64,000 nt of DNA. Origin: Salinibaculum litoreum. Its GTDB lineage: Archaea; Halobacteriota; Halobacteria; Halobacteriales; Haloarculaceae. Location: positions 1,550,001 through 1,614,000 of the forward strand of contig CP046866.1 in assembly GCA_009789175.1 (NCBI GenBank), given 5' to 3'. The notes beneath the pieces are model-generated. The model did no database searches, was not told where the DNA came from, and saw only the letters and a list, made by a program, of their open reading frames with translations. Of the stretch, positions 1 to 64,000 are shown piece after piece. Within the stretch, counting starts at the first letter, position 1; each line of letters starts with the position of its first letter. A program made the position numbers and the translations under genes.

Positions 1-1025
1 TCGGTGAGCTGTTCGTTACGACCGGCGACCTCTCCGCGAAGGAACACGCAGGCATCCAGACGGCCTGTCAGGAGGGTGTCGACTCCGCCATCTCGAAGAC
101 GGTGAACGCGCCCAACGACTCGACCACCGAGGACGCCAAAGAGGTCTTCGAGTGGGTCTACGACCACGGCGGCAAAGGTGTCACCTACTACCGCGACGGC
201 ACCCGCTCGAAGCAGGTGCTGACCACGCGGGCGGACAACACCGAGTTCGCCGACGAGGCCGAAGCCGCGGAGGCACTCGTCGAGCAGATCGAGGAGGTCT
301 TCGGCGGCATCGAGGCCTTCGTCGAGAGCGAGGAAGTCGAGGCCGTACTCGACCAGCAGGTCTCGGAGATTCTGGGCAGCGTCGACGGCGACGCCGAGGA
401 GTTCGCCCACAAGCAGTCACGGCCGGACGTGCTCCACGGCGTGACCCAGCGCATCGACACCGGCTACGGGAAGCTCTACGTCAACATCAACGAGGACCCC
501 GAGGCCGACCGACCCTTCGAACTGTTCGCGAACATCGGCAACTCCGGTGGCTTCACCGCCTCCTTCACCGAGGCGCTGGCCAAGACCATCTCGACGGCCC
601 TGCGTGCGGGCGTCGACCCCAGCGAGATTGCCGAGGAACTGCAGGGCATCCGCTCGCCGAAGGTCGCCTGGGACAAAGGCGAGCAGATTCAGTCCATCCC
701 GGACGCTATCGGAACCGCGATGCGCCGGTATCTCGACGGCGATGTCGAGCGGGCCTACCCGCAACAGCAGACGCTCGAAGAGACGGCCGAGGAGGCCGAC
801 GACGCTGCTGAGAGTGGACAGGCAGAACTGGGCGCGACGGAGCCCAAGTCCGACGGCGGCGCAGTCGCCTCAGACGGACCCGCCGACGCGGAAGCGACGA
901 CCGGCGACCAGCAGGCGCTTATCGACGCCGGCGAGAATCCGGAGTGCCCCGACTGTGGGTCACTCTCGCTGTACTACTCCGAGGGCTGCAAGACCTGCGA
1001 GTCCTGTGGCTGGTCGGAGTGCTAA
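1..1025 (+). CDS. Adenosylcobalamin-dependent (class II) ribonucleoside-diphosphate reductase, C-terminal part
   Basis: The reading frame is already open at base 3 and runs off the left edge, so only the last ~340 residues are present. The entry sequence (KTVNAPNDSTTEDAKEVF, then HGGKGVTYYRDGTR) is the typical late barrel segment of B12-dependent class II reductases, which make deoxyribonucleotides from ribonucleotides using an adenosylcobalamin-derived radical. A low-complexity acidic Ala/Glu/Asp stretch (about bases 780-930) leads to a C-terminal zinc-ribbon-like tail, CPDCG...CKTCESCG, usual in this family and thought to carry the redox-active cysteines that regenerate the active site. An internal GTG at 102 is not the true start. 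The rhomboid gene follows after 6 bases, so co-transcription is likely. The family call is firm; the N-terminus lies outside the window. Confidence 0.9.
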   Translation, partial: GELFVTTGDLSAKEHAGIQTACQEGVDSAISKTVNAPNDSTTEDAKEVFEWVYDHGGKGVTYYRDGTRSKQVLTTRADNTEFADEAEAAEALVEQIEEVFGGIEAFVESEEVEAVLDQQVSEILGSVDGDAEEFAHKQSRPDVLHGVTQRIDTGYGKLYVNINEDPEADRPFELFANIGNSGGFTASFTEALAKTISTALRAGVDPSEIAEELQGIRSPKVAWDKGEQIQSIPDAIGTAMRRYLDGDVERAYPQQQTLEETAEEADDAAESGQAELGATEPKSDGGAVASDGPADAEATTGDQQALIDAGENPECPDCGSLSLYYSEGCKTCESCGWSEC

Positions 1026-1031
1026 CGGGGA

Positions 1032-1682
1032 ATGGGAGCCACCGACAACGCACCCGCGCGTGACGGGGTTCGGTGGCTCGCAACAAGGCGTGTGACGCTC
1101 GGAGTCATCTCACTGCTCGTCGTCGTTTTTCTCTTCGAACTCGTCGTCTGGCAGCTGTACGGCGCGGTTGGTTGGCAGTATGTCTTTCTTGCCGACCTGG
1201 GGCCATCGCCGGGCTGGGTGATGGCACCGTTTTCCCACCGGAGCATCTCGCATCTGCTCACGACGATATCGGTCATCGTCATCTACGGCGGCCTCGTCGA
1301 GGGACAGGTGGACCCGGACAGCTACTTCGCGTTTTACGTACTCGCGGGCTATGCGAGTACGGTCGCACAGCTCGTGGCGTATCTCGATGGCGTCCCCGGG
1401 CTCGGGACTCTCGGTGCCAGCGGCGCAGCGCTTGGACTCGTGACGCTGTTCGCGACGACGACAGCCCTCGGTTACGCCCGTGACCCCACAGCGGTGGCCG
1501 ACGTAGAAGTTATCTTCGCGGTGACTGGCGGTGTCATCACAGCACTCGTCCTGACGAACGACTTCATCCCCGGTATCGTCTTCACGCCGGGGACGGCCCC
1601 GCTTGGCCACGCCGGCGGGATGGCTGCCGGGGTCTGCTATGGCTTGTGGCGAGCACAACAGGCAAGTACACAGCGGACCTGA
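1032..1682 (+). CDS. Rhomboid-family intramembrane serine protease
   Basis: This 216-aa protein has about six hydrophobic helices. It carries the rhomboid serine motif GASGAALGL (about residues 133-141) and a late GHAGGMAAG segment (about 192-200) that supplies the partner histidine, so a catalytic Ser-His dyad can be assigned. The L1-loop/TM2 region reads SHRSISHLLTT; the Asn usual in canonical rhomboids after the two histidines appears to be Thr. It would cleave membrane-anchored substrates within the bilayer; the substrate cannot be guessed. It starts 6 bases after the reductase stop, suggesting transcriptional read-through rather than a functional link. Confidence 0.85.
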   Translation: MGATDNAPARDGVRWLATRRVTLGVISLLVVVFLFELVVWQLYGAVGWQYVFLADLGPSPGWVMAPFSHRSISHLLTTISVIVIYGGLVEGQVDPDSYFAFYVLAGYASTVAQLVAYLDGVPGLGTLGASGAALGLVTLFATTTALGYARDPTAVADVEVIFAVTGGVITALVLTNDFIPGIVFTPGTAPLGHAGGMAAGVCYGLWRAQQASTQRT

Positions 1683-1690
1683 CCGACACC

Positions 1691-1810
1691 ATGGCCGAGG
1701 AGGGCGGACGACCGTGTCCGGCGTGCGACAGGCCGATGTACCGGCGCCACTGCAAGTACGTCTGCCCGGAACACGGCGTCGTCTTCGATTGCTCTGATAC
1801 CTTCTACTGA
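1691..1810 (+). CDS. 39-aa small zinc-finger protein
   Basis: A short frame begins at the ATG at 1691, 8 bases after the rhomboid stop, and encodes MAEEGGRPCPACDRPMYRRH followed by a segment containing CKYVCPEHG and ending FDCSDTFY. Two Cys pairs (CPAC and CKYVC) plus His and a further Cys give a zinc-binding pattern. Haloarchaea are known to encode many such CPxC-type microproteins, but I cannot name a function. It is probably the last gene of the reductase-rhomboid transcript. Confidence 0.7.
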   Translation: MAEEGGRPCPACDRPMYRRHCKYVCPEHGVVFDCSDTFY

Positions 1811-1816
1811 CACACC

Positions 1817-1822
1817 ATTTAT
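1817..1822 (+). promoter_or_regulatory. TATA-like box for the multi-PAS histidine kinase
   Basis: The sequence ATTTAT is centred about 30 bases before the ATG at 1850. This is the usual archaeal TATA spacing for a leaderless transcript and favours that ATG over the upstream GTG at 1823. Confidence 0.5.
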
Positions 1823-1849
1823 GTGTCCAGGCGGGTTACCGCTCAGACA

Positions 1850-4363
1850 ATGAGTGCCGAGCGTGTCGGGGAGATTCGCGTCCTCGCTGTCGACGATAAC
1901 GCGGATCTTGTCGAGGTCGTCGGGGAGTTCCTGGAGCGGGAACACGACGCTATCTCGGTGCGAACCGCCACGAGCGGTGACGAAGCGCTCGACAAACTGA
2001 CAGCTGCGGTGGACTGTATCGTCAGCGATTACGATATGCCCGGCAAGAACGGGCTGGAGTTGCTTCGCGCGGTCCGGGACTCCTACCCGGATTTGCCCTT
2101 TATTCTGTTCACCGGCAAGGGCAGCGAGGAAATCGCCAGCGAGGCAATCTCCGCGGGTGTGACGGAGTATCTCCAGAAGGGGACGGCCACGGAGCAGTAT
2201 ATGGTCCTGGCAAACCGCATCGAGCGAGCGGTCAGCGAGCGTCGCGCCCGGGCAGGAAAAGCCGAGTCAGAGCGCCGGTTTGCGACGCTCGTCGAGAACA
2301 TCCGCGGGATGGCCTACCGCTGTCGCAACGCGCAGGGCTGGCCGATGGAATATGTCAGCAGCGGGTGCGAGGAGCTGACCGGCTACACCACCGACCAACT
2401 GGAGTCAGGGGACGTTGTCTGGGGGGAAGACATCCTTCACCCCGACGATAGGGACGGCCTCTGGGAGCTAGTGCAGCAGGCTATCGATGCCGACGACCCC
2501 TTCGAGGTGACCTATCGAATCGAGCGGGCTGACGGCGACGTGCGCTGGTGTTGGGAGCGCGGACAGGCCGTCAAGGAGGACGGCGAAACGGTCGCACTGG
2601 AAGGACTCATCACGGACATCACGGAACGGAAGCGACGCGAACAGGAACTCAAGGCGGAGCGGGAGTTCACCGACAGTGCGCTCAACGCTCTCAAGGACGT
2701 CTTCTTCGTTATCGACCCGGAGAGCAAGCAACTGCTCAGGTGGAACGACAGATACTCCGAACGGCTGGGTTACGGCGACGAGACGCTGGAGACGCTGACG
2801 GTATCGGACCTCGTCGCCGACGAGCACATCGACAGAGTTCGTGAGGCGATGGAGGCCGTAATCTCGGCCGGTTCGGTGACGGTGGAGGCAGACCTGGTCA
2901 CCGCCGACGGCGAGCGCATCCCCCACGAGTTCCGCGGGACGGCGCTGTACGACGGCGGCGACCTGCTCGGCATTGCCGGCGTCGGCCGGGATATCAGCGA
3001 TAGAGTGGACCGCGAGCGCCGCCTCGAGGAGTATCGCACGCTCGTCGAGAACGTCGGCGACCCGATGTACCTGCTCGATGCGGAGGGGTACGTCCAGATG
3101 ATAAACAGCGCGATGGTCGAGCACATCGGCTACACCCGCGAGGAGATAGCGGGGAAAACACCGGCAGTGTTCATGCCCGACGAGGATGTCGAACGGGGGA
3201 CCGAAGTCGTCGCCGACCTGCTCAGGAGCGACGAGAGAGGGTGTACGACCTGGGAGATGGACGTTATCACGAAAGACGGGACGTTCATTCACAGCGAGAC
3301 ACAGACCAGCCTGCTCACCGAGAACGGGGAGTACGTGGGCACGGCCGGGATTATCCGGGACGTAACCGAGCGAAGAGAGCGCGAGCGGGAACTCGAACGG
3401 TTCGAGACGGTCGTCCAGGCTGTCGGTGACCCGGTCTACGCGCTGGATGAGAACGGCGAGTTTACCTTCGTCAACGATGCCATGGAAGGGATGACCGGCT
3501 ACGACTGTGACACGCTGGTCGGCGCACACATCGCGCAGATACTCCCGGAAGACGATGTCACCAGGGGGCGTGAGGAGATTCGAGAGATACTGCGGGACCC
3601 ACGACACCGGGCACGCAAACTCGAAGTCGACGTCGAGACGGCCAGCGGCGAGCGGATTCCGAGTGAACTCCACATCGCGGCCTTGCCGATGGACGAAAGC
3701 GAGTTCCACGGGACGGCGGGCATCATCCGCGACATCACGGAACGGAAACAACGCGAGGAACGGCTCGAACAGTTCGCGGGCGTCGTCTCCCACGACCTCC
3801 GGAACCCGCTCAACGTCATCCAGGGACACGCCGCGGTGGCACAGGAGCATGTCGACCACGAGGATATCGATGCCATCGCCACGGCGGCGGACCGGATGGA
3901 GGAACTCATCGACGACCTGTTGACGCTGTCTCGACAGGGAGACAGCGTCGGGGAGACCGAGACGGTCCCGCTCGACAGCATCGCAAAGCGTGCCTGGTCG
4001 AACGTCGATGCGCCAGCGGCGACTCTCGACCAGTGGACGACCGACACCGTCGACGCAGACCCCGAGCGGTTACAGGAGATACTGGAGAACCTGTTCAGGA
4101 ACGCTGTCGAACACGGCGGTGAGGACATCCACACAAGCGTCGGCAGTCTGGACGACGATGAGGGCTTTTTTGTCGAAGACGACGGCCCCGGCATCCCGGT
4201 TGCCGAACGCGGGGACGTCTTCGACCACGGCTACACGACAAGCGAGCAGGGGACCGGCTTTGGCCTCTCTATCGTCGAGCGTATCGCAAAAGCACACGGC
4301 TGGTCGGTCGCTGTGACAGAAAGCGAGGCGGGCGGTGCCCGCTTCGAGTTCCGGACTGGCTGA
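1850..4363 (+). CDS. Soluble hybrid sensor histidine kinase: REC, four PAS domains, HisKA, HATPase
   Basis: The 837-aa protein (start placed at ATG 1850 rather than GTG 1823) begins with a receiver domain (about 1-120: RVLAVDDNADL, phospho-acceptor region VSDYDMPG). Four PAS/PAC sensor modules follow (about 140-640), each closing with an RDI/TDI(S/T)-R linker. Then come a HisKA dimerisation domain with H-box VVSHDLRNPLNVI (about 650) and a HATPase_c domain with N box NLFRNAVEHGG, G1 DDGPGIP and G2 GTGFGLSI (about 760-837). No membrane segments are visible, so it should sense cytoplasmic cues and phosphorylate a partner regulator or its own REC domain. No cognate regulator is adjacent. The convergent VTT gene ends 6 bases beyond the stop. 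Confidence 0.88.
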   Translation: MSAERVGEIRVLAVDDNADLVEVVGEFLEREHDAISVRTATSGDEALDKLTAAVDCIVSDYDMPGKNGLELLRAVRDSYPDLPFILFTGKGSEEIASEAISAGVTEYLQKGTATEQYMVLANRIERAVSERRARAGKAESERRFATLVENIRGMAYRCRNAQGWPMEYVSSGCEELTGYTTDQLESGDVVWGEDILHPDDRDGLWELVQQAIDADDPFEVTYRIERADGDVRWCWERGQAVKEDGETVALEGLITDITERKRREQELKAEREFTDSALNALKDVFFVIDPESKQLLRWNDRYSERLGYGDETLETLTVSDLVADEHIDRVREAMEAVISAGSVTVEADLVTADGERIPHEFRGTALYDGGDLLGIAGVGRDISDRVDRERRLEEYRTLVENVGDPMYLLDAEGYVQMINSAMVEHIGYTREEIAGKTPAVFMPDEDVERGTEVVADLLRSDERGCTTWEMDVITKDGTFIHSETQTSLLTENGEYVGTAGIIRDVTERRERERELERFETVVQAVGDPVYALDENGEFTFVNDAMEGMTGYDCDTLVGAHIAQILPEDDVTRGREEIREILRDPRHRARKLEVDVETASGERIPSELHIAALPMDESEFHGTAGIIRDITERKQREERLEQFAGVVSHDLRNPLNVIQGHAAVAQEHVDHEDIDAIATAADRMEELIDDLLTLSRQGDSVGETETVPLDSIAKRAWSNVDAPAATLDQWTTDTVDADPERLQEILENLFRNAVEHGGEDIHTSVGSLDDDEGFFVEDDGPGIPVAERGDVFDHGYTTSEQGTGFGLSIVERIAKAHGWSVAVTESEAGGARFEFRTG

Positions 4364-4369
4364 ATCTGG

Positions 4370-5026
4370 TCACTCCGGACGAGGCCCGGAGAGGAAGTGA
4401 CTGTAGACCGGTCCTGCGAGGACGATGACCGCCAGGCCCGCGATAGCGAGTACGGCAGCGGGGCTGAACGTGAAGCCAGTCACGGAGAGTGTCCGCATGG
4501 AGTCACCGGCCAGCACCGTCACCAGCGCCCACGGAATCTCGCCGACGAGCGTCCCCGTGACGAAGGCACCCAGCGAGACGTTCGACATGCCCGCAGCATA
4601 GGAGATAGGGTCGCCGGGAATCGGCGAGAGTCGCGCCGCCAGCACGCCCCTGGTCTCGCCGACGGAGTCGGTCAGACGCTTGCCCGTCTCCGCGACCGAC
4701 CCGAACAGCCCGCCCTCGGGGTTCGCGTAGCGGGCCACGACAAACGGCGGGAGTCCGGAGACGGCCGCCCCGCCGACGGCAATCGGAAGCGCGATGGCCG
4801 GGCCGTAGACGTATCCCAGGACAATCGCGAGCGAACTGACCGGCCACAGCAGGAACGGGCGGACGAGATAGACGACCAGCAGAGCCAGTGCGAACTTGAG
4901 CGGATGGGTCGCGAGATGCTCCAGGCCGGTAAGGATAGCCGCTGGCGAGAACAGCACGGCGGCCCCGCCGGCGATGCCGCCGAGACAGGCCATCCCGAGC
5001 AGTTGTCTGCGAGTCGCTGGCTCCAT
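4370..5026 (-). CDS. TVP38/TMEM64 (VTT, DedA-like) membrane protein
   Basis: This 218-aa protein has five or six hydrophobic segments. It carries the VTT/SNARE-associated signature: a re-entrant region around RPFLLWPVSSLAIVLGYVYG and a second around ARLSPIPGDPISYAAGMSNV, ending in a TM helix. Relatives are lipid scramblases or small-solute transporters of the DedA/VTT superfamily; I cannot assign a substrate. The coding sequence is divergent from the small gene at 5086, leaving only about 60 bases for both promoters. It converges on the histidine kinase with a 6-base gap. Confidence 0.75.
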   Translation of the reverse strand: MEPATRRQLLGMACLGGIAGGAAVLFSPAAILTGLEHLATHPLKFALALLVVYLVRPFLLWPVSSLAIVLGYVYGPAIALPIAVGGAAVSGLPPFVVARYANPEGGLFGSVAETGKRLTDSVGETRGVLAARLSPIPGDPISYAAGMSNVSLGAFVTGTLVGEIPWALVTVLAGDSMRTLSVTGFTFSPAAVLAIAGLAVIVLAGPVYSHFLSGPRPE

Positions 5027-5085
5027 CTACAGGATACGCTGTTCGGGGCCGTCAAACACTTTGTGGTCGTTCACGAACGTCGCGT

Positions 5086-5439
5086 GTGGACGACCGGGTC
5101 GAACTCGGAGTGGAACTGCTTGCCCACCTCGAACACGAGGAGGTACCACTGAGCGATGCTATCGACCGCCTTGAGACGATTACGACCGACCCACATCTCA
5201 CACGGGAGATTCTCGACACCGCAGAGATGCGCGGTCTGCTCGACCGGGACGACGGCGTCGTTCGCCCGTCGAGTGGTGTCTACGTCAGTTTCCAGCGCGA
5301 GGTGGTCCAGCGCGAGGGCGAGTTTACCTGCAAGCGCTGTGGTGCGGACATCTCGACCGGCCACTTCATCAACTTCGACGCCGGCGAACACGGCCCGTTC
5401 GGGTCATCGTGTATTCGGAAGGTGACCGGACGGGAGTAG
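5086..5439 (+). CDS. Conserved haloarchaeal small zinc-finger protein (DUF5830-like)
   Basis: The gene uses a GTG start (117 aa). The N-terminal half is a small helical, winged-helix-like region (DRVELGVELLAHLEHEEVPL). The C-terminal part has CKRCGADISTGHF and ends PFGSSCIRKVTG, a three- or four-Cys zinc site (CxxC plus a later Cys). From memory this matches the haloarchaeal DUF5830 family; no biochemical role is known to me. The HTH-like N-terminus with a zinc knuckle suggests nucleic-acid binding, which is inference only. Confidence 0.65.
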   Translation: MDDRVELGVELLAHLEHEEVPLSDAIDRLETITTDPHLTREILDTAEMRGLLDRDDGVVRPSSGVYVSFQREVVQREGEFTCKRCGADISTGHFINFDAGEHGPFGSSCIRKVTGRE

Positions 5440-5457
5440 GAAGGACTCGTTTGGCTA

Positions 5458-6633
5458 TCACCGGCCGCGACGGAGTTCTTCGATGAGCTGGTCGATTTTC
5501 TCGTCGTGGCTCTCGATAGTCTCCTCGTGGCGACCGATGCGTTTGTTGTGCTTGCGCAGGAGCTGGTTCTGTCGCTTGACCGCTTCGGTCAGCTGTGCGA
5601 GTTGCTCTTCGAGCGCGTCCACGTCGACCGTCTCGGACGAGTCGGTCTCTTGTCCTGTGGCTTCAGTTGTCGCCTGCGCTGCCGTCGACGTGTTCCCGGT
5701 CGTTTCACTGGCTGTCGACTCCTGGCCCGTCTGTGAGGTGGCGTTACCCGTTGTCGAATCGGGACGTGCCGCCGTCTGCGTCGCTTCCCCACTGGATGAA
5801 TCCGTGGCCGACGCCGTGGCGGCCGACTCCGAGGCTGCACCAGTCTGGTCGCGGTTGCCTGCGTCGGGACCCCCAGCGGACTGGCTGCTACCGTCGGCAT
5901 CGTCTCCGCCGACGAGCGGCGAGATGCCGTCATCGAGTTCGATGTCGCGGGAGTTGTCGGAGTCAGCCGCGGCGTCGTCGGCTGTCTCGTCCTCGGCGGC
6001 ACCGAGTTCCGCCGCGAGTTCCTCCAGCGAGTTCACCTCGTAGTAGGCACACAGCGTCTGCGTGAGCGTCTGCTCGACCTGTGGTGCCTTGTCGTTGGGG
6101 GCCTTGATGCGCTGTGGGCGGCCGTTTACGGTGAGTACGATTTGGGTTGCGACGCTGCCCTCCTCGAATTCCAGGGCAGTCACGTCGTCGTAGTCGAACA
6201 CCTCGAAGTCCTCGTCCCAGACGGGGGCGCCGACGTGTTTGACGAGCCGGGCCTCGGTGACAATAAGCGTCAGTTCGCTGAACTGGTAGACGCCAGCGAC
6301 GGATTCGTCTTCCGCTGCGATGCCGGCCACACGCAGGATGCTCTGCAGGAGAATCTGTAAGAGTGTGTCCCCGCGCCCGCTGGGGACTTTGAACTCCCGG
6401 GTGCCGTCGACGTATTCGAGGATGAACTTCGTGTTGCGCCGCCCCTTAGAGAGGCCGAGGCGTTCGACATCGTGGTCGTAGATTTCGACTGATTCGTCGC
6501 TCAACAGCCCGTCTCCCCGGTAGAGAATCGTCCGCGTCGGTGTGACACAAATAACGTCCTCGTCCCCGAGGTTGACCGTCGCCTCGATGGACTCCCCCCC
6601 GAGTCGCTCCCTGACGAGGTTCGGTATTTCCAT
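5458..6633 (-). CDS. Haloarchaeal protein of unknown function with PH-like N-terminus and C-terminal coiled coil
   Basis: The start is taken at the ATG at 6631-6633 (391 aa, MEIPNLVRERLGGES) because a TATA box lies about 27 bases upstream; the longer frame to 6726 is Arg-rich and unlike the rest. Residues 1-200 form two repeated beta-rich units, each resembling a bacterial PH-like domain, with sentences such as VTPTRTILYRGDGLL and TLIVTEARLVKHVG. Residues 200-330 are low-complexity Ala/Thr/Ser/Asp linker. The last 50 residues are a heptad-like coiled coil (EEQLAQLTEAVKRQNQLLRK). No membrane segment or enzyme motif is visible. It may be a soluble scaffold; from memory haloarchaeal homologues are annotated only as a DUF (possibly DUF7115). 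Confidence 0.7.
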   Translation of the reverse strand: MEIPNLVRERLGGESIEATVNLGDEDVICVTPTRTILYRGDGLLSDESVEIYDHDVERLGLSKGRRNTKFILEYVDGTREFKVPSGRGDTLLQILLQSILRVAGIAAEDESVAGVYQFSELTLIVTEARLVKHVGAPVWDEDFEVFDYDDVTALEFEEGSVATQIVLTVNGRPQRIKAPNDKAPQVEQTLTQTLCAYYEVNSLEELAAELGAAEDETADDAAADSDNSRDIELDDGISPLVGGDDADGSSQSAGGPDAGNRDQTGAASESAATASATDSSSGEATQTAARPDSTTGNATSQTGQESTASETTGNTSTAAQATTEATGQETDSSETVDVDALEEQLAQLTEAVKRQNQLLRKHNKRIGRHEETIESHDEKIDQLIEELRRGR

Positions 6634-6656
6634 GCCGGATTGTTCCCGCCGGCGAT

Positions 6657-6662
6657 TATAAA
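6657..6662 (-). promoter_or_regulatory. TATA box for the coiled-coil protein
   Basis: Read on the minus strand this is TTTATA within AATTTATAAT, centred about 27 bases before the ATG at 6633. The spacing implies a leaderless transcript. Confidence 0.6.
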
Positions 6663-6747
6663 TTGCCCGGGTGGTGTGACTGCGATGTCCACACCGTCGC
6701 TGTGGTCCAGGCAGTGCGCCGGACACAGAATAGTCAGGCAGTCCGTC

Positions 6748-8952
6748 TCAGGCCAGTTCCCGCTCGATGACCTCGCGCAGGTCTGCTATCTCGGCGGCCG
6801 TCGCTGACACCGTCTCGCCGTCGACAGTCACCGAGAGCACCCCGGAATCGTCGGCTGCCCCGATGCGGGTGACGGGTGCGATGCCCGCGAAGGCGTCCTC
6901 GACGGCCTCGGGGTCGGTGGTTTCGATGACGGCGCGGCCGGCCTGTTCGTGGAAGAGTGCGAGCGTGTCGGGCAACTCGACATCGACGCCGACATCCTCG
7001 TGGACCATCTCCCCGAGCGCGACGGCGAGGCCGCCGTGGCTCACGTCGTGGGAAGCGAGCGTCGAGTCGTAGTCGGCCACCGCTGCGAGTGTCTCGACCA
7101 GCGCCGCCGGGTCCTCCGGGAGTTCGGGGAAGCGGTCGCTTCCGCCCGCCTGTGCGAGTAGTTCCGACCCGCCGAGGCGGGTTTCAGCGTCGCCAGCGAG
7201 TGACAGGTCGCCGACCACGACCAGTTCGCCCTCGCCGGACAGCGACAGCGAGGGAGCGTCGTAGCCGTCTTTGGTGCCCACGAGTGCCAGCGTGGGCGTG
7301 GGCGGAATCGGGCCCGACGGGGAGTCGTTATACAGCGAGACGTTGCCGCCGACGACGGGCGTCGAGAGCGTCTCACACATGTCCGCGAGGCCGTCGACGA
7401 TACCCTTGAAGCCGCCGTAGACATCGGGTTTCTCGGGGTTGCCGCCGTTGAGGCAGTCGACCGCCGCGAGCGGCGTCGCGCCCTTCGCGGCGACGTTGGT
7501 CGCATTCTCCAGTGCAACGGCGCGTGCACCCTCGTAAGGCGCGGCCTCGGTCCAGTTGGGGTCGGCACCCGCGGAGTAGGCGAGACCCGTCTCGGCCTCT
7601 CTGACAGCCAGAATCGACGCGTCGTCACCTGGTCGGGTCGCGGTCCGGACCTGCACTTCGTGGTCGTACTGCCGGTAGACCCACCGTTTGGAGGCGGTGT
7701 TGGGGCTGGCGACGACCGTCTCGAAGGCGTCCTGCGGGTCGATATCGGGCAAGTCGCGTTCTGATTCGGTCGGCTCCTCGGCGGGCAGGTCGTTCATCGG
7801 TGCACCCTCACCGAGGAAGTGGCCATCGGCGTCGACGACCGTCTCTCGGCCCTGCGGCTCGCTTTGCTCGCCGTTCTCCCCTTCCGAGGCGCGTTGCACC
7901 TCGCTCCCTTCGAAGGTACAGACGTAGTTGCCCTCGGTCACCTCGCCGATAACCGACGAGCCGAGGTCGTAGCGGTCGGCGATTTCCTGGACGCGCTCGA
8001 CGTTCTCCGGTTTGACTTCGTAGGCCATCCGTTCCTGGGATTCGGCGAGCAGAATCTCCAGGGCGTTCATGTTGGGTTCGCGCTGGTGGACCGCGTCGAG
8101 TTCGATGCGTGCGCCCAGTCCACCTTTGGCGACCATCTCGCTGGTCGCACCGCCGAGTCCTGCAGCGCCGAGGTCACGGGCGGACTCCACGAGGTTCTCG
8201 TCAAGCAGGGCCTCGTTGGCCTCGATGAGCAACTTCTCCGTGTATGGGTCACCCACCTGAACCGCCGGGCGGTCCTCCGTCTCGGCGTCCTCCGAGAGGT
8301 CCTCGCTGGCAAACGAGGCTCCACCGAGGCCGTCACGACCCGTCGCGTTGCCCACCAGCACGAGTTTATTGCCGGGTTCCTGTGCCTGGGCGGTCACGAG
8401 GCGGTCCGGGTCGTCGATGAGGCCGATACAGGAGACGTTGACCAGCGGGTTGCCCTCGTACTCGTCGTGGAAGGCGACGCTCCCTGTGACAGTCGGCACG
8501 CCGATGCAGTTGCCGTAGTGGGAGATTCCCTCGACGACGCCCTCGAAGAGATACCGGGAGTGCTCGCGGTCGAAATCACCGAAGTAGAGGCTGTCCGCGA
8601 GCGCGATGGGGTAAGCACCCATCGAGAGCGTGTCGCGGACGATGCCACCGACACCGGTGGCCGCGCCGTCGAAGGGGTCGACGTAGGAGGGATGGTTGTG
8701 GCTCTCGATACCCATCGTGATGTAGACATCATCCTCGTCTTCGCCCGTCGGCAGAGCAACGACCGCGGCGTCGTCGCCGGGGCCGACAACGACCTGTTCG
8801 CCCTCGCTGTCGAATGCCGACAGCAACGGGCGCGACGAGCGGTACGCACAGTGTTCGCTCCAGAGGTTCTCGAAGAGGGCAGCCTCGGCGGGTGTGGGTT
8901 CCCGGCCGAGTTCCTCTTCGACGAGTTCGCGGTCAGAATCGGCGAGCGCCAT
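6748..8952 (-). CDS. purL: Phosphoribosylformylglycinamidine synthase subunit PurL
   Basis: The 734-aa protein catalyses the ATP- and glutamine-dependent conversion of FGAR to FGAM in purine synthesis, working with PurS and PurQ, which are not in this window. Visible marks are the N-terminal [16 protein letters not shown], the ATP-binding [10 protein letters not shown], the [20 protein letters not shown] motif and the second half [23 protein letters not shown]. The ATG at 8952 is chosen over the longer frame to 8997 because it has a GGAG Shine-Dalgarno-like run about 10 bases upstream and begins at the conserved [10 protein letters not shown]. An acidic insert (about 385-420) is typical of haloarchaeal versions. 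purF lies 31 kb away, so the purine genes are scattered. Confidence 0.95.
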
Positions 8953-9158
8953 TTGCCTGCTCCTTGCCCGAGGCCGGTGAAAGCCCTTTCCATGCAAGTC
9001 AGGGCATCACCAGTCAGCGACTGAGAGTGCCAGCTGTGTTGCCCTGCGGTTCAGAGCGACAGCGGGCCGGAGGATTCTTAAATATCGTTGGGGCCGGTTT
9101 CCGGGCTGGAATCACCACGTTTCGCTTTATGTGAATAGAGGGAGAAATGTGAGTTGCC

Positions 9159-10139
9159 ATGACAGCCATCGAGACGAGTGAGCTAAACAAGCGGTTCGGC
9201 GAAGAGGTCCACGCCGTCCGTGATCTAGATCTCACGGTCGAATCCGGCGAAGTGTTCGGCTTCCTCGGCCCGAACGGCGCGGGGAAGTCGACGACCATCA
9301 ACATGTTGCTTGGCTTTCTCAAGCCAACCTCGGGGTCGGTCGAGGTGCTCGGATACGACGTGACAAAAGAGTCACTGGCCATCCGACAGCACATCGGCCT
9401 CCTGCCGGAGGGCTATGAGCCCTACGCGAACCTGAGCGGCCGCGAACACGTCGAATCGGCGATTCACGCGAAAAACGCCGACGACGACCCAGACGAACTG
9501 CTCGACAGGGTCGGACTCGACCCCGACGACGCACGTCGTCCCGCAAGCGAGTACTCGACCGGGATGCAACAGCGGATGTCGCTTGCCGTCGCACTGGTCG
9601 GCCAGCCCGACCTGCTCATCTTCGACGAACCGTCCTCCGGGCTCGACCCCGACGGAGTTGCCCTCTTGCGGCAAATCATCCAGGAAGAGACCGAGCGCGG
9701 CGCAGCAGTCTTTTTCTCCAGTCACATCCTCGAAGAGGTCGAAAAGGTCTGTGACCGCGTCGGCATCCTCACCGAAGGCGAACTCGTCGCACTGGATACC
9801 ATCGACAACCTCCGCGACCAGATGGAAGCGGGTGCGACCGTGACCGCACAGCTCGACACCGTGCCCGACAGCATCGGCATCGAGTCTGTCCCTGGTGTCC
9901 GGGACTGGTCCACCGAGGACGACACCGTGAGCGTCGAAGTCACCGAACCCGAAGCGAAGATGAAAGTGCTGCGCCACCTCGACGACGCGGCGACCGTCAG
10001 AGACGTGGGCATCGAGGAGGCCTCGCTGGAGGCGCTCTTCGACGAGTACACGAACGGGTCCGTGCCGGAGGCAGAGCCACCAGAGGGCGGGCAGGCCGAG
10101 CAGGCAACAGCGGCGGCCCCGGGAGGTGGACAGGCATGA
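9159..10139 (+). CDS. ABC transporter ATP-binding protein (ABC-2 type)
   Basis: The 326-aa ATPase has Walker A GPNGAGKST (about residues 38-46), the Q-loop region LLPEGYEPY, an ABC signature in the form YSTGMQQRMSLA, Walker B LLIFDEPSSGLDP and switch His in SSHILEE. A C-terminal 110-residue extension ends in a Gly/Ala/Gln-rich tail. It energises the permease encoded immediately downstream, whose ATG overlaps this stop by four bases (ATGA), so the two are translationally coupled. TTTATG at about 9125 is a plausible TATA element. The substrate is unknown; the architecture is that of NosF/NatA-like exporters. Confidence 0.88.
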   Translation: MTAIETSELNKRFGEEVHAVRDLDLTVESGEVFGFLGPNGAGKSTTINMLLGFLKPTSGSVEVLGYDVTKESLAIRQHIGLLPEGYEPYANLSGREHVESAIHAKNADDDPDELLDRVGLDPDDARRPASEYSTGMQQRMSLAVALVGQPDLLIFDEPSSGLDPDGVALLRQIIQEETERGAAVFFSSHILEEVEKVCDRVGILTEGELVALDTIDNLRDQMEAGATVTAQLDTVPDSIGIESVPGVRDWSTEDDTVSVEVTEPEAKMKVLRHLDDAATVRDVGIEEASLEALFDEYTNGSVPEAEPPEGGQAEQATAAAPGGGQA

Positions 10140-10990
10140 GCTACACGACCATCATCCGCGACGACTTCAAGAACACCCGTCGGTCGAACGTCGTCCTGGG
10201 CGTCATCGGCATCCTGACGGCCTTTGTCGCGCTTATCGTCTACTCCGTCGAGGAGTTCCATCCCGACGCCTTCCGCGCCCTGTTCGACGTGTCCTTCTTC
10301 TTCTTTTTAGTTTTCCCTATCATCCTGATTCCGCTGACCTACCTCTCGGTCGCCGGTGACCGCGAGCGTGGCTCCATCAAGCACGCACTTGGCCTGCCGA
10401 ACACCCGCGCCGAGTACGTCTTCGGGAAGTTCACCTCCCGCGTCGCAGTGGCCGTCGCTGCCGTGGTTGTCTCGACGTTTGTCGCACTGGTGCTTGGCGT
10501 GGTTCTCTACGAGAACAGCGTCGACCCGATGCGCTTTGTCAAGTTCGGAGCGATTACGGCGCTGTTCGTCGCGTCGCTGAGTGCCATCTTCGTCGGCTGT
10601 TCGACGCTGACCGCCAGCCGCTCACGGGCGATGTTCGGCGCGATTGGCCTGTATTTCCTGTTTGGCCCGTTCTGGTTTGGCTTCCTCCCGGTCGTGAGCC
10701 TCACCGCAGTGGTCGAGCAAATCGCCGACCTGCTGGGGACCGGCGTCACTGACAAGACGCTGAACTACATCCGCTTTAGCTCCCCGACGACGGCCTATCT
10801 CTCGGGTCTCGAACCGGTCTACGATGGCGTCATCGACCCCGAGAAGTATCCACAGGTCGCGAGTAACTACGCCGGCGACGCCGACGGCTACTACGACGAA
10901 AACTGGTACAACTACCTCACGATGACGCTGTGGGGGACGCTCGTGCTGGGTCTGAGTTACGCCCGCTTCCGCATCGCCGAACTCGGATAG
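10136..10990 (+). CDS. ABC-2 type permease
   Basis: This 284-aa protein has about six membrane helices and the ABC-2 element GDRERGSIKHALGLPNTRAE, the cytoplasmic coupling loop in which the ERxxG motif contacts the ATPase. A roughly 60-residue extracellular loop (about 200-260, ending NYAGDADGYYDENWYN) precedes the last helix. It pairs with the overlapping ATPase gene. Haloarchaeal genomes hold many such NosY-like permeases; substrate cannot be inferred. The convergent gene at 11011 ends 20 bases downstream. Confidence 0.85.
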   Translation: MSYTTIIRDDFKNTRRSNVVLGVIGILTAFVALIVYSVEEFHPDAFRALFDVSFFFFLVFPIILIPLTYLSVAGDRERGSIKHALGLPNTRAEYVFGKFTSRVAVAVAAVVVSTFVALVLGVVLYENSVDPMRFVKFGAITALFVASLSAIFVGCSTLTASRSRAMFGAIGLYFLFGPFWFGFLPVVSLTAVVEQIADLLGTGVTDKTLNYIRFSSPTTAYLSGLEPVYDGVIDPEKYPQVASNYAGDADGYYDENWYNYLTMTLWGTLVLGLSYARFRIAELG

Positions 10991-11010
10991 CGACCATCTC
11001 GACGGCGCTC

Positions 11011-11328
11011 TCACTCGACGACGTAGGACTGTAGCTGTCCGCGCTCTCGAACGTCGACGAACTGGTAGCGGTCGCCACGGGCCAGGTTCCCGGCGAAGGC
11101 ATCGTCGGGCACGTCCACGTCGTGGACCTCGTTGTACCCCTGCAGGTCGTGGCGCTGGAGACGCTCCCTGAGCGGCGTCGGCAGGTCACAGCCGGATTCG
11201 AGGTCGACCACGAATAGCCGGTCAGTGAAACTCTTTGCCGTCCAGGCGTCGACCACGCCGTCGTGGTCACACAGGCTGTCCGCAAGGGCACGCAGTTCGC
11301 GCTCCCGGGAACTCTCGTTGTCACTCAT
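11011..11328 (-). CDS. Conserved hypothetical protein, acidic, 105 aa
   Basis: A soluble acidic protein with mixed alpha/beta pattern (DAWTAKSFTDRLFVVDLESG, later NLARGDRYQFVDVRERG). Composition and third-position GC look like a true haloarchaeal gene. I recognise no domain. It lies between the ABC permease and the cytochrome oxidase gene, on the same strand as the latter and about 50 bases downstream of it, so it may be co-transcribed with coxA. Confidence 0.6.
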   Translation of the reverse strand: MSDNESSRERELRALADSLCDHDGVVDAWTAKSFTDRLFVVDLESGCDLPTPLRERLQRHDLQGYNEVHDVDVPDDAFAGNLARGDRYQFVDVRERGQLQSYVVE

Positions 11329-11380
11329 CGTCCGTCCGTTCGCCGGGAGAGGGAATCGGGGCTATCCCGAAGGCGTTCGG

Positions 11381-13225
11381 TCAGTCGCTCGTGACTCCGG
11401 TGTCACTGTCAGCGTCAGGGTCGCCATCTGAGCGTTGCTCCGAGGAGACTTCGCTCGCCTCGGTCACGGCCCCGCCGTCGGTGGCGACCTCCTCCTCGCC
11501 GCCGTCGGTGACGGCCGTCTCCAGTTTCCGCTCGAACCAGTCCCACTCGTTGGTCTTCTGTGCCGTCTCCGCGAGGTCCCAGGGGTCACCGTCCTCGACT
11601 TTGGGGCCTTCCAGCCAGGAGACGACGAGGTTGTAGACGAAGATGAGCTGGCCGACTGCGAGAATCAGGGCACCCAGCGTCGCCAGCTGGTGCATCAGGG
11701 TAAACACCTGTTCGGGCCCGACCGGAGCCTGGTAGGTGGCATAGCGGCGGGGCATCCCCTCGAACCCGAGAATAATCATCGGGAAGAAGGTGACGTTGGT
11801 CCCGATCATCGAGAGCCAGAAGTGCCACTTCGCCAGCCGCCTTTGATACATCCGGCCGGTGAAGATGGGGAACCAGTAGTAGATGCCCGCAAACACCGCG
11901 AAGGCGATGGCCCCCATGATGACGTAGTGGAAGTGAGCAACGACGTGATAGGTGTCGTGCAGGATGAGGTCAAGCGGTACTGCGGCTTCCTGCACACCGG
12001 TGATGCCGCCGATGATGAAGTTGGCAATGAAGCCGATACAGAACAGCATCGGTGCCGTCAGCCGGAGGCTGCCGTTCCACATCGTCGTAATCCAGTTGAA
12101 CGTCTTCACCGCACTGGGAATGGCAATCGAGATGGTGACCGCCATGAATGCCGATTTCAGCCGGGGGTCCATTCCGGTCGCGAACATGTGATGAGCCCAG
12201 ACACCGAAGGAGAGGACACCCAGGGCTAGCGTGGAGTAGACGACGAACTTGAACCCGAACAGCTTCCGGCCCGAGAACTTCGGCAGGATGAGCGAGACGA
12301 GGCCCATCGGCGGAAGGACAAGGATGTACACTTCGGGGTGACCGAAGAACCAGAACAGGTGTTGCCAGAGCAAGGGCCCGCCGCCCTCCGCAGCGAAGAA
12401 GGTGGTTCCGAGGTTCCGGTCCATAAGCAGCATGACGAGCGCGCTGCCAAGCAGCGGGAACGAGAACAGAATCTGGCCGGACTGGACCAGAATCGTCCAC
12501 GAGAAGATGTCCAGGTTCGCCCAGCTTACGTCCTCGGCGCGCTCGGTGAAGATGGTCGCGATGAAGTTGATTGCGCCCATCGTGGCTGCGACGCCGGTCA
12601 GGTGCAACCCGAGTAACATCAGGTCCACGCCGGGGTTTGCCTGTTCGGCAGAAAGCGGCGTGTACATCGTCCACGCGGTCTGGGCACCCTCGATAGCACC
12701 GCCCGTGAGCGGTTCGAGGAAGAAGCCGCCCCAGATGAGAAGCGCACCTGGCGGCAAGAGCCAGAACGCGATGGCGTTGATACGGGGGAAGGCCATGTCA
12801 TCTGCCCCAATCAGGAGTGGGATGAAATAGTTTGCAAAGGCCGCAAGAATCGGCGTTCCGAACAGGAACAGCATCGTGATGCCGTGACTCGTCAGTAACG
12901 CGTTGTACGTCTGGGAGGTGAGAAAGTCCTCGGCCGGCCGGACAAGTTCCAGACGCATCAAGAGGACGGCGATGCCACCCCACGCGAAGGCGAGAACGGC
13001 GAAGGTTCCGTACATCAGCCCGATGTCTTTGTGGTCGACAGTCGTCAGCCACCGGAGCAGTCCACCTGGTTTCTCTTCGTGGCCGGTAGTCGTCTCGCCA
13101 CCGTAGACACCGCCGCCCGCGAGCGGGGTGTACGACCGCCAGTCTTCGAGTCGAGCGAGTACTCCGATTACGGCCACCAACAATACGCCCATCAGTGCTG
13201 TCAGCAACAGCGTCGGGACAGCCAT
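11381..13225 (-). CDS. Cytochrome c oxidase (haem-copper oxidase) subunit I
   Basis: The 614-aa protein has 12 core helices plus an N-terminal extra helix. It contains the binuclear-centre motif HPEVYILVLPP (Cu-B His, cross-linked Tyr), the tandem His region WAHHMFATG, and the haem His pair in VAHFHYVIMGA. Glu is absent from the XGHPE helix in the simple A1 manner, and Tyr is present, so it looks A-type. The start at ATG 13225 is chosen because a TATA-like GATATACA lies about 24 bases upstream. The C-terminal 60 residues are acidic. It terminates the respiratory chain by reducing O2 and pumping protons. Subunit II and III genes are not adjacent, so the complex must be assembled from a distant locus. 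Confidence 0.9.
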   Translation of the reverse strand: MAVPTLLLTALMGVLLVAVIGVLARLEDWRSYTPLAGGGVYGGETTTGHEEKPGGLLRWLTTVDHKDIGLMYGTFAVLAFAWGGIAVLLMRLELVRPAEDFLTSQTYNALLTSHGITMLFLFGTPILAAFANYFIPLLIGADDMAFPRINAIAFWLLPPGALLIWGGFFLEPLTGGAIEGAQTAWTMYTPLSAEQANPGVDLMLLGLHLTGVAATMGAINFIATIFTERAEDVSWANLDIFSWTILVQSGQILFSFPLLGSALVMLLMDRNLGTTFFAAEGGGPLLWQHLFWFFGHPEVYILVLPPMGLVSLILPKFSGRKLFGFKFVVYSTLALGVLSFGVWAHHMFATGMDPRLKSAFMAVTISIAIPSAVKTFNWITTMWNGSLRLTAPMLFCIGFIANFIIGGITGVQEAAVPLDLILHDTYHVVAHFHYVIMGAIAFAVFAGIYYWFPIFTGRMYQRRLAKWHFWLSMIGTNVTFFPMIILGFEGMPRRYATYQAPVGPEQVFTLMHQLATLGALILAVGQLIFVYNLVVSWLEGPKVEDGDPWDLAETAQKTNEWDWFERKLETAVTDGGEEEVATDGGAVTEASEVSSEQRSDGDPDADSDTGVTSD

Positions 13226-13320
13226 ATCATCGGTCGATTCCCTGTATATCCCAATCAAGGCTTTCGGGAACGTGTTCGCCCTCGGGTGATACACGTTGTC
13301 GACCCGCGTGCGCTACTCAC

Positions 13321-13884
13321 TCAGAAGGGGGAGTCCATGCCACGCTCGGTGGGAACCTCGCCACTGCAGTCCTCGGCAGCCACGTCCGCCCGGATGTCAC
13401 CCGTCTCGATGAACGACTCCTCCAGTTGCCGGAGTTTCCCGTTGATGGCGGTCGACTCGTGGTGTTCCTCGCCGACACGGACCTTCACGAGGTCGAACTG
13501 GTGGCGGTCGCACTCGCCGTTCAGCGCCCGGAAAGTCGCGATGGTGAGACTATCCGACTGCGGACAGAACTCGGTAGTGGGCATGAACTCAGCTCGCAGA
13601 ACCGTGGGGTCGTCACTCTCGACGGCGTACCGGTACCCAGCATCCGGGTGACGGCTGTCGAGGTTCAGTCGGGCGAGATTGTACCCGAAGGTCATATCGT
13701 AAACACCCCGCTCCTCGAAGAAGCGTCGTGCAAGCCGGTGGAAGGCGGCGTGGTCGCGCCCGTCCAGGACCTCGTGGCCGGCGAGAAACGGCCCCGGGTC
13801 CGGGATGTGCGCCGGGACGAACTCGTCGTACGCATCGAAGTCCGCGTCGTCATCGCCGCGGATGCCCGAGAGGAAGCCTGACAT
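13321..13884 (-). CDS. Conserved haloarchaeal hypothetical protein, 187 aa
   Basis: The frame is open to 14037, but the downstream ATG at 13884 is preferred because the divergent cupin gene begins at 13973 and the upstream portion looks like shadow sequence. The protein is soluble, with an HIPDPGPFLAGHEVLDGRDH loop, ARRFFEERGVYDMTFGYNLA and an NGECDRHQF segment with His and Cys. It resembles uncharacterised haloarchaeal proteins only. It ends about 95 bases before coxA and is on the same strand upstream of it. Confidence 0.6.
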   Translation of the reverse strand: MSGFLSGIRGDDDADFDAYDEFVPAHIPDPGPFLAGHEVLDGRDHAAFHRLARRFFEERGVYDMTFGYNLARLNLDSRHPDAGYRYAVESDDPTVLRAEFMPTTEFCPQSDSLTIATFRALNGECDRHQFDLVKVRVGEEHHESTAINGKLRQLEESFIETGDIRADVAAEDCSGEVPTERGMDSPF

Positions 13885-13972
13885 GTCTCGACGTTGGGCC
13901 GCTGTCGCGGTGTGCATACCCCCGAATACGTTCGGGAGAGGTCCCTCCACGGTCGGCCACCACCACTCGAAC

Positions 13973-14347
13973 ATGGTCGCGACCAGCCTCGACGCCGAAC
14001 GAACGTACGACGACGCACAGTTTACCGCAGAGACCATCCACCAGAGCGACCGGCAGAAGGTCGTCCTCGGCTACTTCGAACCGGGCCAGTTCATCCCCGT
14101 CCACGCCCCCGACAGCGACGTGGCTATCACTGTCATCTCGGGACGCGGCCGCGTCCGGGACGGCGAGGAGGAACACACGGTCGAACCGGGCGACGTAGTC
14201 GCCGTCCCGGCTGGCGAGGACCGCGGAGTACAGGCCACAGCGGAGGGTCGTCTGGAAGCGACCCTGGTCACTGCCCCGCCGCCGACAGAGGCCGAACACG
14301 ACCCCGTCAGGCGCGGGCTCAAGCGCGGCGAATTCGACCCCGCCTGA
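13973..14347 (+). CDS. Small cupin-domain protein
   Basis: A single cupin beta-barrel of 124 aa. Motif 1 is degenerate (ARGTE style region GQFIPVHAPDSDVAITVISG) with one His, and motif 2 reads EPGDVVAVPAGEDRGVQA, lacking the usual final His. Metal binding may therefore be weak. Similar short cupins sit beside denitrification and nitric-oxide-response genes in haloarchaea, which fits the neighbouring DUF2249 genes, but that link is inference. Start at ATG 13973 places it 88 bases from the divergent gene. Confidence 0.75.
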   Translation: MVATSLDAERTYDDAQFTAETIHQSDRQKVVLGYFEPGQFIPVHAPDSDVAITVISGRGRVRDGEEEHTVEPGDVVAVPAGEDRGVQATAEGRLEATLVTAPPPTEAEHDPVRRGLKRGEFDPA

Positions 14348-14431
14348 CGACAGCCAGCCCGGTCGCTCGGGCTGTTGCTCTGCGAGAGACACGCCGACAT
14401 GGCGATGTTGTCGTCAATAGACCGCGATCGC

Positions 14432-14743
14432 TTACCGCTCTCCGAACAGGTCAAGCACGACGGCAGCCGCGTCGGGTTCTGACTGTTCCTCTGTGAGCGA
14501 ATCGAGTTGCGACTCCGGGACGCCAAGCAGCGCGTCGGTCAGCGACTGGGCGAGTTCACGGACGACTGCTTCCTCGCGTTTGGTGATGTCGTCGTGTGCG
14601 CGGAGTCGCTGGAGTGCGCGCTCACGTTCGCGTGTGCTGATGCGCCTGCCGCGCTCGCGGATGTGTGCTTTCGCAGCCGGGACCTCCTCGCTGCCGCCCT
14701 CGTGGTCCAGCCCCGTCAGGTCCTCCCCACTCACGCTGGCCAT
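14432..14743 (-). CDS. Stand-alone protein resembling the glutamyl-tRNA reductase dimerisation domain
   Basis: This 103-aa helical protein contains a region aligning by eye with the C-terminal dimerisation domain of haloarchaeal HemA: a basic helix RRISTRERERALQRLRAHDD, then REEAVVRELAQSLTDALLGV, a proline turn (PESQL), an acidic spacer and a final VVLDLF helix. No Rossmann or catalytic domain precedes it. Its ATG overlaps the end of the upstream DUF2249 gene by 13 bases, so the two are translationally coupled. It might bind HemA or dimerise alone; either is inference from shape and order of motifs. Confidence 0.6.
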   Translation of the reverse strand: MASVSGEDLTGLDHEGGSEEVPAAKAHIRERGRRISTRERERALQRLRAHDDITKREEAVVRELAQSLTDALLGVPESQLDSLTEEQSEPDAAAVVLDLFGER

Positions 14744-15003
14744 ATCGCTGTCACCACCACGTCATCGAATTCCCGCGTCTCGTACTCGTACCCGCGGTCG
14801 TCGAGTTTGGGATACAGATGCTGTGGTGCGCGGTCGTTTAGTTGAATCAGGACTGTCTCTGCGTCCAGTTCGACCAGCACCTCCAGCGTGTTCTTCAGCG
14901 GTTTCGGCGGCCCGAGGTCGCGCACGTCCAGACGCTCGGTGGGCGCATCCGTCGGCACGTCGAACTCTTCGCGGACGAGTCGCTCCGGGTCGCTGGCTGA
15001 CAT
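14731..15003 (-). CDS. DUF2249 protein (TusA-like fold)
   Basis: The 90-aa protein has the DUF2249 layout: LDVRDLGPPKPLKNTLEVL, then LVELDAETVLIQLNDRAPQH, and a closing beta strand DDVVVTAIWP. The ATG at 15003 (MSASDPERLV) is taken because the longer frame adds a Pro/Arg-rich stretch. DUF2249 resembles TusA/SirA small alpha/beta proteins and is often near nitrate, nitrite or NO respiration genes; its role is unproved. It overlaps the HemA-dimerisation-like gene downstream. A second DUF2249 gene lies at 17008. Confidence 0.8.
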   Translation of the reverse strand: MSASDPERLVREEFDVPTDAPTERLDVRDLGPPKPLKNTLEVLVELDAETVLIQLNDRAPQHLYPKLDDRGYEYETREFDDVVVTAIWPA

Positions 15004-15105
15004 GCCTGTTGTTTGGACCGACCCACCGCCAACCCTTGTGCCGAACCCGTTCGGTCGGTCGGGACATCCCCTGAAAACGACCGGCAACGCGGCTGTCCGG
15101 TCTGT

Positions 15106-15140
15106 GTCCTCTGAAAAGTGCTCGATCAGGGATGTGAACT
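15106..15140 (-). repeat. Degenerate second copy of the tRNA-Glu 3' end
   Basis: These 35 bases match 15217-15251, which contains the end of tRNA-Glu and its flank, with only about four differences (GTCCTCTGAAAAGTGCTCGA here against GTCCTCCGAAAAGTGCTCGG there). The copies are 111 bases apart in direct orientation. A duplicated tRNA 3' end is the classical scar of site-specific integration. Confidence 0.65.
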
Positions 15141-15229
15141 CGCCGAGACGTGCTCACTCCGTTGTGCGCGACTCGTCTGCTCAAATCCCACTCCCTGCGC
15201 TATCGCTCATCACGTTGTCCTCCGAAAAG

Positions 15230-15304
<75 letters not shown>

Positions 15305-15530
15305 GCATTTCGGATTCATCCCCAGTTGGTAATAAACCCTGTCTTTCGGAGCGCCCGTTGGTATCCGCTGTCACGTGGTTCTGGTTCCCCCACCACCGAG
15401 AGTATTCTTCGACGAGACGCAGCCATCTCAGGACGGGGTCACCAATCCGTCTGTAGAGACGCTCGTTCATCGTTCCCGTCAGCTGGGAGCAGCAGACGGT
15501 TTTAGGTATCCCCGGTCGGACTGGAGGCAT

Positions 15531-16709
15531 ATGCGAACTGACGCGGGAGGGGTGAGTCGCTGGACCCACTATTTCACCGCCACGAGCGCGCTCGGACTCG
15601 TCGCCGTCTATCTCTCGATGGCCGCCGGTATCGACCGGTACGGGCTCGCGACGGTCGCCCTCTTCGGGTTCGTCTGTCCGATGATTTTCGGCATGGCCTA
15701 TCTCCTGTTACCGTCGTTCGCGGCGACGACGCTGACCCACCAGCGGCTGCCGGGCCTGCACTTCGGTCTCGCGTACGCGGGTGCGAGTGTGCTCGTCGGA
15801 GTCCAACTGGGCGTACTGGCACAGCCAGCGCGGACACTCGGTGTCGCGGCCTGGAGTCTCGGGGTTGCCCTCTTTCTCGCCGAACTCGTCTGGACTATTC
15901 TCCCGGCAGTCCGGGAGAGACCGGGAGTCATCCTCCGGTCTGCACAGCTCCCCCAGCGCTCGACGCGGCTCGCTACGGCCGCGATTCCGGTTGCGCTTGG
16001 CTATCTCGCCGTCGGGACGCTCGCACTGCTGGGTGACGTGGGAGTCTTGCCAGCGCCTGGGCCGACGGCGCTGCCAACCATCGCCCACTACTACGGGACT
16101 GGCTTCGGGGCGTTGCTGGTATTCGCCCTCGGCACACGCCTGATGCCCGGTTTCTTTCACGTGACACCGCCGCCGGTCAGGACGTGGGTCGTCCTCATCG
16201 CGGGTGCGGTGGGACCGGCGCTGCTCGCGACGCACCTCTGGGCCGGGCCGTGGTTCCGAGTCGGCGCAGTGCTGGAAGCTGTGGCGATGGTTGCCTACGC
16301 TGCCGTCGTGAGCTCGGTCTATCTGCGCTCGGAGTGGACACGCGTCAGCTTCGTCGGCATCGGCCTCGGGGCGCTTGCGGGAGTCAGCGCCGTCGCCGTC
16401 GGGCTACTGATGGCCTTCGAGCGGGCGGCGGGGAGTTATCCCGACGCACACGCGACGCTGATTCTCGGCGGCTTTTTCCCGCTGACCATCGCCGGCTACG
16501 CCTATCACTTCTTCCCGGTGACTGACGGGCAGTTCACCGGGGCCAGCGAGCGAACGGCGCTTGCGACGCTCGGAGTCCTCGCTGTCGGTTGCGCGGCCAC
16601 GAGCATCGGCCACCTCGCGGGCATCGCGCTCCTCACGCGTGGCGGCCCGGCCGTGGGCCTGTTCGGCGCGGCGGGTTATGCCTACCTCGTCGCCCGTCGC
16701 TTGCTGTAA
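15531..16709 (+). CDS. Polytopic His-rich membrane protein (NnrS / haem-copper oxidase subunit I-like)
   Basis: The 392-aa protein has roughly 12 hydrophobic helices. Several conserved-looking histidines lie in or beside helices: HYFTATSALGLV near the N-terminus, AHYYGTGFGALLVFALGTR, GFFHVTPPP, and HATLILGGFFPLTIAGYAYH near the C-terminus. The last resembles the HAHLxxxGF...YHLLP element of NorB/cbb3-type oxidase subunits, while size and helix count resemble NnrS. No complete haem-copper centre can be assigned. The ATG at 15531 is chosen because TTTAGG is centred 28 bases upstream. DUF2249 genes on both sides suggest nitrogen-oxide metabolism or stress. Confidence 0.6.
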   Translation: MRTDAGGVSRWTHYFTATSALGLVAVYLSMAAGIDRYGLATVALFGFVCPMIFGMAYLLLPSFAATTLTHQRLPGLHFGLAYAGASVLVGVQLGVLAQPARTLGVAAWSLGVALFLAELVWTILPAVRERPGVILRSAQLPQRSTRLATAAIPVALGYLAVGTLALLGDVGVLPAPGPTALPTIAHYYGTGFGALLVFALGTRLMPGFFHVTPPPVRTWVVLIAGAVGPALLATHLWAGPWFRVGAVLEAVAMVAYAAVVSSVYLRSEWTRVSFVGIGLGALAGVSAVAVGLLMAFERAAGSYPDAHATLILGGFFPLTIAGYAYHFFPVTDGQFTGASERTALATLGVLAVGCAATSIGHLAGIALLTRGGPAVGLFGAAGYAYLVARRLL

Positions 16710-16749
16710 CCCGAACTCGTTCGTGACAGGACACAACCGGCGGCATGCC

Positions 16750-16935
16750 ATGACAGCGACTATGCGAGCGCACGTGCGCGATCGTCCGGAGTATCTCTTT
16801 GCAGTGCTTGGAGCAGCGACAGGCGCTGTACCCGCGGGTATCGAGGGTGCAGTCCTCGGTTGCCTCGGGGGCTATTTCCTCGGCAAAACAGCCTGGAGCA
16901 CCGCACAGGTCTTCGGAGAGAAGAATACCGGATAG
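16750..16935 (+). CDS. Possible 61-aa Gly-rich membrane protein
   Basis: From the ATG at 16750 the product has a charged N-terminus (MRAHVRDRPEYLF) followed by one or two Gly/Ala-rich hydrophobic segments with AVLGAATGAVPAGIEGAVLG and CLGGYFLGKTAW. The glycine-zipper look is common in small haloarchaeal membrane proteins. It lies 40 bases after the polytopic protein and before DUF2249. No family recognised; moderate chance that it is real. Confidence 0.45.
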   Translation: MTATMRAHVRDRPEYLFAVLGAATGAVPAGIEGAVLGCLGGYFLGKTAWSTAQVFGEKNTG

Positions 16936-17007
16936 TCGGCTCGTCCCGAGCAGCACGAACAGGTTCGGGACAACAGCCACCGGTGTGTGCCACGACGGTC
17001 CTGGTAC

Positions 17008-17241
17008 ATGAGCGAGACACGACTCGACCTGCGAGAGATACCGCCGCCACAGCGCCATCCGAAAATCTTCGACGCCTTTGAAGCGCTCGACAGCGGCGAG
17101 ACACTCGTCTTAGTCAACGATCACGAGCCGACGCCGCTGTACCACCAGATGGCTGCCGAAGTCGACTCTTTCGACGCCGAGGGGTACGAGGTCGACCACG
17201 TCGGCGAGCAGGAGTTCATCGCGACACTGCCCAAACAGTAG
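17008..17241 (+). CDS. DUF2249 protein (second copy)
   Basis: The 77-aa product shows the clearest DUF2249 pattern in the window: LDLREIPPPQRHPKIFDAFE, then SGETLVLVNDHEPTPLYHQM, ending EFIATLPK. The His in RHPK and the NDH.P motif are typical. ATG 17008 (MSETRLDLRE) is preferred over the upstream start. It follows the polytopic His-rich membrane protein on the same strand and probably shares its transcript and process. It differs considerably from the minus-strand copy at 14731, so they are not a recent duplication. Confidence 0.85.
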   Translation: MSETRLDLREIPPPQRHPKIFDAFEALDSGETLVLVNDHEPTPLYHQMAAEVDSFDAEGYEVDHVGEQEFIATLPKQ

Positions 17242-17424
17242 CAGCCACCGGCGCGGCCCGTACAAAGGTGCAATAGCAGCGACAGCGACGAAATCGATAG
17301 CCGTGAGTCCGAGCCAACGCCGAGGAGTGGCGAGCGGCGCCCGCAGGCAAATTAGCGATAACAGCCGTTGTGGATATATTTTCCTTAGTCGTTGGGGAGT
17401 GAAACGACTGTTCACCGAGCGTTC

Positions 17425-17607
17425 TCACCCACCGGCTGCCGGTTGTGTGAACACGTCCCGCAGGAGAATTCCGCCACCGCTGACAGCCAGTAGCCCACCA
17501 ATGGATTGGAAGACCACAGGGAGAGGGCTTTCAGAGGTGCCGGTTCCTGAAAGCGCGAGACTGAGCAATAACCCGACTAGCATAGTGTACAGCGCGGCTC
17601 GATTCAC
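17425..17607 (-). CDS. Small two-helix membrane protein
   Basis: Starting at the GTG at 17607 (60 aa), the product has two hydrophobic helices: AALYTMLVGLLLSLALSG and VVFQSIGGLLAVSGGGILL, joined by a short Ser/Pro loop. A TATA-like TTATTTTA on the minus strand at about 17633-17640 lies the right distance upstream for a leaderless GTG; a TTG at 17628 is the alternative. No family recognised. The sequence marks the start of the more AT-rich patch. Confidence 0.45.
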   Translation of the reverse strand: MNRAALYTMLVGLLLSLALSGTGTSESPLPVVFQSIGGLLAVSGGGILLRDVFTQPAAGG

Positions 17608-17851
17608 ATCTGAATCCAACCCCTTCAAGGGTTAAAATAATCGTCCAACCGGTATACGAACAGTAGTGTTCTCAGTGTGGCCTTGGGCGATGTATACTCT
17701 GTGTCTGACATCGTACATCTAACAAGGTTTTGAGAGACTGAGTGTCGTACTGGTCCGTGAGTGCCCTATATGGCTGCGTTTAGGGTGAGAACCGGACGCT
17801 GTTCAGTCGGCCTGCGGAGTGAGTACCCGGCATTGAGACAGGGAGAAAACA

Positions 17852-17857
17852 TTTATC
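17852..17857 (+). promoter_or_regulatory. TATA-like box for the gene at 17880
   Basis: TTTATC is centred 26 bases before the ATG, consistent with a leaderless transcript. Confidence 0.55.
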
Positions 17858-17879
17858 AAGAACGAGAGGACGGTACCGT

Positions 17880-18440
17880 ATGGCTGGCTGGACCGTTGTA
17901 AAATACGCGAGTGCGTTACTGCTGGTGGTTTCTGGCAGTCTGTGTCTCGTAGCTGCTACCAATCTCACTGCCGATACCCCACAAGGTGAGTACAGGTACG
18001 AAGTGACAGAACTGAACGAGACAGAGGTTCCGTCCCGACTAGCGAAGCAAATCGAACCAGAGAATTCCTCCCGAGCGTCGAACCCAAACGAGACAGCAAC
18101 TCCCTACGCCTCTGAGGCGACATACCGGCTCCGACATTTCAGCAACCTCTCCTCAGCAGCCCAAACAACTTTTCTGAACACACTCGATAGTGGCGGTACC
18201 TATTCGACAGACACCCATCCAGCCGATTTCCAACTCAACTCAGACACGAACAGACGCAACTATGTCCTCTATCAGAACAGTACCTACCAGCTGAAGGGAC
18301 ATGATATCGAAGCAAGCCAGGCCTTCGGTCAGCTCGTTGTTGGAACGACAATGGTTGTTGGTGCGGGTCTGACCGTACTTGGCGGTGGAGTCCTTCTCTG
18401 GTGGAACCGGAAGCGCCTCCGGAAACAGGTTCCGTTCTAG
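17880..18440 (+). CDS. Membrane-anchored extracellular protein of unknown function with many N-glycosylation sequons
   Basis: The 186-aa protein has an N-terminal signal-anchor helix (about 8-26, ASALLLVVSGSLCLVAATN), an external domain of about 115 residues and a C-terminal helix (about 150-175) followed by a basic WWNRKRLRKQ stop-transfer. The external part holds at least six N-x-S/T sequons (NLT, NET, NSS, NET, NLS, NST), so it is probably a glycoprotein. Two to four residues of context around YRYEVTELNET recall other haloarchaeal surface proteins, but I cannot name the family. Third codon positions look much less GC-biased than in neighbours, suggesting acquisition from elsewhere. Confidence 0.7.
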   Translation: MAGWTVVKYASALLLVVSGSLCLVAATNLTADTPQGEYRYEVTELNETEVPSRLAKQIEPENSSRASNPNETATPYASEATYRLRHFSNLSSAAQTTFLNTLDSGGTYSTDTHPADFQLNSDTNRRNYVLYQNSTYQLKGHDIEASQAFGQLVVGTTMVVGAGLTVLGGGVLLWWNRKRLRKQVPF

Positions 18441-18504
18441 CAACTCTCGGTTCCTGTCAGTCGGTCGTGTTGCCAACACAGAGTTGGCCAGGATGACGAC
18501 GGCA

Positions 18505-18642
18505 TTATTTTCGATTGCATGTATCACGACGGGCGGCCTGTTCCGCCGTGTCTCGGTCCATCCGCTCGCGCTTGTCGTGTTCCCCCCGAACGAGCATATA
18601 CAGTACGAGAGAGCTCGCAAGACCGACGATCAGGACGAACAC
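18505..18642 (-). CDS. Possible 45-aa single-helix membrane protein
   Basis: A GTG-initiated frame encodes one strong hydrophobic helix (VFVLIVGLASSLVLYMLV) followed by a highly charged tail (RGEHDKRERMDRDTAEQAAR). It overlaps the end of the zinc-ribbon pseudogene and, in one frame, is continuous with it. It may be a real small gene or part of the decayed neighbour. Confidence 0.3.
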   Translation of the reverse strand: MFVLIVGLASSLVLYMLVRGEHDKRERMDRDTAEQAARRDTCNRK

Positions 18643-18873
18643 GAGTACGAACGACTCAAACAGTACCCGAAGAAAATGTCAACGATGTTTTTTCCCACTC
18701 GTCGTATCCCGATGCAGTTCGGAGTAGCCACAATTGAGTCACGAGACGACTTTGAACGAGTTAGTCAGGATATCGAACATTTTCGGCAAACTACCGACAG
18801 TCGTCGAGATCTCGCCGACGTCCGTCTCCGTGTGACCGCACTTCGGACAGCCGCTATCAGTATCAGGGACCAT
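18630..18873 (-). pseudogene. Broken zinc-ribbon gene (DUF2082 / zinc_ribbon_13 family)
   Basis: Read on the minus strand from ATG 18873, the frame gives CPKCGHTETDVGEISTT and PKMFDILTNSFKVVS, then an in-frame TGA where the family has the third zinc Cys, then NCGYSELHRDTTSGK. In a run of six A bases at about 18690 the frame shifts by one; removing one A restores NIVDIFFG, the normal family ending. Two independent lesions make it a pseudogene. The family is a short nucleic-acid-binding-type zinc ribbon of unknown function, normally about 65-70 residues. The call rests on motif memory. Confidence 0.75.
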
Positions 18874-19057
18874 GGGGTCGCTTGCGGTGGCACCATATCA
18901 AGTGTCACTATACATATAGTATATGTTTGGGTCTTACAGCTGATGGCTCAAACCCCGCCTGCCGCGTTCGTTGTTCGCTCGTATTGCCCACCACCGTGGT
19001 GAATAGATGTGCCGTGTTTACACCAGCCAATAAAAACGAGAGGAGGAATCGGCGGCG

Positions 19058-21028
19058 TTACTGACCGCTGAAGTCGGGATCCTCGTCGGACTGCATCTTC
19101 GAGACGCCTTCGAGGAAGTCGTCGGTACCGATGAGGTGACCGAAGGCCTGCGCCTCGACTTCGAGGCCGGCTTCGGTGTCGTCACGACCGGCGTAGAAGG
19201 CGCGTTTGGTGTACTCCTGTGCCAGCGGCGGGCCGGCGGCGAGGTCCTCGGCGAGACCGAGTGCGGCCTCTTCGAGTTCGCCCGGTTCGACGACCTCGTT
19301 GAGGAAGCCATAGTCTTCCATCGTCTCTGCGTCGTAGTGGTCGCAGGTGAAGATGACCTCCTTGGCGCGGCTCTCGCCGATGAGGTGTTTCAGGCGCTGG
19401 GTGCCGCCCCACCCGGGGAGGATACCGAGGTTGTGCTCGGGCTGCCCGAAGGTCGAGCGGTCCGTGGCGACGCGCATGTCGGCACAGGTGGCAAGCTCCA
19501 TCCCACCACCGAGGGCGTAGCCGTCGATGCCGGCGACGACCGGTATCGAGAGCGTCTCCAGACGACCCCACGTGTCCTGTCCCAGTCGGGAGAGTTCGAT
19601 GGCGTCGATGGGGTTGGCGCTGCTTGCCATCCCTGCGGCGTCAGCACCGGCACAGAACGCGCGGTCGCCGGCTCCGGTGACGAGGAGAGCGCGGGCGTCG
19701 CTGCCCTCGATTTCGTCCATCGCGGCGCCGAACTCTTCGAGCAGTTCCGGCGTGACCGTGTTCATCTGGTGGGGCCGGTCCAGCTCCAGGTGTGCGACAT
19801 CCTCGCTCGGGAACGACAGCGCGAGTGTCTCGAAGTCGACTTCGTCTTCGTCGTCATCGCTCCCGCCGTGGAAACCGCCGTCCTCGGCGGCCTCACGGAG
19901 ACCATCGGAGACCTCGTAGCGAGCGTGACCCGTCTCGTCGTAGGCCGCTTCGAGTGCCTCGATGAGTCCGTCGAGTCCCTCCTTGTCGGCCATCTTGGCG
20001 GGGCCGTCCGGGAAGCCGCCGCCGAGCTTGACGGCCTCGTCGATGTCGTCGACAGGTGCGACATCTTTCTGACGGAGTTTGCCGGTCTCGTTGGCCATCA
20101 CGGCCAGCAGGCGGTCGGCAACGTCCTCGCGGCCGGCATCCGGCGGGTATTCCGCGCCGGGTCCGTCGTCGTAGTCGTAGAACCCAGCACCGGTTTTCTT
20201 GCCGAGCTTCTCGTCGTCGACTGTCTGCTGGAGCAGCGGTGCAGGCTCGTAGGCGTCGCCGAGCACGTCGTGCATGTAATTGAGGACGTGAAGCGTCACG
20301 TCGTTGCCAACCTGGTCGCCCAGTTCGAACGCACCCATCGGCAGCCCGAGGTCGTAGGAGGTTGTCGAGTCGACCTCCTCGATGGTCGCAACGTCCTCGT
20401 CGACGAGCCAGCAGGCCTCGTTCATCAGCGGGACGAGGATGCGGTTGACGATGAAGCCGGGTTCGTCCTTGCGGACGTGGACCGGGCTCTTGCCCATGTC
20501 TTCGGCCAGTTCGGCAACCAACTCGGTTGTCTCCTCGGCCGTGTGCTCGCCGTTGATTACCTCGACGAGGTCCATCTGGACCGGTGGGTTGAAAAAGTGC
20601 ATCCCACAGAACTGCTCGGGACGGTCGGTGACTTCCGACAGCTCCGTGATGGAGAGGCTGGAGGTGTTGGAGGCGAAAATCGTCCGGTCGGGGGCCACCT
20701 CGTCCAGTTCCGTATAGACATCCTTCTTGATGTCCATCTCCTCGATGATGGCCTCGATGACGACATCGGCGTCGCCCGCGGCCTCCTCCATGTCGACGAC
20801 CGGTGTGACACTGTCTTTTGCACTCTCGGCGAGGTCGTCGCCGATGATGTCTTTCTCGGCAAGTTTGTCGAGACTCCACTCGATTTGCTCGTAGCCGTCC
20901 TGAACGATATCTTCCTCGATGTCGCGAAGACGAACGTCGTACCCTGCGAGTGCCGCTACCTCTGCGATACCATGTCCCATGGTGCCCGCGCCAAGCACCG
21001 TAATGGTGTCAATGTCCTCAAGTTCCAT
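19058..21028 (-). CDS. Fused 3-hydroxyacyl-CoA dehydrogenase / enoyl-CoA hydratase
   Basis: The 656-aa bifunctional enzyme carries out two beta-oxidation steps: hydration of enoyl-CoA and NAD-dependent oxidation of the 3-hydroxyacyl-CoA. Residues 1-290 are the dehydrogenase: Rossmann motif VLGAGTMGHGIAEVAALAGY, catalytic FCGMHFFNPPVQMDLVEVI and the dimer region FIVNRILVPLMNEA. Residues about 400-650 are the crotonase-fold hydratase with IDGYALGGGMELATCADM and EHNLGILPGWGGTQRL containing the oxyanion Gly and Glu residues. The order (dehydrogenase first) is reversed relative to bacterial FadB and matches archaeal fusions. It is divergent from the acyl-CoA dehydrogenase at 21150, so both likely act in one fatty-acid or ester pathway. 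Confidence 0.92.
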   Translation of the reverse strand: MELEDIDTITVLGAGTMGHGIAEVAALAGYDVRLRDIEEDIVQDGYEQIEWSLDKLAEKDIIGDDLAESAKDSVTPVVDMEEAAGDADVVIEAIIEEMDIKKDVYTELDEVAPDRTIFASNTSSLSITELSEVTDRPEQFCGMHFFNPPVQMDLVEVINGEHTAEETTELVAELAEDMGKSPVHVRKDEPGFIVNRILVPLMNEACWLVDEDVATIEEVDSTTSYDLGLPMGAFELGDQVGNDVTLHVLNYMHDVLGDAYEPAPLLQQTVDDEKLGKKTGAGFYDYDDGPGAEYPPDAGREDVADRLLAVMANETGKLRQKDVAPVDDIDEAVKLGGGFPDGPAKMADKEGLDGLIEALEAAYDETGHARYEVSDGLREAAEDGGFHGGSDDDEDEVDFETLALSFPSEDVAHLELDRPHQMNTVTPELLEEFGAAMDEIEGSDARALLVTGAGDRAFCAGADAAGMASSANPIDAIELSRLGQDTWGRLETLSIPVVAGIDGYALGGGMELATCADMRVATDRSTFGQPEHNLGILPGWGGTQRLKHLIGESRAKEVIFTCDHYDAETMEDYGFLNEVVEPGELEEAALGLAEDLAAGPPLAQEYTKRAFYAGRDDTEAGLEVEAQAFGHLIGTDDFLEGVSKMQSDEDPDFSGQ

Positions 21029-21120
21029 GATTCAACGTTACATTACTCGCCCGCATGACTTTTGAACGTTTCTTTCCCAGTATGACAACGGAACAGACGT
21101 TTATTCTGACCGGGGTAAAC

Positions 21121-21128
21121 TATAAATT
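21121..21128 (+). promoter_or_regulatory. TATA box for the acyl-CoA dehydrogenase
   Basis: TATAAATT is centred 26 bases before the ATG at 21150. It is one of the best promoter matches in the window and implies a leaderless transcript. Confidence 0.65.
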
Positions 21129-21149
21129 GATTGGTGATTTATCTCACGT

Positions 21150-22310
21150 ATGGACTATGGACTAACTGACGAACAACAGCAGATCCGGGACGAAATCAGG
21201 CGGTTCGCCGAGAACGAGGTGGCGCCAGTCGCCAGCGAGTACGACCGTGCGGAGAAGTATCCACACGATGTCATGGACGAGGCAGCGAAGATGGGGTTGC
21301 TCGGGGCGAACATTCCAGTCGAGTACGGCGGTGCCGGCTACTCCACGCTCGAAACGGCGCTCATCACCGAAGAACTGTTCGCGGTCGACCCCGGCATCGG
21401 CCTCTGTATCACCTCGGCGGCCTTCGGCGCGGAGGCGCTCATCGGCTTTGGCACCGAAGAGCAAAAGGAGGAGTACCTGGAGCCAGTCGCGCGCGGCGAT
21501 GCCATCATGGGTACTGCAATCAGCGAGCCCGATGTCGGGTCCGACGTGTCGTCTGTGGCGACCAGAGCCGAGAAAGACGGCGACGAGTGGGTCATCAACG
21601 GGAGCAAGATGTGGATCACCAACGGGTCGGTGGGCGATTACTTCGTCGTGTTGGTCCAGACCGACCCCGAGGCAGCGGGCCGGTACAACGGCTTCTCACA
21701 GATTATCGTCGAGGCCGACCGCGATGGATTCACGGCCGAGAAGATCACTGGCAAGATGGGTATCCGCGCCTCGGATACCGCCGAGTTGCTCTTCGATGAC
21801 GTGCGCGTCCCCGAGGAGAATCTGGTCGGCAACCGTGGCGGTGGCTTCCTGCAACTGATGCAGTTTTTCGACGAGACCCGAACGGCAGTGGCCGCACAGG
21901 GTGTCGGCATCGCCAAAGGGGCCACCGAGCGCGCACTGGAGTACGCACAGGAACGCGAGCAGTTCGGTCAGTCCATCTCGGAGTTTCAGGCCATCCAGCA
22001 CAAGCTTGCGGATATGCACACGCGAACGGAGGCCGCCCGTCAGCTCACCTACAAGTCGGCCTGGAGCGTCGACGAGGCCGAAGATCAGTTGACGATGCTC
22101 GCCTCGATGGCCAAGGAGTTCGCCTCACGGGTGGCCGTCGACGTGGCCGACGAAGCGGTCCAGATTCACGGCGGCGCGGGCTTCGTCGACGACTTCGATG
22201 TCGAACGGTTCTACCGGGACGCCAAGATTACACAAATCTACGAGGGGACGACCGAAGTGCAGAAAAACATCATCGGCCGGGAACTGCTCGGCAAGGGGAC
22301 GTTTAGCTAA
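21150..22310 (+). CDS. Acyl-CoA dehydrogenase
   Basis: The 386-aa FAD enzyme performs the first step of beta-oxidation, converting acyl-CoA to trans-2-enoyl-CoA. Full-length family features are present: the N-terminal helical domain (LTDEQQQIRDEIRRFAENEV), the FAD strand GTAISEPDVGSD, the middle domain WVINGSKMWITNG, the QAIQHKLADM helix, and the C-terminal FYRDAKITQIYEGTTEVQK containing the catalytic Glu. It is divergent from the hydroxyacyl-CoA dehydrogenase/enoyl-CoA hydratase. Chain length specificity cannot be told. A different paralogue (375 aa) lies at 52991-54118. Confidence 0.92.
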   Translation: MDYGLTDEQQQIRDEIRRFAENEVAPVASEYDRAEKYPHDVMDEAAKMGLLGANIPVEYGGAGYSTLETALITEELFAVDPGIGLCITSAAFGAEALIGFGTEEQKEEYLEPVARGDAIMGTAISEPDVGSDVSSVATRAEKDGDEWVINGSKMWITNGSVGDYFVVLVQTDPEAAGRYNGFSQIIVEADRDGFTAEKITGKMGIRASDTAELLFDDVRVPEENLVGNRGGGFLQLMQFFDETRTAVAAQGVGIAKGATERALEYAQEREQFGQSISEFQAIQHKLADMHTRTEAARQLTYKSAWSVDEAEDQLTMLASMAKEFASRVAVDVADEAVQIHGGAGFVDDFDVERFYRDAKITQIYEGTTEVQKNIIGRELLGKGTFS

Positions 22311-22344
22311 TCGGAGAGACAGGGCTGCAAGCGGGCAAGCGTCG

Positions 22345-23886
22345 TCAGTTGTTGCTCACAGTGCGCATCTCTTCCTCGCCAGATTCGCCGAGCCTGACCG
22401 TCAGCTGCTTGCTTCCTGCCCCGTCAAAGGCCGCTTGCCAGGTCAATTCGACCGACTGTGTCGTGCCAGCGGCAACTGAGACCGTGCGATTCGTGGTCTC
22501 GTTCCCATCGACGAGCAGGAACACGGGTTGCTCGACCGATTGGTCGCCGGCGTTCGTCACGTCGGCTGTGACGGAGACCTCTTCACTCTCGTTTGCATTC
22601 GTCGGATCGACTGAAACGCCGTCGAGGCTCAACTGCGTCGTCTCGGTTCCGTCGGTAGAGTCATCCGACTGCCCATCGGTCGTGGAATCGTTCGACTGCT
22701 CGTCGCCCCCATCGGGGGTACCCGGCGGCGAGGCCGTGGCCGTAGCACTCGTATTCCGCCACTCGACAGCTATCTGGTAGGTGGACTCGTTGATACTGTC
22801 GTTCAACGAGAACTCGAAGGTCCCGTTCTCGTCTATGTTGACGGTGGTTTGATTTTCAACGGTGGTATTCTCGTCTCCACCCTCCATGAGGGTGTAGTTG
22901 AGGGTCTCCGTACTGTTGGTGACTCTGGCATCGTTCTCCGAGAGGTTCCCGGTGACCAGAATGGTCCGTTCACCATCGATCGTCGTCATATTAGCCGAGA
23001 TATCGACCGCAAGAGACGCATCAGCAGGGCCGCCAGTACCGCCGCCACCGCCGTCTCCTGCCGCCCCGCAACTCATTCCCGGGAGGTCGCCAACCACCGG
23101 AATCGAGACACCCAGGAAACACGCACCGTATGTCCCGGCGACGAGAAGCACGACGAGTCCCACGGCGGCGGCTGCAGCGAACATCCGCATCGGGAGCCCG
23201 AACGGGCCTGAAGGCTGGGACTGGCCGTACATCTCCTCCCCGTCAGCGCCGAACAGTTGCTGGCGTTCCCGTCGTTTTCGCTTTTTCATCTCCTCGATGC
23301 GCTGTTCGGTGTCACCCAGCAGCGCCAGCCCGCTGTGTGTGCCTTTCTCGATGACGAGGTCGTACGTGGACAGCGTCGAGCTTTGAGCGTTCTCTGCGAT
23401 AGCGATGTTTGGCCTGTCGATTTCTTTCAGGTACGTGCGCAACAGTTCGGTGGCCTCCTCGTAGGAAGCGACGCCGACGCGGGCCTGCTCACCGTCGTTG
23501 ACGAGGTCAGCGATGTCTTGCCGGGTCGTCCGGTCCCCCGGAGCAGACCCGAACGAGCCACTGCTCAGACTCTCGAAGACCGCTGTGTCGTCTTTCGAGG
23601 TGACCAGTTCCATCCCGTGCTCGTTTCGCATGTGGTCTTCGATGATGCCATGGAAGTTGCTGAGGTCCCCTTCGTCGGTGGTTTCGAGCACGCCGTAGTA
23701 CTGTTCCGAGCGACTCGCCGACGAGTCCCGGGCCCGGAAGAAGGCCACGAACGTGTATGTCGACCCGACCGTCTCCAGCGCGACCCGGACCCCGCTGAAG
23801 AAGAAGTCCTTGATCTCCTCGTCCGTGTCGCCGACGCCGCCTCCAATAGGCACGCCCTGTGAGTCATAGATGGTCAGATCGCTCAT
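22345..23886 (-). CDS. Single-pass membrane protein: cytoplasmic head, glycosylated extracellular tail with CARDB-like domain
   Basis: The 513-aa protein starts at ATG 23886, one base after the upstream GTPase stop. Residues 1-205 are a soluble alpha/beta region without a recognised fold, ending in the basic stretch EEMKKRKRRERQQ. One membrane helix follows at about 234-258. The rest is a Gly-rich linker, an extracellular beta domain with many N-x-S/T sequons (about 285-370), a Ser/Asp/Thr-rich spacer, and a C-terminal CARDB-like Ig-fold (about 418-505: LDGVSVDPTNANESEEVSV). The positive cluster before the helix places the head in the cytoplasm. It is the third gene of the tubulin-GTPase operon and probably links the cytoplasmic partners to the surface. 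Confidence 0.75.
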   Translation of the reverse strand: MSDLTIYDSQGVPIGGGVGDTDEEIKDFFFSGVRVALETVGSTYTFVAFFRARDSSASRSEQYYGVLETTDEGDLSNFHGIIEDHMRNEHGMELVTSKDDTAVFESLSSGSFGSAPGDRTTRQDIADLVNDGEQARVGVASYEEATELLRTYLKEIDRPNIAIAENAQSSTLSTYDLVIEKGTHSGLALLGDTEQRIEEMKKRKRRERQQLFGADGEEMYGQSQPSGPFGLPMRMFAAAAAVGLVVLLVAGTYGACFLGVSIPVVGDLPGMSCGAAGDGGGGGTGGPADASLAVDISANMTTIDGERTILVTGNLSENDARVTNSTETLNYTLMEGGDENTTVENQTTVNIDENGTFEFSLNDSINESTYQIAVEWRNTSATATASPPGTPDGGDEQSNDSTTDGQSDDSTDGTETTQLSLDGVSVDPTNANESEEVSVTADVTNAGDQSVEQPVFLLVDGNETTNRTVSVAAGTTQSVELTWQAAFDGAGSKQLTVRLGESGEEEMRTVSNN

Positions 23887-23887
23887 C

Positions 23888-25333
23888 TTACACCCTCCCA
23901 ATCCTCTCGAGCAGGTCGTCGTATCCGACAGTCATCACCGACCCGCTATCGTCCCGCATCGGTACGCGGTTGCCGTTGTCGTCGACTTTGGTCTGATAGT
24001 AGACGGGATGGATTGTCGTCCCCGCAGTTTCGGTAATCAGACTGTCGATGTTCTCGCTCTGTCGCAGCCGAGTGTTGACGAAGTCGGTGAACTCATCGTA
24101 GTACAGGTGTGCTTCGAGGCCGCGTTCCTCCTCGAACTCCTCTGCGAGGACATCCGCTTTCGTCGCGACGATCATCACGCCCTTCTTATCAGTGGCCTGC
24201 AAGATGCTGAAATACTCGGATATCTCCAGCGGTTCGTTGTTGGTAAACCGCTCGATGTCAACGACGAGCATCAGCGTATCCGCACCGCTGACGCCCTCTG
24301 CGAGCCGCTTCAGTGTGGTGTCCATGTCCTCGTCGGGCACAGCGCCAGTGAGAGCGTCCGGCAGTCGGTCGAGATACTCGCCGGCGTAGTCCATCGCCGA
24401 CAGTTGGATATTGGTGGGGAACACCGAGCCATGGACGTACTGGAACTGGAGTTGCTTGAGTTCACCCCGACCCGTCGCCTCGACAATCCACTCCGTCTCC
24501 TGTCTGTCGAGCGCTTCGAGCATCGACATCAGGTCCTGGCTGGGTTTCAGCGGCGTGTTGCTCTCGTCACCGCGGGACATCTCGAGTGCTTCGAGATACG
24601 CGCCGATCAGGAAGAGGCTCTTCCCCGACGCGCGCGGACCCAGGATGAAGAATTTCTTCTCTGCGTCGTATTTGACGAACTGCCGGAGCGTGACGACGAA
24701 CAGCCCCGCAACGGCAACGTCGAAGACCAGCCCCTCGGTGTTGAGCCCGTAACTACCCGACGACTGCGCGAGTGCGACCCCATCGGACGAGACATCGAGG
24801 ATTGGCGGATACTGAATGTGCAGTTCGAGCAGCCCGATGACCGTCAGCAGCGCCAACAGCAGGTACAGCCCCTTCGAGGCGCGCCGGAACTCAAGTGCCT
24901 CCGCAGTCTGAATCTGTAGCAGGTCCCGACCCCCGCCAATCAGGAAGCCGAGTCCGGCACCGACAAGCAGGATTGGAAACTGGGCGACCAGGTCGACGTT
25001 TGGCGACCCCAGCAGGAGTTCCTGTGACTGAAGCACCAGCAGGCCGACACCGGTCCCCAGCCACAGCAGTGCTGCCTGCCATCGCTTCTTCGGGTCGATA
25101 GTCATCAACACGAGGAACCCGAGAAACATCCCGAACGCGGAGATGCTGATGGCCTGATGGCCCAGCCCGACCAGCAGCCGCAACTGAATCAGTTCCCGTG
25201 TCAGGTGTGCCTCTTCCCACCCCTGGGCCAGCATCTGGGAGAGCGGCTGGGCGAGAATGAGGATGAGCGCAAAATACGCTATGAGTTTGATTTTCTCTCG
25301 GCTCTGTTGGATGTATTCGACGAAGTTGCTCAT
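23888..25333 (-). CDS. Multi-spanning membrane GTPase (P-loop, SRPRB/Ras-like)
   Basis: The 481-aa protein has about six hydrophobic helices in residues 17-217, then a cytoplasmic P-loop domain: Walker A GPRASGKS (232-239), a G3-like DYAG (315-318), a strand LMLVVDI with the following IERF, and a G4-like TKAD (391-394). TKAD in place of NKxD still fits guanine specificity. The fold order resembles small TRAFAC GTPases such as SRPRB or the domains recently called double-GTPases, but I cannot decide which. A tail of about 45 residues contains TAGTTIHPVYYQTKVDDNGN. It is 17 bases after the tubulin-like gene and 1 base before the CARDB gene, so all three are one operon. Confidence 0.75.
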   Translation of the reverse strand: MSNFVEYIQQSREKIKLIAYFALILILAQPLSQMLAQGWEEAHLTRELIQLRLLVGLGHQAISISAFGMFLGFLVLMTIDPKKRWQAALLWLGTGVGLLVLQSQELLLGSPNVDLVAQFPILLVGAGLGFLIGGGRDLLQIQTAEALEFRRASKGLYLLLALLTVIGLLELHIQYPPILDVSSDGVALAQSSGSYGLNTEGLVFDVAVAGLFVVTLRQFVKYDAEKKFFILGPRASGKSLFLIGAYLEALEMSRGDESNTPLKPSQDLMSMLEALDRQETEWIVEATGRGELKQLQFQYVHGSVFPTNIQLSAMDYAGEYLDRLPDALTGAVPDEDMDTTLKRLAEGVSGADTLMLVVDIERFTNNEPLEISEYFSILQATDKKGVMIVATKADVLAEEFEEERGLEAHLYYDEFTDFVNTRLRQSENIDSLITETAGTTIHPVYYQTKVDDNGNRVPMRDDSGSVMTVGYDDLLERIGRV

Positions 25334-25350
25334 ACTACTTGCCTCGAAAA

Positions 25351-28300
25351 TTAGGTGTGGTCGATGACGTCGATGTAGTCGTCAAGCAGGTCACTGACGA
25401 TGTCTTCCTCGTTACGGAGGAAGAACTCGACATCGTCGTCGTTCTCCATGTTCAACAGGTCATTACGGCGGACGTAGTACCCCTCTTCGAGCCCGTAGCT
25501 GTGGTGGACGAGGATGTTATCGCCGAGTTCCTCGCGCTGGTGCTCGTATCCCGCGTGGTACCCGTCGGCCTGCACCACTTTCCGGATGTTGTCGAGGAAC
25601 ACGCCCGTGATGAACACCGACAGCGAGATGTCCCAGGGTCCGCCCATGTCCTTTTGCCAACTCGTGAACGGACTCTCGACGCGTTTCCCGGCACCGCCGA
25701 GGTCGTATGCACCACGGAACGTCTCCTCGAAATCGAGGATGTCGGGGTCGATGTCACTGATTGCAGGACTGCTGACCGCGAGCCTGACTTTCAGTTCGTC
25801 GTACCGTGAGGTGCCCTTGCTCAGTTTGCGCCGCCGGAGACCGGCGTATTGCTGGTTCCGGGCGTTTTTGGCCATCTCTTCGAGGTTGCTCCTGAGACGC
25901 TGGTTCTCCTCGTCGTTTGCGAACATGTCGCTGTCCGCGACGTTGGTGCTGCCCGTCGCCCGGAAGATGTCGTTCGGTTTGATGTTCTTGACGTAGACGT
26001 ACTCCTCGTCGCCGGTCGAGACTGTCTGGTCCGCGTTCTGGTCGTGTTTCGAGAGTCCCTGTTCGAACTCCGAGTTCTTCGCGCTCCAGCTTTCACGCAG
26101 GTTGTTGACCTCCTGGAACAGTTGGATTGCCGGGCGGTAGACATCGGCCTGGCGCTCGACATCTTCGAGTTCAGCTTCCAGTTCGGCTTTGCGCTGTTCG
26201 ATGTCGTCGGTCTCCCCGACAGCCTGTCGGAACACGTCACGGACGACCTCCCGGATTCCCTCGACGGTCGGCGCGTCGCTTGTCAACTCGGTGTCCAGCC
26301 GGTCCTGCTGTGACTGTGATACGGTATCGACCCGGGCCTGGAGTGACTGGATTACCGACGTTTCCGTTTCCTGTTTGGTCCGCTCGACCTCCTCGATGAT
26401 GTGATGTCCGTCGTATTTGACCGAGGCACTGAAGTTGCCACCGGGCGGTGACACTTCGAAGACTGCCTTCTCGCTCAGCTTGTTCCGCTGCATCCGGAAG
26501 TCCTTGTGCGCGTCGTTTTTCTCCTCCTCAGTGTTGCTCTTCCAGGGCAGGATGCTCTCGCCGAGACTCTCCTCCTGGTTCATCACGAGGTACGCCTTCT
26601 TCGTGCGCTTGAGTTCGGACAACGACGACGTGATGGACCGGCGTTCGTCCGCAATGTCGATACCGAGCCGTTCCAGGTCGTCCATCAGTTCGTCCGTGGT
26701 GGTGACGACTGGCGTCTCGTCGATTCCTTCGAGTTCGGACTCGGACGCGGCGTTGATGACCTGCTGGCAGAACGAATCGAGTTCGGACTGCAGGGTCGAC
26801 TGCTTGGAGCGGATGGCGTTCAGGTCGATGCGCTGCAGCGTCTGGATATCGGTCTCGACATCCCGCATGAACTCCGACGTGCGGCGCTCGATTTCGGCCG
26901 ACTGCTCGTCCCGGAGCGCTTCGAGTTCCTCGATGGTCTCTTGCAGTTCGGATTCGACACGGTCGCGCTGGTCGTCGAGGTCCTCCAGACGGGCTTCGAG
27001 TCGCTGGAGTTTCACCCCGGGGGCGGCACCGGAGTCGCCGATGCCCATCAGATACTCGACGGCGTCCCTGACGCGGTTGTCGTCGATTACCTTGCGCCGT
27101 TCGAGTATCTCCTTGCGGAAGGAAATCAGTGAGAGGTCCTGTTCGAGCACCTCCGCGAGGTGTTCGTCTATCGTATCGACGAACGTGCCCGCCTGCTGGC
27201 CCGTCGTGTCTACGGCACGAATGGACCCGGAGATGATATCGATCTGCTCCATCACGTCCTCGGCCTCGTCTTCGGCGTCGGCGATGATCTCCGAGAACAT
27301 CTCGACGGAGAGATATTCGAGTTCCTGGAACAGGTCGAAATCGAGCCAGGTCTTTACGTGTTCGAGTCGCTCTTCTAAGTCCGTGCGGTCGAGGTCACGG
27401 AGACCGGACTCGACATCACCGCTGTCGTAGTGTTTCGTGAGGAAGCGGTCGATTTTCGAGTAGATTTCGTCCTCGGTCTGGAGCGCCTCCTCCTTGGTGT
27501 TCAGGACGTCACGGAATCGTTCGCGGGCCTCGTTAATCGCCTCGACGTTGTACCGCAGAACCTGTGGAATCCCGATGGTAAAGGGTGCATAATCCGGCGT
27601 GTCCGCAAACGGGTCCTCGAGGTTCTGGGTGTTGTAATAGGACGCAAGAAGATAGATGACCGCCTCGTCGAGTTCCTGAAGATACTCCTGTGTCTGGATT
27701 CGGTTACCCGTCTTGCCGTCGAAATCGGTGGGGTCGATAGGCACCAGGACCCGGTCTTTGAACACCTGGTCGTTCGCCAGCGCGTTGTACTCGAGTTCCG
27801 AAAGCGCAGCGAAGGCGTTGGTATTCTCCTTGATGCCCTCCGTGTGGTTCGGGAGAATACCGAAAAGCGTTATTTCGGCGGTTCGCTGGCGTTCCTGGAG
27901 ATGGCGAGCCATGTCGATGAGGATGCCGGAGCCAGTCCCGCCACCGAGCCCGGCCAGAATCGCTACTTTTCCTTTCTGGGGCAGGTCGATATACGAGGAG
28001 ATCTGGTCGTCTTCGGCGTATGCCTTGTAGTAAATCGCCTTCCCGAGGCCGCGTTTCCGGACGACGCCTTTCGCAAAGTCCAGATTCTCGTTGATATGGT
28101 GTTCCTTTATCCACCAGTTCTCTTCGTCCATCCCGTTGCCCGCCGCGATACGGGGGACTGCCTCGTCACCGAGCAGGTCGATACTCCCACTCAGGTGAAT
28201 ATCCTCGGTAATGAGTTTGTACTCGACGTCGATACTCCCGGTTCGTCCGTCCCTGGATTCCCGGAGTTCCGCCTCCTTTTCGTTTATCCGTTCGCGTATC

Positions 28301-28485
28301 TCCCGTATCGTCTCTCGGTCCTCGTTCTCTTCACCCTCGGCGGTGTCGATAATCGTAACGGTCAGTGACGGTGGATTCGGCCGCGGCTCCAGAAGGTCCT
28401 CCAGCACCCAATCCGACTGGAGAAGTTCGAGCGCGATTGCCTTGCCAGCCCCGCCGACTGCAAAGATTCTGTCCGGAAAATTCAT
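25351..28485 (-). CDS. Very large tubulin/FtsZ-superfamily protein
   Basis: The 1044-aa protein starts at ATG 28485 (MNFPDRIFAV). Residues 8-20 hold a glycine-rich T1-like loop (AVGGAGKAIALELL). Residues 177-190 hold the tubulin signature LAGLGGGTGSGILI. A T6-like NTNAFAALSELEYNAL (221-236) follows, so the guanine-nucleotide-binding half is present. No clear catalytic T7 loop (NxDxx[DE]) is visible. Residues 490-570 and about 760-800 are long charged coiled coils; the C-terminal 150 residues (LAVSSPAISDIDPDILDFEE onward) are a separate folded region. It is soluble. It differs from FtsZ and CetZ (about 350-400 aa) in size and resembles the Pfam 'Tubulin like' group. It starts a three-gene operon with a membrane GTPase. 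A TATA-like GGTATAAG lies about 40 bases upstream. Confidence 0.8.
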   Translation of the reverse strand: MNFPDRIFAVGGAGKAIALELLQSDWVLEDLLEPRPNPPSLTVTIIDTAEGEENEDRETIREIRERINEKEAELRESRDGRTGSIDVEYKLITEDIHLSGSIDLLGDEAVPRIAAGNGMDEENWWIKEHHINENLDFAKGVVRKRGLGKAIYYKAYAEDDQISSYIDLPQKGKVAILAGLGGGTGSGILIDMARHLQERQRTAEITLFGILPNHTEGIKENTNAFAALSELEYNALANDQVFKDRVLVPIDPTDFDGKTGNRIQTQEYLQELDEAVIYLLASYYNTQNLEDPFADTPDYAPFTIGIPQVLRYNVEAINEARERFRDVLNTKEEALQTEDEIYSKIDRFLTKHYDSGDVESGLRDLDRTDLEERLEHVKTWLDFDLFQELEYLSVEMFSEIIADAEDEAEDVMEQIDIISGSIRAVDTTGQQAGTFVDTIDEHLAEVLEQDLSLISFRKEILERRKVIDDNRVRDAVEYLMGIGDSGAAPGVKLQRLEARLEDLDDQRDRVESELQETIEELEALRDEQSAEIERRTSEFMRDVETDIQTLQRIDLNAIRSKQSTLQSELDSFCQQVINAASESELEGIDETPVVTTTDELMDDLERLGIDIADERRSITSSLSELKRTKKAYLVMNQEESLGESILPWKSNTEEEKNDAHKDFRMQRNKLSEKAVFEVSPPGGNFSASVKYDGHHIIEEVERTKQETETSVIQSLQARVDTVSQSQQDRLDTELTSDAPTVEGIREVVRDVFRQAVGETDDIEQRKAELEAELEDVERQADVYRPAIQLFQEVNNLRESWSAKNSEFEQGLSKHDQNADQTVSTGDEEYVYVKNIKPNDIFRATGSTNVADSDMFANDEENQRLRSNLEEMAKNARNQQYAGLRRRKLSKGTSRYDELKVRLAVSSPAISDIDPDILDFEETFRGAYDLGGAGKRVESPFTSWQKDMGGPWDISLSVFITGVFLDNIRKVVQADGYHAGYEHQREELGDNILVHHSYGLEEGYYVRRNDLLNMENDDDVEFFLRNEEDIVSDLLDDYIDVIDHT

Positions 28486-28663
28486 GGTAGGCTGTGAATA
28501 CCGAAAGGGTCGATTGGTCTTCACTTATACCTTTCCACCTGTTTTCAATTCTTGTAGTCCGTCAGGTCCGGAGAGACGGGGATTTTCGCCTGGCAGTAGC
28601 CGTGGTTCTGCTGGCTACGGTTCCGCGAGCTGTTACAAATTAATCATGAGTCCCGCGCACTGC

Positions 28664-31600
28664 TCACAGTACGTTTTCGAGGTCAGTCGCGAAGTCGTAC
28701 ATGGACGTGTACCGGTCAGCAGGGTCCGTTTCGAGCGCCCGTTCGATGACCGCAGAGAGGTCAGCAGGGACATCAGCGTTCGTTGCCAGTGGCTCGATCT
28801 CGCCGGCGGCAATCGCAGTTCGGTCAGCCGTGACGGGGGGCTCACCCGCCAGGGCGTGATAGGCCACTGCCCCGAGCCCGTACACGTCAGTCTCAGTCCC
28901 CGGCCGACCGTACGTGTCGTCGAACTGTTCGGGGGCGGTGTAGGGCGTGAGTTTCACCGCATCGGTTGCCTCGCGAACGCAGCGGTCCAACCCCCACTCG
29001 CCGACGGTGGCTGCGGGTGTCTCAGACGTGTCCTCCACCCAGAGACACTCCGGTGACAGGTCGAAGTGGTGGGCATTGTACAATCCGACGTTTCGAATCC
29101 CCTCTGCAGCATCGGTCAGGAGGGCAACAATATCCTCGGTCGATAGGTCTGCCATCCGCTCGTCCAGACTGACCGCGTCCGCTGGCGCTGAAACCGCTAT
29201 CCAGGGCTGTGGGTCATCACCGCGGGCATGCACACTCACGACGTTGGGGTGAGTGTGTGCGTTGTACCAGCCACTGACGGTCTGTGAGAAGGCTGCCTGT
29301 ACCGACTCGTCGTCGTGGTCGAGTGTGTGGACCCGAACTGGCTCGTCGGAGTCCTCATGTTGACCGCGGTAGGTTGTCACGGCACCGTCCTCGGTCTGTG
29401 CCAAATCATGCAGCGACGCGACGGCACACTCTATCTCCGGGCGGTTGCGCTGTCGCGTCGTCGCCGATGTGTCACCCGCCGTCTGGCTAGTGCGTGCCGT
29501 AGAGTTCCCAGTGTCCGTCGACGAACCCCAGCCAGTCGCCTGGCCTTCGCGGGCGAGTCCGACGAGTCCACCGTCGGTGCCCAGATAGAGCGCGTCACTG
29601 GTCGGCGTGACACCTGTTATCCGGTCCGAGACGGAGACACGCCAGCGCTGGCCGCCGCCTGTCGCGTCGATGCCATAGACGGTCGTTCTCCCACAGAGAT
29701 ACAACGTATCCTCGACGACGGCGGATCCGGTCATAGCAGACTCATCAACAATGGTCGACCAGCGTTCGACACCGTCGGTATCGAGAGCGACGACGGTTCC
29801 TTGACCCCCTGCAACCCACACCGTCTCCGACCCGGTGACGACACGTTCGGGCCCCAAGACTCCGGTATCGACTGCCCAGTGTTGACTGCCATCCGTCGCC
29901 TGAAGCGCGCAAACGGTGCCACTCTCCGTGGCGACATAGATGGACCCGTCGACTGCTGCCGGGGCGGTAGTCGGTGTCTCCCCGAGTTCGAACCGCCAGA
30001 CCTCGTCACCCGTCGCTGCAGAGAGCGCAACGACGCCACTCCGAGTCGTGACGAGGACGTGGTCGTCAGTGACTGTCGGGCGGTGGTCGACCACATCGGA
30101 CAGAGAGTGTTCCCACTGTGTGGCTCCACTTTTTGCATTTGCGGCGAGGACGGTTCCTGACTGACAGGCCACGTACAGCGTATCGTCGACCGGAGTGACC
30201 GCGCCAGCGACCGGACTGTCGACCGTTTCTGTCCACAGTCGGGTGCCCGTCTGTCGTGAAAAGGCAGCGACACGGCGACCACTGGCGACGTAGAGCGAGC
30301 CAAACTCGACAGCGGGGACGGTTGTCGGTTCCTCGCCAACCGTCGCTTCCCACTGGGCGCGGCCCGATGTGGCGTCACAGGCGACGAGAGTGCCGTTTGC
30401 CAGCCCACTGTACACAACCTCGTCCGTCAGCGTCGGCTGACTCGCCCCGGTGGTCCCGCTTGTCCACCGTGTTGTGGCATCCGGCCGAACAGACTGACAC
30501 TCCGGTGCGGCCGCTGTGTTTGTTGGTCCCCTGCCCGGATAGGGCCACTCCTCCAGCGACTCGAGTTCTGCGGTGGTCCCCAGGCGTCTGTAGGCGATGG
30601 CACCCACAGCGGTTGCGCCGACAGCGAGAGCAGCGATACCGCCGAACAGCGGCAGTGGCTCCGAATCTTGAGGCGTCGCATCGTCGCGTTCGGGTTCCGC
30701 ATCTCCGCCAGCGGGTTCGTCACCGGCACTCGGGGTCTGTGTGGCTGTGCTTTCGCGTGTCGGTTCCGCTGTCGGTGAAGTCTGAGATACCGGTTCGGCG
30801 ATGCGGAGTGGCTCTTCGATACTCCTGCCGTCGTCGACGTAGACACCGTGACTGTAGGTCCCACTGCCCAGCGCAGTGGTATTGATATCCAGGAATGTGA
30901 CCGTCTGGCGCTGGCCTGGCTGCAGCGTCACCTCCTGAGTCGTGACTGCGACTCCACCGATTCGGTATTCGACGGTCTCAGTAGCTGTCGCGGTCCCGTC
31001 GTTGCTCACCGTCGCCGAGACGGTGATGGAATCACCGACGACGACCCTGTCAGTGTCGACGGTGAGGTCTTCGACAGTGAGGTCGGCACCACCCCCGCGG
31101 ACACTCACGGCTGCCGACTCGGTTATCGGTGTCCCGTCTGCCCGGTATGGCTGGTCCGTCTCGGCGTCGAACTCACCATCGCCGTTCGAGTCCCGGAACG
31201 GGACGGCAGTCAGTGTCGTGTCCTGCTGTATCGGCTGGTCAAGGGCAATCCGGAGGTCCGTCACTTGCGTGTTGCGAGGGAGAGACTCCGAGACGCCGAT
31301 GAGCTGATTCGACCGAGCGGACCGGATGGCGACGAACCCACCGCCCCCCAGTTCTACGTTCGAAACTGTGACAGCCTCACCAACGATTTCCTGGTCGGGA
31401 AACGCGAGTGACTCCACACGACCAGCATCGATTATCTCACCGTCTCCGGTTGCGAGTTCCGTCCCCGGGGAGTGTGCCACCCTGAGAGTGAACGTCGAAC
31501 CGGCGGTGTACGAACTGAAATCCGACGAGAGCGCCCAGGTACCATCTTCCTGAACCTCGACAGTGGCCGGGCCGATGATAAACTGGCTCGGTGACCCGCG

Positions 31601-32914
31601 CTTGGACTGAATCCGGGCGACCAGTTCCGTCCCGGGTGCGAGCGTCGAGGTCCCTGTAATCGACTGTCCCGACTCCGGTGCGACTTCAATCAGTCCCGAA
31701 GGCTGTGTCTCTATCGTCGCGTTCCGTTCTCTGACGGCAAGCGCCGTCGACGCTGTCTCGTCACTGAACGCGCCATTCTCCGGTGCGACCAGACCGAAGT
31801 TCGCGGCGTTTCTGGCGTGGGACACGACGGTGAACTCGCTGACGTAGGACTCCCCTGTCACGAACTCGGCTGAGTCGGCCATCTCACTGGTGTCGTGGAC
31901 AACGTAGTACGTATCCGCCGACGGTGCCGGGATGACATCGACGCCCTCGGTACCAGTGCTTCCGTCAGTGGTCCCGGACGGCGCGAGAACGGTTGTGAGC
32001 GGGGTATTACTGAGCTGTCGCGTGCTCAGAGAGTGATTGAGGAAGGCGACGTTGTCCTCGGCAAGGGAGAGAAACGCCTCCGTGTGGGTCTTGCCGGACT
32101 GAACGCGGCCGGTGAAGGCACCTTCGAGTCCGTCGGCAGTAATCGCGGCCACGAGGTACTCCCCGTCGGCCAGGTCAGATGTCTCTGTAAGCTCACCAGC
32201 GGCGGCTGCCTGTCGTATCTCCTCCTGGCTGTTCAGCGATGCATCCTCGGGGGCTCGAAACAGGCGCAACGAGGGAGACTCCCTGGTTTCGAGAGACATG
32301 ACCGAGACATCTGTCGGTGACGCCTGGATGGCCCCGTCACTCGCTCTCCCCGGCGAAACGGCGAGTTCGTAGGTGCCTGCTGTGAGGATGTGGGTGCGCC
32401 CGGGAGCGATTGCCGTCGTGACGTTGGTCCCGACGACGCGACCGGAACGAGCGGCCCACTGGCCGTTGCGCTCGTCGTACTGCGAGTAGGTTCCACGCTC
32501 GACGGTCGCCGACGGATTGTTACTTGCGCGCCCGTCTGCGCGGTAGGAGTTGAACTGGACGGTGACAGTGCCATCCTCATCCGTGTCCTCGACAGTGACA
32601 TTTGAGAGATAGGCCGCTCGGGAGCTTCCAAGAGTCACTGTCGCGTACTCAGTGTCGTCTACCTCCAGTGTGATATTCACGATGTCCCCACGCTGGTCGG
32701 GCTCGACAGCGCGAAACGCAGCGTTCCCGGAGACATCGGCAGCATCGACAGCAGTATCAACCGACGACACAGCGGAGTCGTCGACCGACGGGGAGTGTGC
32801 CCCAGCATCGGCACCTGGGTCTCCAGAGACAGTTCCCAGGGCACCCCCTGTCGAAACAACCAACAGTAGTCCAACGGCGAGAAGAGTCGTCTCGATGGAG
32901 TCGATATCCGTCAT
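28664..32914 (-). CDS. Surface-anchored protein with CARDB domain, membrane helix, PQQ-type beta-propeller and C-terminal pseudokinase
   Basis: The 1416-aa protein starts at ATG 32914 with a secretion signal (about 8-27). The extracellular part (to about 640) contains Ig-like segments and ends in a CARDB unit (GGADLTVEDLTVDTDRVVVG). An STE/D/P-rich linker leads to a membrane helix (GGIAALAVGATAVGAIAYRR, about 688-708). Then come about seven PQQ-like propeller blades (repeat form SGxxxWxxxxG..., about 740-1100) and a kinase-like domain in the last 250 residues with HHFDLSPECLW, TAPEQFDDTYG and ETDVYGLGAVAYHALAGEPP. The beta-3 Lys is replaced (VRVHTL), HRDLKPEN reads HFDLSPEC and DFG reads EWG, so it is probably a pseudokinase. 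It lies 178 bases upstream of the tubulin-like gene on the same strand. Confidence 0.8.
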   Translation of the reverse strand: MTDIDSIETTLLAVGLLLVVSTGGALGTVSGDPGADAGAHSPSVDDSAVSSVDTAVDAADVSGNAAFRAVEPDQRGDIVNITLEVDDTEYATVTLGSSRAAYLSNVTVEDTDEDGTVTVQFNSYRADGRASNNPSATVERGTYSQYDERNGQWAARSGRVVGTNVTTAIAPGRTHILTAGTYELAVSPGRASDGAIQASPTDVSVMSLETRESPSLRLFRAPEDASLNSQEEIRQAAAAGELTETSDLADGEYLVAAITADGLEGAFTGRVQSGKTHTEAFLSLAEDNVAFLNHSLSTRQLSNTPLTTVLAPSGTTDGSTGTEGVDVIPAPSADTYYVVHDTSEMADSAEFVTGESYVSEFTVVSHARNAANFGLVAPENGAFSDETASTALAVRERNATIETQPSGLIEVAPESGQSITGTSTLAPGTELVARIQSKRGSPSQFIIGPATVEVQEDGTWALSSDFSSYTAGSTFTLRVAHSPGTELATGDGEIIDAGRVESLAFPDQEIVGEAVTVSNVELGGGGFVAIRSARSNQLIGVSESLPRNTQVTDLRIALDQPIQQDTTLTAVPFRDSNGDGEFDAETDQPYRADGTPITESAAVSVRGGGADLTVEDLTVDTDRVVVGDSITVSATVSNDGTATATETVEYRIGGVAVTTQEVTLQPGQRQTVTFLDINTTALGSGTYSHGVYVDDGRSIEEPLRIAEPVSQTSPTAEPTRESTATQTPSAGDEPAGGDAEPERDDATPQDSEPLPLFGGIAALAVGATAVGAIAYRRLGTTAELESLEEWPYPGRGPTNTAAAPECQSVRPDATTRWTSGTTGASQPTLTDEVVYSGLANGTLVACDATSGRAQWEATVGEEPTTVPAVEFGSLYVASGRRVAAFSRQTGTRLWTETVDSPVAGAVTPVDDTLYVACQSGTVLAANAKSGATQWEHSLSDVVDHRPTVTDDHVLVTTRSGVVALSAATGDEVWRFELGETPTTAPAAVDGSIYVATESGTVCALQATDGSQHWAVDTGVLGPERVVTGSETVWVAGGQGTVVALDTDGVERWSTIVDESAMTGSAVVEDTLYLCGRTTVYGIDATGGGQRWRVSVSDRITGVTPTSDALYLGTDGGLVGLAREGQATGWGSSTDTGNSTARTSQTAGDTSATTRQRNRPEIECAVASLHDLAQTEDGAVTTYRGQHEDSDEPVRVHTLDHDDESVQAAFSQTVSGWYNAHTHPNVVSVHARGDDPQPWIAVSAPADAVSLDERMADLSTEDIVALLTDAAEGIRNVGLYNAHHFDLSPECLWVEDTSETPAATVGEWGLDRCVREATDAVKLTPYTAPEQFDDTYGRPGTETDVYGLGAVAYHALAGEPPVTADRTAIAAGEIEPLATNADVPADLSAVIERALETDPADRYTSMYDFATDLENVL

Positions 32915-32939
32915 ACCAGTGATAGTGACTGTTTCTCTA

Positions 32940-32959
32940 GGCAGTTTTTTCAAACTGCC
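32940..32959. promoter_or_regulatory. Perfect 8-bp inverted repeat upstream of the pseudokinase gene
   Basis: The arms GGCAGTTT and AAACTGCC are separated by TTTC. It lies 26-45 bases before the ATG at 32914, where the TATA element would normally be, so it could be an operator for a repressor. As a hairpin it is too weakly GC-rich to call a terminator. Confidence 0.4.
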
Positions 32960-33267
32960 GGTAGCATCACTGCAGAGCCACTTCACAGCATCCCCGTCCG
33001 TGTGACGAGGCTACCACCGGGTCACGCCTCAGTCGCCGGTGTCCCCGACTCGGCTGTAAGGGAGTGGCTCCGACAGCGGACCGAGACCCGAGCCAGGGCA
33101 CACTCGGAGATGGTGCCCCCACTTGAAAGGCCACATTATGACGGGACCACACTGACATGGACCACCGGCGAATGTACTGATGCCGGGTGCGTACGACTGT
33201 CGATATAGAACCCGGCCGCTGGGGACTCACGGCCGCTGACCACGGCCGTCGCTTTTCAACGCCTGTC
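32960..33267. other. Gene-poor intergenic stretch
   Basis: No protein-coding gene is convincing here. A plus-strand frame at 33002-33208 (68 aa, GTG start, containing VREWLRQRTETRARA) has weak codon bias and no recognised motif. A minus-strand frame covering the region is Arg/Ser-rich shadow sequence. The stretch separates the pseudokinase gene from the membrane protein at 33290 and probably holds the former's promoter. Confidence 0.4.
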
Positions 33268-33290
33268 AGCTGCGGGCCCGTCCCGCAGCT
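33268..33290 (-). terminator. Strong hairpin at the end of the membrane protein gene
   Basis: A perfect 9-bp stem AGCTGCGGG/CCCGCAGCT with loop CCCGT begins at the last base of the stop codon of the upstream gene (minus-strand direction). No T-run follows, so it may block exonucleases or assist termination rather than act as a classical terminator. Confidence 0.5.
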
Positions 33291-34732
33291 TAGATGTACC
33301 CAAACAGCGGCATGACCAGACCAGTCACCCAACCGAGGATACCCAGGACCAACAGCCCAGCACCGCGTTCGTCGACACGGGTCGAGCCGGCTGCCAGCAG
33401 CCCAAGCGCCACAGCCAGTCCGACCCGGTGCAAGACGAGCTGAACCGGCACCGATGCCACGCCCAGACCACCAAAGTCCAGTACGAACGACCCCGCCAGC
33501 CCGGCGAAGGCAAATCCGAAGGCAGGCAGCGCTTTCAGGGGCGGCCCGAGTCGGCTGGCGACACGCTGAAGGCGGCTAAACCGCGAGGTAGCGCCGAATG
33601 GCTGGGCCAGGATGGCTGCCAGCAGCGGGAGCCCGAGCGCGATTGCGGGATACAGAACCGCCAGGAACACTCGCGGGTCGACATCCTGAATGTTCGATTC
33701 GAGGACGATACCGGCGCTCCTGACCCCGAGGTACAGCCCTCCGAGAACAGTGGCCATGACGAACCCACGGACGTTCGAGCGCACCCACGAGAACAGCCGC
33801 TTGCCCTCGTTGTGGAGCGAGCGGTGCGTTTCCCGAGTGAACAGACTCATCAGGACGAGTGCCACCAGCCCGGGTGCGAGCCGAATCTCCGAGAGCCAGC
33901 CATCGTTCCACCCGCGGTTGATGGCGTGATACTCACGGCTCACCGACTGGACGTAGGGCTGGTCCAGAAAGTCCGATTCCAGAACGTTTCGGGACCGCTG
34001 GATGTCGGTTACCGTATGCCGCATCCGGAACCAGTCCCAGTACTCCTGATGAATCTGGATAGCTGTATACTCCGTCTCAGGTGTCGTGTACGCCCGGATA
34101 TGGTATCGACTGCCGAAGTAGTCGCCGGCGTGAATCTGGTAGGCTTCGTCGACCCAGCCGGCTTTGCCGCCGCGGGGCCGAGCGTCGATGTAGGAGTATC
34201 GCGTCGAGCCGTGGGCGTCGTTCCACTCGATGACCGACTCGTCGACTTCGACTGGCTTGGGCACTGACTCGTTTTCCGACGCGTTGGCCTTCTCGTCGGG
34301 AATCGGTGTCGGGGCGTCTAGTCCCTCCACGTCTGTCGGGTTGTCGTTGCTATCGTTCGCCGCTGTCGGCGATTCCGTCGCCGTGAGTGAGGGCGTTACG
34401 GTCGCGTTGCCAGCAGTTTCGTTGTCGGACTCGTTTGCGGGTTCGGTCAACTCCCAGTCGAGATTCGTCTGTTCGGTGAGCGCACGTTTGACGCGTTCGT
34501 CTTCGCCGACGATGACGAGATTCGTCGCCAGCGTCCGCTGTTGTGTCGTCGTGTCCCGCGCCGTGTACGGCCACAGATAGCTCCCGTTGTCGAGTGGCTG
34601 GACCATCTGTCCCCGGTTGGGCGTATCACCGTCTGCTGGGTTCGCCGTCGGCAACGGCAGCCCACCGGCGAGCAGGTACGTCCCACTGAGCAAAACAAGC
34701 CCGAGCACGAGCAGGCGACGGCGGGTGAACAT
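33290..34732 (-). CDS. Multi-spanning membrane protein with large extracellular N-terminal domain
   Basis: The 480-aa protein begins with a signal-anchor helix (RRRLLVLGLVLLSGTYLLAG). An Asn/Asp/Thr-rich extracellular linker with several sequons (about 95-160) follows. Then comes a compact domain (about 165-265: YSYIDARPRGGKAGWVDEAY, SRYHIRAYTTPET) and about six helices in the C-terminal half. The SRYHIRAY element recalls LssY_C-type domains, but I am not sure. A strong hairpin follows its stop. It is upstream, on the same strand, of the pseudokinase and tubulin genes and may belong to the same functional neighbourhood; the 375-base gap argues for a separate transcript. Confidence 0.65.
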   Translation of the reverse strand: MFTRRRLLVLGLVLLSGTYLLAGGLPLPTANPADGDTPNRGQMVQPLDNGSYLWPYTARDTTTQQRTLATNLVIVGEDERVKRALTEQTNLDWELTEPANESDNETAGNATVTPSLTATESPTAANDSNDNPTDVEGLDAPTPIPDEKANASENESVPKPVEVDESVIEWNDAHGSTRYSYIDARPRGGKAGWVDEAYQIHAGDYFGSRYHIRAYTTPETEYTAIQIHQEYWDWFRMRHTVTDIQRSRNVLESDFLDQPYVQSVSREYHAINRGWNDGWLSEIRLAPGLVALVLMSLFTRETHRSLHNEGKRLFSWVRSNVRGFVMATVLGGLYLGVRSAGIVLESNIQDVDPRVFLAVLYPAIALGLPLLAAILAQPFGATSRFSRLQRVASRLGPPLKALPAFGFAFAGLAGSFVLDFGGLGVASVPVQLVLHRVGLAVALGLLAAGSTRVDERGAGLLVLGILGWVTGLVMPLFGYI

Positions 34733-34791
34733 CTACGTACGAGGTAATTGTCACGCTGCGGTATATCTGTGGCGGCCCGCTACCGGACAGC

Positions 34792-36933
34792 TCAGTCGTC
34801 GACCATCCGGCTTCCGCCCGGCGGGAGAAACTCCTGTATCCGGTCGGGACTGGCGACTTTCCTGACGAAGGAGTCGTCCACGAAACGGTCCCGGAACTCC
34901 CGGTAGAGTCGCTTCGCGATGTCGTTCTGGGCGAACTTGCCGGGTTCGACCTGAATACTCGTCTCCGCACGCTGCTGGATGGGTGCCGCCGGGCCGCCGA
35001 TGACCCTGGTCTCGGGCTCGCAGGTGATGCCCACGGCGACACCGACGGGAGTGTCCTCGAAGTACGTGCGGTCGCCCCGGATGGCGAAGCCGCCTTTCTC
35101 CAGATACTCGCCGCTCTCGGGCGTTTTCGACACCTGGTCAGGGTCGACCATGTACACGTCGCCGGCGAACTTGCCATCCTTCCAGACCGAGGAATAGGAG
35201 ATAGCGAACTGGGCTGCCTCCGCGAGTGAGCGGTCGGGAATCGTGATGCTCTCGTCGTAGGACTCGCTCGGGCCGGTCGCCTTCAGGACAGTCACGGGGC
35301 CGCCGTGTGCCTGCGCGTGGAAGAATTTGTCACCCTTGTCCAGATACTTCTTGACGAGTTCCTCGTTCCCGTCGGCGTCACGGCCACCAAGCACCAGGAA
35401 GCCGTCGCTGGTGTGGAACCACCGGAACGACTCGTACCACTTCTCGCTGCTCCGGACGGGGACCGAGGACCGCGAGAGCCAGTCGACCTCCTCGTCTTCC
35501 GCTTCGTCGTCCTCCGTCTCCTCCTCACTCTCGTCTGTGGCTTCCCACTCCTCGCGGCGTTGCTCGATGGCTTCCAGTTCCGACCGGGTCTCCGCGATGG
35601 CGGCTTTGGCACCCTCTTTTTTCTCCTCGATGCGCTTTGCCTCGGTGTAGAGGCGGTCGGCGTTTTTCTCGACGCCGTCGTCGACACGCAGGGTCACGTC
35701 CTGGTCGCCGACCTGCATCGTCACAGTGCCCTCACTGCCGTCGACGGAACGGACGGCCTCGGCTGCGGGAATCCCCTGTTCTTTGCCCTCCTCGAATCGA
35801 GCCTCGATATCGTCCCAGGAGGTCCCTTCCTCGCGGGCGCTGCGAACCGTCGAGAGTACGTCATCGACGAGGTCGTAGTGTGCATACAGCGCCTCGGCTT
35901 TCTCCCGTTCGGCTTCGGCCTGCTGCTCGAAGTTCTCGATTGCACCCTCCTGCTGGTCGATGATGCGCTGTTTTTTCTCTATCTCGGCCTCGAAATCCGG
36001 GCGGTCGCGGCCGCCGGACTCGGTTTCTGACTCGTCGTGGTCGGCCTCGAAGTGTGTGAAATAGTCATCGAGTGCGTCAGTGAATGTGTCGAAGGGGTCA
36101 GCACGGAGGGCCGTCCGCTCCTTCAACGGGACCGGCGTCACGTCGACCCGGCGACCGGTGGCTGTCCCGTCTTCCTCCTCGCCGCCCTCGAAGTAGACGC
36201 GTGGGTCGAGGTCGCCACCGCCCAGCCGCTGGGCCAGCGACTGGACTGTCTCGTGGATAGCGCGATAATCTGCCTCCTCGGCGTCGTCGATGTCCATCGT
36301 CTTCTCGATGCCGGCGCGGGTACAGAGTTCCTCACCCCAGAGGCCGCCGAAGTTCAACTGTGTCGCGAGCGTCCGCACCACGTCGGTGTCTGACTGGTCC
36401 ATCCGCGCGGCAAAGCCCTCGAAGTCCACGGCGAGAGGGTTGAAGCGTGCGTCGGGGAACTCGTAGACGGAGCCGGGTGCGACAGTCCGGGACTTGAGCC
36501 GAACCGTCTCCAGACAGTCGACGACTGTGCCCGTCCCGTCCAGTACGGCGATGTTCCCGTCCCCGAACAGTTCGGCGACAATCGTCGTCGAATCGTCGTC
36601 GCGCTCGAACTCGAAGGTCAGGATGCGGTCGAATTCGAACTGCTCGACGCCTGCGAGTTCGGCCCCCGCGAGCCTGTTGCGAAGCATCATCGCGAAATTG
36701 GGCGGCCGCTCCGGGGCCGGGGGGACGTTCTCGGGGTCGGCGATGCGGACGTGTTTGGTCTCGCCCGTATCGACGAGCAACTCGACGCGTCCGCGGTCGT
36801 AGTGTCGTAACTTCAGGCGAAGCAATCCATCCTCGTAGAGATAGGCCTTGTCGATGCCGGCACCCTCGTACCGGCCGAGTTCACCGGCGAGCGCCGCGAG
36901 GTCGACGCTCGTCAGCTCCCGCTTTGGATCCAT
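34792..36933 (-). CDS. rqcH: Ribosome rescue protein RqcH (NEMF/Rqc2 homologue)
   Basis: The 713-aa protein belongs to the NFACT family and is expected to bind obstructed large ribosomal subunits, recruiting tRNA for C-terminal tailing. Residues 1-200 are the NFACT-N domain (MDPKRELTSVDLAALAGELG, then FAMMLRNRLAGAELAGVEQF). A long coiled coil runs from about 300 to 440. The NFACT-R domain follows (about 490-600: WYESFRWFHTSDGFLVLGGRD and HAQAHGGPVTVLK). An acidic insert (EESEEETEDDEAEDEE) is haloarchaeal. The start at ATG 36933 begins with the family consensus MDPKREL, giving typical length. The convergent/divergent neighbours give no extra information. Confidence 0.92.
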   Translation of the reverse strand: MDPKRELTSVDLAALAGELGRYEGAGIDKAYLYEDGLLRLKLRHYDRGRVELLVDTGETKHVRIADPENVPPAPERPPNFAMMLRNRLAGAELAGVEQFEFDRILTFEFERDDDSTTIVAELFGDGNIAVLDGTGTVVDCLETVRLKSRTVAPGSVYEFPDARFNPLAVDFEGFAARMDQSDTDVVRTLATQLNFGGLWGEELCTRAGIEKTMDIDDAEEADYRAIHETVQSLAQRLGGGDLDPRVYFEGGEEEDGTATGRRVDVTPVPLKERTALRADPFDTFTDALDDYFTHFEADHDESETESGGRDRPDFEAEIEKKQRIIDQQEGAIENFEQQAEAEREKAEALYAHYDLVDDVLSTVRSAREEGTSWDDIEARFEEGKEQGIPAAEAVRSVDGSEGTVTMQVGDQDVTLRVDDGVEKNADRLYTEAKRIEEKKEGAKAAIAETRSELEAIEQRREEWEATDESEEETEDDEAEDEEVDWLSRSSVPVRSSEKWYESFRWFHTSDGFLVLGGRDADGNEELVKKYLDKGDKFFHAQAHGGPVTVLKATGPSESYDESITIPDRSLAEAAQFAISYSSVWKDGKFAGDVYMVDPDQVSKTPESGEYLEKGGFAIRGDRTYFEDTPVGVAVGITCEPETRVIGGPAAPIQQRAETSIQVEPGKFAQNDIAKRLYREFRDRFVDDSFVRKVASPDRIQEFLPPGGSRMVDD

Positions 36934-37139
36934 GCCCACCCCTTCCAGCACCGCGCAGAAATGGGTGTCGAAGCTATCGGTTGCGAGAGTGCAATCGGGC
37001 CGGTTGTGGCAGCTAAGCCGGCTGTCCTCGGCGAGCGCGTCAGAGAATCAAGAAACGGAAGCAACACCGCAGCCCCGAGAGACAGGTCCGGATACTCGGT
37101 TTCCGTGGAGGCTATCCAGGAGATAACGGGAGGAGACAG

Positions 37140-37238
37140 TCAGTTGTTTTCACGGACCGCACAGGACGGACAGTAATCGTTGACGTGCCGTTCATAGCGT
37201 CGGCCACAGTCGCTACAGCGGACCGTGCGGTTTGTCAT
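37140..37238 (-). CDS. 32-aa double-CxxC zinc-finger microprotein
   Basis: Below the size usually annotated, this frame encodes MTNRTVRCSDCGRRYERHVN, followed by DYCPSCAVRENN. The two CxxC pairs (CSDC, CPSC) form a complete zinc ribbon. A TATA box is centred 30 bases upstream, between which and the ATG lies a perfect palindrome. Haloarchaea are known to express many such tiny zinc fingers, several affecting motility or biofilm, but I cannot assign a role. Codon choice is typical haloarchaeal. Confidence 0.65.
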   Translation of the reverse strand: MTNRTVRCSDCGRRYERHVNDYCPSCAVRENN

Positions 37239-37247
37239 TACGTAACA

Positions 37248-37261
37248 GTTGGATGTCCAAC
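37248..37261. promoter_or_regulatory. Palindromic operator candidate upstream of the zinc-finger microprotein
   Basis: GTTGGA-TG-TCCAAC is a perfect 6-bp inverted repeat placed 10-23 bases before the start codon, between TATA and transcription start, where a bound protein would block initiation. A second dyad, CTAGT-GATAG-ACTAG, lies at 37272-37286 beyond the TATA box. Confidence 0.5.
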
Positions 37262-37265
37262 ACAC

Positions 37266-37271
37266 ATATAA
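37266..37271 (-). promoter_or_regulatory. TATA box for the zinc-finger microprotein
   Basis: Minus-strand TTATAT, centred 30 bases before ATG 37238. It lies in a short AT-rich tract flanked by two dyads. Confidence 0.55.
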
Positions 37272-37332
37272 CTAGTGATAGACTAGAAATTTGTGGGTGG
37301 CTGTCACTACTCGAAAGTACCGACGGCTGTGG

Positions 37333-38280
37333 TCAGGCTACGCGTGTCAGCCACGCTCGTGGGTCGTCCAGTTCTTCCTCAGTCGGTAGCATCTCGGGTG
37401 ATTCCCAGACGCGTCCGGCAGTCTGGATATCACTGGCCTGGACGACGCCCTCGAAGAAGTCCTTGCCGCGCTCGTACTGCTCGCGTTTGACGTTCAGCCC
37501 CAGCACGCGGCGAATCACCCGCTGGAGCGGGCCGCGACCGGAGCGGCGCTCGTCGAGTTTCTGCCGGAGGTCGGCATACTCGCCGTCGAAGGCGTCGTCC
37601 ATGACGAGTTCCGCGTACCCCTCGATGGCAGTCATCGCGGTGTCGAGTTCGCCCAGTTGCTGGCGGTCGATAGAACCCTCAGTGAGTTTCTGGACGGCGT
37701 CTTCCATGGTCTCTTCGAGATAGCCTGGCAGCCACGGTGCAGCGCCGAACTCCGCGGCATGGGTCACCTCATGGAAGGCAATCCACCGCCGAAAACGGGG
37801 GTAGGCGACATCGAGGCGGTCTGCGACGCGCTGGATGTTCGGGCGGACGAAGTAGAGTTTGTGGTCGTCCTCGTCGGCGAGCAAGAGAGGGTCGTACTGG
37901 CCGAGTACGTTGTTCGAGAGAAATGAGAGTGCAAACGCCATCGAGCCAGTGTTGGCGACGCGCGCGACCCCGGGGATATACTCGGCGCGGGACTCGATAG
38001 GTGCCATCACCCGCTCGAAGGTGTCGATGTTGGCGTCTATCCAGTGGTGACGGGACTGGATTTCGACCGTCTCGGGCAGGTCGAAATCGAGCGCCGTGAC
38101 CCGACGGATGCGGTCGCGGGCTTCGCGAACATCGCTGGCGTAGGCCGCTTGCTCTGCCCGTGAGACTGTGATATCGCCGGCATCGGTCGACGCCTTCGCC
38201 GCGTCGCCGACAGCCGTCCAGTCGATGGGGCCATCACCGGATGCGCCCGTGACAGCCCGCACGCTTCGGTAGAGACTCAT
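37333..38280 (-). CDS. Zincin-type metalloprotease-like protein (DUF2342, F420-biosynthesis-associated annotation)
   Basis: The 315-aa protein holds HEVTHAAEF (about residues 168-176), an HExxH zinc motif, with a downstream Glu in ETMEDAVQKL or EGYAEL as a candidate third ligand. The pattern WIDANIDTFERVM near the N-terminus, LGQYDPLLL and PNIQRVADRLDV are typical of the DUF2342 family. The family is often labelled 'coenzyme F420 biosynthesis associated' from genome context, but its substrate is unknown. No secretion signal is visible, so it is probably cytoplasmic. The gene is complete and on the same strand as the zinc-finger microprotein. Confidence 0.8.
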   Translation of the reverse strand: MSLYRSVRAVTGASGDGPIDWTAVGDAAKASTDAGDITVSRAEQAAYASDVREARDRIRRVTALDFDLPETVEIQSRHHWIDANIDTFERVMAPIESRAEYIPGVARVANTGSMAFALSFLSNNVLGQYDPLLLADEDDHKLYFVRPNIQRVADRLDVAYPRFRRWIAFHEVTHAAEFGAAPWLPGYLEETMEDAVQKLTEGSIDRQQLGELDTAMTAIEGYAELVMDDAFDGEYADLRQKLDERRSGRGPLQRVIRRVLGLNVKREQYERGKDFFEGVVQASDIQTAGRVWESPEMLPTEEELDDPRAWLTRVA

Positions 38281-38367
38281 TGCCAGAGAAAAGTGGCTGG
38301 TCGGGAAATGTCTTGTCCCCGTGCGGACGGCGTCGGTCGAACGCCAGCAGCAGGGGAGTCCCCTATC

Positions 38368-38634
38368 TTACGCTTCGGTACTGGGAAGCGATTCGTCGTC
38401 AGCGACCACGTCATCGCCAGTCAAATCGTCGTCGCTGCCGAGCACTTTCTTGGCGGCGACAGCAACCGCGACCAGAAAGACCAGTCCGAGGACCAGCGGG
38501 AGGACGCCCCTGGATTCCTCGTCGTCGGCGGTGGCTTCGGCTGCCGTCTCGGGGTTGTCCTCGCCACTGAACGGGGCATTTGCGGTCAGCGAGGCATCAG
38601 GGAACTCCAGTTTCAGGAGGGTGAACTCTGCCAT
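38368..38634 (-). CDS. Small single-helix membrane protein, conserved in haloarchaea
   Basis: The 88-aa product from ATG 38634 (MAEFTLLKLEFPDASLTANA) has a soluble N-terminal 45 residues, one membrane helix (VLPLVLGLVFLVAVAVAAKK) and an acidic C-terminal tail. A TATA box CTATATG is centred 26 bases upstream on the minus strand, indicating a leaderless transcript, so the longer frame to 38799 is rejected. It is divergent from the M42 peptidase gene. I recognise a recurrent haloarchaeal pattern, but know no function. Confidence 0.7.
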   Translation of the reverse strand: MAEFTLLKLEFPDASLTANAPFSGEDNPETAAEATADDEESRGVLPLVLGLVFLVAVAVAAKKVLGSDDDLTGDDVVADDESLPSTEA

Positions 38635-38656
38635 ATCCCAGTGTTCGCCAACCAAA

Positions 38657-38663
38657 CATATAG
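38657..38663 (-). promoter_or_regulatory. TATA box for the small membrane protein
   Basis: Minus-strand CTATATG, centred 26 bases before ATG 38634. Confidence 0.55.
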
Positions 38664-38728
38664 TTCCGACGCACGGGGTGTCGTGGCGGGACCGGAGCTT
38701 TGAGGCTCTCGGCGACGCTATCGGTGGT

Positions 38729-39787
38729 ATGGACGAGACACAGCGAGCGTTTCTGGAGGAGTTGCTCGGAACAGCAAGCCCCTCGGGGTTCGAGACCACC
38801 GGCCAGCGGCGCTGGGTGGAGTACGTCTCCGAGTTCGCCGACGACGTACGGACCGACGATTACGGCAACGCCGTCGCAACCGTCGAAGGAACTGCCGATA
38901 CATCGGTCGCACTCGCCGGCCACGGGGACGAAATCGGTTTCATGGTCAGGGATATCGAGGAGTCCGGTGCCATCAGGATGACACCTATCGGCGGCTCCGA
39001 CCGTACTGTCTCGAAGGGCCAGCACGTCCGGATTCACACCGACGACGGGCCGGTGCCCGGGGTGGTCGGGCAGACTGCAATTCATCTCCGTGACCGCGAG
39101 GACGACAGTGTCGACGACATCTCCGAACAGCACGTCGACATCGGCGTCACTGATGACGAGGCTGCCGAAGAACTGGTCGAGCGTGGCGACCCCATCACTT
39201 TCGACCAGACCATCTCCGAACTGGAGAACGGCCGCATCTCCGCCCGTGGGCTGGACAACCGCATCGGTATCTGGGCCGCAGCAGAGGGCCTTCGCCGCGC
39301 TGCCGAGGGTGGGACCGAGGCGACAGTGCATGCCGTCTCGACGGTTCAGGAAGAACTCGGCCTGCAGGGTGCGAAGATGGTGGGCTTCGACCTCGCCCCC
39401 GATGCAGTGGTAGCAACTGACGTGACCCACGCGACGGACGCACCTGGAACGCCCGGCGACCGGTCGACGGGCGTCGAACTCGGCGAAGGGCCGGTCGTCG
39501 CGCGCGGCAGCGCAAACCACCCGAACGTGGTCGAGGCAGTCCGCGCGGCGGCCGACGAGGAGGACATCGATATCCAACTACAGGCGACCGGGAGCCGGAC
39601 CGGCACTGACGCCGACGCCTTCTACACCTCGCGGGGCGGGATTCCCTCGCTCAACCTCGGTGTACCAAACCGCTACATGCACACGCCCGTCGAAGTGCTC
39701 GATTTGGAGGACTTAGACGACGCCGCGGACCTGCTCGCGGCGTTCGCCGAGTCGGCTCACGAGCAGACGTTCACCGTCGAGGTCTAA
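38729..39787 (+). CDS. M42-family metal-dependent aminopeptidase
   Basis: The 352-aa peptidase (TET-type aminopeptidase or endoglucanase-like in older annotations) starts at ATG 38729, since the upstream frame extension is Ser/Arg-rich and overlaps the divergent gene. Metal-binding motifs are present: AGHGDEIGFMV (first His-Asp), LDNRIGIWAAAEGL (bridging Asp), and STVQEELGLQGAKM (catalytic Glu-Glu pair). Later ATDVTHATD supplies an Asp ligand and YMHTPVEVLDL the final His. It would trim peptides in the cytoplasm. Relatives assemble into dodecamers. It stands alone between small genes. Confidence 0.9.
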   Translation: MDETQRAFLEELLGTASPSGFETTGQRRWVEYVSEFADDVRTDDYGNAVATVEGTADTSVALAGHGDEIGFMVRDIEESGAIRMTPIGGSDRTVSKGQHVRIHTDDGPVPGVVGQTAIHLRDREDDSVDDISEQHVDIGVTDDEAAEELVERGDPITFDQTISELENGRISARGLDNRIGIWAAAEGLRRAAEGGTEATVHAVSTVQEELGLQGAKMVGFDLAPDAVVATDVTHATDAPGTPGDRSTGVELGEGPVVARGSANHPNVVEAVRAAADEEDIDIQLQATGSRTGTDADAFYTSRGGIPSLNLGVPNRYMHTPVEVLDLEDLDDAADLLAAFAESAHEQTFTVEV

Positions 39788-39899
39788 GTGTGGCTTACCG
39801 GAGACGGTGGAGGACCTGACAGTCGACTGGCCCCGACCTGTCCGGTAGGCAACGTCTACCAGGCAGTAGAGTGGGGTTTCCTCGGCCAGAGCCGGTACG

Positions 39900-39905
39900 T
39901 TTATG
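39900..39905 (+). promoter_or_regulatory. TATA box for the lsm-rpl37e-purF operon
   Basis: TTTATG, centred 28 bases before the lsm ATG at 39930. It probably drives all three overlapping or closely spaced genes. Confidence 0.6.
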
Positions 39906-39929
39906 CCCCAGACACCGCCCCGTTGGGGT

Positions 39930-40124
39930 ATGGCTGAGAACGGGAACAGGCCCCTTGACGTACTGGAGGCATCGGTCGGCACGACTGTCACGGTCCATCT
40001 GAAAGGCGGGGAAGTGTACGAGGGGACCCTCGCTGGCTACGACCAGCACATGAATCTCGTCGTCGAGGAGGGCGAAGACACAACGATTATACGCGGCGAC
40101 AACGTCGTATCCATCAACCCATGA
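39930..40124 (+). CDS. Lsm (Sm-like) RNA-binding protein
   Basis: The 64-aa product [17 protein letters not shown] onward contains Sm1 ([20 protein letters not shown]) and Sm2 ([10 protein letters not shown]). It would form a heptameric ring binding U-rich RNAs, the archaeal counterpart of Hfq. TTTATG, 28 bases upstream, is the promoter. Its stop overlaps the start of the L37e gene by four bases (ATGA), the standard euryarchaeal lsm-rpl37e pairing. The upstream ATG at 39903 is rejected. Confidence 0.92.
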
Positions 40125-40288
40125 CTGGCGCAGGAACCCCGAGTCAGGGCAAGAAAAACGTCACGACACACACGAAGTGTCGTCGCTGCGGAGAAAAGTC
40201 CTACCACGTAAAGAAAAAGGTCTGTTCGGCGTGTGGATTCGGTAAATCGGCCAAACGTCGCGGCTACGAGTGGCAGAGCAAAGAGTAA
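40121..40288 (+). CDS. rpl37e: 50S ribosomal protein L37e
   Basis: The 55-aa basic protein [18 protein letters not shown] onward has a zinc finger formed by CRRC and CSAC and ends [12 protein letters not shown], the L37e/eL37 pattern. It is too short to appear in most frame scans but unmistakable. It is translationally coupled to lsm by ATGA and is followed after one base by purF. Confidence 0.92.
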
Positions 40289-40289
40289 C

Positions 40290-41729
40290 ATGCACGAGAA
40301 GTGCGGCGTTGTCGGCATCTCTCTTACCGACCGTGACGCCGCCCGCCCGCTCTATTACTCGCTGTACGCCCTCCAGCATCGCGGTCAGGAGGCTGCTGGC
40401 ATCGTCACGCACGACGGTTTTCAGCAACACGACCACGTCGATACCGGCCTCGTCGGCGACGTGTTCGACCAGGACGACCTCGAACAACTGAACGGCCCGA
40501 ACGGCATCGGTCACGTCCGCTACCCGACCGCAGGCGGACTGGGCGAGTGCTGTGCACAGCCGTTCTCGGTGTCGTTCAAGTCCGGGTCGCTCGGTCTTGC
40601 ACACAACGGCAACCTCGTCAACGCCGACGAGGTCCGCGAGGAACTGGCGATGCTGGGACACGCATTCACTTCCAACGGCGATACGGAGGTTATCGCCCAC
40701 GACCTCGCACGGAACTTGCTGGAAGAGGACCTCGTCCGTGCCGTCAAGTCGACGATGAGCCGCATCCACGGCTCCTATTCACTGACCGTGATGCACGACG
40801 AGACCGTCCTCGGTGTGCGCGACCCGCAGGGCAACCGACCGCTGTGTATCGGCGAACTCGACGATGGCTACGTCATCGCCTCCGAATCAGCAGCTATCGA
40901 TACGCTGGGCGGCGAACTGGTCCGGGATGTGAAACCGGGCGAACTGGTCGTCCTCCATCCCGACGGCACCGGGTACGACACGTACCAGCTCGTTGAACGG
41001 GAGAACACGGCTCACTGTTTCTTCGAGCACGTCTACTTCGCCCGACCGGATTCTGTCATCGACGACGAACTCGTCTACGAAGTTCGCCGCGAACTCGGCC
41101 GCTATCTCTGGGAGGAATCCGGCGTCGACACCGATGTCGTGATGCCGGTGCCTGACTCCGGGCGCTCGTTTGCCTCCGGCTACGCCGACGCCGCCAACGA
41201 GGACGGGACCGAGGTGGACTTCGCCGAGGGGCTGATGAAAAACCGCTACGTCGGCCGCACGTTCATCATGCCCACACAGGACGAGCGCGAACGCGCCGTT
41301 CGGCTGAAGCTCAACCCCATCAAGTCGACTATCGAGGGCAAGAGCGTGACAGTCATCGACGACTCCATCGTTCGCGGGACGACTTCGAACCAGTTGGTCG
41401 AACTCCTGCGGGACGCGGGTGCGGAGGAAGTGCACGTCCGCATCGGAGCCCCGCCGATTATCGCCCCCTGTTATCTCGGCATCGACATGGCGACCCGCGA
41501 GGAACTCATCGCTGCCGACAGGAGTATCGAGGACATTCGCGACGAGATTACGGCCGACTCGCTGTCCTATCTGTCTATCGACGCCGTCACCGAGGCGCTC
41601 GACAAGGGCCACGACGACCTCTGTCTGGGTTGTGTCACCGGGGAGTACCCCTACGACATCGAAGGCGAGGAGCGCGACCGCGACATCTCGCGGCCACAGA
41701 TAGACTCGACAGCCAGCGCGGACGACTGA
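40290..41729 (+). CDS. purF: Amidophosphoribosyltransferase PurF
   Basis: The 479-aa enzyme makes 5-phosphoribosylamine from PRPP and glutamine, the committed step of purine synthesis. The start MHEKCGVVG gives a four-residue propeptide; Cys5 would become the N-terminal nucleophile of the glutaminase domain (ALQHRGQEAAGIV, NGNLVN). The phosphoribosyltransferase domain shows the PRPP loop VTVIDDSIVRGTTSNQLV (about 350-367). Cys residues in CFFEHVYFARP, APCYLGIDM and LCLGC fit the Fe-S-bearing B. subtilis-type class. It begins one base after L37e, so it shares that transcript. Confidence 0.95.
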   Translation: MHEKCGVVGISLTDRDAARPLYYSLYALQHRGQEAAGIVTHDGFQQHDHVDTGLVGDVFDQDDLEQLNGPNGIGHVRYPTAGGLGECCAQPFSVSFKSGSLGLAHNGNLVNADEVREELAMLGHAFTSNGDTEVIAHDLARNLLEEDLVRAVKSTMSRIHGSYSLTVMHDETVLGVRDPQGNRPLCIGELDDGYVIASESAAIDTLGGELVRDVKPGELVVLHPDGTGYDTYQLVERENTAHCFFEHVYFARPDSVIDDELVYEVRRELGRYLWEESGVDTDVVMPVPDSGRSFASGYADAANEDGTEVDFAEGLMKNRYVGRTFIMPTQDERERAVRLKLNPIKSTIEGKSVTVIDDSIVRGTTSNQLVELLRDAGAEEVHVRIGAPPIIAPCYLGIDMATREELIAADRSIEDIRDEITADSLSYLSIDAVTEALDKGHDDLCLGCVTGEYPYDIEGEERDRDISRPQIDSTASADD

Positions 41730-41735
41730 CCGCGG

Positions 41736-42860
41736 TCACGTTTTTCGACCCGACGCGTCTGCATCAGCCGTCGGTACTTCGATTTCGAACGCCGTCGAGG
41801 ACTCCCGGGCCAGCCGGACGGTCCCGTCGTAGCGGTCGACAATGAGGTCGGCGAGAAAGAGCCCGAGGCCGTCACCCTCGCTGTCGGGTCCCCGTGTGTT
41901 GGGCTCGAACAGCGTTTCCGGCGGGGAGACAGCTACGTCGTCACCGCGGTCTTCGACGGCGATGGTGGCACTGTCCGCATCGGCCCTGACGGCGACGGAC
42001 ACCTCACCCTCGCCGTGGCGGACGGCGTTGTCCAGGACCTCGAAGATGGCAAGATAGAGGAGTTCGTCGGCCAGCACGACAGCGTCGGTATCACCCTCGA
42101 CGGTGACTGCCGTCTCCGAGTGAACGTCGTCGAGTTCCGCGAGGGCGCGGTCGAGAGACTCGTCGATGGGTGCCTCGCTGGTGTCAGTGACCCACGTCAA
42201 TACGTCGACCACCGTCTCGATACGCTCGACGGTAGCGGTCATGTGGTCACAGTGGGCGACGATGGAGTCGGTGGCGTCGGCAGCGTCGATTTTCCCGGCG
42301 TCGAGCAGTTGTGCGCGGCCGCTGATGGCGCTGGCGTCGTTGAGAATCTGGTGACGGAGGATACCGTTGAGCACCGACAGGGCCTCCTGTTGTTCGTCCA
42401 GAAACTCCGAGCGGGCCTGCTCGCGGCTGGCGCGTTCGACGAGACGACGCTCGCGGACGTTGTAGTAGCCGACGACGGCTCCGAAAAGCGCGCCGGCAGC
42501 GAGTGCCGACAGAAAGACCAGCAGCGTTTCGTAAGCGGTGTCGGTGGTCGGAACGACGAACTGGAACCACCCGCCAAGCGCCGCCAGCGCGAGGACGCCC
42601 GCGCTCATCCACGCCAGGACGCGGACGGCGTCGGCGGAGCCGTCCATATCCAGCGAGATACGGATGCCGACGGCGACCAGCAGCCCACAGAGGACGACGA
42701 GTGCGGAAATCTGGAGGAGTTCCTCGCCGGTCAGTCGGGCATCGAGCAGGACCGTGCCGACGCCGACCACGAGCAAGAGGAGACCGATAGCGCTGACGAG
42801 ATACCGCCACCAGTCCTCGAGAACCAGGTCCGGCAACTCCTCGGCCATGCGAGGATGCAT
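41736..42860 (-). CDS. Membrane sensor histidine kinase
   Basis: The 374-aa protein (start ATG 42860; ATG 42848 is an alternative) has four membrane helices in residues 13-150, a short linker with coiled coil (RRLVERASREQARSEFLDEQ), an H-box LNGILRHQILNDASAI, and a HATPase domain with IFEVLDNAVRHG, VEDRGDDVA, and GDGLGLFLADLIV. The H-box HQILND is the haloarchaeal HisKA variant. The G1 box reads DRGDD rather than DxGxG. The cue and response regulator are unknown. It is convergent with purF (6-base gap) and 32 bases downstream of the DUF420 gene on the same strand. Confidence 0.85.
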   Translation of the reverse strand: MHPRMAEELPDLVLEDWWRYLVSAIGLLLLVVGVGTVLLDARLTGEELLQISALVVLCGLLVAVGIRISLDMDGSADAVRVLAWMSAGVLALAALGGWFQFVVPTTDTAYETLLVFLSALAAGALFGAVVGYYNVRERRLVERASREQARSEFLDEQQEALSVLNGILRHQILNDASAISGRAQLLDAGKIDAADATDSIVAHCDHMTATVERIETVVDVLTWVTDTSEAPIDESLDRALAELDDVHSETAVTVEGDTDAVVLADELLYLAIFEVLDNAVRHGEGEVSVAVRADADSATIAVEDRGDDVAVSPPETLFEPNTRGPDSEGDGLGLFLADLIVDRYDGTVRLARESSTAFEIEVPTADADASGRKT

Positions 42861-42892
42861 ACAAAACGGGAGGAGAAAAGCCTGTGGGGCGG

Positions 42893-43450
42893 TCAGAACA
42901 GGACGTACAGCATGAGGTAGACGACGATGCCAAGCGCAAACGAGACCGCCCACAGCGTCGCAGCGACCCGGCCAATGCGGGCGTGGGAAGAGTCCCGAAT
43001 TGCGCTCACCGGCCGCGTAACCGCAAGCAGGAGGACGTAGTACACGAACGGAATCGAGAGGACGGCAAGCAGTATGTGGATGGCAAGCGTCGGCAGGTAG
43101 ACGAACTGATAGACCGTCTCCGGACCGGGGAACTCGCTTGGCCCCTCCAGTGCGATGCGGTAGAGATAGAGAGCGAGAAAGCCCAAAAAGAGAAGCGTCG
43201 TCGTGACCATCCCAGCCCGGTGGCGGGTGACGTTCTTACGTTTGATGGCGCGGACGCCGAATCCGATGGTCACCAAGGCGAGGGCGCTGAGCGCAGCGTT
43301 GAGATGCGGTATCACGGTGACGAGCCCGTCGATACGGGGGAGAGAGCCGTCGGGAACGAAACCGCCGGCCGTTCCAAAGACGATGGCAAGCGAGAGCACC
43401 GAGAGGACAGCCGTCAGCTCGCGTACCCGTTCGCGTGCGGCCAGTTGCAT
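42893..43450 (-). CDS. DUF420 membrane protein
   Basis: The 185-aa protein has five hydrophobic helices and histidines placed as in DUF420: IPHLNAALSALAL, RHRAGMVTTT, and LAIHILLAVLSIPFVYYVL. DUF420 proteins are commonly found beside haem-copper oxidase and haem-A synthesis genes and are proposed to assist cytochrome oxidase assembly. Here the oxidase subunit I is 30 kb away. The gene precedes the histidine kinase on the minus strand and may be co-transcribed. Confidence 0.85.
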   Translation of the reverse strand: MQLAARERVRELTAVLSVLSLAIVFGTAGGFVPDGSLPRIDGLVTVIPHLNAALSALALVTIGFGVRAIKRKNVTRHRAGMVTTTLLFLGFLALYLYRIALEGPSEFPGPETVYQFVYLPTLAIHILLAVLSIPFVYYVLLLAVTRPVSAIRDSSHARIGRVAATLWAVSFALGIVVYLMLYVLF

Positions 43451-43606
43451 ACAGGACTGTCAGGACGCAACGGCCAAGGACGTTGCGCTTGTGAGCGGAC
43501 AGCGGCGGGTGGTTTGGCCCGGAATAGACAGCCGACGGGCCACTCCTTCAGACACTGAAGCTGTGCTCGTGGCTCTATTGAAGTGGGTACCCAAGTTGTC
43601 TCTGCA

Positions 43607-44023
43607 ATGGCAACTCTCACTCGTCTCGCGGACGGCCTGCTCGGAAGTATCGTCGCCCTGGTCACTGTGCCACTTGGAGCCGGACCGGCGATTGGTGGAT
43701 ACATCGCCGGGCGCAACGCTGAAACGACCGCTGGTAGTACCCTTGCCGGTACTATCGCCGGAACCGTCGGTGCGCTCCCCTGGGTCTATCTGGCGTATCT
43801 GGCAAGTGCTGGGGAAATCGATTCAATCGGCTACCACGAGGGCATGGTCCACATCGGCGTCAACACCGTTGCCCCGGAGACGTTGGTCCTTTGGCAAGAG
43901 GTTGCACTGGCCGGAATCCTCGGTATCGTCGTTATCATGGCGGCTGCCGTCGGTGGATTCGTGGCCGGACTCGACGTTGACGTGCTCGGGGAACTCCGCG
44001 AGGGACTCAACGGCGCGCACTGA
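43607..44023 (+). CDS. Small Gly-rich membrane protein (DUF5518-like)
   Basis: The 138-aa product (ATG 43607) has three or four helices with glycine-rich packing (GSIVALVTVPLGAGPAIGGY, AGSTLAGTIAGTVGALPW, GILGIVVIMAAAVGGFVAG). The arrangement, with an IGGYIAGR segment and a terminal amphipathic stretch, fits haloarchaeal DUF5518-type proteins, from memory. A TATA-like CTCTATTG sits about 30 bases upstream. Function unknown. Confidence 0.65.
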   Translation: MATLTRLADGLLGSIVALVTVPLGAGPAIGGYIAGRNAETTAGSTLAGTIAGTVGALPWVYLAYLASAGEIDSIGYHEGMVHIGVNTVAPETLVLWQEVALAGILGIVVIMAAAVGGFVAGLDVDVLGELREGLNGAH

Positions 44024-44059
44024 TACGCGGCGAGAAGGACGCCGAGCTATCGGAAGCTC

Positions 44060-44974
44060 TCAGAGCCCACCTGTCGCGGACAGCGAGTTGACGGTCTCAC
44101 GAAGCGCCCGGCGCTTCAACAGGACGAACCCGACCGCCACCAGGCTGAACCCGAAGAGAGTCAAGACATCGAGTGTCTCCCCAAGCACGAACACGCCGAC
44201 GAGCGTCGCGATGATGGGCACCAGATAGGTGACCAGTGCGGTCTCGAAGGCACCGTGTGTCGCGAGGATGGTGAAATAGATGAGGAAGGCAATTGCCGTC
44301 GAGAACACCCCCAGGTAGACGATTGCACCGAGTGCGACCGGGCCGATCGTGCTGACGAACTGGGCTTCACCGATGCCGAGGCTGCCGAGGTGTAACACCA
44401 CCGCACCGACGAGCATCGCCCAGGCAGTCATCGGGACCCGGCCGAGGTCAGGGTTCGCCCGCTGAATCAACACCCCGCCGAGACTGACGCTGACGACCTG
44501 CAACACGACGAGCAGGCGGCCCAGCGTGTTCCCTGCGAGGAGATTGCCCGGGTCGGGGCGGATGACAAGCGCGATCCCTGCAAAGCCGATTGCGACGCCG
44601 AGAACACTCGACAGCGAGAGGTGTTCATCCAGCAACCCCACGGCCCACAGCGCGGTCGCTATCGGAACGAGTGCCTGAATCACTGCCGCGACGCTACTGG
44701 GAACGGTCTGCTGGCCGAGAAACAGGAAGCCGTTGCCTGCGACGAAGAACAGGCCACCGCCGACGACGGCGACGATATCATCGCGCCCGCGTGGCATCCA
44801 GTCCTCGGGACGGAGTACTGTATATGCCAGCAACACCACGGCTCCGACATCGTACCGAAACGCTGCGAACAGAAGCGGCGGAAGCGACTCCAGACCGACG
44901 GTGATGGCCGGAAAGGAAAGCCCCCACAGGACCGCCAGAGCGACAAAGAGGGAGATGTCTCGCCAGTGGGACAT
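44060..44974 (-). CDS. EamA/DMT-superfamily transporter
   Basis: The 304-aa protein has ten predicted membrane helices in two EamA repeats, with the pattern LWGLSFPAITVGLESLPP at the start of repeat 1 and a matching LVSLGGVLIQRANPDLG/YLGVFSTAIAFLIYF region in repeat 2. DMT family members export amino acids, nucleosides or other metabolites; the substrate cannot be inferred. It is convergent with the Gly-rich protein and has no obvious operon partner. The 239 bases upstream (to 45213) hold no gene I can see. Confidence 0.88.
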   Translation of the reverse strand: MSHWRDISLFVALAVLWGLSFPAITVGLESLPPLLFAAFRYDVGAVVLLAYTVLRPEDWMPRGRDDIVAVVGGGLFFVAGNGFLFLGQQTVPSSVAAVIQALVPIATALWAVGLLDEHLSLSSVLGVAIGFAGIALVIRPDPGNLLAGNTLGRLLVVLQVVSVSLGGVLIQRANPDLGRVPMTAWAMLVGAVVLHLGSLGIGEAQFVSTIGPVALGAIVYLGVFSTAIAFLIYFTILATHGAFETALVTYLVPIIATLVGVFVLGETLDVLTLFGFSLVAVGFVLLKRRALRETVNSLSATGGL

Positions 44975-45213
44975 ACGCTGGATTGCCGCCTGACCAGAAA
45001 GACTCTGATGGTTCCCATCGGAGGCGGCGGTTTGTTGTGTGCTGTCGTCTCAACCACTCGTTGGCCGACAGTCCCGGGCGACGACGCCTGTACACACCTG
45101 TAGAGCGACAGCAGTCGTGTCAAGAGACGTAAGCGAGTACGAACAGCACTTGGACGAACAGTTGTGTTCGCTGTGGGCAGACTGAAAGACGCGTCTGCGG
45201 GACCGGAAACCGT

Positions 45214-47481
45214 TCAGTGGAACGTCCGGCCGACCGCGTCCTCGTCGGTCGCGGGTTCGGCGGTATCGAACTGCTGTTCGATTTCCTCGTATTTCTCTTT
45301 GGTCTCCTCGGTGACGCTTGGGGTGACCTCTTTGAGGGCCTGCTCGAAGTGGTCGGCAGTCACGCGGACGTTGCCCACGCTGGTGTCGACATCCTCTGGG
45401 TCGACGCTGTGGATGAACTCCCGCGTCGCGGCCATCGAGGCCTCGCGGGCGACCGCCTCGATGTCGGCACCGACGTAGCCCTCCGTTCTGGCAGCGAGGT
45501 CGTCGAGGTCGATGTCGTCCGCGAGCGGTTTGTCGCGGGTGTGGACCTCGAAGATTTTCCGGCGGGCTTCCTCGTCGGGGACTGGCACGTGGATGTGCCG
45601 GTCCAGCCGACCGGGCCGCAACAGTGCGGAGTCGATGAGGTCCGGACGGTTCGTGGTGGCGATGACCACCACATCCTCCAGTTCTTCGAGGCCGTCGAGT
45701 TCCGTCAGCAGTTGGGAGACGACCCGCTCGCCGACGCCGGAGTCACCGGAGTGTTGGCCCCGTTCGCCCGCGATGGAGTCGATTTCGTCGAAGAAGACGA
45801 CGGTCGGGGCGTTCGCGCGGGCCTTCTCGAAGACCTCACGGACGCCTTTCTCCGACTCGCCGACGTACTTGTTGAGCAACTCCGGCCCCTTGATGGAGAT
45901 GAAGTTACTCTGGGCTTCGTTGGCGATAGCTTTGGCAAGCAGCGTCTTTCCGGTCCCGGGCGGGCCGTACATCAACACGCCCTTGGCTGCCTGCATGTCC
46001 ATCTGCTGGAAGACCTCGGGGTACTCCAGGGGCCACTGGATGGCCTCCCGGAGCCGCTCTTTGGTGTCTTCCAGCCCACCGACGGAGTCCCAGGTCACGT
46101 CGGGCACTTCGACGAAGACCTCACGGAGCGCGGAGGGTTCGATGCCCTTCAGCGCCTGCTTGAAGTCCTCCTCGGTGACCTCCAGTTTCTCTAAGGTCGC
46201 GGCGTCGATTTCGTCCTCTTCTAAGTCGAGTTCCGGCCGGATGCGCCGTAGGGCGTTCATCGCGGCCTCCTTCGAGAGCTGTTCGAGGTCAGCCCCGACG
46301 AAGCCGTGGGTGTTCTCGGCGTAGCGGTCGAGGTCGATATCGTCGGTGAGGGGCATCCCGCGGGTGTGGACCTGCAGGATTTCCTTGCGGCCGTCCTTGT
46401 CCGGGACGCCGACCTCGATTTCGCGGTCGAAGCGACCGCCACGGCGGAGTGCGGGGTCGAGTGCGTCGACGCGGTTGGTCGCGCCGATGACGATGACCTC
46501 GCCGCGCTCTTCGAGGCCGTCCATCAGGCTGAGCAGTTGGGCGACCACGCGGCGTTCGACATCGCCGCTGGTCTCGCCACGCTCGGGGGCGATGGAGTCG
46601 ATTTCGTCGATGAAGACCACCGCGGGGGCGTTCTCCTCGGCTTCCTCGAAGACTTCACGGAGTTGTTCCTCGCTTTCCCCGTAGTACTTGGACATGATTT
46701 CGGGGCCGGAGATGTCCGTGAAGTAGGCGTCAATCTCGTTGGCGACGGCACGGGCCATCAGCGTCTTCCCGGTGCCGGGCGGGCCGTGCAGCAGGACGCC
46801 TTTCGGCGGCTCGATGCCGAGTTGCTGGAACAGTTCGGGGTGGCGCATCGGCAGCTCTATCATCTCCCGGACCTGTTCGAGTTCGTCGTCGAGGCCGCCG
46901 ATGTCCTCGTAGGTCACGTCCGGGGTCTGGCGCTCCTCGCCACCGGGCTGCCCGCCGGCAATCTGTTCGGCGGGCTGTTCGGAGACGTTGACCTCCGTCG
47001 AGTCGGTGACGACGACGGTGCCGCTCGGCTCGGTGCTTGCTATCTTGAGCGGAATCTTCTGGCCCTGCATCGAAGACAGCGGCCCGAGCCCGAACGAGAC
47101 GGGGACGGTCTGTCCTTCAGCGACGGCCTGTCCGCTCAGGTTCTGGCGAATCATCGGGCCGACGTTGCCCCGAACCCGGAGGTTCTGGGGCAAGGCGACC
47201 GTAATCGAGCTTGCCGGCTGGACATCCGCAGGCTCGACCTCGACGGAGTCGTCGATACCGGTGCCAGTCTCCTGACGGAGTTGGCCGTCGATGCGGACGA
47301 CGGCGCGGCCGTCGTCTTCGGGGTAGCCGGGCCAGACACGCGCGACCGCACGGCCCTCGGACCCCTCGATGACCACGTAGTCGCCGTTCTCGACGCCCAT
47401 CTCCTCCATGGCGCGCCTGTCGACGGCGGCGAGTCCGCGGCCCGCATCCTTCTGCTTGAGGGGTTTGACAGTAAGTCTCAT
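45214..47481 (-). CDS. Cdc48/VAT-type AAA+ ATPase
   Basis: The 755-aa archaeal p97/VCP homologue unfolds proteins for the proteasome and other machines. It has an N-domain (1-185; double-psi barrel and four-stranded barrel), D1 with Walker [15 protein letters not shown] and Walker [16 protein letters not shown], and D2 with [14 protein letters not shown] and [15 protein letters not shown]; both arginine-finger regions ([29 protein letters not shown]) are present. A coiled-coil C-terminal extension ends GRTFH, without a Hb-Y-X proteasome-docking motif. Its ATG overlaps the upstream Hsp20-like gene by four bases, so they are translationally coupled. Confidence 0.95.
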
Positions 47482-47708
47482 GCACTCACCTCGATAGTGA
47501 GGACGCCGTTTTTCATAAACGCTTGTGCGTCGCCGTTCAGTTCGACATCGTACTGCTGGCCGTCGGCGACGACGATGACAGTGTCGTCGACGATTTCGAC
47601 CGTGGACTCACCCACGAACCCGAAGTCGGCGGCGAGTACGGCTCCGTCGTCGTACTCGAACCGCCTGACATCGACATCCTGCTCTCGTAGCTGCTGGGTT
47701 GGTTTCAT
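47478..47708 (-). CDS. Small Hsp20/CS-fold-like protein coupled to cdc48
   Basis: The 76-aa beta-rich protein resembles a trimmed alpha-crystallin domain: [36 protein letters not shown] and a terminal [11 protein letters not shown], matching the A-x-xxNGVLxIxV strand that closes Hsp20 domains. It shares an ATGA overlap with cdc48 and has its own TATA box, so the two genes form an operon. It could be an adaptor or substrate-presenting chaperone for Cdc48; from memory haloarchaeal homologues are labelled DUF7127. Function not known. Confidence 0.75.
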
Positions 47709-47733
47709 GCTAACTCAAAGTAAGCGTCTATAG

Positions 47734-47740
47734 TATATAA
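47734..47740 (-). promoter_or_regulatory. TATA box for the Hsp20-like / cdc48 operon
   Basis: Minus-strand TTATATA, centred 29 bases before the ATG at 47708. It indicates a leaderless transcript. Confidence 0.6.
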
Positions 47741-47992
47741 ACCTATCGCCAGTTGCAATTTCGTTTCCGTTATCGACACAGGTCCGAACCGGCCGCCATA
47801 CTGCATTTATACGCGTTTTCGATACTCAATGGTTGTGGTTCGGTACTCTACTTCTATGTTTGTGGTTCAGGGATATCGAGGGGGTCGAGACCAGCGGTGG
47901 AACGGACATGAGGGGGGTGGGCGGGAACAGTCGTTATCGTGGCGCTCGCACGTGTCCCAACGCAGAAGTGACCGCTGGCCGTGCCGTTGGGC

Positions 47993-48769
47993 ATGAGGAC
48001 AGTCGAACACGACGGACGGGAGACGGCCTATCGTGTCGGTCGTCCGGACGCGGATGGGCCGACGGCGCTGTACGTCCACGGCAGCGGCGGGACACACCGA
48101 GCGTGGGCACACCAGTACGGACCGGACGGGCCGACTCACCCCGCTGTCGCAGTGGATTTGAGCGGTCACGGGGCGTCCGACGACGTGTCTACGGAACCGG
48201 GAGCTGAGACGCTTAGAGCCTACACCGACGACGTGTGTGCGGTCGCACGCGCGACAGACGCGGACGTACTCGTCGGCAACTCACTGGGCGGTGCAGTCGT
48301 CTTGCACATCCTCCTGGAGCGGTCGCTGGGGGTCGAGCGTGCGGTACTGGCCGGGAGCGGCGGGAAGTTGGCGGTCGCGGAGCCACTCAGAACGTGGCTG
48401 ACAGAGGAGTTCGAGCGGGCCGTCGAGTTCCTCCACGAGCCAAATAGGCTCTTTGTCGACGCCGACGAGCGAACTCGAAGTCGCTCGATGGCGACGATGC
48501 GCGAGGTGGGGCAGGCAGTGACGGCGCGGGACTTCCTGACCTGTCACAGCTTCGATGTGCGGGAGCGACTGGACGAGATTTCGGTACCAGTGCTGGCAGT
48601 CGTCGGCGAATGCGACGAGTTGACGCCACCGAGCTATCACGAGCAGCTCGCAGCGGAGATTCCGGATTGTGAGTGCAAGATTATACCCGACAGCGCACAT
48701 CTCGCGATGCTAGAGTGTCCGGAGGCTTTCGCCGGTCTCATCGAGGAGTTTCTCTCGGGCCAGCAGTGA
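47993..48769 (+). CDS. Alpha/beta hydrolase
   Basis: The 258-aa protein has the alpha/beta-hydrolase pattern: oxyanion region YVHGSGGTHRAW, nucleophile elbow GNSLGGAV (Ser), acid in VGECDELTP and His in DSAHLAMLE. The DLSGHGASD strand supports the assignment. Substrate is unknown; sequence style is like 2-hydroxy-6-oxo-dienoate hydrolases and general esterases. ATG 47993 is chosen over GTG 47981. The 280-base stretch upstream (47709-47992) contains the Hsp20/cdc48 promoter and otherwise no gene I can support. Confidence 0.85.
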   Translation: MRTVEHDGRETAYRVGRPDADGPTALYVHGSGGTHRAWAHQYGPDGPTHPAVAVDLSGHGASDDVSTEPGAETLRAYTDDVCAVARATDADVLVGNSLGGAVVLHILLERSLGVERAVLAGSGGKLAVAEPLRTWLTEEFERAVEFLHEPNRLFVDADERTRSRSMATMREVGQAVTARDFLTCHSFDVRERLDEISVPVLAVVGECDELTPPSYHEQLAAEIPDCECKIIPDSAHLAMLECPEAFAGLIEEFLSGQQ

Positions 48770-48826
48770 GACGGGGACTGCACCACGGAAAGTTACAGTT
48801 AATTGGGTCGATGCAAAAATACGGGT

Positions 48827-49384
48827 GTGTCCGGACAAGAGGGGCGGGCGACCGTGCTCATCGTGGACGATGAGGAGCGCGTTGCGGAGACCTACAAGAT
48901 ACGGCTCCGGGACGACTATGCGGTGGATATCGCCACCGGCGGCAGGGAAGCCCTGGAGATGGTCGACGACGGCTACGACGTGGTGCTACTCGACCGCCGG
49001 ATGCCGGATGTCTCGGGAGACGAGGTTCTCGAGGAAATCCGCGACCGCGGACTCTCCTGCAAGGTCGTGATGGTGACCGCAGTCGACCCGGATGTCACTC
49101 TCGTCGAGATGGACTGTGACGACTACATCGTCAAACCGGTCGCGAAGAACGAACTGCACGAAGCCATCGACCGGGCGCTCCGGATTGCCACCTACGGCGA
49201 GCGCCGTCAGGAACTCGGCGCGAAAAAGCTCAAACGGAACGTCCTCGAAGTCGAGATGCACGAGGAAGAACTCCAACAAAGCGATCAGTACCAGGCGCTG
49301 GAAGCAGAAATCGAAGCCCTCGAAACGGAAGTCGACGAACTCGAAGCCGAACTCGGCATCGAGGAAGTCGACCGCTTCCTGTAG
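48827..49384 (+). CDS. HalX-domain response regulator
   Basis: The 185-aa protein starts at GTG 48827, with TTAATT about 27 bases upstream. Residues 8-120 are a receiver domain (ATVLIVDDEERVAETYKIRL, phospho-acceptor in VVLLDRRMPD, Lys in DDYIVKPVAKNE). A roughly 65-residue HalX coiled-coil domain follows (YGERRQELGAKKLKRNVLEV, then QALEAEIEALETEVDELEAE). HalX is unique to haloarchaea and has no DNA-binding fold, so output is probably by protein contact. No histidine kinase is adjacent. Confidence 0.9.
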   Translation: MSGQEGRATVLIVDDEERVAETYKIRLRDDYAVDIATGGREALEMVDDGYDVVLLDRRMPDVSGDEVLEEIRDRGLSCKVVMVTAVDPDVTLVEMDCDDYIVKPVAKNELHEAIDRALRIATYGERRQELGAKKLKRNVLEVEMHEEELQQSDQYQALEAEIEALETEVDELEAELGIEEVDRFL

Positions 49385-49468
49385 TTTCCCAGCAGTTCCC
49401 AGCCTCGTCAGGTCCCGGTAGTCCGTTCAGGAACAGCCGACCCGACTGGTCGGATGCCCGGCATGGAG

Positions 49469-50272
49469 TTAGTACAGGTCGTCAAGTTCCTCGGCGACGT
49501 GGCTGTGTTCCTCGGCCGGGAAGTCGCCGCTCTCGACGGCATCGACATAGGCTTCCATGGCGTCGGTCATCTCCTCGCGGACGTTCCCGAATGCCTCAGC
49601 GAAGGGTGGGGTCCCATCGCCGAGGCCGACGGCATCGGTAAAGACCAGCACCTGTCCGTCACAGGCATCGCCGGCCCCGATGCCGATGGTCGGTATCGAG
49701 AGGTCGTCGGTGATGTGTGCCGCGAGGTTCGCGGGGATGTGCTCCAGCACACAGGCGAAGGCACCGGCCTCCTCGTGGGCGCGGGCCAGTTCGGCGATGT
49801 GCTCGGCCTGCTCCGGGTCTGCCCCCTGCTGGGTGTAGCCGGTCTGGTTGACACTCTGTGGGGTCAACCCGACGTGGGCCATCACCGGAATACCCAGGTC
49901 GGTCAGATGCTCGGTCAACTCGACTGTCTGTGGGTTGCTCTCGATTTTGACCGCGTTGGCACCCTCCTCTTTGAGCATCCGCCCGCAGTTCTCGACGGAT
50001 TCCCTGCGGTCGGCACCGAAGGAGAGAAACGGCATATCGGCGACCACGAGGGCGTCCTCGGCACCGCGGGCGACCGCTCCCACCCGGGAAGCCACCTCGT
50101 CGACGGTGACCGGCAGCGTATCCTCGTAGCCGAGTACGGCATTCCCCATGCTGTCACCGACCAGTACGGCGTCGACGCCAGCCTCGTCGGCGAGCGCCGC
50201 CGTCAGTGCGTCGTACGCGGTGAGCATCGTGGCGGGCTCATCTCCGGCCCCGAAGTCCCGAACGGTCGTCAT
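49469..50272 (-). CDS. panB: 3-methyl-2-oxobutanoate hydroxymethyltransferase PanB
   Basis: The 267-aa enzyme transfers a hydroxymethyl group from methylene-tetrahydrofolate to alpha-ketoisovalerate, producing ketopantoate for coenzyme A synthesis. Features: MLTAYDALTAALADEAGVDA, metal site VGDSMGNAVLGY and VVADMPFLSFG, then EGANAVKIE, AHVGLTPQSVNQTGY, and IPTIGIGAGDACDGQVLVF. The length and order match PanB. It is alone, with a 42-base gap to the PGF-CTERM gene on the same strand. Confidence 0.95.
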   Translation of the reverse strand: MTTVRDFGAGDEPATMLTAYDALTAALADEAGVDAVLVGDSMGNAVLGYEDTLPVTVDEVASRVGAVARGAEDALVVADMPFLSFGADRRESVENCGRMLKEEGANAVKIESNPQTVELTEHLTDLGIPVMAHVGLTPQSVNQTGYTQQGADPEQAEHIAELARAHEEAGAFACVLEHIPANLAAHITDDLSIPTIGIGAGDACDGQVLVFTDAVGLGDGTPPFAEAFGNVREEMTDAMEAYVDAVESGDFPAEEHSHVAEELDDLY

Positions 50273-50314
50273 ACCGGAGACGTGGCACCCGCCGGATAAA
50301 ACGTATGTGGGTCG

Positions 50315-52054
50315 CTATTGGCGTGCCCGGACGGCGAGTGCCGTGACGACTGCCACGGCCAGTGCGGCCGCGAGGACGCCAAATCCAGGCCCGCTCTCGC
50401 CGTCGCTATCGCTGCCGTTTCCGTCGTCGCTGTCCGGCGTCTCGGTCGCAGTCGCGTCAGTGTTGTCCGTCCCGTTGGTTTCATCGGTACCGTTGCCGGC
50501 AACGTCGGGGGCTGCCCCCGCTCGAATCTGCGAGAGAGCGTCGACGGAGGGTGCGTTCACGATTCGGACCGTCTGGCCCGTCCGGTTGACGTAGACGGCG
50601 TCGGCGAAGTCGCTGTCTTCGGGGAGTCGGTAGGTATTCTCGTGGTCAGCGACCGCCTCGGCGTCGTTGTACGTGAGCAGGTCCCGATAGGCCGCCTCGA
50701 ACTCCTCGGCATCGCCCGGAGAGTCCCAGGCCGTCTCGTAGACGTACCCAAGGTCTTCGAGACTCCCGTTGTCGGCGGACGTGTACGGGAGGAGTTTGTC
50801 GCCGGCCCAGCCAGCGGTCGCGTTGTGTTCATAGCTGTAAGTGACCGGCTGTGCCAGTTCGCCAGTCTCGGAATCGATATTGATGTGGGCGTTGACCGGA
50901 ATGAGGTTCGTGCCCCGAGCGGCCAGCCCCTGTGTCTCGAAGGACGGATACCACAGCGAGACGAACAGGCCAGCCTCACCGACGGACCCGGTCACGCGCT
51001 CGCCGTCGGCGGTCAGGGGCTGCCACGCCTCGCTGCTGCGGTCGGGAACAGTCAGGTTCGCTGGTTCCTCGTCGGGATACGTTTCGGGGTGAATGACCTG
51101 TTCGGTACTCTCGGGCGGGTTCTCGTAGAGAGCGTCGACGGCATCCCAGCCCCCGGCCTGTTGGCGGTCGCGGACGAAGGCAACACCGCTGCTGTAGGGC
51201 TGGAGGAAGGTCTGGAGCATGCCGAGGTTCAGTTCCGAGGGGAGGTCAGCAGAGCCGGGTTGCTCGTCACTGGACGGGATGTAACAGGTTCCGTTCCAGG
51301 CCTCCGCACAGCGCTGTTCGTAGCGGTACTGGACGTAGTTGGCGTCGCCCTCGACCACACTGCGATACGCGTTGCGGTCTTCGATGGTCTTGGCGTTAGT
51401 ATCGAGAACGAACTGCTGGTCTTGCTGGGCGTGGAACAACTCCTGTGAGAGGGTGTTCTCCTGGACCCGGAGGTTCTCACCTTCGGGTGAGACCATCGTA
51501 ATCGACTGCGACCCGGGGGCATAATAGCCGCCGATGCCGCTGCCGAGCAGTGCCTCACGGGACTCGATTGCGTCTGTCTGCTCCGGAATCATGAACAGCG
51601 CCTCGTACTGTGCGTTGAGCAGCAGTCGCTCGCTCTCGTTGAGCGCAGCGACCTCCGAGGACTCGTTTTCGGCCTGCTCGCGCGAGATGACACGGACCGG
51701 CGGGGTTCGGTCGAACTCCAGGCCGCGAACGTACTCGGTGCGAGCCATCGTCCGGGCGATGAGCGCGCGGAGTTCCTCGGACTGGATACCGTCGGACTGG
51801 TCAACGGCGAGGGTCGCGTTGTACCAGACGCCGTCCTCCCAGCCCAGTCGGTCCTCGGCAGGCGCGGGGGGCTGTGACTCGATGAGGTCGTCCGAGACAG
51901 TGGTATCGTTGGTCACGACAACGGAGTCGTCTGCCGACTGTGCGGCTGTCGGAGCCGACAGGACTGCGAGCGCGGCGAAGGCGGCCAGGAGGAGGATGGA
52001 AACGCGAAGCCACCTGGTCGGGCCATCGCCAGCGGGGCGTGCATTCGTTGGCAT
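50315..52054 (-). CDS. Hvo_1808-family surface protein with PGF-CTERM
   Basis: The 579-aa exported protein starts at ATG 52054, with a TATA element centred 29 bases upstream. A secretory signal (about 18-40) is followed by a large extracellular domain resembling the Hvo_1808 family, including SQELFHAQQDQQFVLDTN (a zincin-like region in which the first His of HExxH is Gln) and DAVYVNRTGQTVRIV. A Thr/Asp/Gly-rich linker leads to the C-terminal PGF-CTERM tripartite signal (SGPGFGVLAAALAVAVVTAL, then RARQ), so archaeosortase A would cleave it and attach a lipid. Role unknown. Confidence 0.85.
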   Translation of the reverse strand: MPTNARPAGDGPTRWLRVSILLLAAFAALAVLSAPTAAQSADDSVVVTNDTTVSDDLIESQPPAPAEDRLGWEDGVWYNATLAVDQSDGIQSEELRALIARTMARTEYVRGLEFDRTPPVRVISREQAENESSEVAALNESERLLLNAQYEALFMIPEQTDAIESREALLGSGIGGYYAPGSQSITMVSPEGENLRVQENTLSQELFHAQQDQQFVLDTNAKTIEDRNAYRSVVEGDANYVQYRYEQRCAEAWNGTCYIPSSDEQPGSADLPSELNLGMLQTFLQPYSSGVAFVRDRQQAGGWDAVDALYENPPESTEQVIHPETYPDEEPANLTVPDRSSEAWQPLTADGERVTGSVGEAGLFVSLWYPSFETQGLAARGTNLIPVNAHINIDSETGELAQPVTYSYEHNATAGWAGDKLLPYTSADNGSLEDLGYVYETAWDSPGDAEEFEAAYRDLLTYNDAEAVADHENTYRLPEDSDFADAVYVNRTGQTVRIVNAPSVDALSQIRAGAAPDVAGNGTDETNGTDNTDATATETPDSDDGNGSDSDGESGPGFGVLAAALAVAVVTALAVRARQ

Positions 52055-52078
52055 CACCACCGACTCGGGGTTCCGGCC

Positions 52079-52087
52079 AAATATACC
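52079..52087 (-). promoter_or_regulatory. TATA box for the Hvo_1808-family gene
   Basis: Minus-strand GTATATTTG, centred 29 bases before ATG 52054. Confidence 0.55.
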
Positions 52088-52171
52088 CTCCCCGTCGACT
52101 GTCGGGACTGCGGTTGCCAGCAACCTTTACAAATCGGCAGGTGCATTAAGCCACGAGCAAAACGGTCGACT

Positions 52172-52405
52172 GTGACACCGGAAGTCGAGCAGACCAACCC
52201 GGATGGCGTCGACTACGGCTGGGTGATGCAGGTTACCTTCGTCGTCACAATCCTCGTCGGCGCGCCGGTCGTCGCCCTCCTCTCGCTGACGATGACGCTT
52301 CCGACGTGGGGCGAGCGTGCGGCCTTCGCGATTCGGGTCGGTGCGCTCGTCTGGTTCGTTACCGCTGTCGGTGTCTTTCTCTATGCACGGCGGCAGCAGA
52401 ACTAG
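52172..52405 (+). CDS. Small two-helix membrane protein (DUF5822-like)
   Basis: The 77-aa product (GTG start) has two membrane helices: VMQVTFVVTILVGAPVVALL and FAIRVGALVWFVTAVGVFLY, with TLPTWGERA between. It fits haloarchaeal DUF5822 from memory. Its stop TAG and the stop of the convergent HAD gene share the four bases CTAG at 52402-52405. A TATA-like GCATTAAG lies 26 bases upstream. Confidence 0.75.
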   Translation: MTPEVEQTNPDGVDYGWVMQVTFVVTILVGAPVVALLSLTMTLPTWGERAAFAIRVGALVWFVTAVGVFLYARRQQN

Positions 52406-52998
52406 CGGCTGGCAAACGCACTCGCGTACTCGAAGGGAACGCCCGCAGCCGCTGCCGTCCGCTCGTCGCGCTCGGTGTCGCCGACGAACAGCGCTCTGCT
52501 GGGGCTGGCATCGAGCGTGCGAATGGCCGCGAGGAGCGGTTCCGGGTCGGGTTTGTGCGTCTCGACGGTTCGCCGGCCGACGATTGCGTCGACGTATCCG
52601 TCCAGTCCGTGTAACTCCAGGGCGATGCGACAGGCCGGCTCACAGTTGAGCGAGCAGACAGCCACCGGTACGTCCGCCGGAAGCGTATCGGCCAGGGGCA
52701 AGCGGACTGCCGAGCGGGCACCGTCGCGTTCGTACTCGCGGATGATGTCCTCTATTTGCGGACGAATGCCACGCTCGTCGGCCGTTTCGAGCACGTCCCA
52801 GAGGGTCATCCCGTCCGTGTCGATGCCGCGGGCCGACAGCACAGCCAACGTCTCTTCTGTCACCGTCTCCCAGTCGACGGTCAGTTCGACCAGTGTCCCA
52901 TCGAGGTCATACACCAGCGCATCGTAGTCGGCAGGCACGTCTTGGAGTTCACAACCGAGTCGCAAAGGTGTGTCGGGGCCAGCGAGCGCGTCACTCAC
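52402..52998 (-). CDS. HAD-superfamily phosphatase
   Basis: The 198-aa protein has motif I YDLDGTLV, motif II VCSLN, the Lys of motif III (ETHKPDPEPL) and motif IV FVGDTERDERTAAAAGVP. It resembles phosphoglycolate phosphatase-like or sugar phosphate HAD proteins. The active-site aspartates are in YDLDGT. Its ATG is inside the 3' end of the upstream acyl-CoA dehydrogenase gene (8-base overlap), so they are co-transcribed; no metabolic link is evident. Confidence 0.88.
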   Translation of the reverse strand: MSDALAGPDTPLRLGCELQDVPADYDALVYDLDGTLVELTVDWETVTEETLAVLSARGIDTDGMTLWDVLETADERGIRPQIEDIIREYERDGARSAVRLPLADTLPADVPVAVCSLNCEPACRIALELHGLDGYVDAIVGRRTVETHKPDPEPLLAAIRTLDASPSRALFVGDTERDERTAAAAGVPFEYASAFASR

Positions 52999-54118
52999 CC
53001 AACAGTTCCCGAGCGATGACGGTCTTTTGAATCTGGGTCGTCCCCTCGTAGATAGTCGTCACCTTCGCATCGCGGTAGAAGTGCTCGACATCGCCGGCGA
53101 CGTAGCCGGCCCCGCCGTGGATCTGGACCGCCTCGTTGGTGACCTCCATCGCGCCCTCGGAAGCGAAATACTTTGCCATGCTCGCGGCCATGCGTGCGTC
53201 CTCGTCGCGGTCCATTCGGCGGGCAGCGTCGAACGTGAGCAGGCGACCGGCCCGAACCGTCGTCGCCATCTCGGCGAGTTTGTGCCGGATGGTCTGGATG
53301 TCGCTTATGGGTTTCTCGAACTGTTCGCGCTTGGTGGCGTAGACACGGGCCTCGTCGAGCGCCGCCTGCGCGAGGCCGACTGCCTGTGCGGCGATGCCGA
53401 CCCGCCCGCCGGTGAGGATGTGCAGCGCGGCCGCCAGACCACGACCCTCCTCGGTCAGCCGGTTCTCGGCGGGCACGCGCACGCCGTCGAAGGTGAGGCT
53501 GGTCGTATCGCTGGCCCGCAGGCCGAGTTTCTCCTCAGGGTCCCCGACAGACAGCCCCGCAGCAGGTTTCGGGACCAGAAACTGCGTCACCGATTCGGGG
53601 TCGTCGGGGTCGGTCTTTGCGAAGACCACGAGGACGCCGCTGCGTCGGCCGTTGGTTATCCAGAGTTTCTCCCCGTCGATGACGTACTCGTCGCCGTCGC
53701 GGCGGGCGACCGTCTCCATCTCCGCGGGGTTCGACCCCGCGCCGGGTTCGGAGAGGGCGAAGGCACCGACGGGACGGCCCGCAGCCATCTGTGGCAGCCA
53801 CTTCTCGCGCTGGCGCTCGGTCCCGAACTGGGCGATACAGGAGGTCACAAGCGAGTGAACGGAAAGAGCAGTCGCCACCGCCAGCGAACCGTAGGCGACC
53901 GCTTCGTTGACGACGGCGTAGGTTAGCCGGTCGGCGTCGAAGCCGTCATATTCGGCAGGGACGGTGAGCGCGGTCAAGTCCAGGTCTGCGAGGGTGTCCC
54001 AGACATCTTCGGGGAAGGACTCGGTCCGGTCGGACTCAGCGGCCGACGGGCGTATCTCTTCGACCGCGACCTCGCGGACGGTCTCGCGGATAGCAGCCTG
54101 CTCCGGGGAGAGGTCCAT
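52991..54118 (-). CDS. Acyl-CoA dehydrogenase
   Basis: The 375-aa flavoenzyme begins MDLSPEQAAIRETVREVAVE (ATG 54118). It has the FAD/CoA elements FALSEPGAGSNPAEM, VIDGEKLWITNG, and FYRDAKVTTIYEGTTQIQK, with the catalytic Glu in YEGT. It is the second such enzyme in the window (first at 21150) and clearly a different paralogue. The HAD gene overlaps its 3' end by 8 bases. Chain-length preference unknown. Confidence 0.92.
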   Translation of the reverse strand: MDLSPEQAAIRETVREVAVEEIRPSAAESDRTESFPEDVWDTLADLDLTALTVPAEYDGFDADRLTYAVVNEAVAYGSLAVATALSVHSLVTSCIAQFGTERQREKWLPQMAAGRPVGAFALSEPGAGSNPAEMETVARRDGDEYVIDGEKLWITNGRRSGVLVVFAKTDPDDPESVTQFLVPKPAAGLSVGDPEEKLGLRASDTTSLTFDGVRVPAENRLTEEGRGLAAALHILTGGRVGIAAQAVGLAQAALDEARVYATKREQFEKPISDIQTIRHKLAEMATTVRAGRLLTFDAARRMDRDEDARMAASMAKYFASEGAMEVTNEAVQIHGGAGYVAGDVEHFYRDAKVTTIYEGTTQIQKTVIARELLGE

Positions 54119-54189
54119 GTGTCCCGTTACCAGGGCACAGTGAAAAGTCGTGTGGCGCGCGCAGCCACGAACCAACGATACTCGGGCAG

Positions 54190-54690
54190 TTACCGGGATT
54201 CGGAGAGTTCCACGTCGAGAAAGTCTTCGAGAGTGACGATGACGGAGCCACCGACGTTGGCTTGCGTGGCCCGGCCCTGCTCGACGGCGAGCAGGTCACT
54301 CTCGGGGATATCGAGTTCGTCGGCGAGTTCGGCGAGTTGGAGACCGGCCTCTTGTCGAGCGTTGGTGAGCCGCTGGCCGTAGTCGTCGACGAGATAGGGG
54401 AGTTGGTCCTCGTCGTAGTCGGCACCGTCCTCCCAGTGGGAGGGGTCGCCCTTGCCGGCATCCTGCATCCGGGCGGTGTTCTGGGCGGCGCGCTTGCGGC
54501 GGTCCCGTTCGTCGGAGTCGTCGCTGCTCCCCGTCGTCTTTGCGTTGTCGTCGTGTTCAGCACAGTCCGAGCACACTTCGAGTGTCGCACCGGCGACGTT
54601 CGCCGTGTGGAGGTCGACTCCAGAGGAGCCACAGAGCTCACAGCTCTCGCCGGTCCCACCCCCGCTGTCACCGGTCGAGTATTTGGCCAT
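54190..54690 (-). CDS. Archaeal multiprotein-bridging factor 1 (MBF1)
   Basis: The 166-aa protein starts at ATG 54690 (MAKYSTGDSGGGTG) because a TATTTAAA box is centred 26 bases upstream. The N-terminus is a zinc ribbon (CELCGSSGVDLHTANVAGAT, then CSDCAEHDD). An acidic linker follows, then a Cro/C1-type HTH (YGQRLTNARQEAGLQLAELA, DIPESDLLAVEQG). This layout is that of archaeal MBF1, a ribosome- and TBP-associated factor. tRNA-Leu is next on the opposite strand. Confidence 0.9.
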   Translation of the reverse strand: MAKYSTGDSGGGTGESCELCGSSGVDLHTANVAGATLEVCSDCAEHDDNAKTTGSSDDSDERDRRKRAAQNTARMQDAGKGDPSHWEDGADYDEDQLPYLVDDYGQRLTNARQEAGLQLAELADELDIPESDLLAVEQGRATQANVGGSVIVTLEDFLDVELSESR

Positions 54691-54712
54691 AGGTGGCGTA
54701 GCGGATTCCCCG

Positions 54713-54720
54713 TATTTAAA
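54713..54720 (-). promoter_or_regulatory. TATA box for MBF1
   Basis: The minus-strand TTTAAATA is centred 26 bases before ATG 54690. Confidence 0.6.
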
Positions 54721-54822
54721 CATCCGTTTTCGCGCCGACAGAAGACGGTGTCGCCGGGCGGCCGAAACGAAAGTGCTTTTACCCGAACGGTCGGTACGTC
54801 TGAGTGCAGACAGACTGAGCGT

Positions 54823-54907
<85 letters not shown>

Positions 54908-55213
54908 CTGCTTCCACGAGCACCGAGTTGCCAGATGCTCCTCGGATGCGAGTGGAAAAGTGCGGGTGCCTTCCCTACATGGGACTGCACCCACGCAAAC
55001 TTCCTTTCGGAGTTACCGACCAGCACCAGTACTGGGTGTCCTACCGGAAGTCAGGACTATCGTTGTATCGGACATTACATTCTAGCCCGAATTTTTATTA
55101 TAATCCGCACGTTATAGGTTAACAGGCACCGTACGGTGCCAGTGCCACCCCACACCCACCCCACCTTTCTACTCCCGGCTTTCAGGACCCGAGTAGTCGC
55201 TGCCGGACAGAAC
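54908..55213. other. Gene-poor stretch between tRNA-Leu and the amidohydrolase
   Basis: I see no convincing gene. A 64-codon plus frame at 54928-55122 has no family look and poor bias. The middle (about 55070-55125) is AT-rich, with TTTTTATTATAATCC. A perfect 16-base palindrome follows at 55125-55140. The minus-strand amidohydrolase ends at 55214, so this area may hold a terminator. Confidence 0.5.
55125..55140. repeat. Perfect 16-bp palindrome GGCACCGTACGGTGCC
   Basis: Two uninterrupted 8-base arms make a fully self-complementary site, adjacent to an AT-rich tract. It could be a protein-binding site or the relic of a recombination site downstream of tRNA-Leu. No other copy is seen in the window. 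Confidence 0.55.
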
Positions 55214-56509
55214 TCACGGAGACAGTTGGGCGGCGAGTTCATCCGCCCGAGTACGGATAGCTTCCCCGTCGCAGGTCTGGACCACGCCGTCGTCCTGCAG
55301 GACCCTGCCGTCGACCATCGTGAACGTCACGTCGTCCCCGTGGGTCGCATAGACCAGCGCCGAGAGCGGGTCGTGGGTCGGCGTCGAGCGTGCCGTCGAC
55401 CGTTCGATGCCGATGAGGTCGGCCCGCCAACCTTCCCTGAGTGTCCCCACGCGGTCAAAGCCCGCCGCTTTGGCACCCGTCCGGGTCGCCATCTCGAAGA
55501 CGGTCGCTGCGGGTAGCGCAGTCGCATCGTGGCTATCGACTTTCGCCAGCAGGCTGGCCTGGCGCATCTCGGTGAAGGGGTCGAGCGTATTGTTACAGGG
55601 CGGCCCGTCGTTGCCCAGTGCGACCGGAATCCCGCGCTCTACGTACTCGGCGATGGGGGCGACGCCGCTTGCCAGTTTCATGTTCGCCGACGGGCAGTGG
55701 ACGACGGTCGTCCCGGTCTCTGCGAGAACGTCGCGCTCGCTGTCGTCGGTCCAGACACAGTGAGCGAGCAGGACATCCTCGCCTGTCAGCCCTACCTCGT
55801 CCAGCCAGTGAATATTGCGCATCCCGGTCCGTTCCTCGACGGTCGCCACCTCGTCACGGTTCTCGCTGGCGTGGGTATGCAGGCGCACGTCGTACTCGTC
55901 GGCCAGGTCGCGCGCGCCACGCAGACACGCCTCCGAACACGTGACAGCAAACCGCGGCGTCACAGCGTAGCGAATGCGGTCCTCGAAGGCCCCGTCGTAT
56001 CGGTTGATGAGACGCTCGGATTCGCGTAGCCCCTCGTCAGTTCCCTCTTGCAGCCCGTCGGGGCTGTCCGTGTCCATCAGTACCTTTCCGAGGACGCCCC
56101 GCAGGCCGAGTTCGCCGGCGGCTTCGAAGGCCGCCTCCGCATGGTTGACCGAGAGGTGGTCGATGACGGTGGTAACGCCACTTTCGATGCATTCGAGATA
56201 GCCGAGTTTCGCCGCGGTTGCCATCGCTTCGCGGTCCATCCCCGCCTCCATCGGGAGGACGTACTCGAACAGCCACTCCAAAAGCGGTGCGTCGTCGGCG
56301 ATGCCACGGCCGAGGCTCTGGACACTGTGGATGTGTGCGTTGACGAGACCGGGTGCGACCACGTCGAAGGACCTGCGTTCGTGGTCGGGGTACCGGTCGA
56401 TGGCGTCGGCTCGGTCGCCGACGAACCGTATCTCGTCGTCGACAGTGACGACGGCACCGTCTTCGATGACAGTCTCGCTGTCGGCGACGACAGTCCCCGA
56501 ACAGAGCAT
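55214..56509 (-). CDS. Amidohydrolase (SAH/5'-deoxyadenosine deaminase or guanine-deaminase-like)
   Basis: The 431-aa metal-dependent amidohydrolase has an HxH in VNAHIHSVQSLG, a second cluster in LHTHASENRDE, an HCVWTDDSE His, and the catalytic Asp in LGNDGPPCNNTLDPF. WLFEYVLPMEAGM, near the N-terminal barrel, is typical of the ATZ/TRZ/MtaD branch that deaminates adenine- or guanine-type substrates. The exact substrate is uncertain. It lies upstream of the aldehyde-dehydrogenase cluster, 94 bases from the next gene on the same strand. Confidence 0.85.
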   Translation of the reverse strand: MLCSGTVVADSETVIEDGAVVTVDDEIRFVGDRADAIDRYPDHERRSFDVVAPGLVNAHIHSVQSLGRGIADDAPLLEWLFEYVLPMEAGMDREAMATAAKLGYLECIESGVTTVIDHLSVNHAEAAFEAAGELGLRGVLGKVLMDTDSPDGLQEGTDEGLRESERLINRYDGAFEDRIRYAVTPRFAVTCSEACLRGARDLADEYDVRLHTHASENRDEVATVEERTGMRNIHWLDEVGLTGEDVLLAHCVWTDDSERDVLAETGTTVVHCPSANMKLASGVAPIAEYVERGIPVALGNDGPPCNNTLDPFTEMRQASLLAKVDSHDATALPAATVFEMATRTGAKAAGFDRVGTLREGWRADLIGIERSTARSTPTHDPLSALVYATHGDDVTFTMVDGRVLQDDGVVQTCDGEAIRTRADELAAQLSP

Positions 56510-56602
56510 GGTGGGTACTGGAGCAGGAACGGGGTTAGGTGTTGTGGGGACCGAAAAGAGCGGGACAGACAGGTGACTCCTGGGTGTGGAGGGCGTGTGC
56601 AG

Positions 56603-58135
56603 TCAGCCGAGGTTGACGTTGATAGCCTTGGTCTGAGTGAACTCCTCGATGGCTTCCATGGCGTTCTCGCGGCCGTTGCCCGACTGTTTGTACCCGCCGA
56701 AGGGCTGGCCAGCGGAAACGTCGTTGTAGTGGTTGACCCAGACGACGCCGGCTTCGAGGCGACGTGCCGTGCGCAGCGCCTTCGTGATGTCGTTGGCGAT
56801 GACCCCGGCTGCAAGGCCGTAGTCGACATCGTTGGCCTGCTCGACGACCTCGTCTTCGTCACTCCAGGCGAACGTCTCCAGAACCGGGCCGAAGATTTCC
56901 TCCTGGACGGATTTGTGGTCGTGGTCGATATCGTCGATGATGGTTGGCTCGTAGAACGCGCCGCCTTCCAGAGCGTCGTCGTCGGGCGTGTCACCGCCAG
57001 CGCGAATCGTCGCGCCGCTCTCGCGGGCGGCCTCGACGTACTCGCTGGTCCGCTGGACCTGCTCGTTCGAGACTTTCGGACCCATGTCCGTCTCTTCGAG
57101 CAGCGGGTCGCCGACGGTCATTCCGGCAGCGGCCTCGCTCAACGCGCCGAGCAGTTCGTCTTCGATGTCCTCGTGAACGAACAGCCGGGAGCCGGCGGCA
57201 CAGCACTCGCCTTTGTTGAAGTAGATGGCCATCATCACCGCCTCGACAGCCTCTTCGAGGTCGGCGTCGGGGTAGACGATGACGGGACTCTTGCCGCCGA
57301 GTTCCAGCGTCGTCTTCGTGAGGTCCTCGGCGGAGTTGCGGAGGATTTCCTTGCCGACCTCCGTCGACCCGGTAAAGGAGACCTTGGGCACGTCATCGTG
57401 CGTCGCCAGCGGCTGGCCGGCGTCTTCGCCGTAGCCAGTGACGACGTTGATGACCCCGTCCGGAACGACATCGTCGACCAGTTCCATCAGCTTCAGAATC
57501 GAAAGCGGCGTCTCCTCGGACGGCTTGAGCACGACGGTGTTGCCGGCGGCGATGGCAGGGCCGATTTTCCAGATGGCAATCAGCAGGGGGAAGTTCCAGG
57601 GCACGATAGCGCCGACGACACCGTAGGGCTCTTTCAGCGTGAAGACCTGTTTCTCCCGCTCGAAGAGGTCGTTCGTCTGGCGGGTCTCACCGTTGACGTT
57701 GCGGGCTGCTGCCGCATAGTAGGTGAGATGGTCGATGACCAGTCCCATGTCGCCCATCGCTTCGGTAATCGTCTTGCCGGTATCAAGCACTTCCAGCGTC
57801 GCGAGTGCCTCCTGGTTGTCCTCGACTGCAGCAGCCATCTCAGAGAGGACGCGCTGGCGCTCGCCGGGCGAGGCATCGCGCCATCCGTCCTCGAATGCCG
57901 TCCTCGCCGCCTCGACAGCACGGTCGATGTCCGCTGCGTTGCCGGCCGGCACCTCGGCAGTGACCTCGCCTGTCGTCGGGTCCCGCGTCTCGATTGTATC
58001 GCCATCGTCGCCGGCGACGAACTCGCCGCCGATGTAGTGGCCGAGGTGGTCCGGTACCACGTCAGCAGCGGCGTTCCGGTGTCGTTCCTGAATCGCTCCT
58101 GCGTCGTCGCCTGAACTATCACTCGTTGTACTCAT
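56603..58135 (-). CDS. NAD(P)-dependent aldehyde dehydrogenase
   Basis: The 510-aa ALDH oxidises an aldehyde to the acid. It has GAIVPWNFPLLIAIWKIGPA, FTGSTEVGKEIL, the Glu in LELGGKSPVIV, catalytic Cys in NKGECCAAGSRLFV, and NDVDYGLAAGV. The C-terminal PFGGYKQSGNGRENAMEAI is typical of betaine- or aminobutyraldehyde-type enzymes. The N-terminus has an acidic Ser/Asp tail. It is divergent from the winged-helix gene at 58372, which is divergent again to a second ALDH at 59105; the set looks like one regulated pathway. Confidence 0.93.
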   Translation of the reverse strand: MSTTSDSSGDDAGAIQERHRNAAADVVPDHLGHYIGGEFVAGDDGDTIETRDPTTGEVTAEVPAGNAADIDRAVEAARTAFEDGWRDASPGERQRVLSEMAAAVEDNQEALATLEVLDTGKTITEAMGDMGLVIDHLTYYAAAARNVNGETRQTNDLFEREKQVFTLKEPYGVVGAIVPWNFPLLIAIWKIGPAIAAGNTVVLKPSEETPLSILKLMELVDDVVPDGVINVVTGYGEDAGQPLATHDDVPKVSFTGSTEVGKEILRNSAEDLTKTTLELGGKSPVIVYPDADLEEAVEAVMMAIYFNKGECCAAGSRLFVHEDIEDELLGALSEAAAGMTVGDPLLEETDMGPKVSNEQVQRTSEYVEAARESGATIRAGGDTPDDDALEGGAFYEPTIIDDIDHDHKSVQEEIFGPVLETFAWSDEDEVVEQANDVDYGLAAGVIANDITKALRTARRLEAGVVWVNHYNDVSAGQPFGGYKQSGNGRENAMEAIEEFTQTKAINVNLG

Positions 58136-58371
58136 AGTGGTGACAGTGGCAAGCTACAACATGACACCATAAATAATTAATTGTGATTGCATTATAGCTC
58201 CACCCACTAGACACTAATAGATTAGCCTGTAATCTTATTTGCAGTGGCGACATTATCCGATAACAGATTATGAGGGGCAGCCGAGAGCGAGACGGGAACG
58301 CAGAGAGGCGAGCAAGCCTGGTGGAGAACATTTATGCCGCCAACGAACCGACTTGTCTCTAACTTAGAACT
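58136..58371. promoter_or_regulatory. AT-rich regulatory region with overlapping inverted repeats
   Basis: The 236-base divergent spacer between an aldehyde dehydrogenase and the winged-helix gene holds three perfect dyads: CTAAT-AG-ATTAG (58214-58225), AGATTA-gcctg-TAATCT (58219-58235), and TTATC-C-GATAA (58253-58263), plus a further AGATTA at 58266-58271. TATA-like sites serve both directions (TTAATTATTTATG near 58170, minus; ACATTTATG near 58330, plus). It probably binds the adjacent regulator. Confidence 0.6.
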
Positions 58372-58968
58372 ATGCACAGCGGGAACGATTTCGACTTCGA
58401 TCTTTCACCCCGGGATGTCGCAATTCTCAAAGCGCGTGTGAAATATCCCGAGAAGCCGGTCAGTGAACTTCGAGATGTTCTGGAGGAGGAGTTCGACATC
58501 TCGCTGTCTCACAACCGGGTCAATGAAATCATAAACGAAATGCGGGAGCAGGGCGTCTTCTCGATGCAGGCAGTGCCGAACGTGAACGTCTTCGAGTACT
58601 ACCTGTTTCAGATCTCGTTTCACTACTCGAATTTCGACGAGAACTGGGAAGAATGCTACAAGCGACTGCTCGATGACCCACACGTCGTGATGTTCTGCAG
58701 CGCCGACGACTACCACGAGTGGCAGTTCATCGCGCAGTTTGCCTCCCCGGACCACAGCGAGGAGTGGCGTCACGAATTCGTCAAGGAGTACGGGGACTTC
58801 ATCGCCCAGATAGACAAGACCGCCTTCCCGACGGTCCACAAGTTCGAGACGGCGGCGGCAGTCTTCAACGACCTGTTGCGGGATATGGGCGGCGAGGAAT
58901 ACATCGACGACCGGGACCAGCAGACCGAAGACCGGCGCGGGACCGACCGCGTCTCGGTCAATCAGTGA
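58372..58968 (+). CDS. Winged-helix transcriptional regulator (Lrp/AsnC-like N-terminus)
   Basis: The 198-aa protein has an N-terminal winged-helix domain (LSPRDVAILKARVKYPEKPV, then LSHNRVNEIINEMREQGVF), followed by an alpha/beta effector-like region (FEYYLFQISFHYSNFDENWE, HEWQFIAQFASPD). It lacks the RAM domain of classical Lrp proteins. Sitting between two divergent aldehyde dehydrogenases, it is the natural candidate to control both and the amine-oxidase-like gene. The upstream spacer carries several dyads it could bind. The effector is unknown. Confidence 0.8.
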   Translation: MHSGNDFDFDLSPRDVAILKARVKYPEKPVSELRDVLEEEFDISLSHNRVNEIINEMREQGVFSMQAVPNVNVFEYYLFQISFHYSNFDENWEECYKRLLDDPHVVMFCSADDYHEWQFIAQFASPDHSEEWRHEFVKEYGDFIAQIDKTAFPTVHKFETAAAVFNDLLRDMGGEEYIDDRDQQTEDRRGTDRVSVNQ

Positions 58969-59104
58969 CACTGCCCCGGCAGCGAGTCGCTCCCGGAGAA
59001 GGAACGTGCGTGGCGAACGGGTGAAATGTTTATTCCTATTGCTTGCGCAGAAAGAACACGACCACATCCAGTTCCTCAACGACAGCCGTCACAGCTGATT
59101 TACC

Positions 59105-60619
59105 ATGACACCGAACTCGGAGCCAACGAATGAACAGACAAAGTCCCGACACGCCGAGCTAGCCGCCGATTTACTACCGGAGGGACCACTCAAGCAGTTC
59201 GTCGGTGGGGAATGGGTGTCCGGTTCGGGGGGCAACACGTTTCCCTCGATTAATCCGACAACGGGAGAGACGCTGCTCACGGTCCACGAGGGGACAAAAG
59301 AGGATATCGACCGTGCCGTCGAGGCGGCGTGGGACGCCTACGAGAACCGGTGGGCCGATACGACCGCGGCAACACGGCAAGAAATCCTCCAAGAGATGGC
59401 CGACCGACTCGAAGCCCGGGCCGAGGAGTTCGCACAGATAGAAGTACTGGATAACGGCAAACCGATTACCGAAGCCAGGGAGGATATCGAGCTGGCAATC
59501 GACCACCTCCGGTATTTCGCGGGCGCGGCCCGGAGCATCGAAGGGAAGACGGTCCCCCACGGCGACCTGCACATCCAGACGATTCGGGAACCCTACGGTG
59601 TGGTCGGCGCTATCGTGCCCTGGAACTTCCCGCTGTTGCTCGCCACCTGGAAACTTGCCCCCGCCATCGCTGCCGGCAACACAATCGTGCTCAAACCGGC
59701 CGAACAGACGCCACTGTCGCTGCTTGAGTACATCCGTGAAATCGAGTCACTCCTCCCGGACGGCGTCGTCAACGTCGTCAGTGGCTTCGGCCCGGAGACA
59801 GGGTCACCGCTCGTCTCCCACGAGGGCGTCCCAAAGGTGGCCTTCACAGGGTCGACGGAGGTCGGCCGCGGGGTGATGAAAGCCGCCGCGAACACGATCA
59901 GCGACGTGACGCTCGAACTCGGGGGCAAGAGCCCGCTGGTCATCGCTCCCGACGCAGACCCCGAGAAGGCAGCGGACATCGCAGTCGACGCCATGTTTTT
60001 TAACAGCGGTGAGTGCTGTAGCGCGGGGACGCGCCTGTTCGTCCACGAATCAGTCGCCGACGACTTCGTCCCGACGTTTCTCGACAAAGTGGGGCACCTC
60101 CAGATGGGCGACCCACTCGAGGAGTCGACAGACCTCGGGCCACAGGTCAGCCGTGCCGAAGTCGAGAAGACACTCCACTACATCAGCCTCGCACGGGATT
60201 CGGACGCGACGATTCTCCGCGGTGGCGGCACCGTCGAAGAGGGGATATTCGCCGAGGGGTGTTTCGTCGAACCCACCGTCATCACCGACGTCGACGCGGA
60301 CAGCCCGATTGCCAAACAGGAGATATTCGGGCCCGTCGAGGTCGTCATCGAGTGGTCGGACTACGAGGAGATGATAGAGCGGGCTAACGATGTCGATTAC
60401 GGACTGGCTGGCGGCGTCGTCACGGACAGCCTCTCCTTTGCACACGAAGTGTCCCGCGATATCGAGGCCGGCAACATCTGGGTGAACACGTTCAACCGGT
60501 TGCCGCCGGGGCAACCGTTTGGCGGCTACAAACAGTCCGGCGTCGGACGGGAAGGTGCCAGAGAGACACTCAGACGATACACACAGACGAAATCGATAAC
60601 GATGGACCTCGACTCCTAG
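59105..60619 (+). CDS. NAD(P)-dependent aldehyde dehydrogenase (second)
   Basis: The 504-aa paralogue has GAIVPWNFPLLLATWKLAPA, GSTEVGRGVMKAAA, LELGGKSPLVI, catalytic NSGECCSAGTRLFV and the C-terminal PFGGYKQSGVGREGARETL. The N-terminus carries a 35-residue extension. It differs widely from the first ALDH, so the two may act on different aldehydes or steps. The gene ends convergent with the amine-oxidase-like gene and shares the bases CTAG in its stop. The distance to the first TATA-like site (TTTATT at about 59030) is long, so the 5' UTR may be about 50 bases. Confidence 0.93.
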   Translation: MTPNSEPTNEQTKSRHAELAADLLPEGPLKQFVGGEWVSGSGGNTFPSINPTTGETLLTVHEGTKEDIDRAVEAAWDAYENRWADTTAATRQEILQEMADRLEARAEEFAQIEVLDNGKPITEAREDIELAIDHLRYFAGAARSIEGKTVPHGDLHIQTIREPYGVVGAIVPWNFPLLLATWKLAPAIAAGNTIVLKPAEQTPLSLLEYIREIESLLPDGVVNVVSGFGPETGSPLVSHEGVPKVAFTGSTEVGRGVMKAAANTISDVTLELGGKSPLVIAPDADPEKAADIAVDAMFFNSGECCSAGTRLFVHESVADDFVPTFLDKVGHLQMGDPLEESTDLGPQVSRAEVEKTLHYISLARDSDATILRGGGTVEEGIFAEGCFVEPTVITDVDADSPIAKQEIFGPVEVVIEWSDYEEMIERANDVDYGLAGGVVTDSLSFAHEVSRDIEAGNIWVNTFNRLPPGQPFGGYKQSGVGREGARETLRRYTQTKSITMDLDS

Positions 60620-62547
60620 TACCCGCTGAGATTGAACTCACCCAGTTGCGTGTAGGTCGTGATACCCGAGGCGTGTGGCACTTCGTCGGTCGGTGCTTCC
60701 ATCAGCAGCCAGAACAGCACTTCCTCGCCCTGGATGGGTTCGTCGTCGACGTACTGTGCAGGGTGATAGAAGTTGAGTTCCGGCACCGGGTTCTCCGGGT
60801 TGGCACGGATGACCTCGCCGATTTCGTCATCTTTGGGCAGCACCACGACGACTTCCTTCATGTTGTCGAGGGGGATGTCGATGGTCTCCGTCCCGTCGGG
60901 GTTCGTGAACCGAATGATCATCTCCTCGCTCACGTCGTTGCTCCCGAGGTAGAACTCGGACTCGGGCGTTTGCCACTCGTCGCCGTCGAAGATTTTCGTC
61001 TCGACGCCGTCTTCGGTCCCGGGCGTCGGCCGGGTGAGCCAGTTTTCGAGGTAGTACTGGGCAGGCCCGTTGTTCTCGCGCTCGCGGTACTCGTAGAATT
61101 CGTTGACGTAGCCGGGGCCGTGCCGCTGGAACACCGGCATGAAGACGCCGTCCTCGTAGAACTGGTAGTTGATGTAGTAGTTGTACGGAGCGAACCGGTG
61201 CCCGGAGTGGAAGTCCCGGGCGTTCTCGACTGCGCCAGTGTGGTAGTGGGTGCGGATGTTGAACCCACTCGGGCGACTCTGAGTCGAGGGATACTCCGTC
61301 TTCCCGAGAATGCCGGGACCACCGAGGGAGAGGCTGTGAATGTCCCAGTAGATGAGTTCGCCGCTGATGACCGGTTCGTCGTTCGGGAACATCCACTCCT
61401 TGGTGTTGCGGCCGTTTCGCTCGGGCATGTCATAGCACGTGGACGTGCTGTAGGGAGCGGTGAGTGAGAACACCGGCTTGCCGTTGAACTGCGCGCTCAC
61501 CTCGGCACCGACCGTCCGGGGGCCACTCCAGTCGATGGACCAGCCATCCTGTTCGAACTCGTTTGGCGGTTCCTCGATGCGGTGATAGCCGTTGGGGGCC
61601 GTAATCTGTGGCCGTTGCATCATCGGCGGTTCGGGCACCTCACCGAGGACCGACTCTTCCGAGGACTCGATCGACTGGGCTATGCGGTGTGTCGGATGCT
61701 CGGCGAAATCGTTGACGATGTGGACGTCCAGCAATTCGGCTTCCTCGCCGGTGACATCCATGAAGCCGCTGACGACCTTGAGTTCGCCCTCGTCCATCAC
61801 GAAGTACGCGAGGTTGGAGGCTTCACCGTGAGCGTAGTCGCCGTAACTGGTGATGATCTCGGCGGCCTTGACCATGGGGTACCACTCGTTGCCTTCGAGA
61901 TGCTGCCAGATTTCGTCTTTGTCCAGCATCTTCTCGTGGCGTGAACGCTGGGTGTCGTTCCAGTCGCCCCGAGTCCAGGTGACATCCTCCGGGTCGGTAA
62001 TCTTCAGGCCGACGAGGTCGTCGGTAACCCGGTCGACGAGTCCGTATGCGACCTGTCGGTTCTTGGCCGTGACTTCAAACGGCGTGTTGTCCGGCCCACC
62101 GTCGACAGTCATCCCAGTAGTACCCTGGACGCTGACCGCATCGAGTCGGTTCGTCAGGGGGTCGTAGGCTTCGAAGGACGCGACCCAGTCGCTGGCGACT
62201 TCGTCGACTTCCGGGTCGGCGACGAGGGACTCGATGGCCTGGCGTTTCCGATAGCTCCACAGCTCCTGGAACCCGAAGTCACTCACGTCTCGCGGTCCGA
62301 CACGGCGCGCAGACGTGATGCGCTCGCCCGGCTCGGGTGGGTCTGACGGTTCGTCATCGTTCCCCTGCCCAGGCTCCTCGGAGGTGAGCGTCGCCGTTGG
62401 GTCGGAGCTCTGATTCGTCGTCTCGTTTCCGTCGTCATCGCTCCCGGCACAGCCAGCGACCGCCACACCCGCTGTCGCACTGAGAGTAGCAACAAACTTG
62501 CGACGGCTTACTGAGCGAAGTCGATCGTGTATGTCTTCGTTTGACAT
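60616..62547 (-). CDS. Tat-exported lipoprotein related to copper amine oxidases (divergent)
   Basis: The 643-aa protein starts with a twin-arginine signal and lipobox (VSRRKFVATLSATAGV, then AVAGC), so it should be a folded, lipid-anchored protein outside the cell. The region around residues 440-470 (HYHTGAVENARDFHSG, APYNYYINYQFYEDGVFMPV) resembles the copper amine oxidase segment, in which the Tyr of N-Y-[DE] becomes topaquinone; here the site reads N456-Y457-Y458. A typical HxH copper pair downstream is not obvious, so it may be divergent or inactive. Flanking aldehyde dehydrogenases and halocyanin support an amine-oxidation role. A TATA element lies about 30 bases upstream. Confidence 0.6.
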   Translation of the reverse strand: MSNEDIHDRLRSVSRRKFVATLSATAGVAVAGCAGSDDDGNETTNQSSDPTATLTSEEPGQGNDDEPSDPPEPGERITSARRVGPRDVSDFGFQELWSYRKRQAIESLVADPEVDEVASDWVASFEAYDPLTNRLDAVSVQGTTGMTVDGGPDNTPFEVTAKNRQVAYGLVDRVTDDLVGLKITDPEDVTWTRGDWNDTQRSRHEKMLDKDEIWQHLEGNEWYPMVKAAEIITSYGDYAHGEASNLAYFVMDEGELKVVSGFMDVTGEEAELLDVHIVNDFAEHPTHRIAQSIESSEESVLGEVPEPPMMQRPQITAPNGYHRIEEPPNEFEQDGWSIDWSGPRTVGAEVSAQFNGKPVFSLTAPYSTSTCYDMPERNGRNTKEWMFPNDEPVISGELIYWDIHSLSLGGPGILGKTEYPSTQSRPSGFNIRTHYHTGAVENARDFHSGHRFAPYNYYINYQFYEDGVFMPVFQRHGPGYVNEFYEYRERENNGPAQYYLENWLTRPTPGTEDGVETKIFDGDEWQTPESEFYLGSNDVSEEMIIRFTNPDGTETIDIPLDNMKEVVVVLPKDDEIGEVIRANPENPVPELNFYHPAQYVDDEPIQGEEVLFWLLMEAPTDEVPHASGITTYTQLGEFNLSGY

Positions 62548-62570
62548 GGCCTGGCAGATTATAGATACAC

Positions 62571-62585
62571 CTTTTATTTATAAAT
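62571..62585 (-). promoter_or_regulatory. AT-rich TATA region for the amine-oxidase-like gene
   Basis: The minus strand contains TTTATAAATAAAAGG in this interval, centred about 30 bases before ATG 62547. Confidence 0.5.
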
Positions 62586-62800
62586 TTGGGTGATTGTATT
62601 GGTCGTCGGCAACGTGTAGAAACACCACTAGTAACCGCCAACTAGGGGACAATCGGCAGTCTTGTCCACTCTTACCGGAGTGGTACTACCAGAGTTGTGC
62701 TGTCACGCGGAGTGTTCCGGCTGGAATTCGACAGTCGGACGATTATACTATCACATATATTGCGGCTATTTGAGAATACTATAATCCAATTTCCACAAGC

Positions 62801-62806
62801 TATATA
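62801..62806 (+). promoter_or_regulatory. TATA box for the halocyanin gene
   Basis: TATATA, centred about 30 bases before ATG 62834. Confidence 0.6.
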
Positions 62807-62833
62807 ACCACACTCCCGTTCGAATGTACTCAT

Positions 62834-63349
62834 ATGGAGCGTTCAGTAGACAGACGGACGGTCCTGCGGACCTCCGGCATCGCGCTGGCCGGGGTCGTCG
62901 CGGGCTGTAGTGGCGACTCGTCCGATGACGAAACGACAGAGAATGGAACAGCGGAACCGACGGAATCGGGCACGCCCGATGGGACGGAGACGCCGAGCCA
63001 GCCCAGCGTGGAGTCGTTCCTCTCGAATACGTCGAACTTCGACGGCATCGAGGACATGACTGGGACGGATTCGGTCGGCATCGATGTCGGAACGGAGGCC
63101 AACGGCGCGTACTACGGCTTCTCCCCGGCGGCAATCCGTGTTGACACCGGCACGACAGTCACCTGGACCTGGACCGGACAGGGTGGCATTCACAACGTCG
63201 CCGCACAGCACGGTGCTGACTTCGCGAGCGAACAGACATCGGACGAAGGTCACACGTTCGAGCAGACGTTCGACTCCTCGGGGACCGTACTGTACGCCTG
63301 TGTCCCGCACAAGGGTGCTGGGATGAAAGGCGCAATCGTCGTCGAGTAA
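62834..63349 (+). CDS. Halocyanin-like blue copper lipoprotein
   Basis: The 171-aa protein has a Tat-type signal with lipobox (RTVLRTSGIALAGVVAGCSG), a Glu/Thr/Ser linker, then a cupredoxin domain. Copper ligands are His in GGIHNVAAQHG, and Cys-His-Met in LYACVPHKGAGMKGAIVV. It is a membrane-tethered electron carrier of the halocyanin group. Adjacent to the amine-oxidase-like lipoprotein (divergent, 286-base spacer), it may accept electrons from it or feed a terminal oxidase. It is likely co-transcribed with the secreted protein 7 bases downstream. Confidence 0.9.
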   Translation: MERSVDRRTVLRTSGIALAGVVAGCSGDSSDDETTENGTAEPTESGTPDGTETPSQPSVESFLSNTSNFDGIEDMTGTDSVGIDVGTEANGAYYGFSPAAIRVDTGTTVTWTWTGQGGIHNVAAQHGADFASEQTSDEGHTFEQTFDSSGTVLYACVPHKGAGMKGAIVVE

Positions 63350-63356
63350 ACAGCCC

Positions 63357-63986
63357 ATGAGTACCGGAGGCCTCCATCGCTGGGGCATCCGGGTTTTCGC
63401 AGTCGTATTGCTCTGTGCCAGTCTGACAGCGGTGCCACAGCCGGTTCTGGGTCACGGCTACCCGGACGAGTGTACGCCCCAGGCAGCGACCGAGGCGACG
63501 ATTCACCAGGATGTCTTCGTCACTCCCGATGACAGACACGTCGTCGCAGTGCCGGTCTCGGAAGGCGACCGCGTGTACGTACTCCAGCGGGCACAGGACG
63601 GTCGGGCTGTCGGCGTGTGGCACAGGACGATAACCGAAACCGGGTCAGGGGAACAGAACTGGAGTGTCAGCGAGGCCGGGACGATAGAAAATGCGAGTGG
63701 CGTCGACACAGCGACACGAACGGTCGTCAACGACTCCGGGACGTACAGTATCACAGTCGAGGACCCGGAGACAGCGTACCTGTGTATCGGGAACGAAGTC
63801 GCAGGTGATACCGTCTCGGAACCGTTCCAGTGGGAGATTCGATACGCAGTCAACGAGCAACCCGACTGGTGGACACAGCCGACAACACAGTCGTCTGCTG
63901 AATCATCCGGGACGGTAGGGGCTGGGTTCGGAGCGATGGCGGCAGTCGTTGGACTGCTCGTGCTGGTCGTGTGTCGAGCGAGATAG
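63357..63986 (+). CDS. Secreted or surface-anchored protein with C-terminal helix
   Basis: The 209-aa protein has a cleavable signal (RVFAVVLLCASLTAVPQPVLG), an external beta-rich domain with sequons (NWS, NAS, NDS) and a C-terminal GTVGAGFGAMAAVVGLLVLV followed by CRAR, reminiscent of a degenerate PGF-CTERM sorting signal. The mature N-terminus HGYPDECTPQ may bind metal. It starts 7 bases after the halocyanin stop, so it is co-transcribed and may be a partner. No family recognised. Confidence 0.7.
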   Translation: MSTGGLHRWGIRVFAVVLLCASLTAVPQPVLGHGYPDECTPQAATEATIHQDVFVTPDDRHVVAVPVSEGDRVYVLQRAQDGRAVGVWHRTITETGSGEQNWSVSEAGTIENASGVDTATRTVVNDSGTYSITVEDPETAYLCIGNEVAGDTVSEPFQWEIRYAVNEQPDWWTQPTTQSSAESSGTVGAGFGAMAAVVGLLVLVVCRAR

Positions 63987-64000
63987 AGAAGGAAAGCGCT

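Follow-up and report, generated by a model that had tools for sequence, protein, structure and literature searches.

A conserved haloarchaeal gene trio of an FtsZl1-family tubulin relative, a membrane GTPase and a receptor-like protein, with a possible role in membrane shaping

Three adjoining genes of Salinibaculum litoreum, contained in a stretch of 64,000 nucleotides that was analyzed as a whole (the window), encode a large tubulin-superfamily protein (T), a membrane GTPase (G) and a single-pass receptor-like protein (M), and form a module that is real and conserved, yet not new as a system. The FtsZl1 family, to which T belongs, was founded in 2010 by Makarova & Koonin on Huta_2051, a protein of 1051 aa from Halorhabdus utahensis, and membrane remodelling was proposed for it in the same paper (PMC2875224). 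An earlier sequence-only reading of the window had called the trio a candidate undescribed system and had stated that FtsZ and CetZ have no membrane GTPase as a partner, as if this held for known relatives of tubulin; both statements were incorrect, because the family, its archaeal pairing with a membrane GTPase and the membrane-remodelling idea had all been published (PMC2875224). New here, relative to the FtsZl1 literature, are M as a receptor-like third component and a probable link of G to the double-GTPase (DO-GTPase) family. In the interpretation that we prefer, with a confidence that is evenly balanced, the receptor M of this haloarchaeal FtsZl1 system would switch G, G would recruit a T polymer to the membrane, and the membrane would be shaped.

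The three genes lie on the minus strand with intergenic gaps of 17 and 1 bases (Table 1), and the ORF coordinates agree with the layout originally read from the letters. An alternative GTG start would lengthen the T ORF to 28524. The GC content of the trio region is slightly below that of most of the window. A promoter scan of the window was of the sigma-70 type only and was not informative for archaea.

Table 1. Coordinates and predicted features of the trio, its upstream neighbour and G loci without T (window positions unless a locus is named)
Feature	Coordinates	Strand	Description
T	25351..28485	-	1044 aa from ATG at 28485; tubulin-superfamily protein, FtsZl1 family
T residues 1-312	27550..28485	-	tubulin/FtsZ-like nucleotide-binding fold; GGAGK (T1-like), GGGTGSG (T4-like)
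T residues 314-817	26035..27546	-	long helical, coiled-coil region; AlphaFold2 helices up to 64 residues
T residues 830-1044	25354..25998	-	C-terminal mixed alpha/beta domain; invariant G961, D965, Y976, G1002, R1007
G	23888..25333	-	481 aa, membrane GTPase
M	22345..23886	-	513 aa, single-pass receptor-like protein
M residues 1-212	23251..23886	-	conserved cytoplasmic head; element order b-(b)-a-bbb-aa, then alternating a/b
M residues 242-260	23107..23163	-	single membrane helix (hydropathy)
M residues 261-513	22348..23106	-	extracellular part, 14 N-x-S/T sequons, varies between relatives
Upstream neighbour, probable partner	28664..32914	-	surface domains, CARDB, membrane helix, PQQ-type propeller, kinase-like domain; Pfam PQQ_2, CARDB, Pkinase
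T-less G loci	L104:5558-10987, L098:6111-11160, L099:2262-8865		ATPase with N-terminal helical region; Vps4_C matches in L098, L099

T matched Pfam Tubulin_2 (PF13809, 40.3 bits) and Tubulin (PF00091, 34.5 bits), both over the cut-off, and Tubulin_2 was matched in all 35 T relatives scanned. The GGGTGSG loop occupies residues 181-187, and G179, G181-G183, G185, G187, D191, N223 and A224 are invariant across the 35 relatives. An AlphaFold2 model of T, built from 35 relatives, had a mean pLDDT of 86, and a Foldseek search of this model against the PDB returned 188 matches at E <= 0.001, headed by CetZ2 of Haloferax volcanii (E 1.3e-5, probability 1.00) and followed by FtsZ, gamma-tubulin and TubZ. 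The length, glycine loop, tubulin motifs and coiled coils first noted were confirmed, and the tubulin fold that had been placed in residues 1-350 was found there by AlphaFold2 and Foldseek. Sequence and structure prediction thus give T a tubulin fold to which a large helical part is added. Haloarchaeal CetZ and FtsZ have this fold in common with T, whereas T is three times longer and is paired with G; the other four of the five tubulin-family genes in the whole genome are of ordinary FtsZ/CetZ size (395-412 aa).

FtsZl1 proteins were described as having an FtsZ-like domain, a coiled coil and a C-terminal domain, with a diverged GTPase (membrane-associated in archaea) and kinases encoded nearby, and the founder locus, Huta_2050-2056, as containing three kinase genes and three hypothetical genes (PMC2875224). 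The window's T is 62% identical over its whole length to the T gene of a putative H. utahensis locus (G074:C1), where T, G and M stand in this order with kinase-like genes as neighbours. We infer, with gene size, gene content and neighbours among the grounds, that this is the Huta_2051 founder locus; since it holds a run of T-G-M orthologs, the trio itself would lie within the founding locus. T resembles FtsZl1 in its size of about 1050 aa, its N-terminal FtsZ-like domain, long coiled coil and C-terminal domain, the membrane-bound neighbour GTPase typical of archaea and the nearby kinases. Unlike the published expectation of a mostly helical C-terminal domain, that of T is mixed alpha/beta in the AlphaFold2 model, and unlike the majority of FtsZl1 loci, which are mainly bacterial, the trio has no vWA protein beside it (no match in the eight genes around it), as expected of archaeal members.

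G carries a P-loop (GPRASGKS), DYAGE and TKAD, with membrane helices at about residues 17-220 and the GTPase domain at about 225-481. The assignment as a membrane GTPase stood, whereas of the approximately six membrane helices once counted, hydropathy gave five clear peaks and a borderline sixth. G232, G237, K238, D315 and G318 are invariant among 35 G relatives; the Walker B glutamate occurs as DYAGE or similar in most active relatives, and E319 is nearly invariant. DO-GTPase2 was matched by 18 of the 35 relatives at E up to 0.1 (best, 5e-8), and the relatives match DO-GTPase1 as well; the window's G alone reached E 0.1 against DO-GTPase2, under the curated cut-off (families tested, PF19993/PF19975). 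Sequence and structure prediction place G as a membrane-embedded GTPase that is probably related to the DO-GTPase family. Six G paralogues (L100, L101, L105, L031, L033 and L034), which form a well-supported clade, have no P-loop. Such a paralogue, with the same membrane helices, stands directly after T in a distant clade, and an active G is found near the P-loop-less paralogue everywhere except at some less completely seen loci, so that the two look like an active/inactive GTPase pair.

In M, the single membrane helix, the cytoplasmic head and the sequons of the outside part were recovered as first described, and the head has no N-x-S/T sequon; the CARDB domain once assigned to the end of M was not, being a significant Pfam match in 2 of 31 M relatives and not in the window's M. 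The outside domains of M relatives include carboxypeptidase-regulatory-like, Ig-like, PEGA, YtkA and CARDB domains, and the length of M across relatives ranges from 269 to 1100 aa. In the close set of relatives, identity was 92% for T, 93% for G, 90% for the M head and 53% for the M outside part. Because the head is conserved almost like T and G, and the outside part is not, the pattern of M is receptor-like. Conserved residues of M include F50, R51, R59, Q62 and Y64. The AlphaFold2 model of the head was confident (pLDDT 94.4, pTM 0.90). None of its matches to PDB structures was significant (best E, 0.014); TagF was at rank 1, and ranks 2 to 5, likewise non-significant, were taken by the GTPase regulators DENND10, the folliculin complex, C9orf72-SMCR8 and the Lst4 longin. 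The strand/helix order of the head would fit a longin domain with an alternating alpha/beta part after it, and a search with the head sequence against solved structures gave nothing credible. The longin/DENN likeness suggested by the model is a lead, not a result.

For gene-order comparison, 54 regions were collected and gene-called. T was found in 12 of the 146 species of the window's family, and G in 52 of the 391 genomes of the class. G follows T immediately and on the same strand for 43 of 45 T genes, at a spacing of -14 to 293 bases (mostly within 30), and M comes next in 34, giving haloarchaeal T-G-M blocks; this order is far from chance. Named genomes were scanned with the T alignment as the query (a single T protein as the query gave no match), and T was detected in Halovenus, Halorientalis, Haloterrigena, Halorubrum, Haloferax profundi, Halorutilus and Halosimplex; its carriers beyond the haloarchaea were Methanoperedenaceae, Methanosarcina spelaei and Methanogenium marinum. 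Directly after T, the methanogen-related contigs again encode a P-loop protein with 4-5 membrane helices and, next to it, a protein with one helix; in two of the four contigs the M profile matched this last protein. The gene order put forward earlier as a check is conserved, with neighbours kept and the arrangement recurring in methanogens. A gene of 259-293 aa with two membrane helices was also observed directly upstream of T in methanogen-related contigs (L130:3365-4144, L131:4172-4978, L135:690-1571 and L137:1901-2686); it had no Pfam match, and its identification as SLATT or vWA was dropped, as it matched neither.

The kinase-like domain of the gene upstream of T has altered catalytic motifs (HFDLSPECL and EWGL). 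Kinase-like or propeller genes recur beside other T-G-M loci, and most of the kinase-like ones are also motif-altered. In a genome of the same genus (G142), both flanks are kept and none of the four genes between them (T, G, M and the kinase-like gene) is present; in the comparison of L115:6180-9403 with window positions 22310-33290, an IS-type transposase and a PAS histidine kinase occupy the trio site. The trio site is a variable site between conserved housekeeping genes. At window positions 33290-34732, a membrane protein of 480 aa, from a family without a name, was observed; it has a 62% identical counterpart at the corresponding position of the same-genus genome, and was found in no collected locus beyond that genome.

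T is missing from ten G loci. In three of these (L098, L099 and L104), G is adjoined by a Vps4-like AAA ATPase and a helical protein of 207-225 aa, and in L104 the genes for the helical protein, the ATPase, G and an M-like protein overlap as one operon. The ATPase-adjoined G genes without T fall in two separate parts of the G tree. The same pair of ATPase and helical protein occurs in L122 without G and M, and the association with G is therefore suggestive only. An ESCRT-like replacement of the tubulin at the T-less loci is possible; the helical proteins are not claimed as ESCRT-III, having no such match in Pfam or the PDB.

According to the preferred mechanism, the outside part of M would sense the state of the cell surface (S-layer, glycan, contact or attack), and its head would act as an on/off regulator of G. 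GTP-bound G would then recruit T to the cytoplasmic side of the membrane or nucleate it there, T would assemble in a GTP-dependent manner via its tubulin-fold part, and its helical arms would scaffold or locally bend the membrane, with the adjoining kinase-like propeller proteins as further regulators. This mechanism is favoured by the tubulin fold of T, by the invariant P-loop and DxxG of G in the active clade and their fusion to membrane helices, by the near-zero spacing and constant order of the 34 haloarchaeal blocks together with the similar trio in Methanoperedenaceae, Methanosarcina and Methanogenium, and by the receptor-like rates of M, the confident fold of its head, whose best though non-significant matches are mostly longin/DENN regulators of GTPases, and the Vps4-like neighbours at the three T-less loci. 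Counting against it are the non-significance of the longin/DENN likeness, the small number of Vps4-like neighbours and the E value of the window's G against DO-GTPase2. In addition, the T6-H7 elements required for canonical filaments could not be identified in FtsZl1 (PMC2875224), and T may therefore polymerise differently or not at all. The membrane-tethered, GTP-driven assembly envisaged from the sequence, which was to remodel, sense or defend the envelope, agrees with the literature in its outline and was too broad to serve as a mechanism. A further reading makes M a prokaryotic transmembrane receptor whose longin/DENN-like head directly controls G as a portable switch, driving a tubulin polymer at most loci and a Vps4-like ATPase with its helical partner at a few T-less ones; this seems rather doubtful. 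If true, it would link the archaeal cell surface by a signalling path to polymers that shape membranes, with components familiar from eukaryotic membrane traffic. The ArvA-ArvB-ArvC operon of Haloferax is likewise haloarchaeal and has a GTPase with an effect on the membrane, there in vesicle formation, and differs in having a small soluble GTPase, DUF2073 and DUF2072 partners and no tubulin (PMC10927574).

The chief rival is a conflict (defence) role, in which the trio would belong, as a haloarchaeal branch, to the tubulin-containing, GTPase-centred conflict systems that Kaur et al. 2020 describe from actinobacteria and firmicutes (PMC7159879); an invader would trigger the GTPase switch, and the tubulin assembly would trap or kill. 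We consider this unlikely. In the published systems, tubulins occur together with DO-GTPases, membrane components and PEGA, YtkA and beta-sandwich domains, and such tubulin/DO-GTPase sets are counted as conflict systems (PMC7159879). The trio shares with them a coiled-coil tubulin, a GTPase, probably of TRAFAC type, with a Walker B glutamate (here DYAGE), membrane helices, two paralogous GTPases in many cases and extracellular beta-sandwich, PEGA or YtkA domains (PMC7159879); the matches of G relatives to both DO-GTPase families, the PEGA, YtkA, CARDB and Ig-like domains of M relatives, the patchy occurrence and the same-genus genome that lacks the genes at the same site fit as well. It differs from them in the absence of GAP1 and of any recognised FNIII domain (PMC7159879). 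GAP1-N2, a defining component, gave no match over the cut-off in 23 carrier genomes, with Corynebacterium glutamicum positive as the control, and was ruled out as the identity of the M head, which its profile did not match. T, G and M had no PADLOC match, ten genes on the flanks do not make up a defence island, a toxic effector was not observed, and the main clades of the G tree track taxonomic families, a pattern closer to vertical descent than to a mobile cassette for defence. A defence island was rejected on the same PADLOC result and the housekeeping nature of the neighbours. The PADLOC match of the kinase-like gene was set aside as a family cross-match, as was that of a Cdc48-type AAA ATPase (window positions 45214-47481) with high scores against IetA and TRIP13, which is regarded as ordinary.

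Pure signalling comes next, and is also judged improbable. Here T would be a large scaffold or signal output with no membrane remodelling, and the state of the envelope would be reported to the kinase-like/propeller neighbours. The receptor-like M and the kinase-like neighbours, many of them motif-altered, are in keeping with this, and transport or signalling was already suggested by a reviewer of the 2010 paper (PMC2875224); signalling alone, however, leaves unexplained a tubulin-fold protein of such size that is so highly conserved in the close set. A defunct tubulin relative in a relic operon, as the place of T in the most diverged branch of the superfamily (PMC2875224) might suggest, is very improbable and, for the T family, refuted by conservation, the glycine loop, N223 and other residues being invariant down to 22% identity and the long open frames and tight spacing being kept in many genera.

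No experimental study of any FtsZl1 protein was found in the literature. The trio is compact and has a copy in Haloferax profundi, which is related to Haloferax volcanii, a genetic model, and the preferred membrane-shaping mechanism is therefore directly testable. Few known tubulins are as diverged as the FtsZl1 proteins, and the trio joins two literatures with overlapping gene sets, that of membrane remodelling and that of double-GTPase conflict systems.
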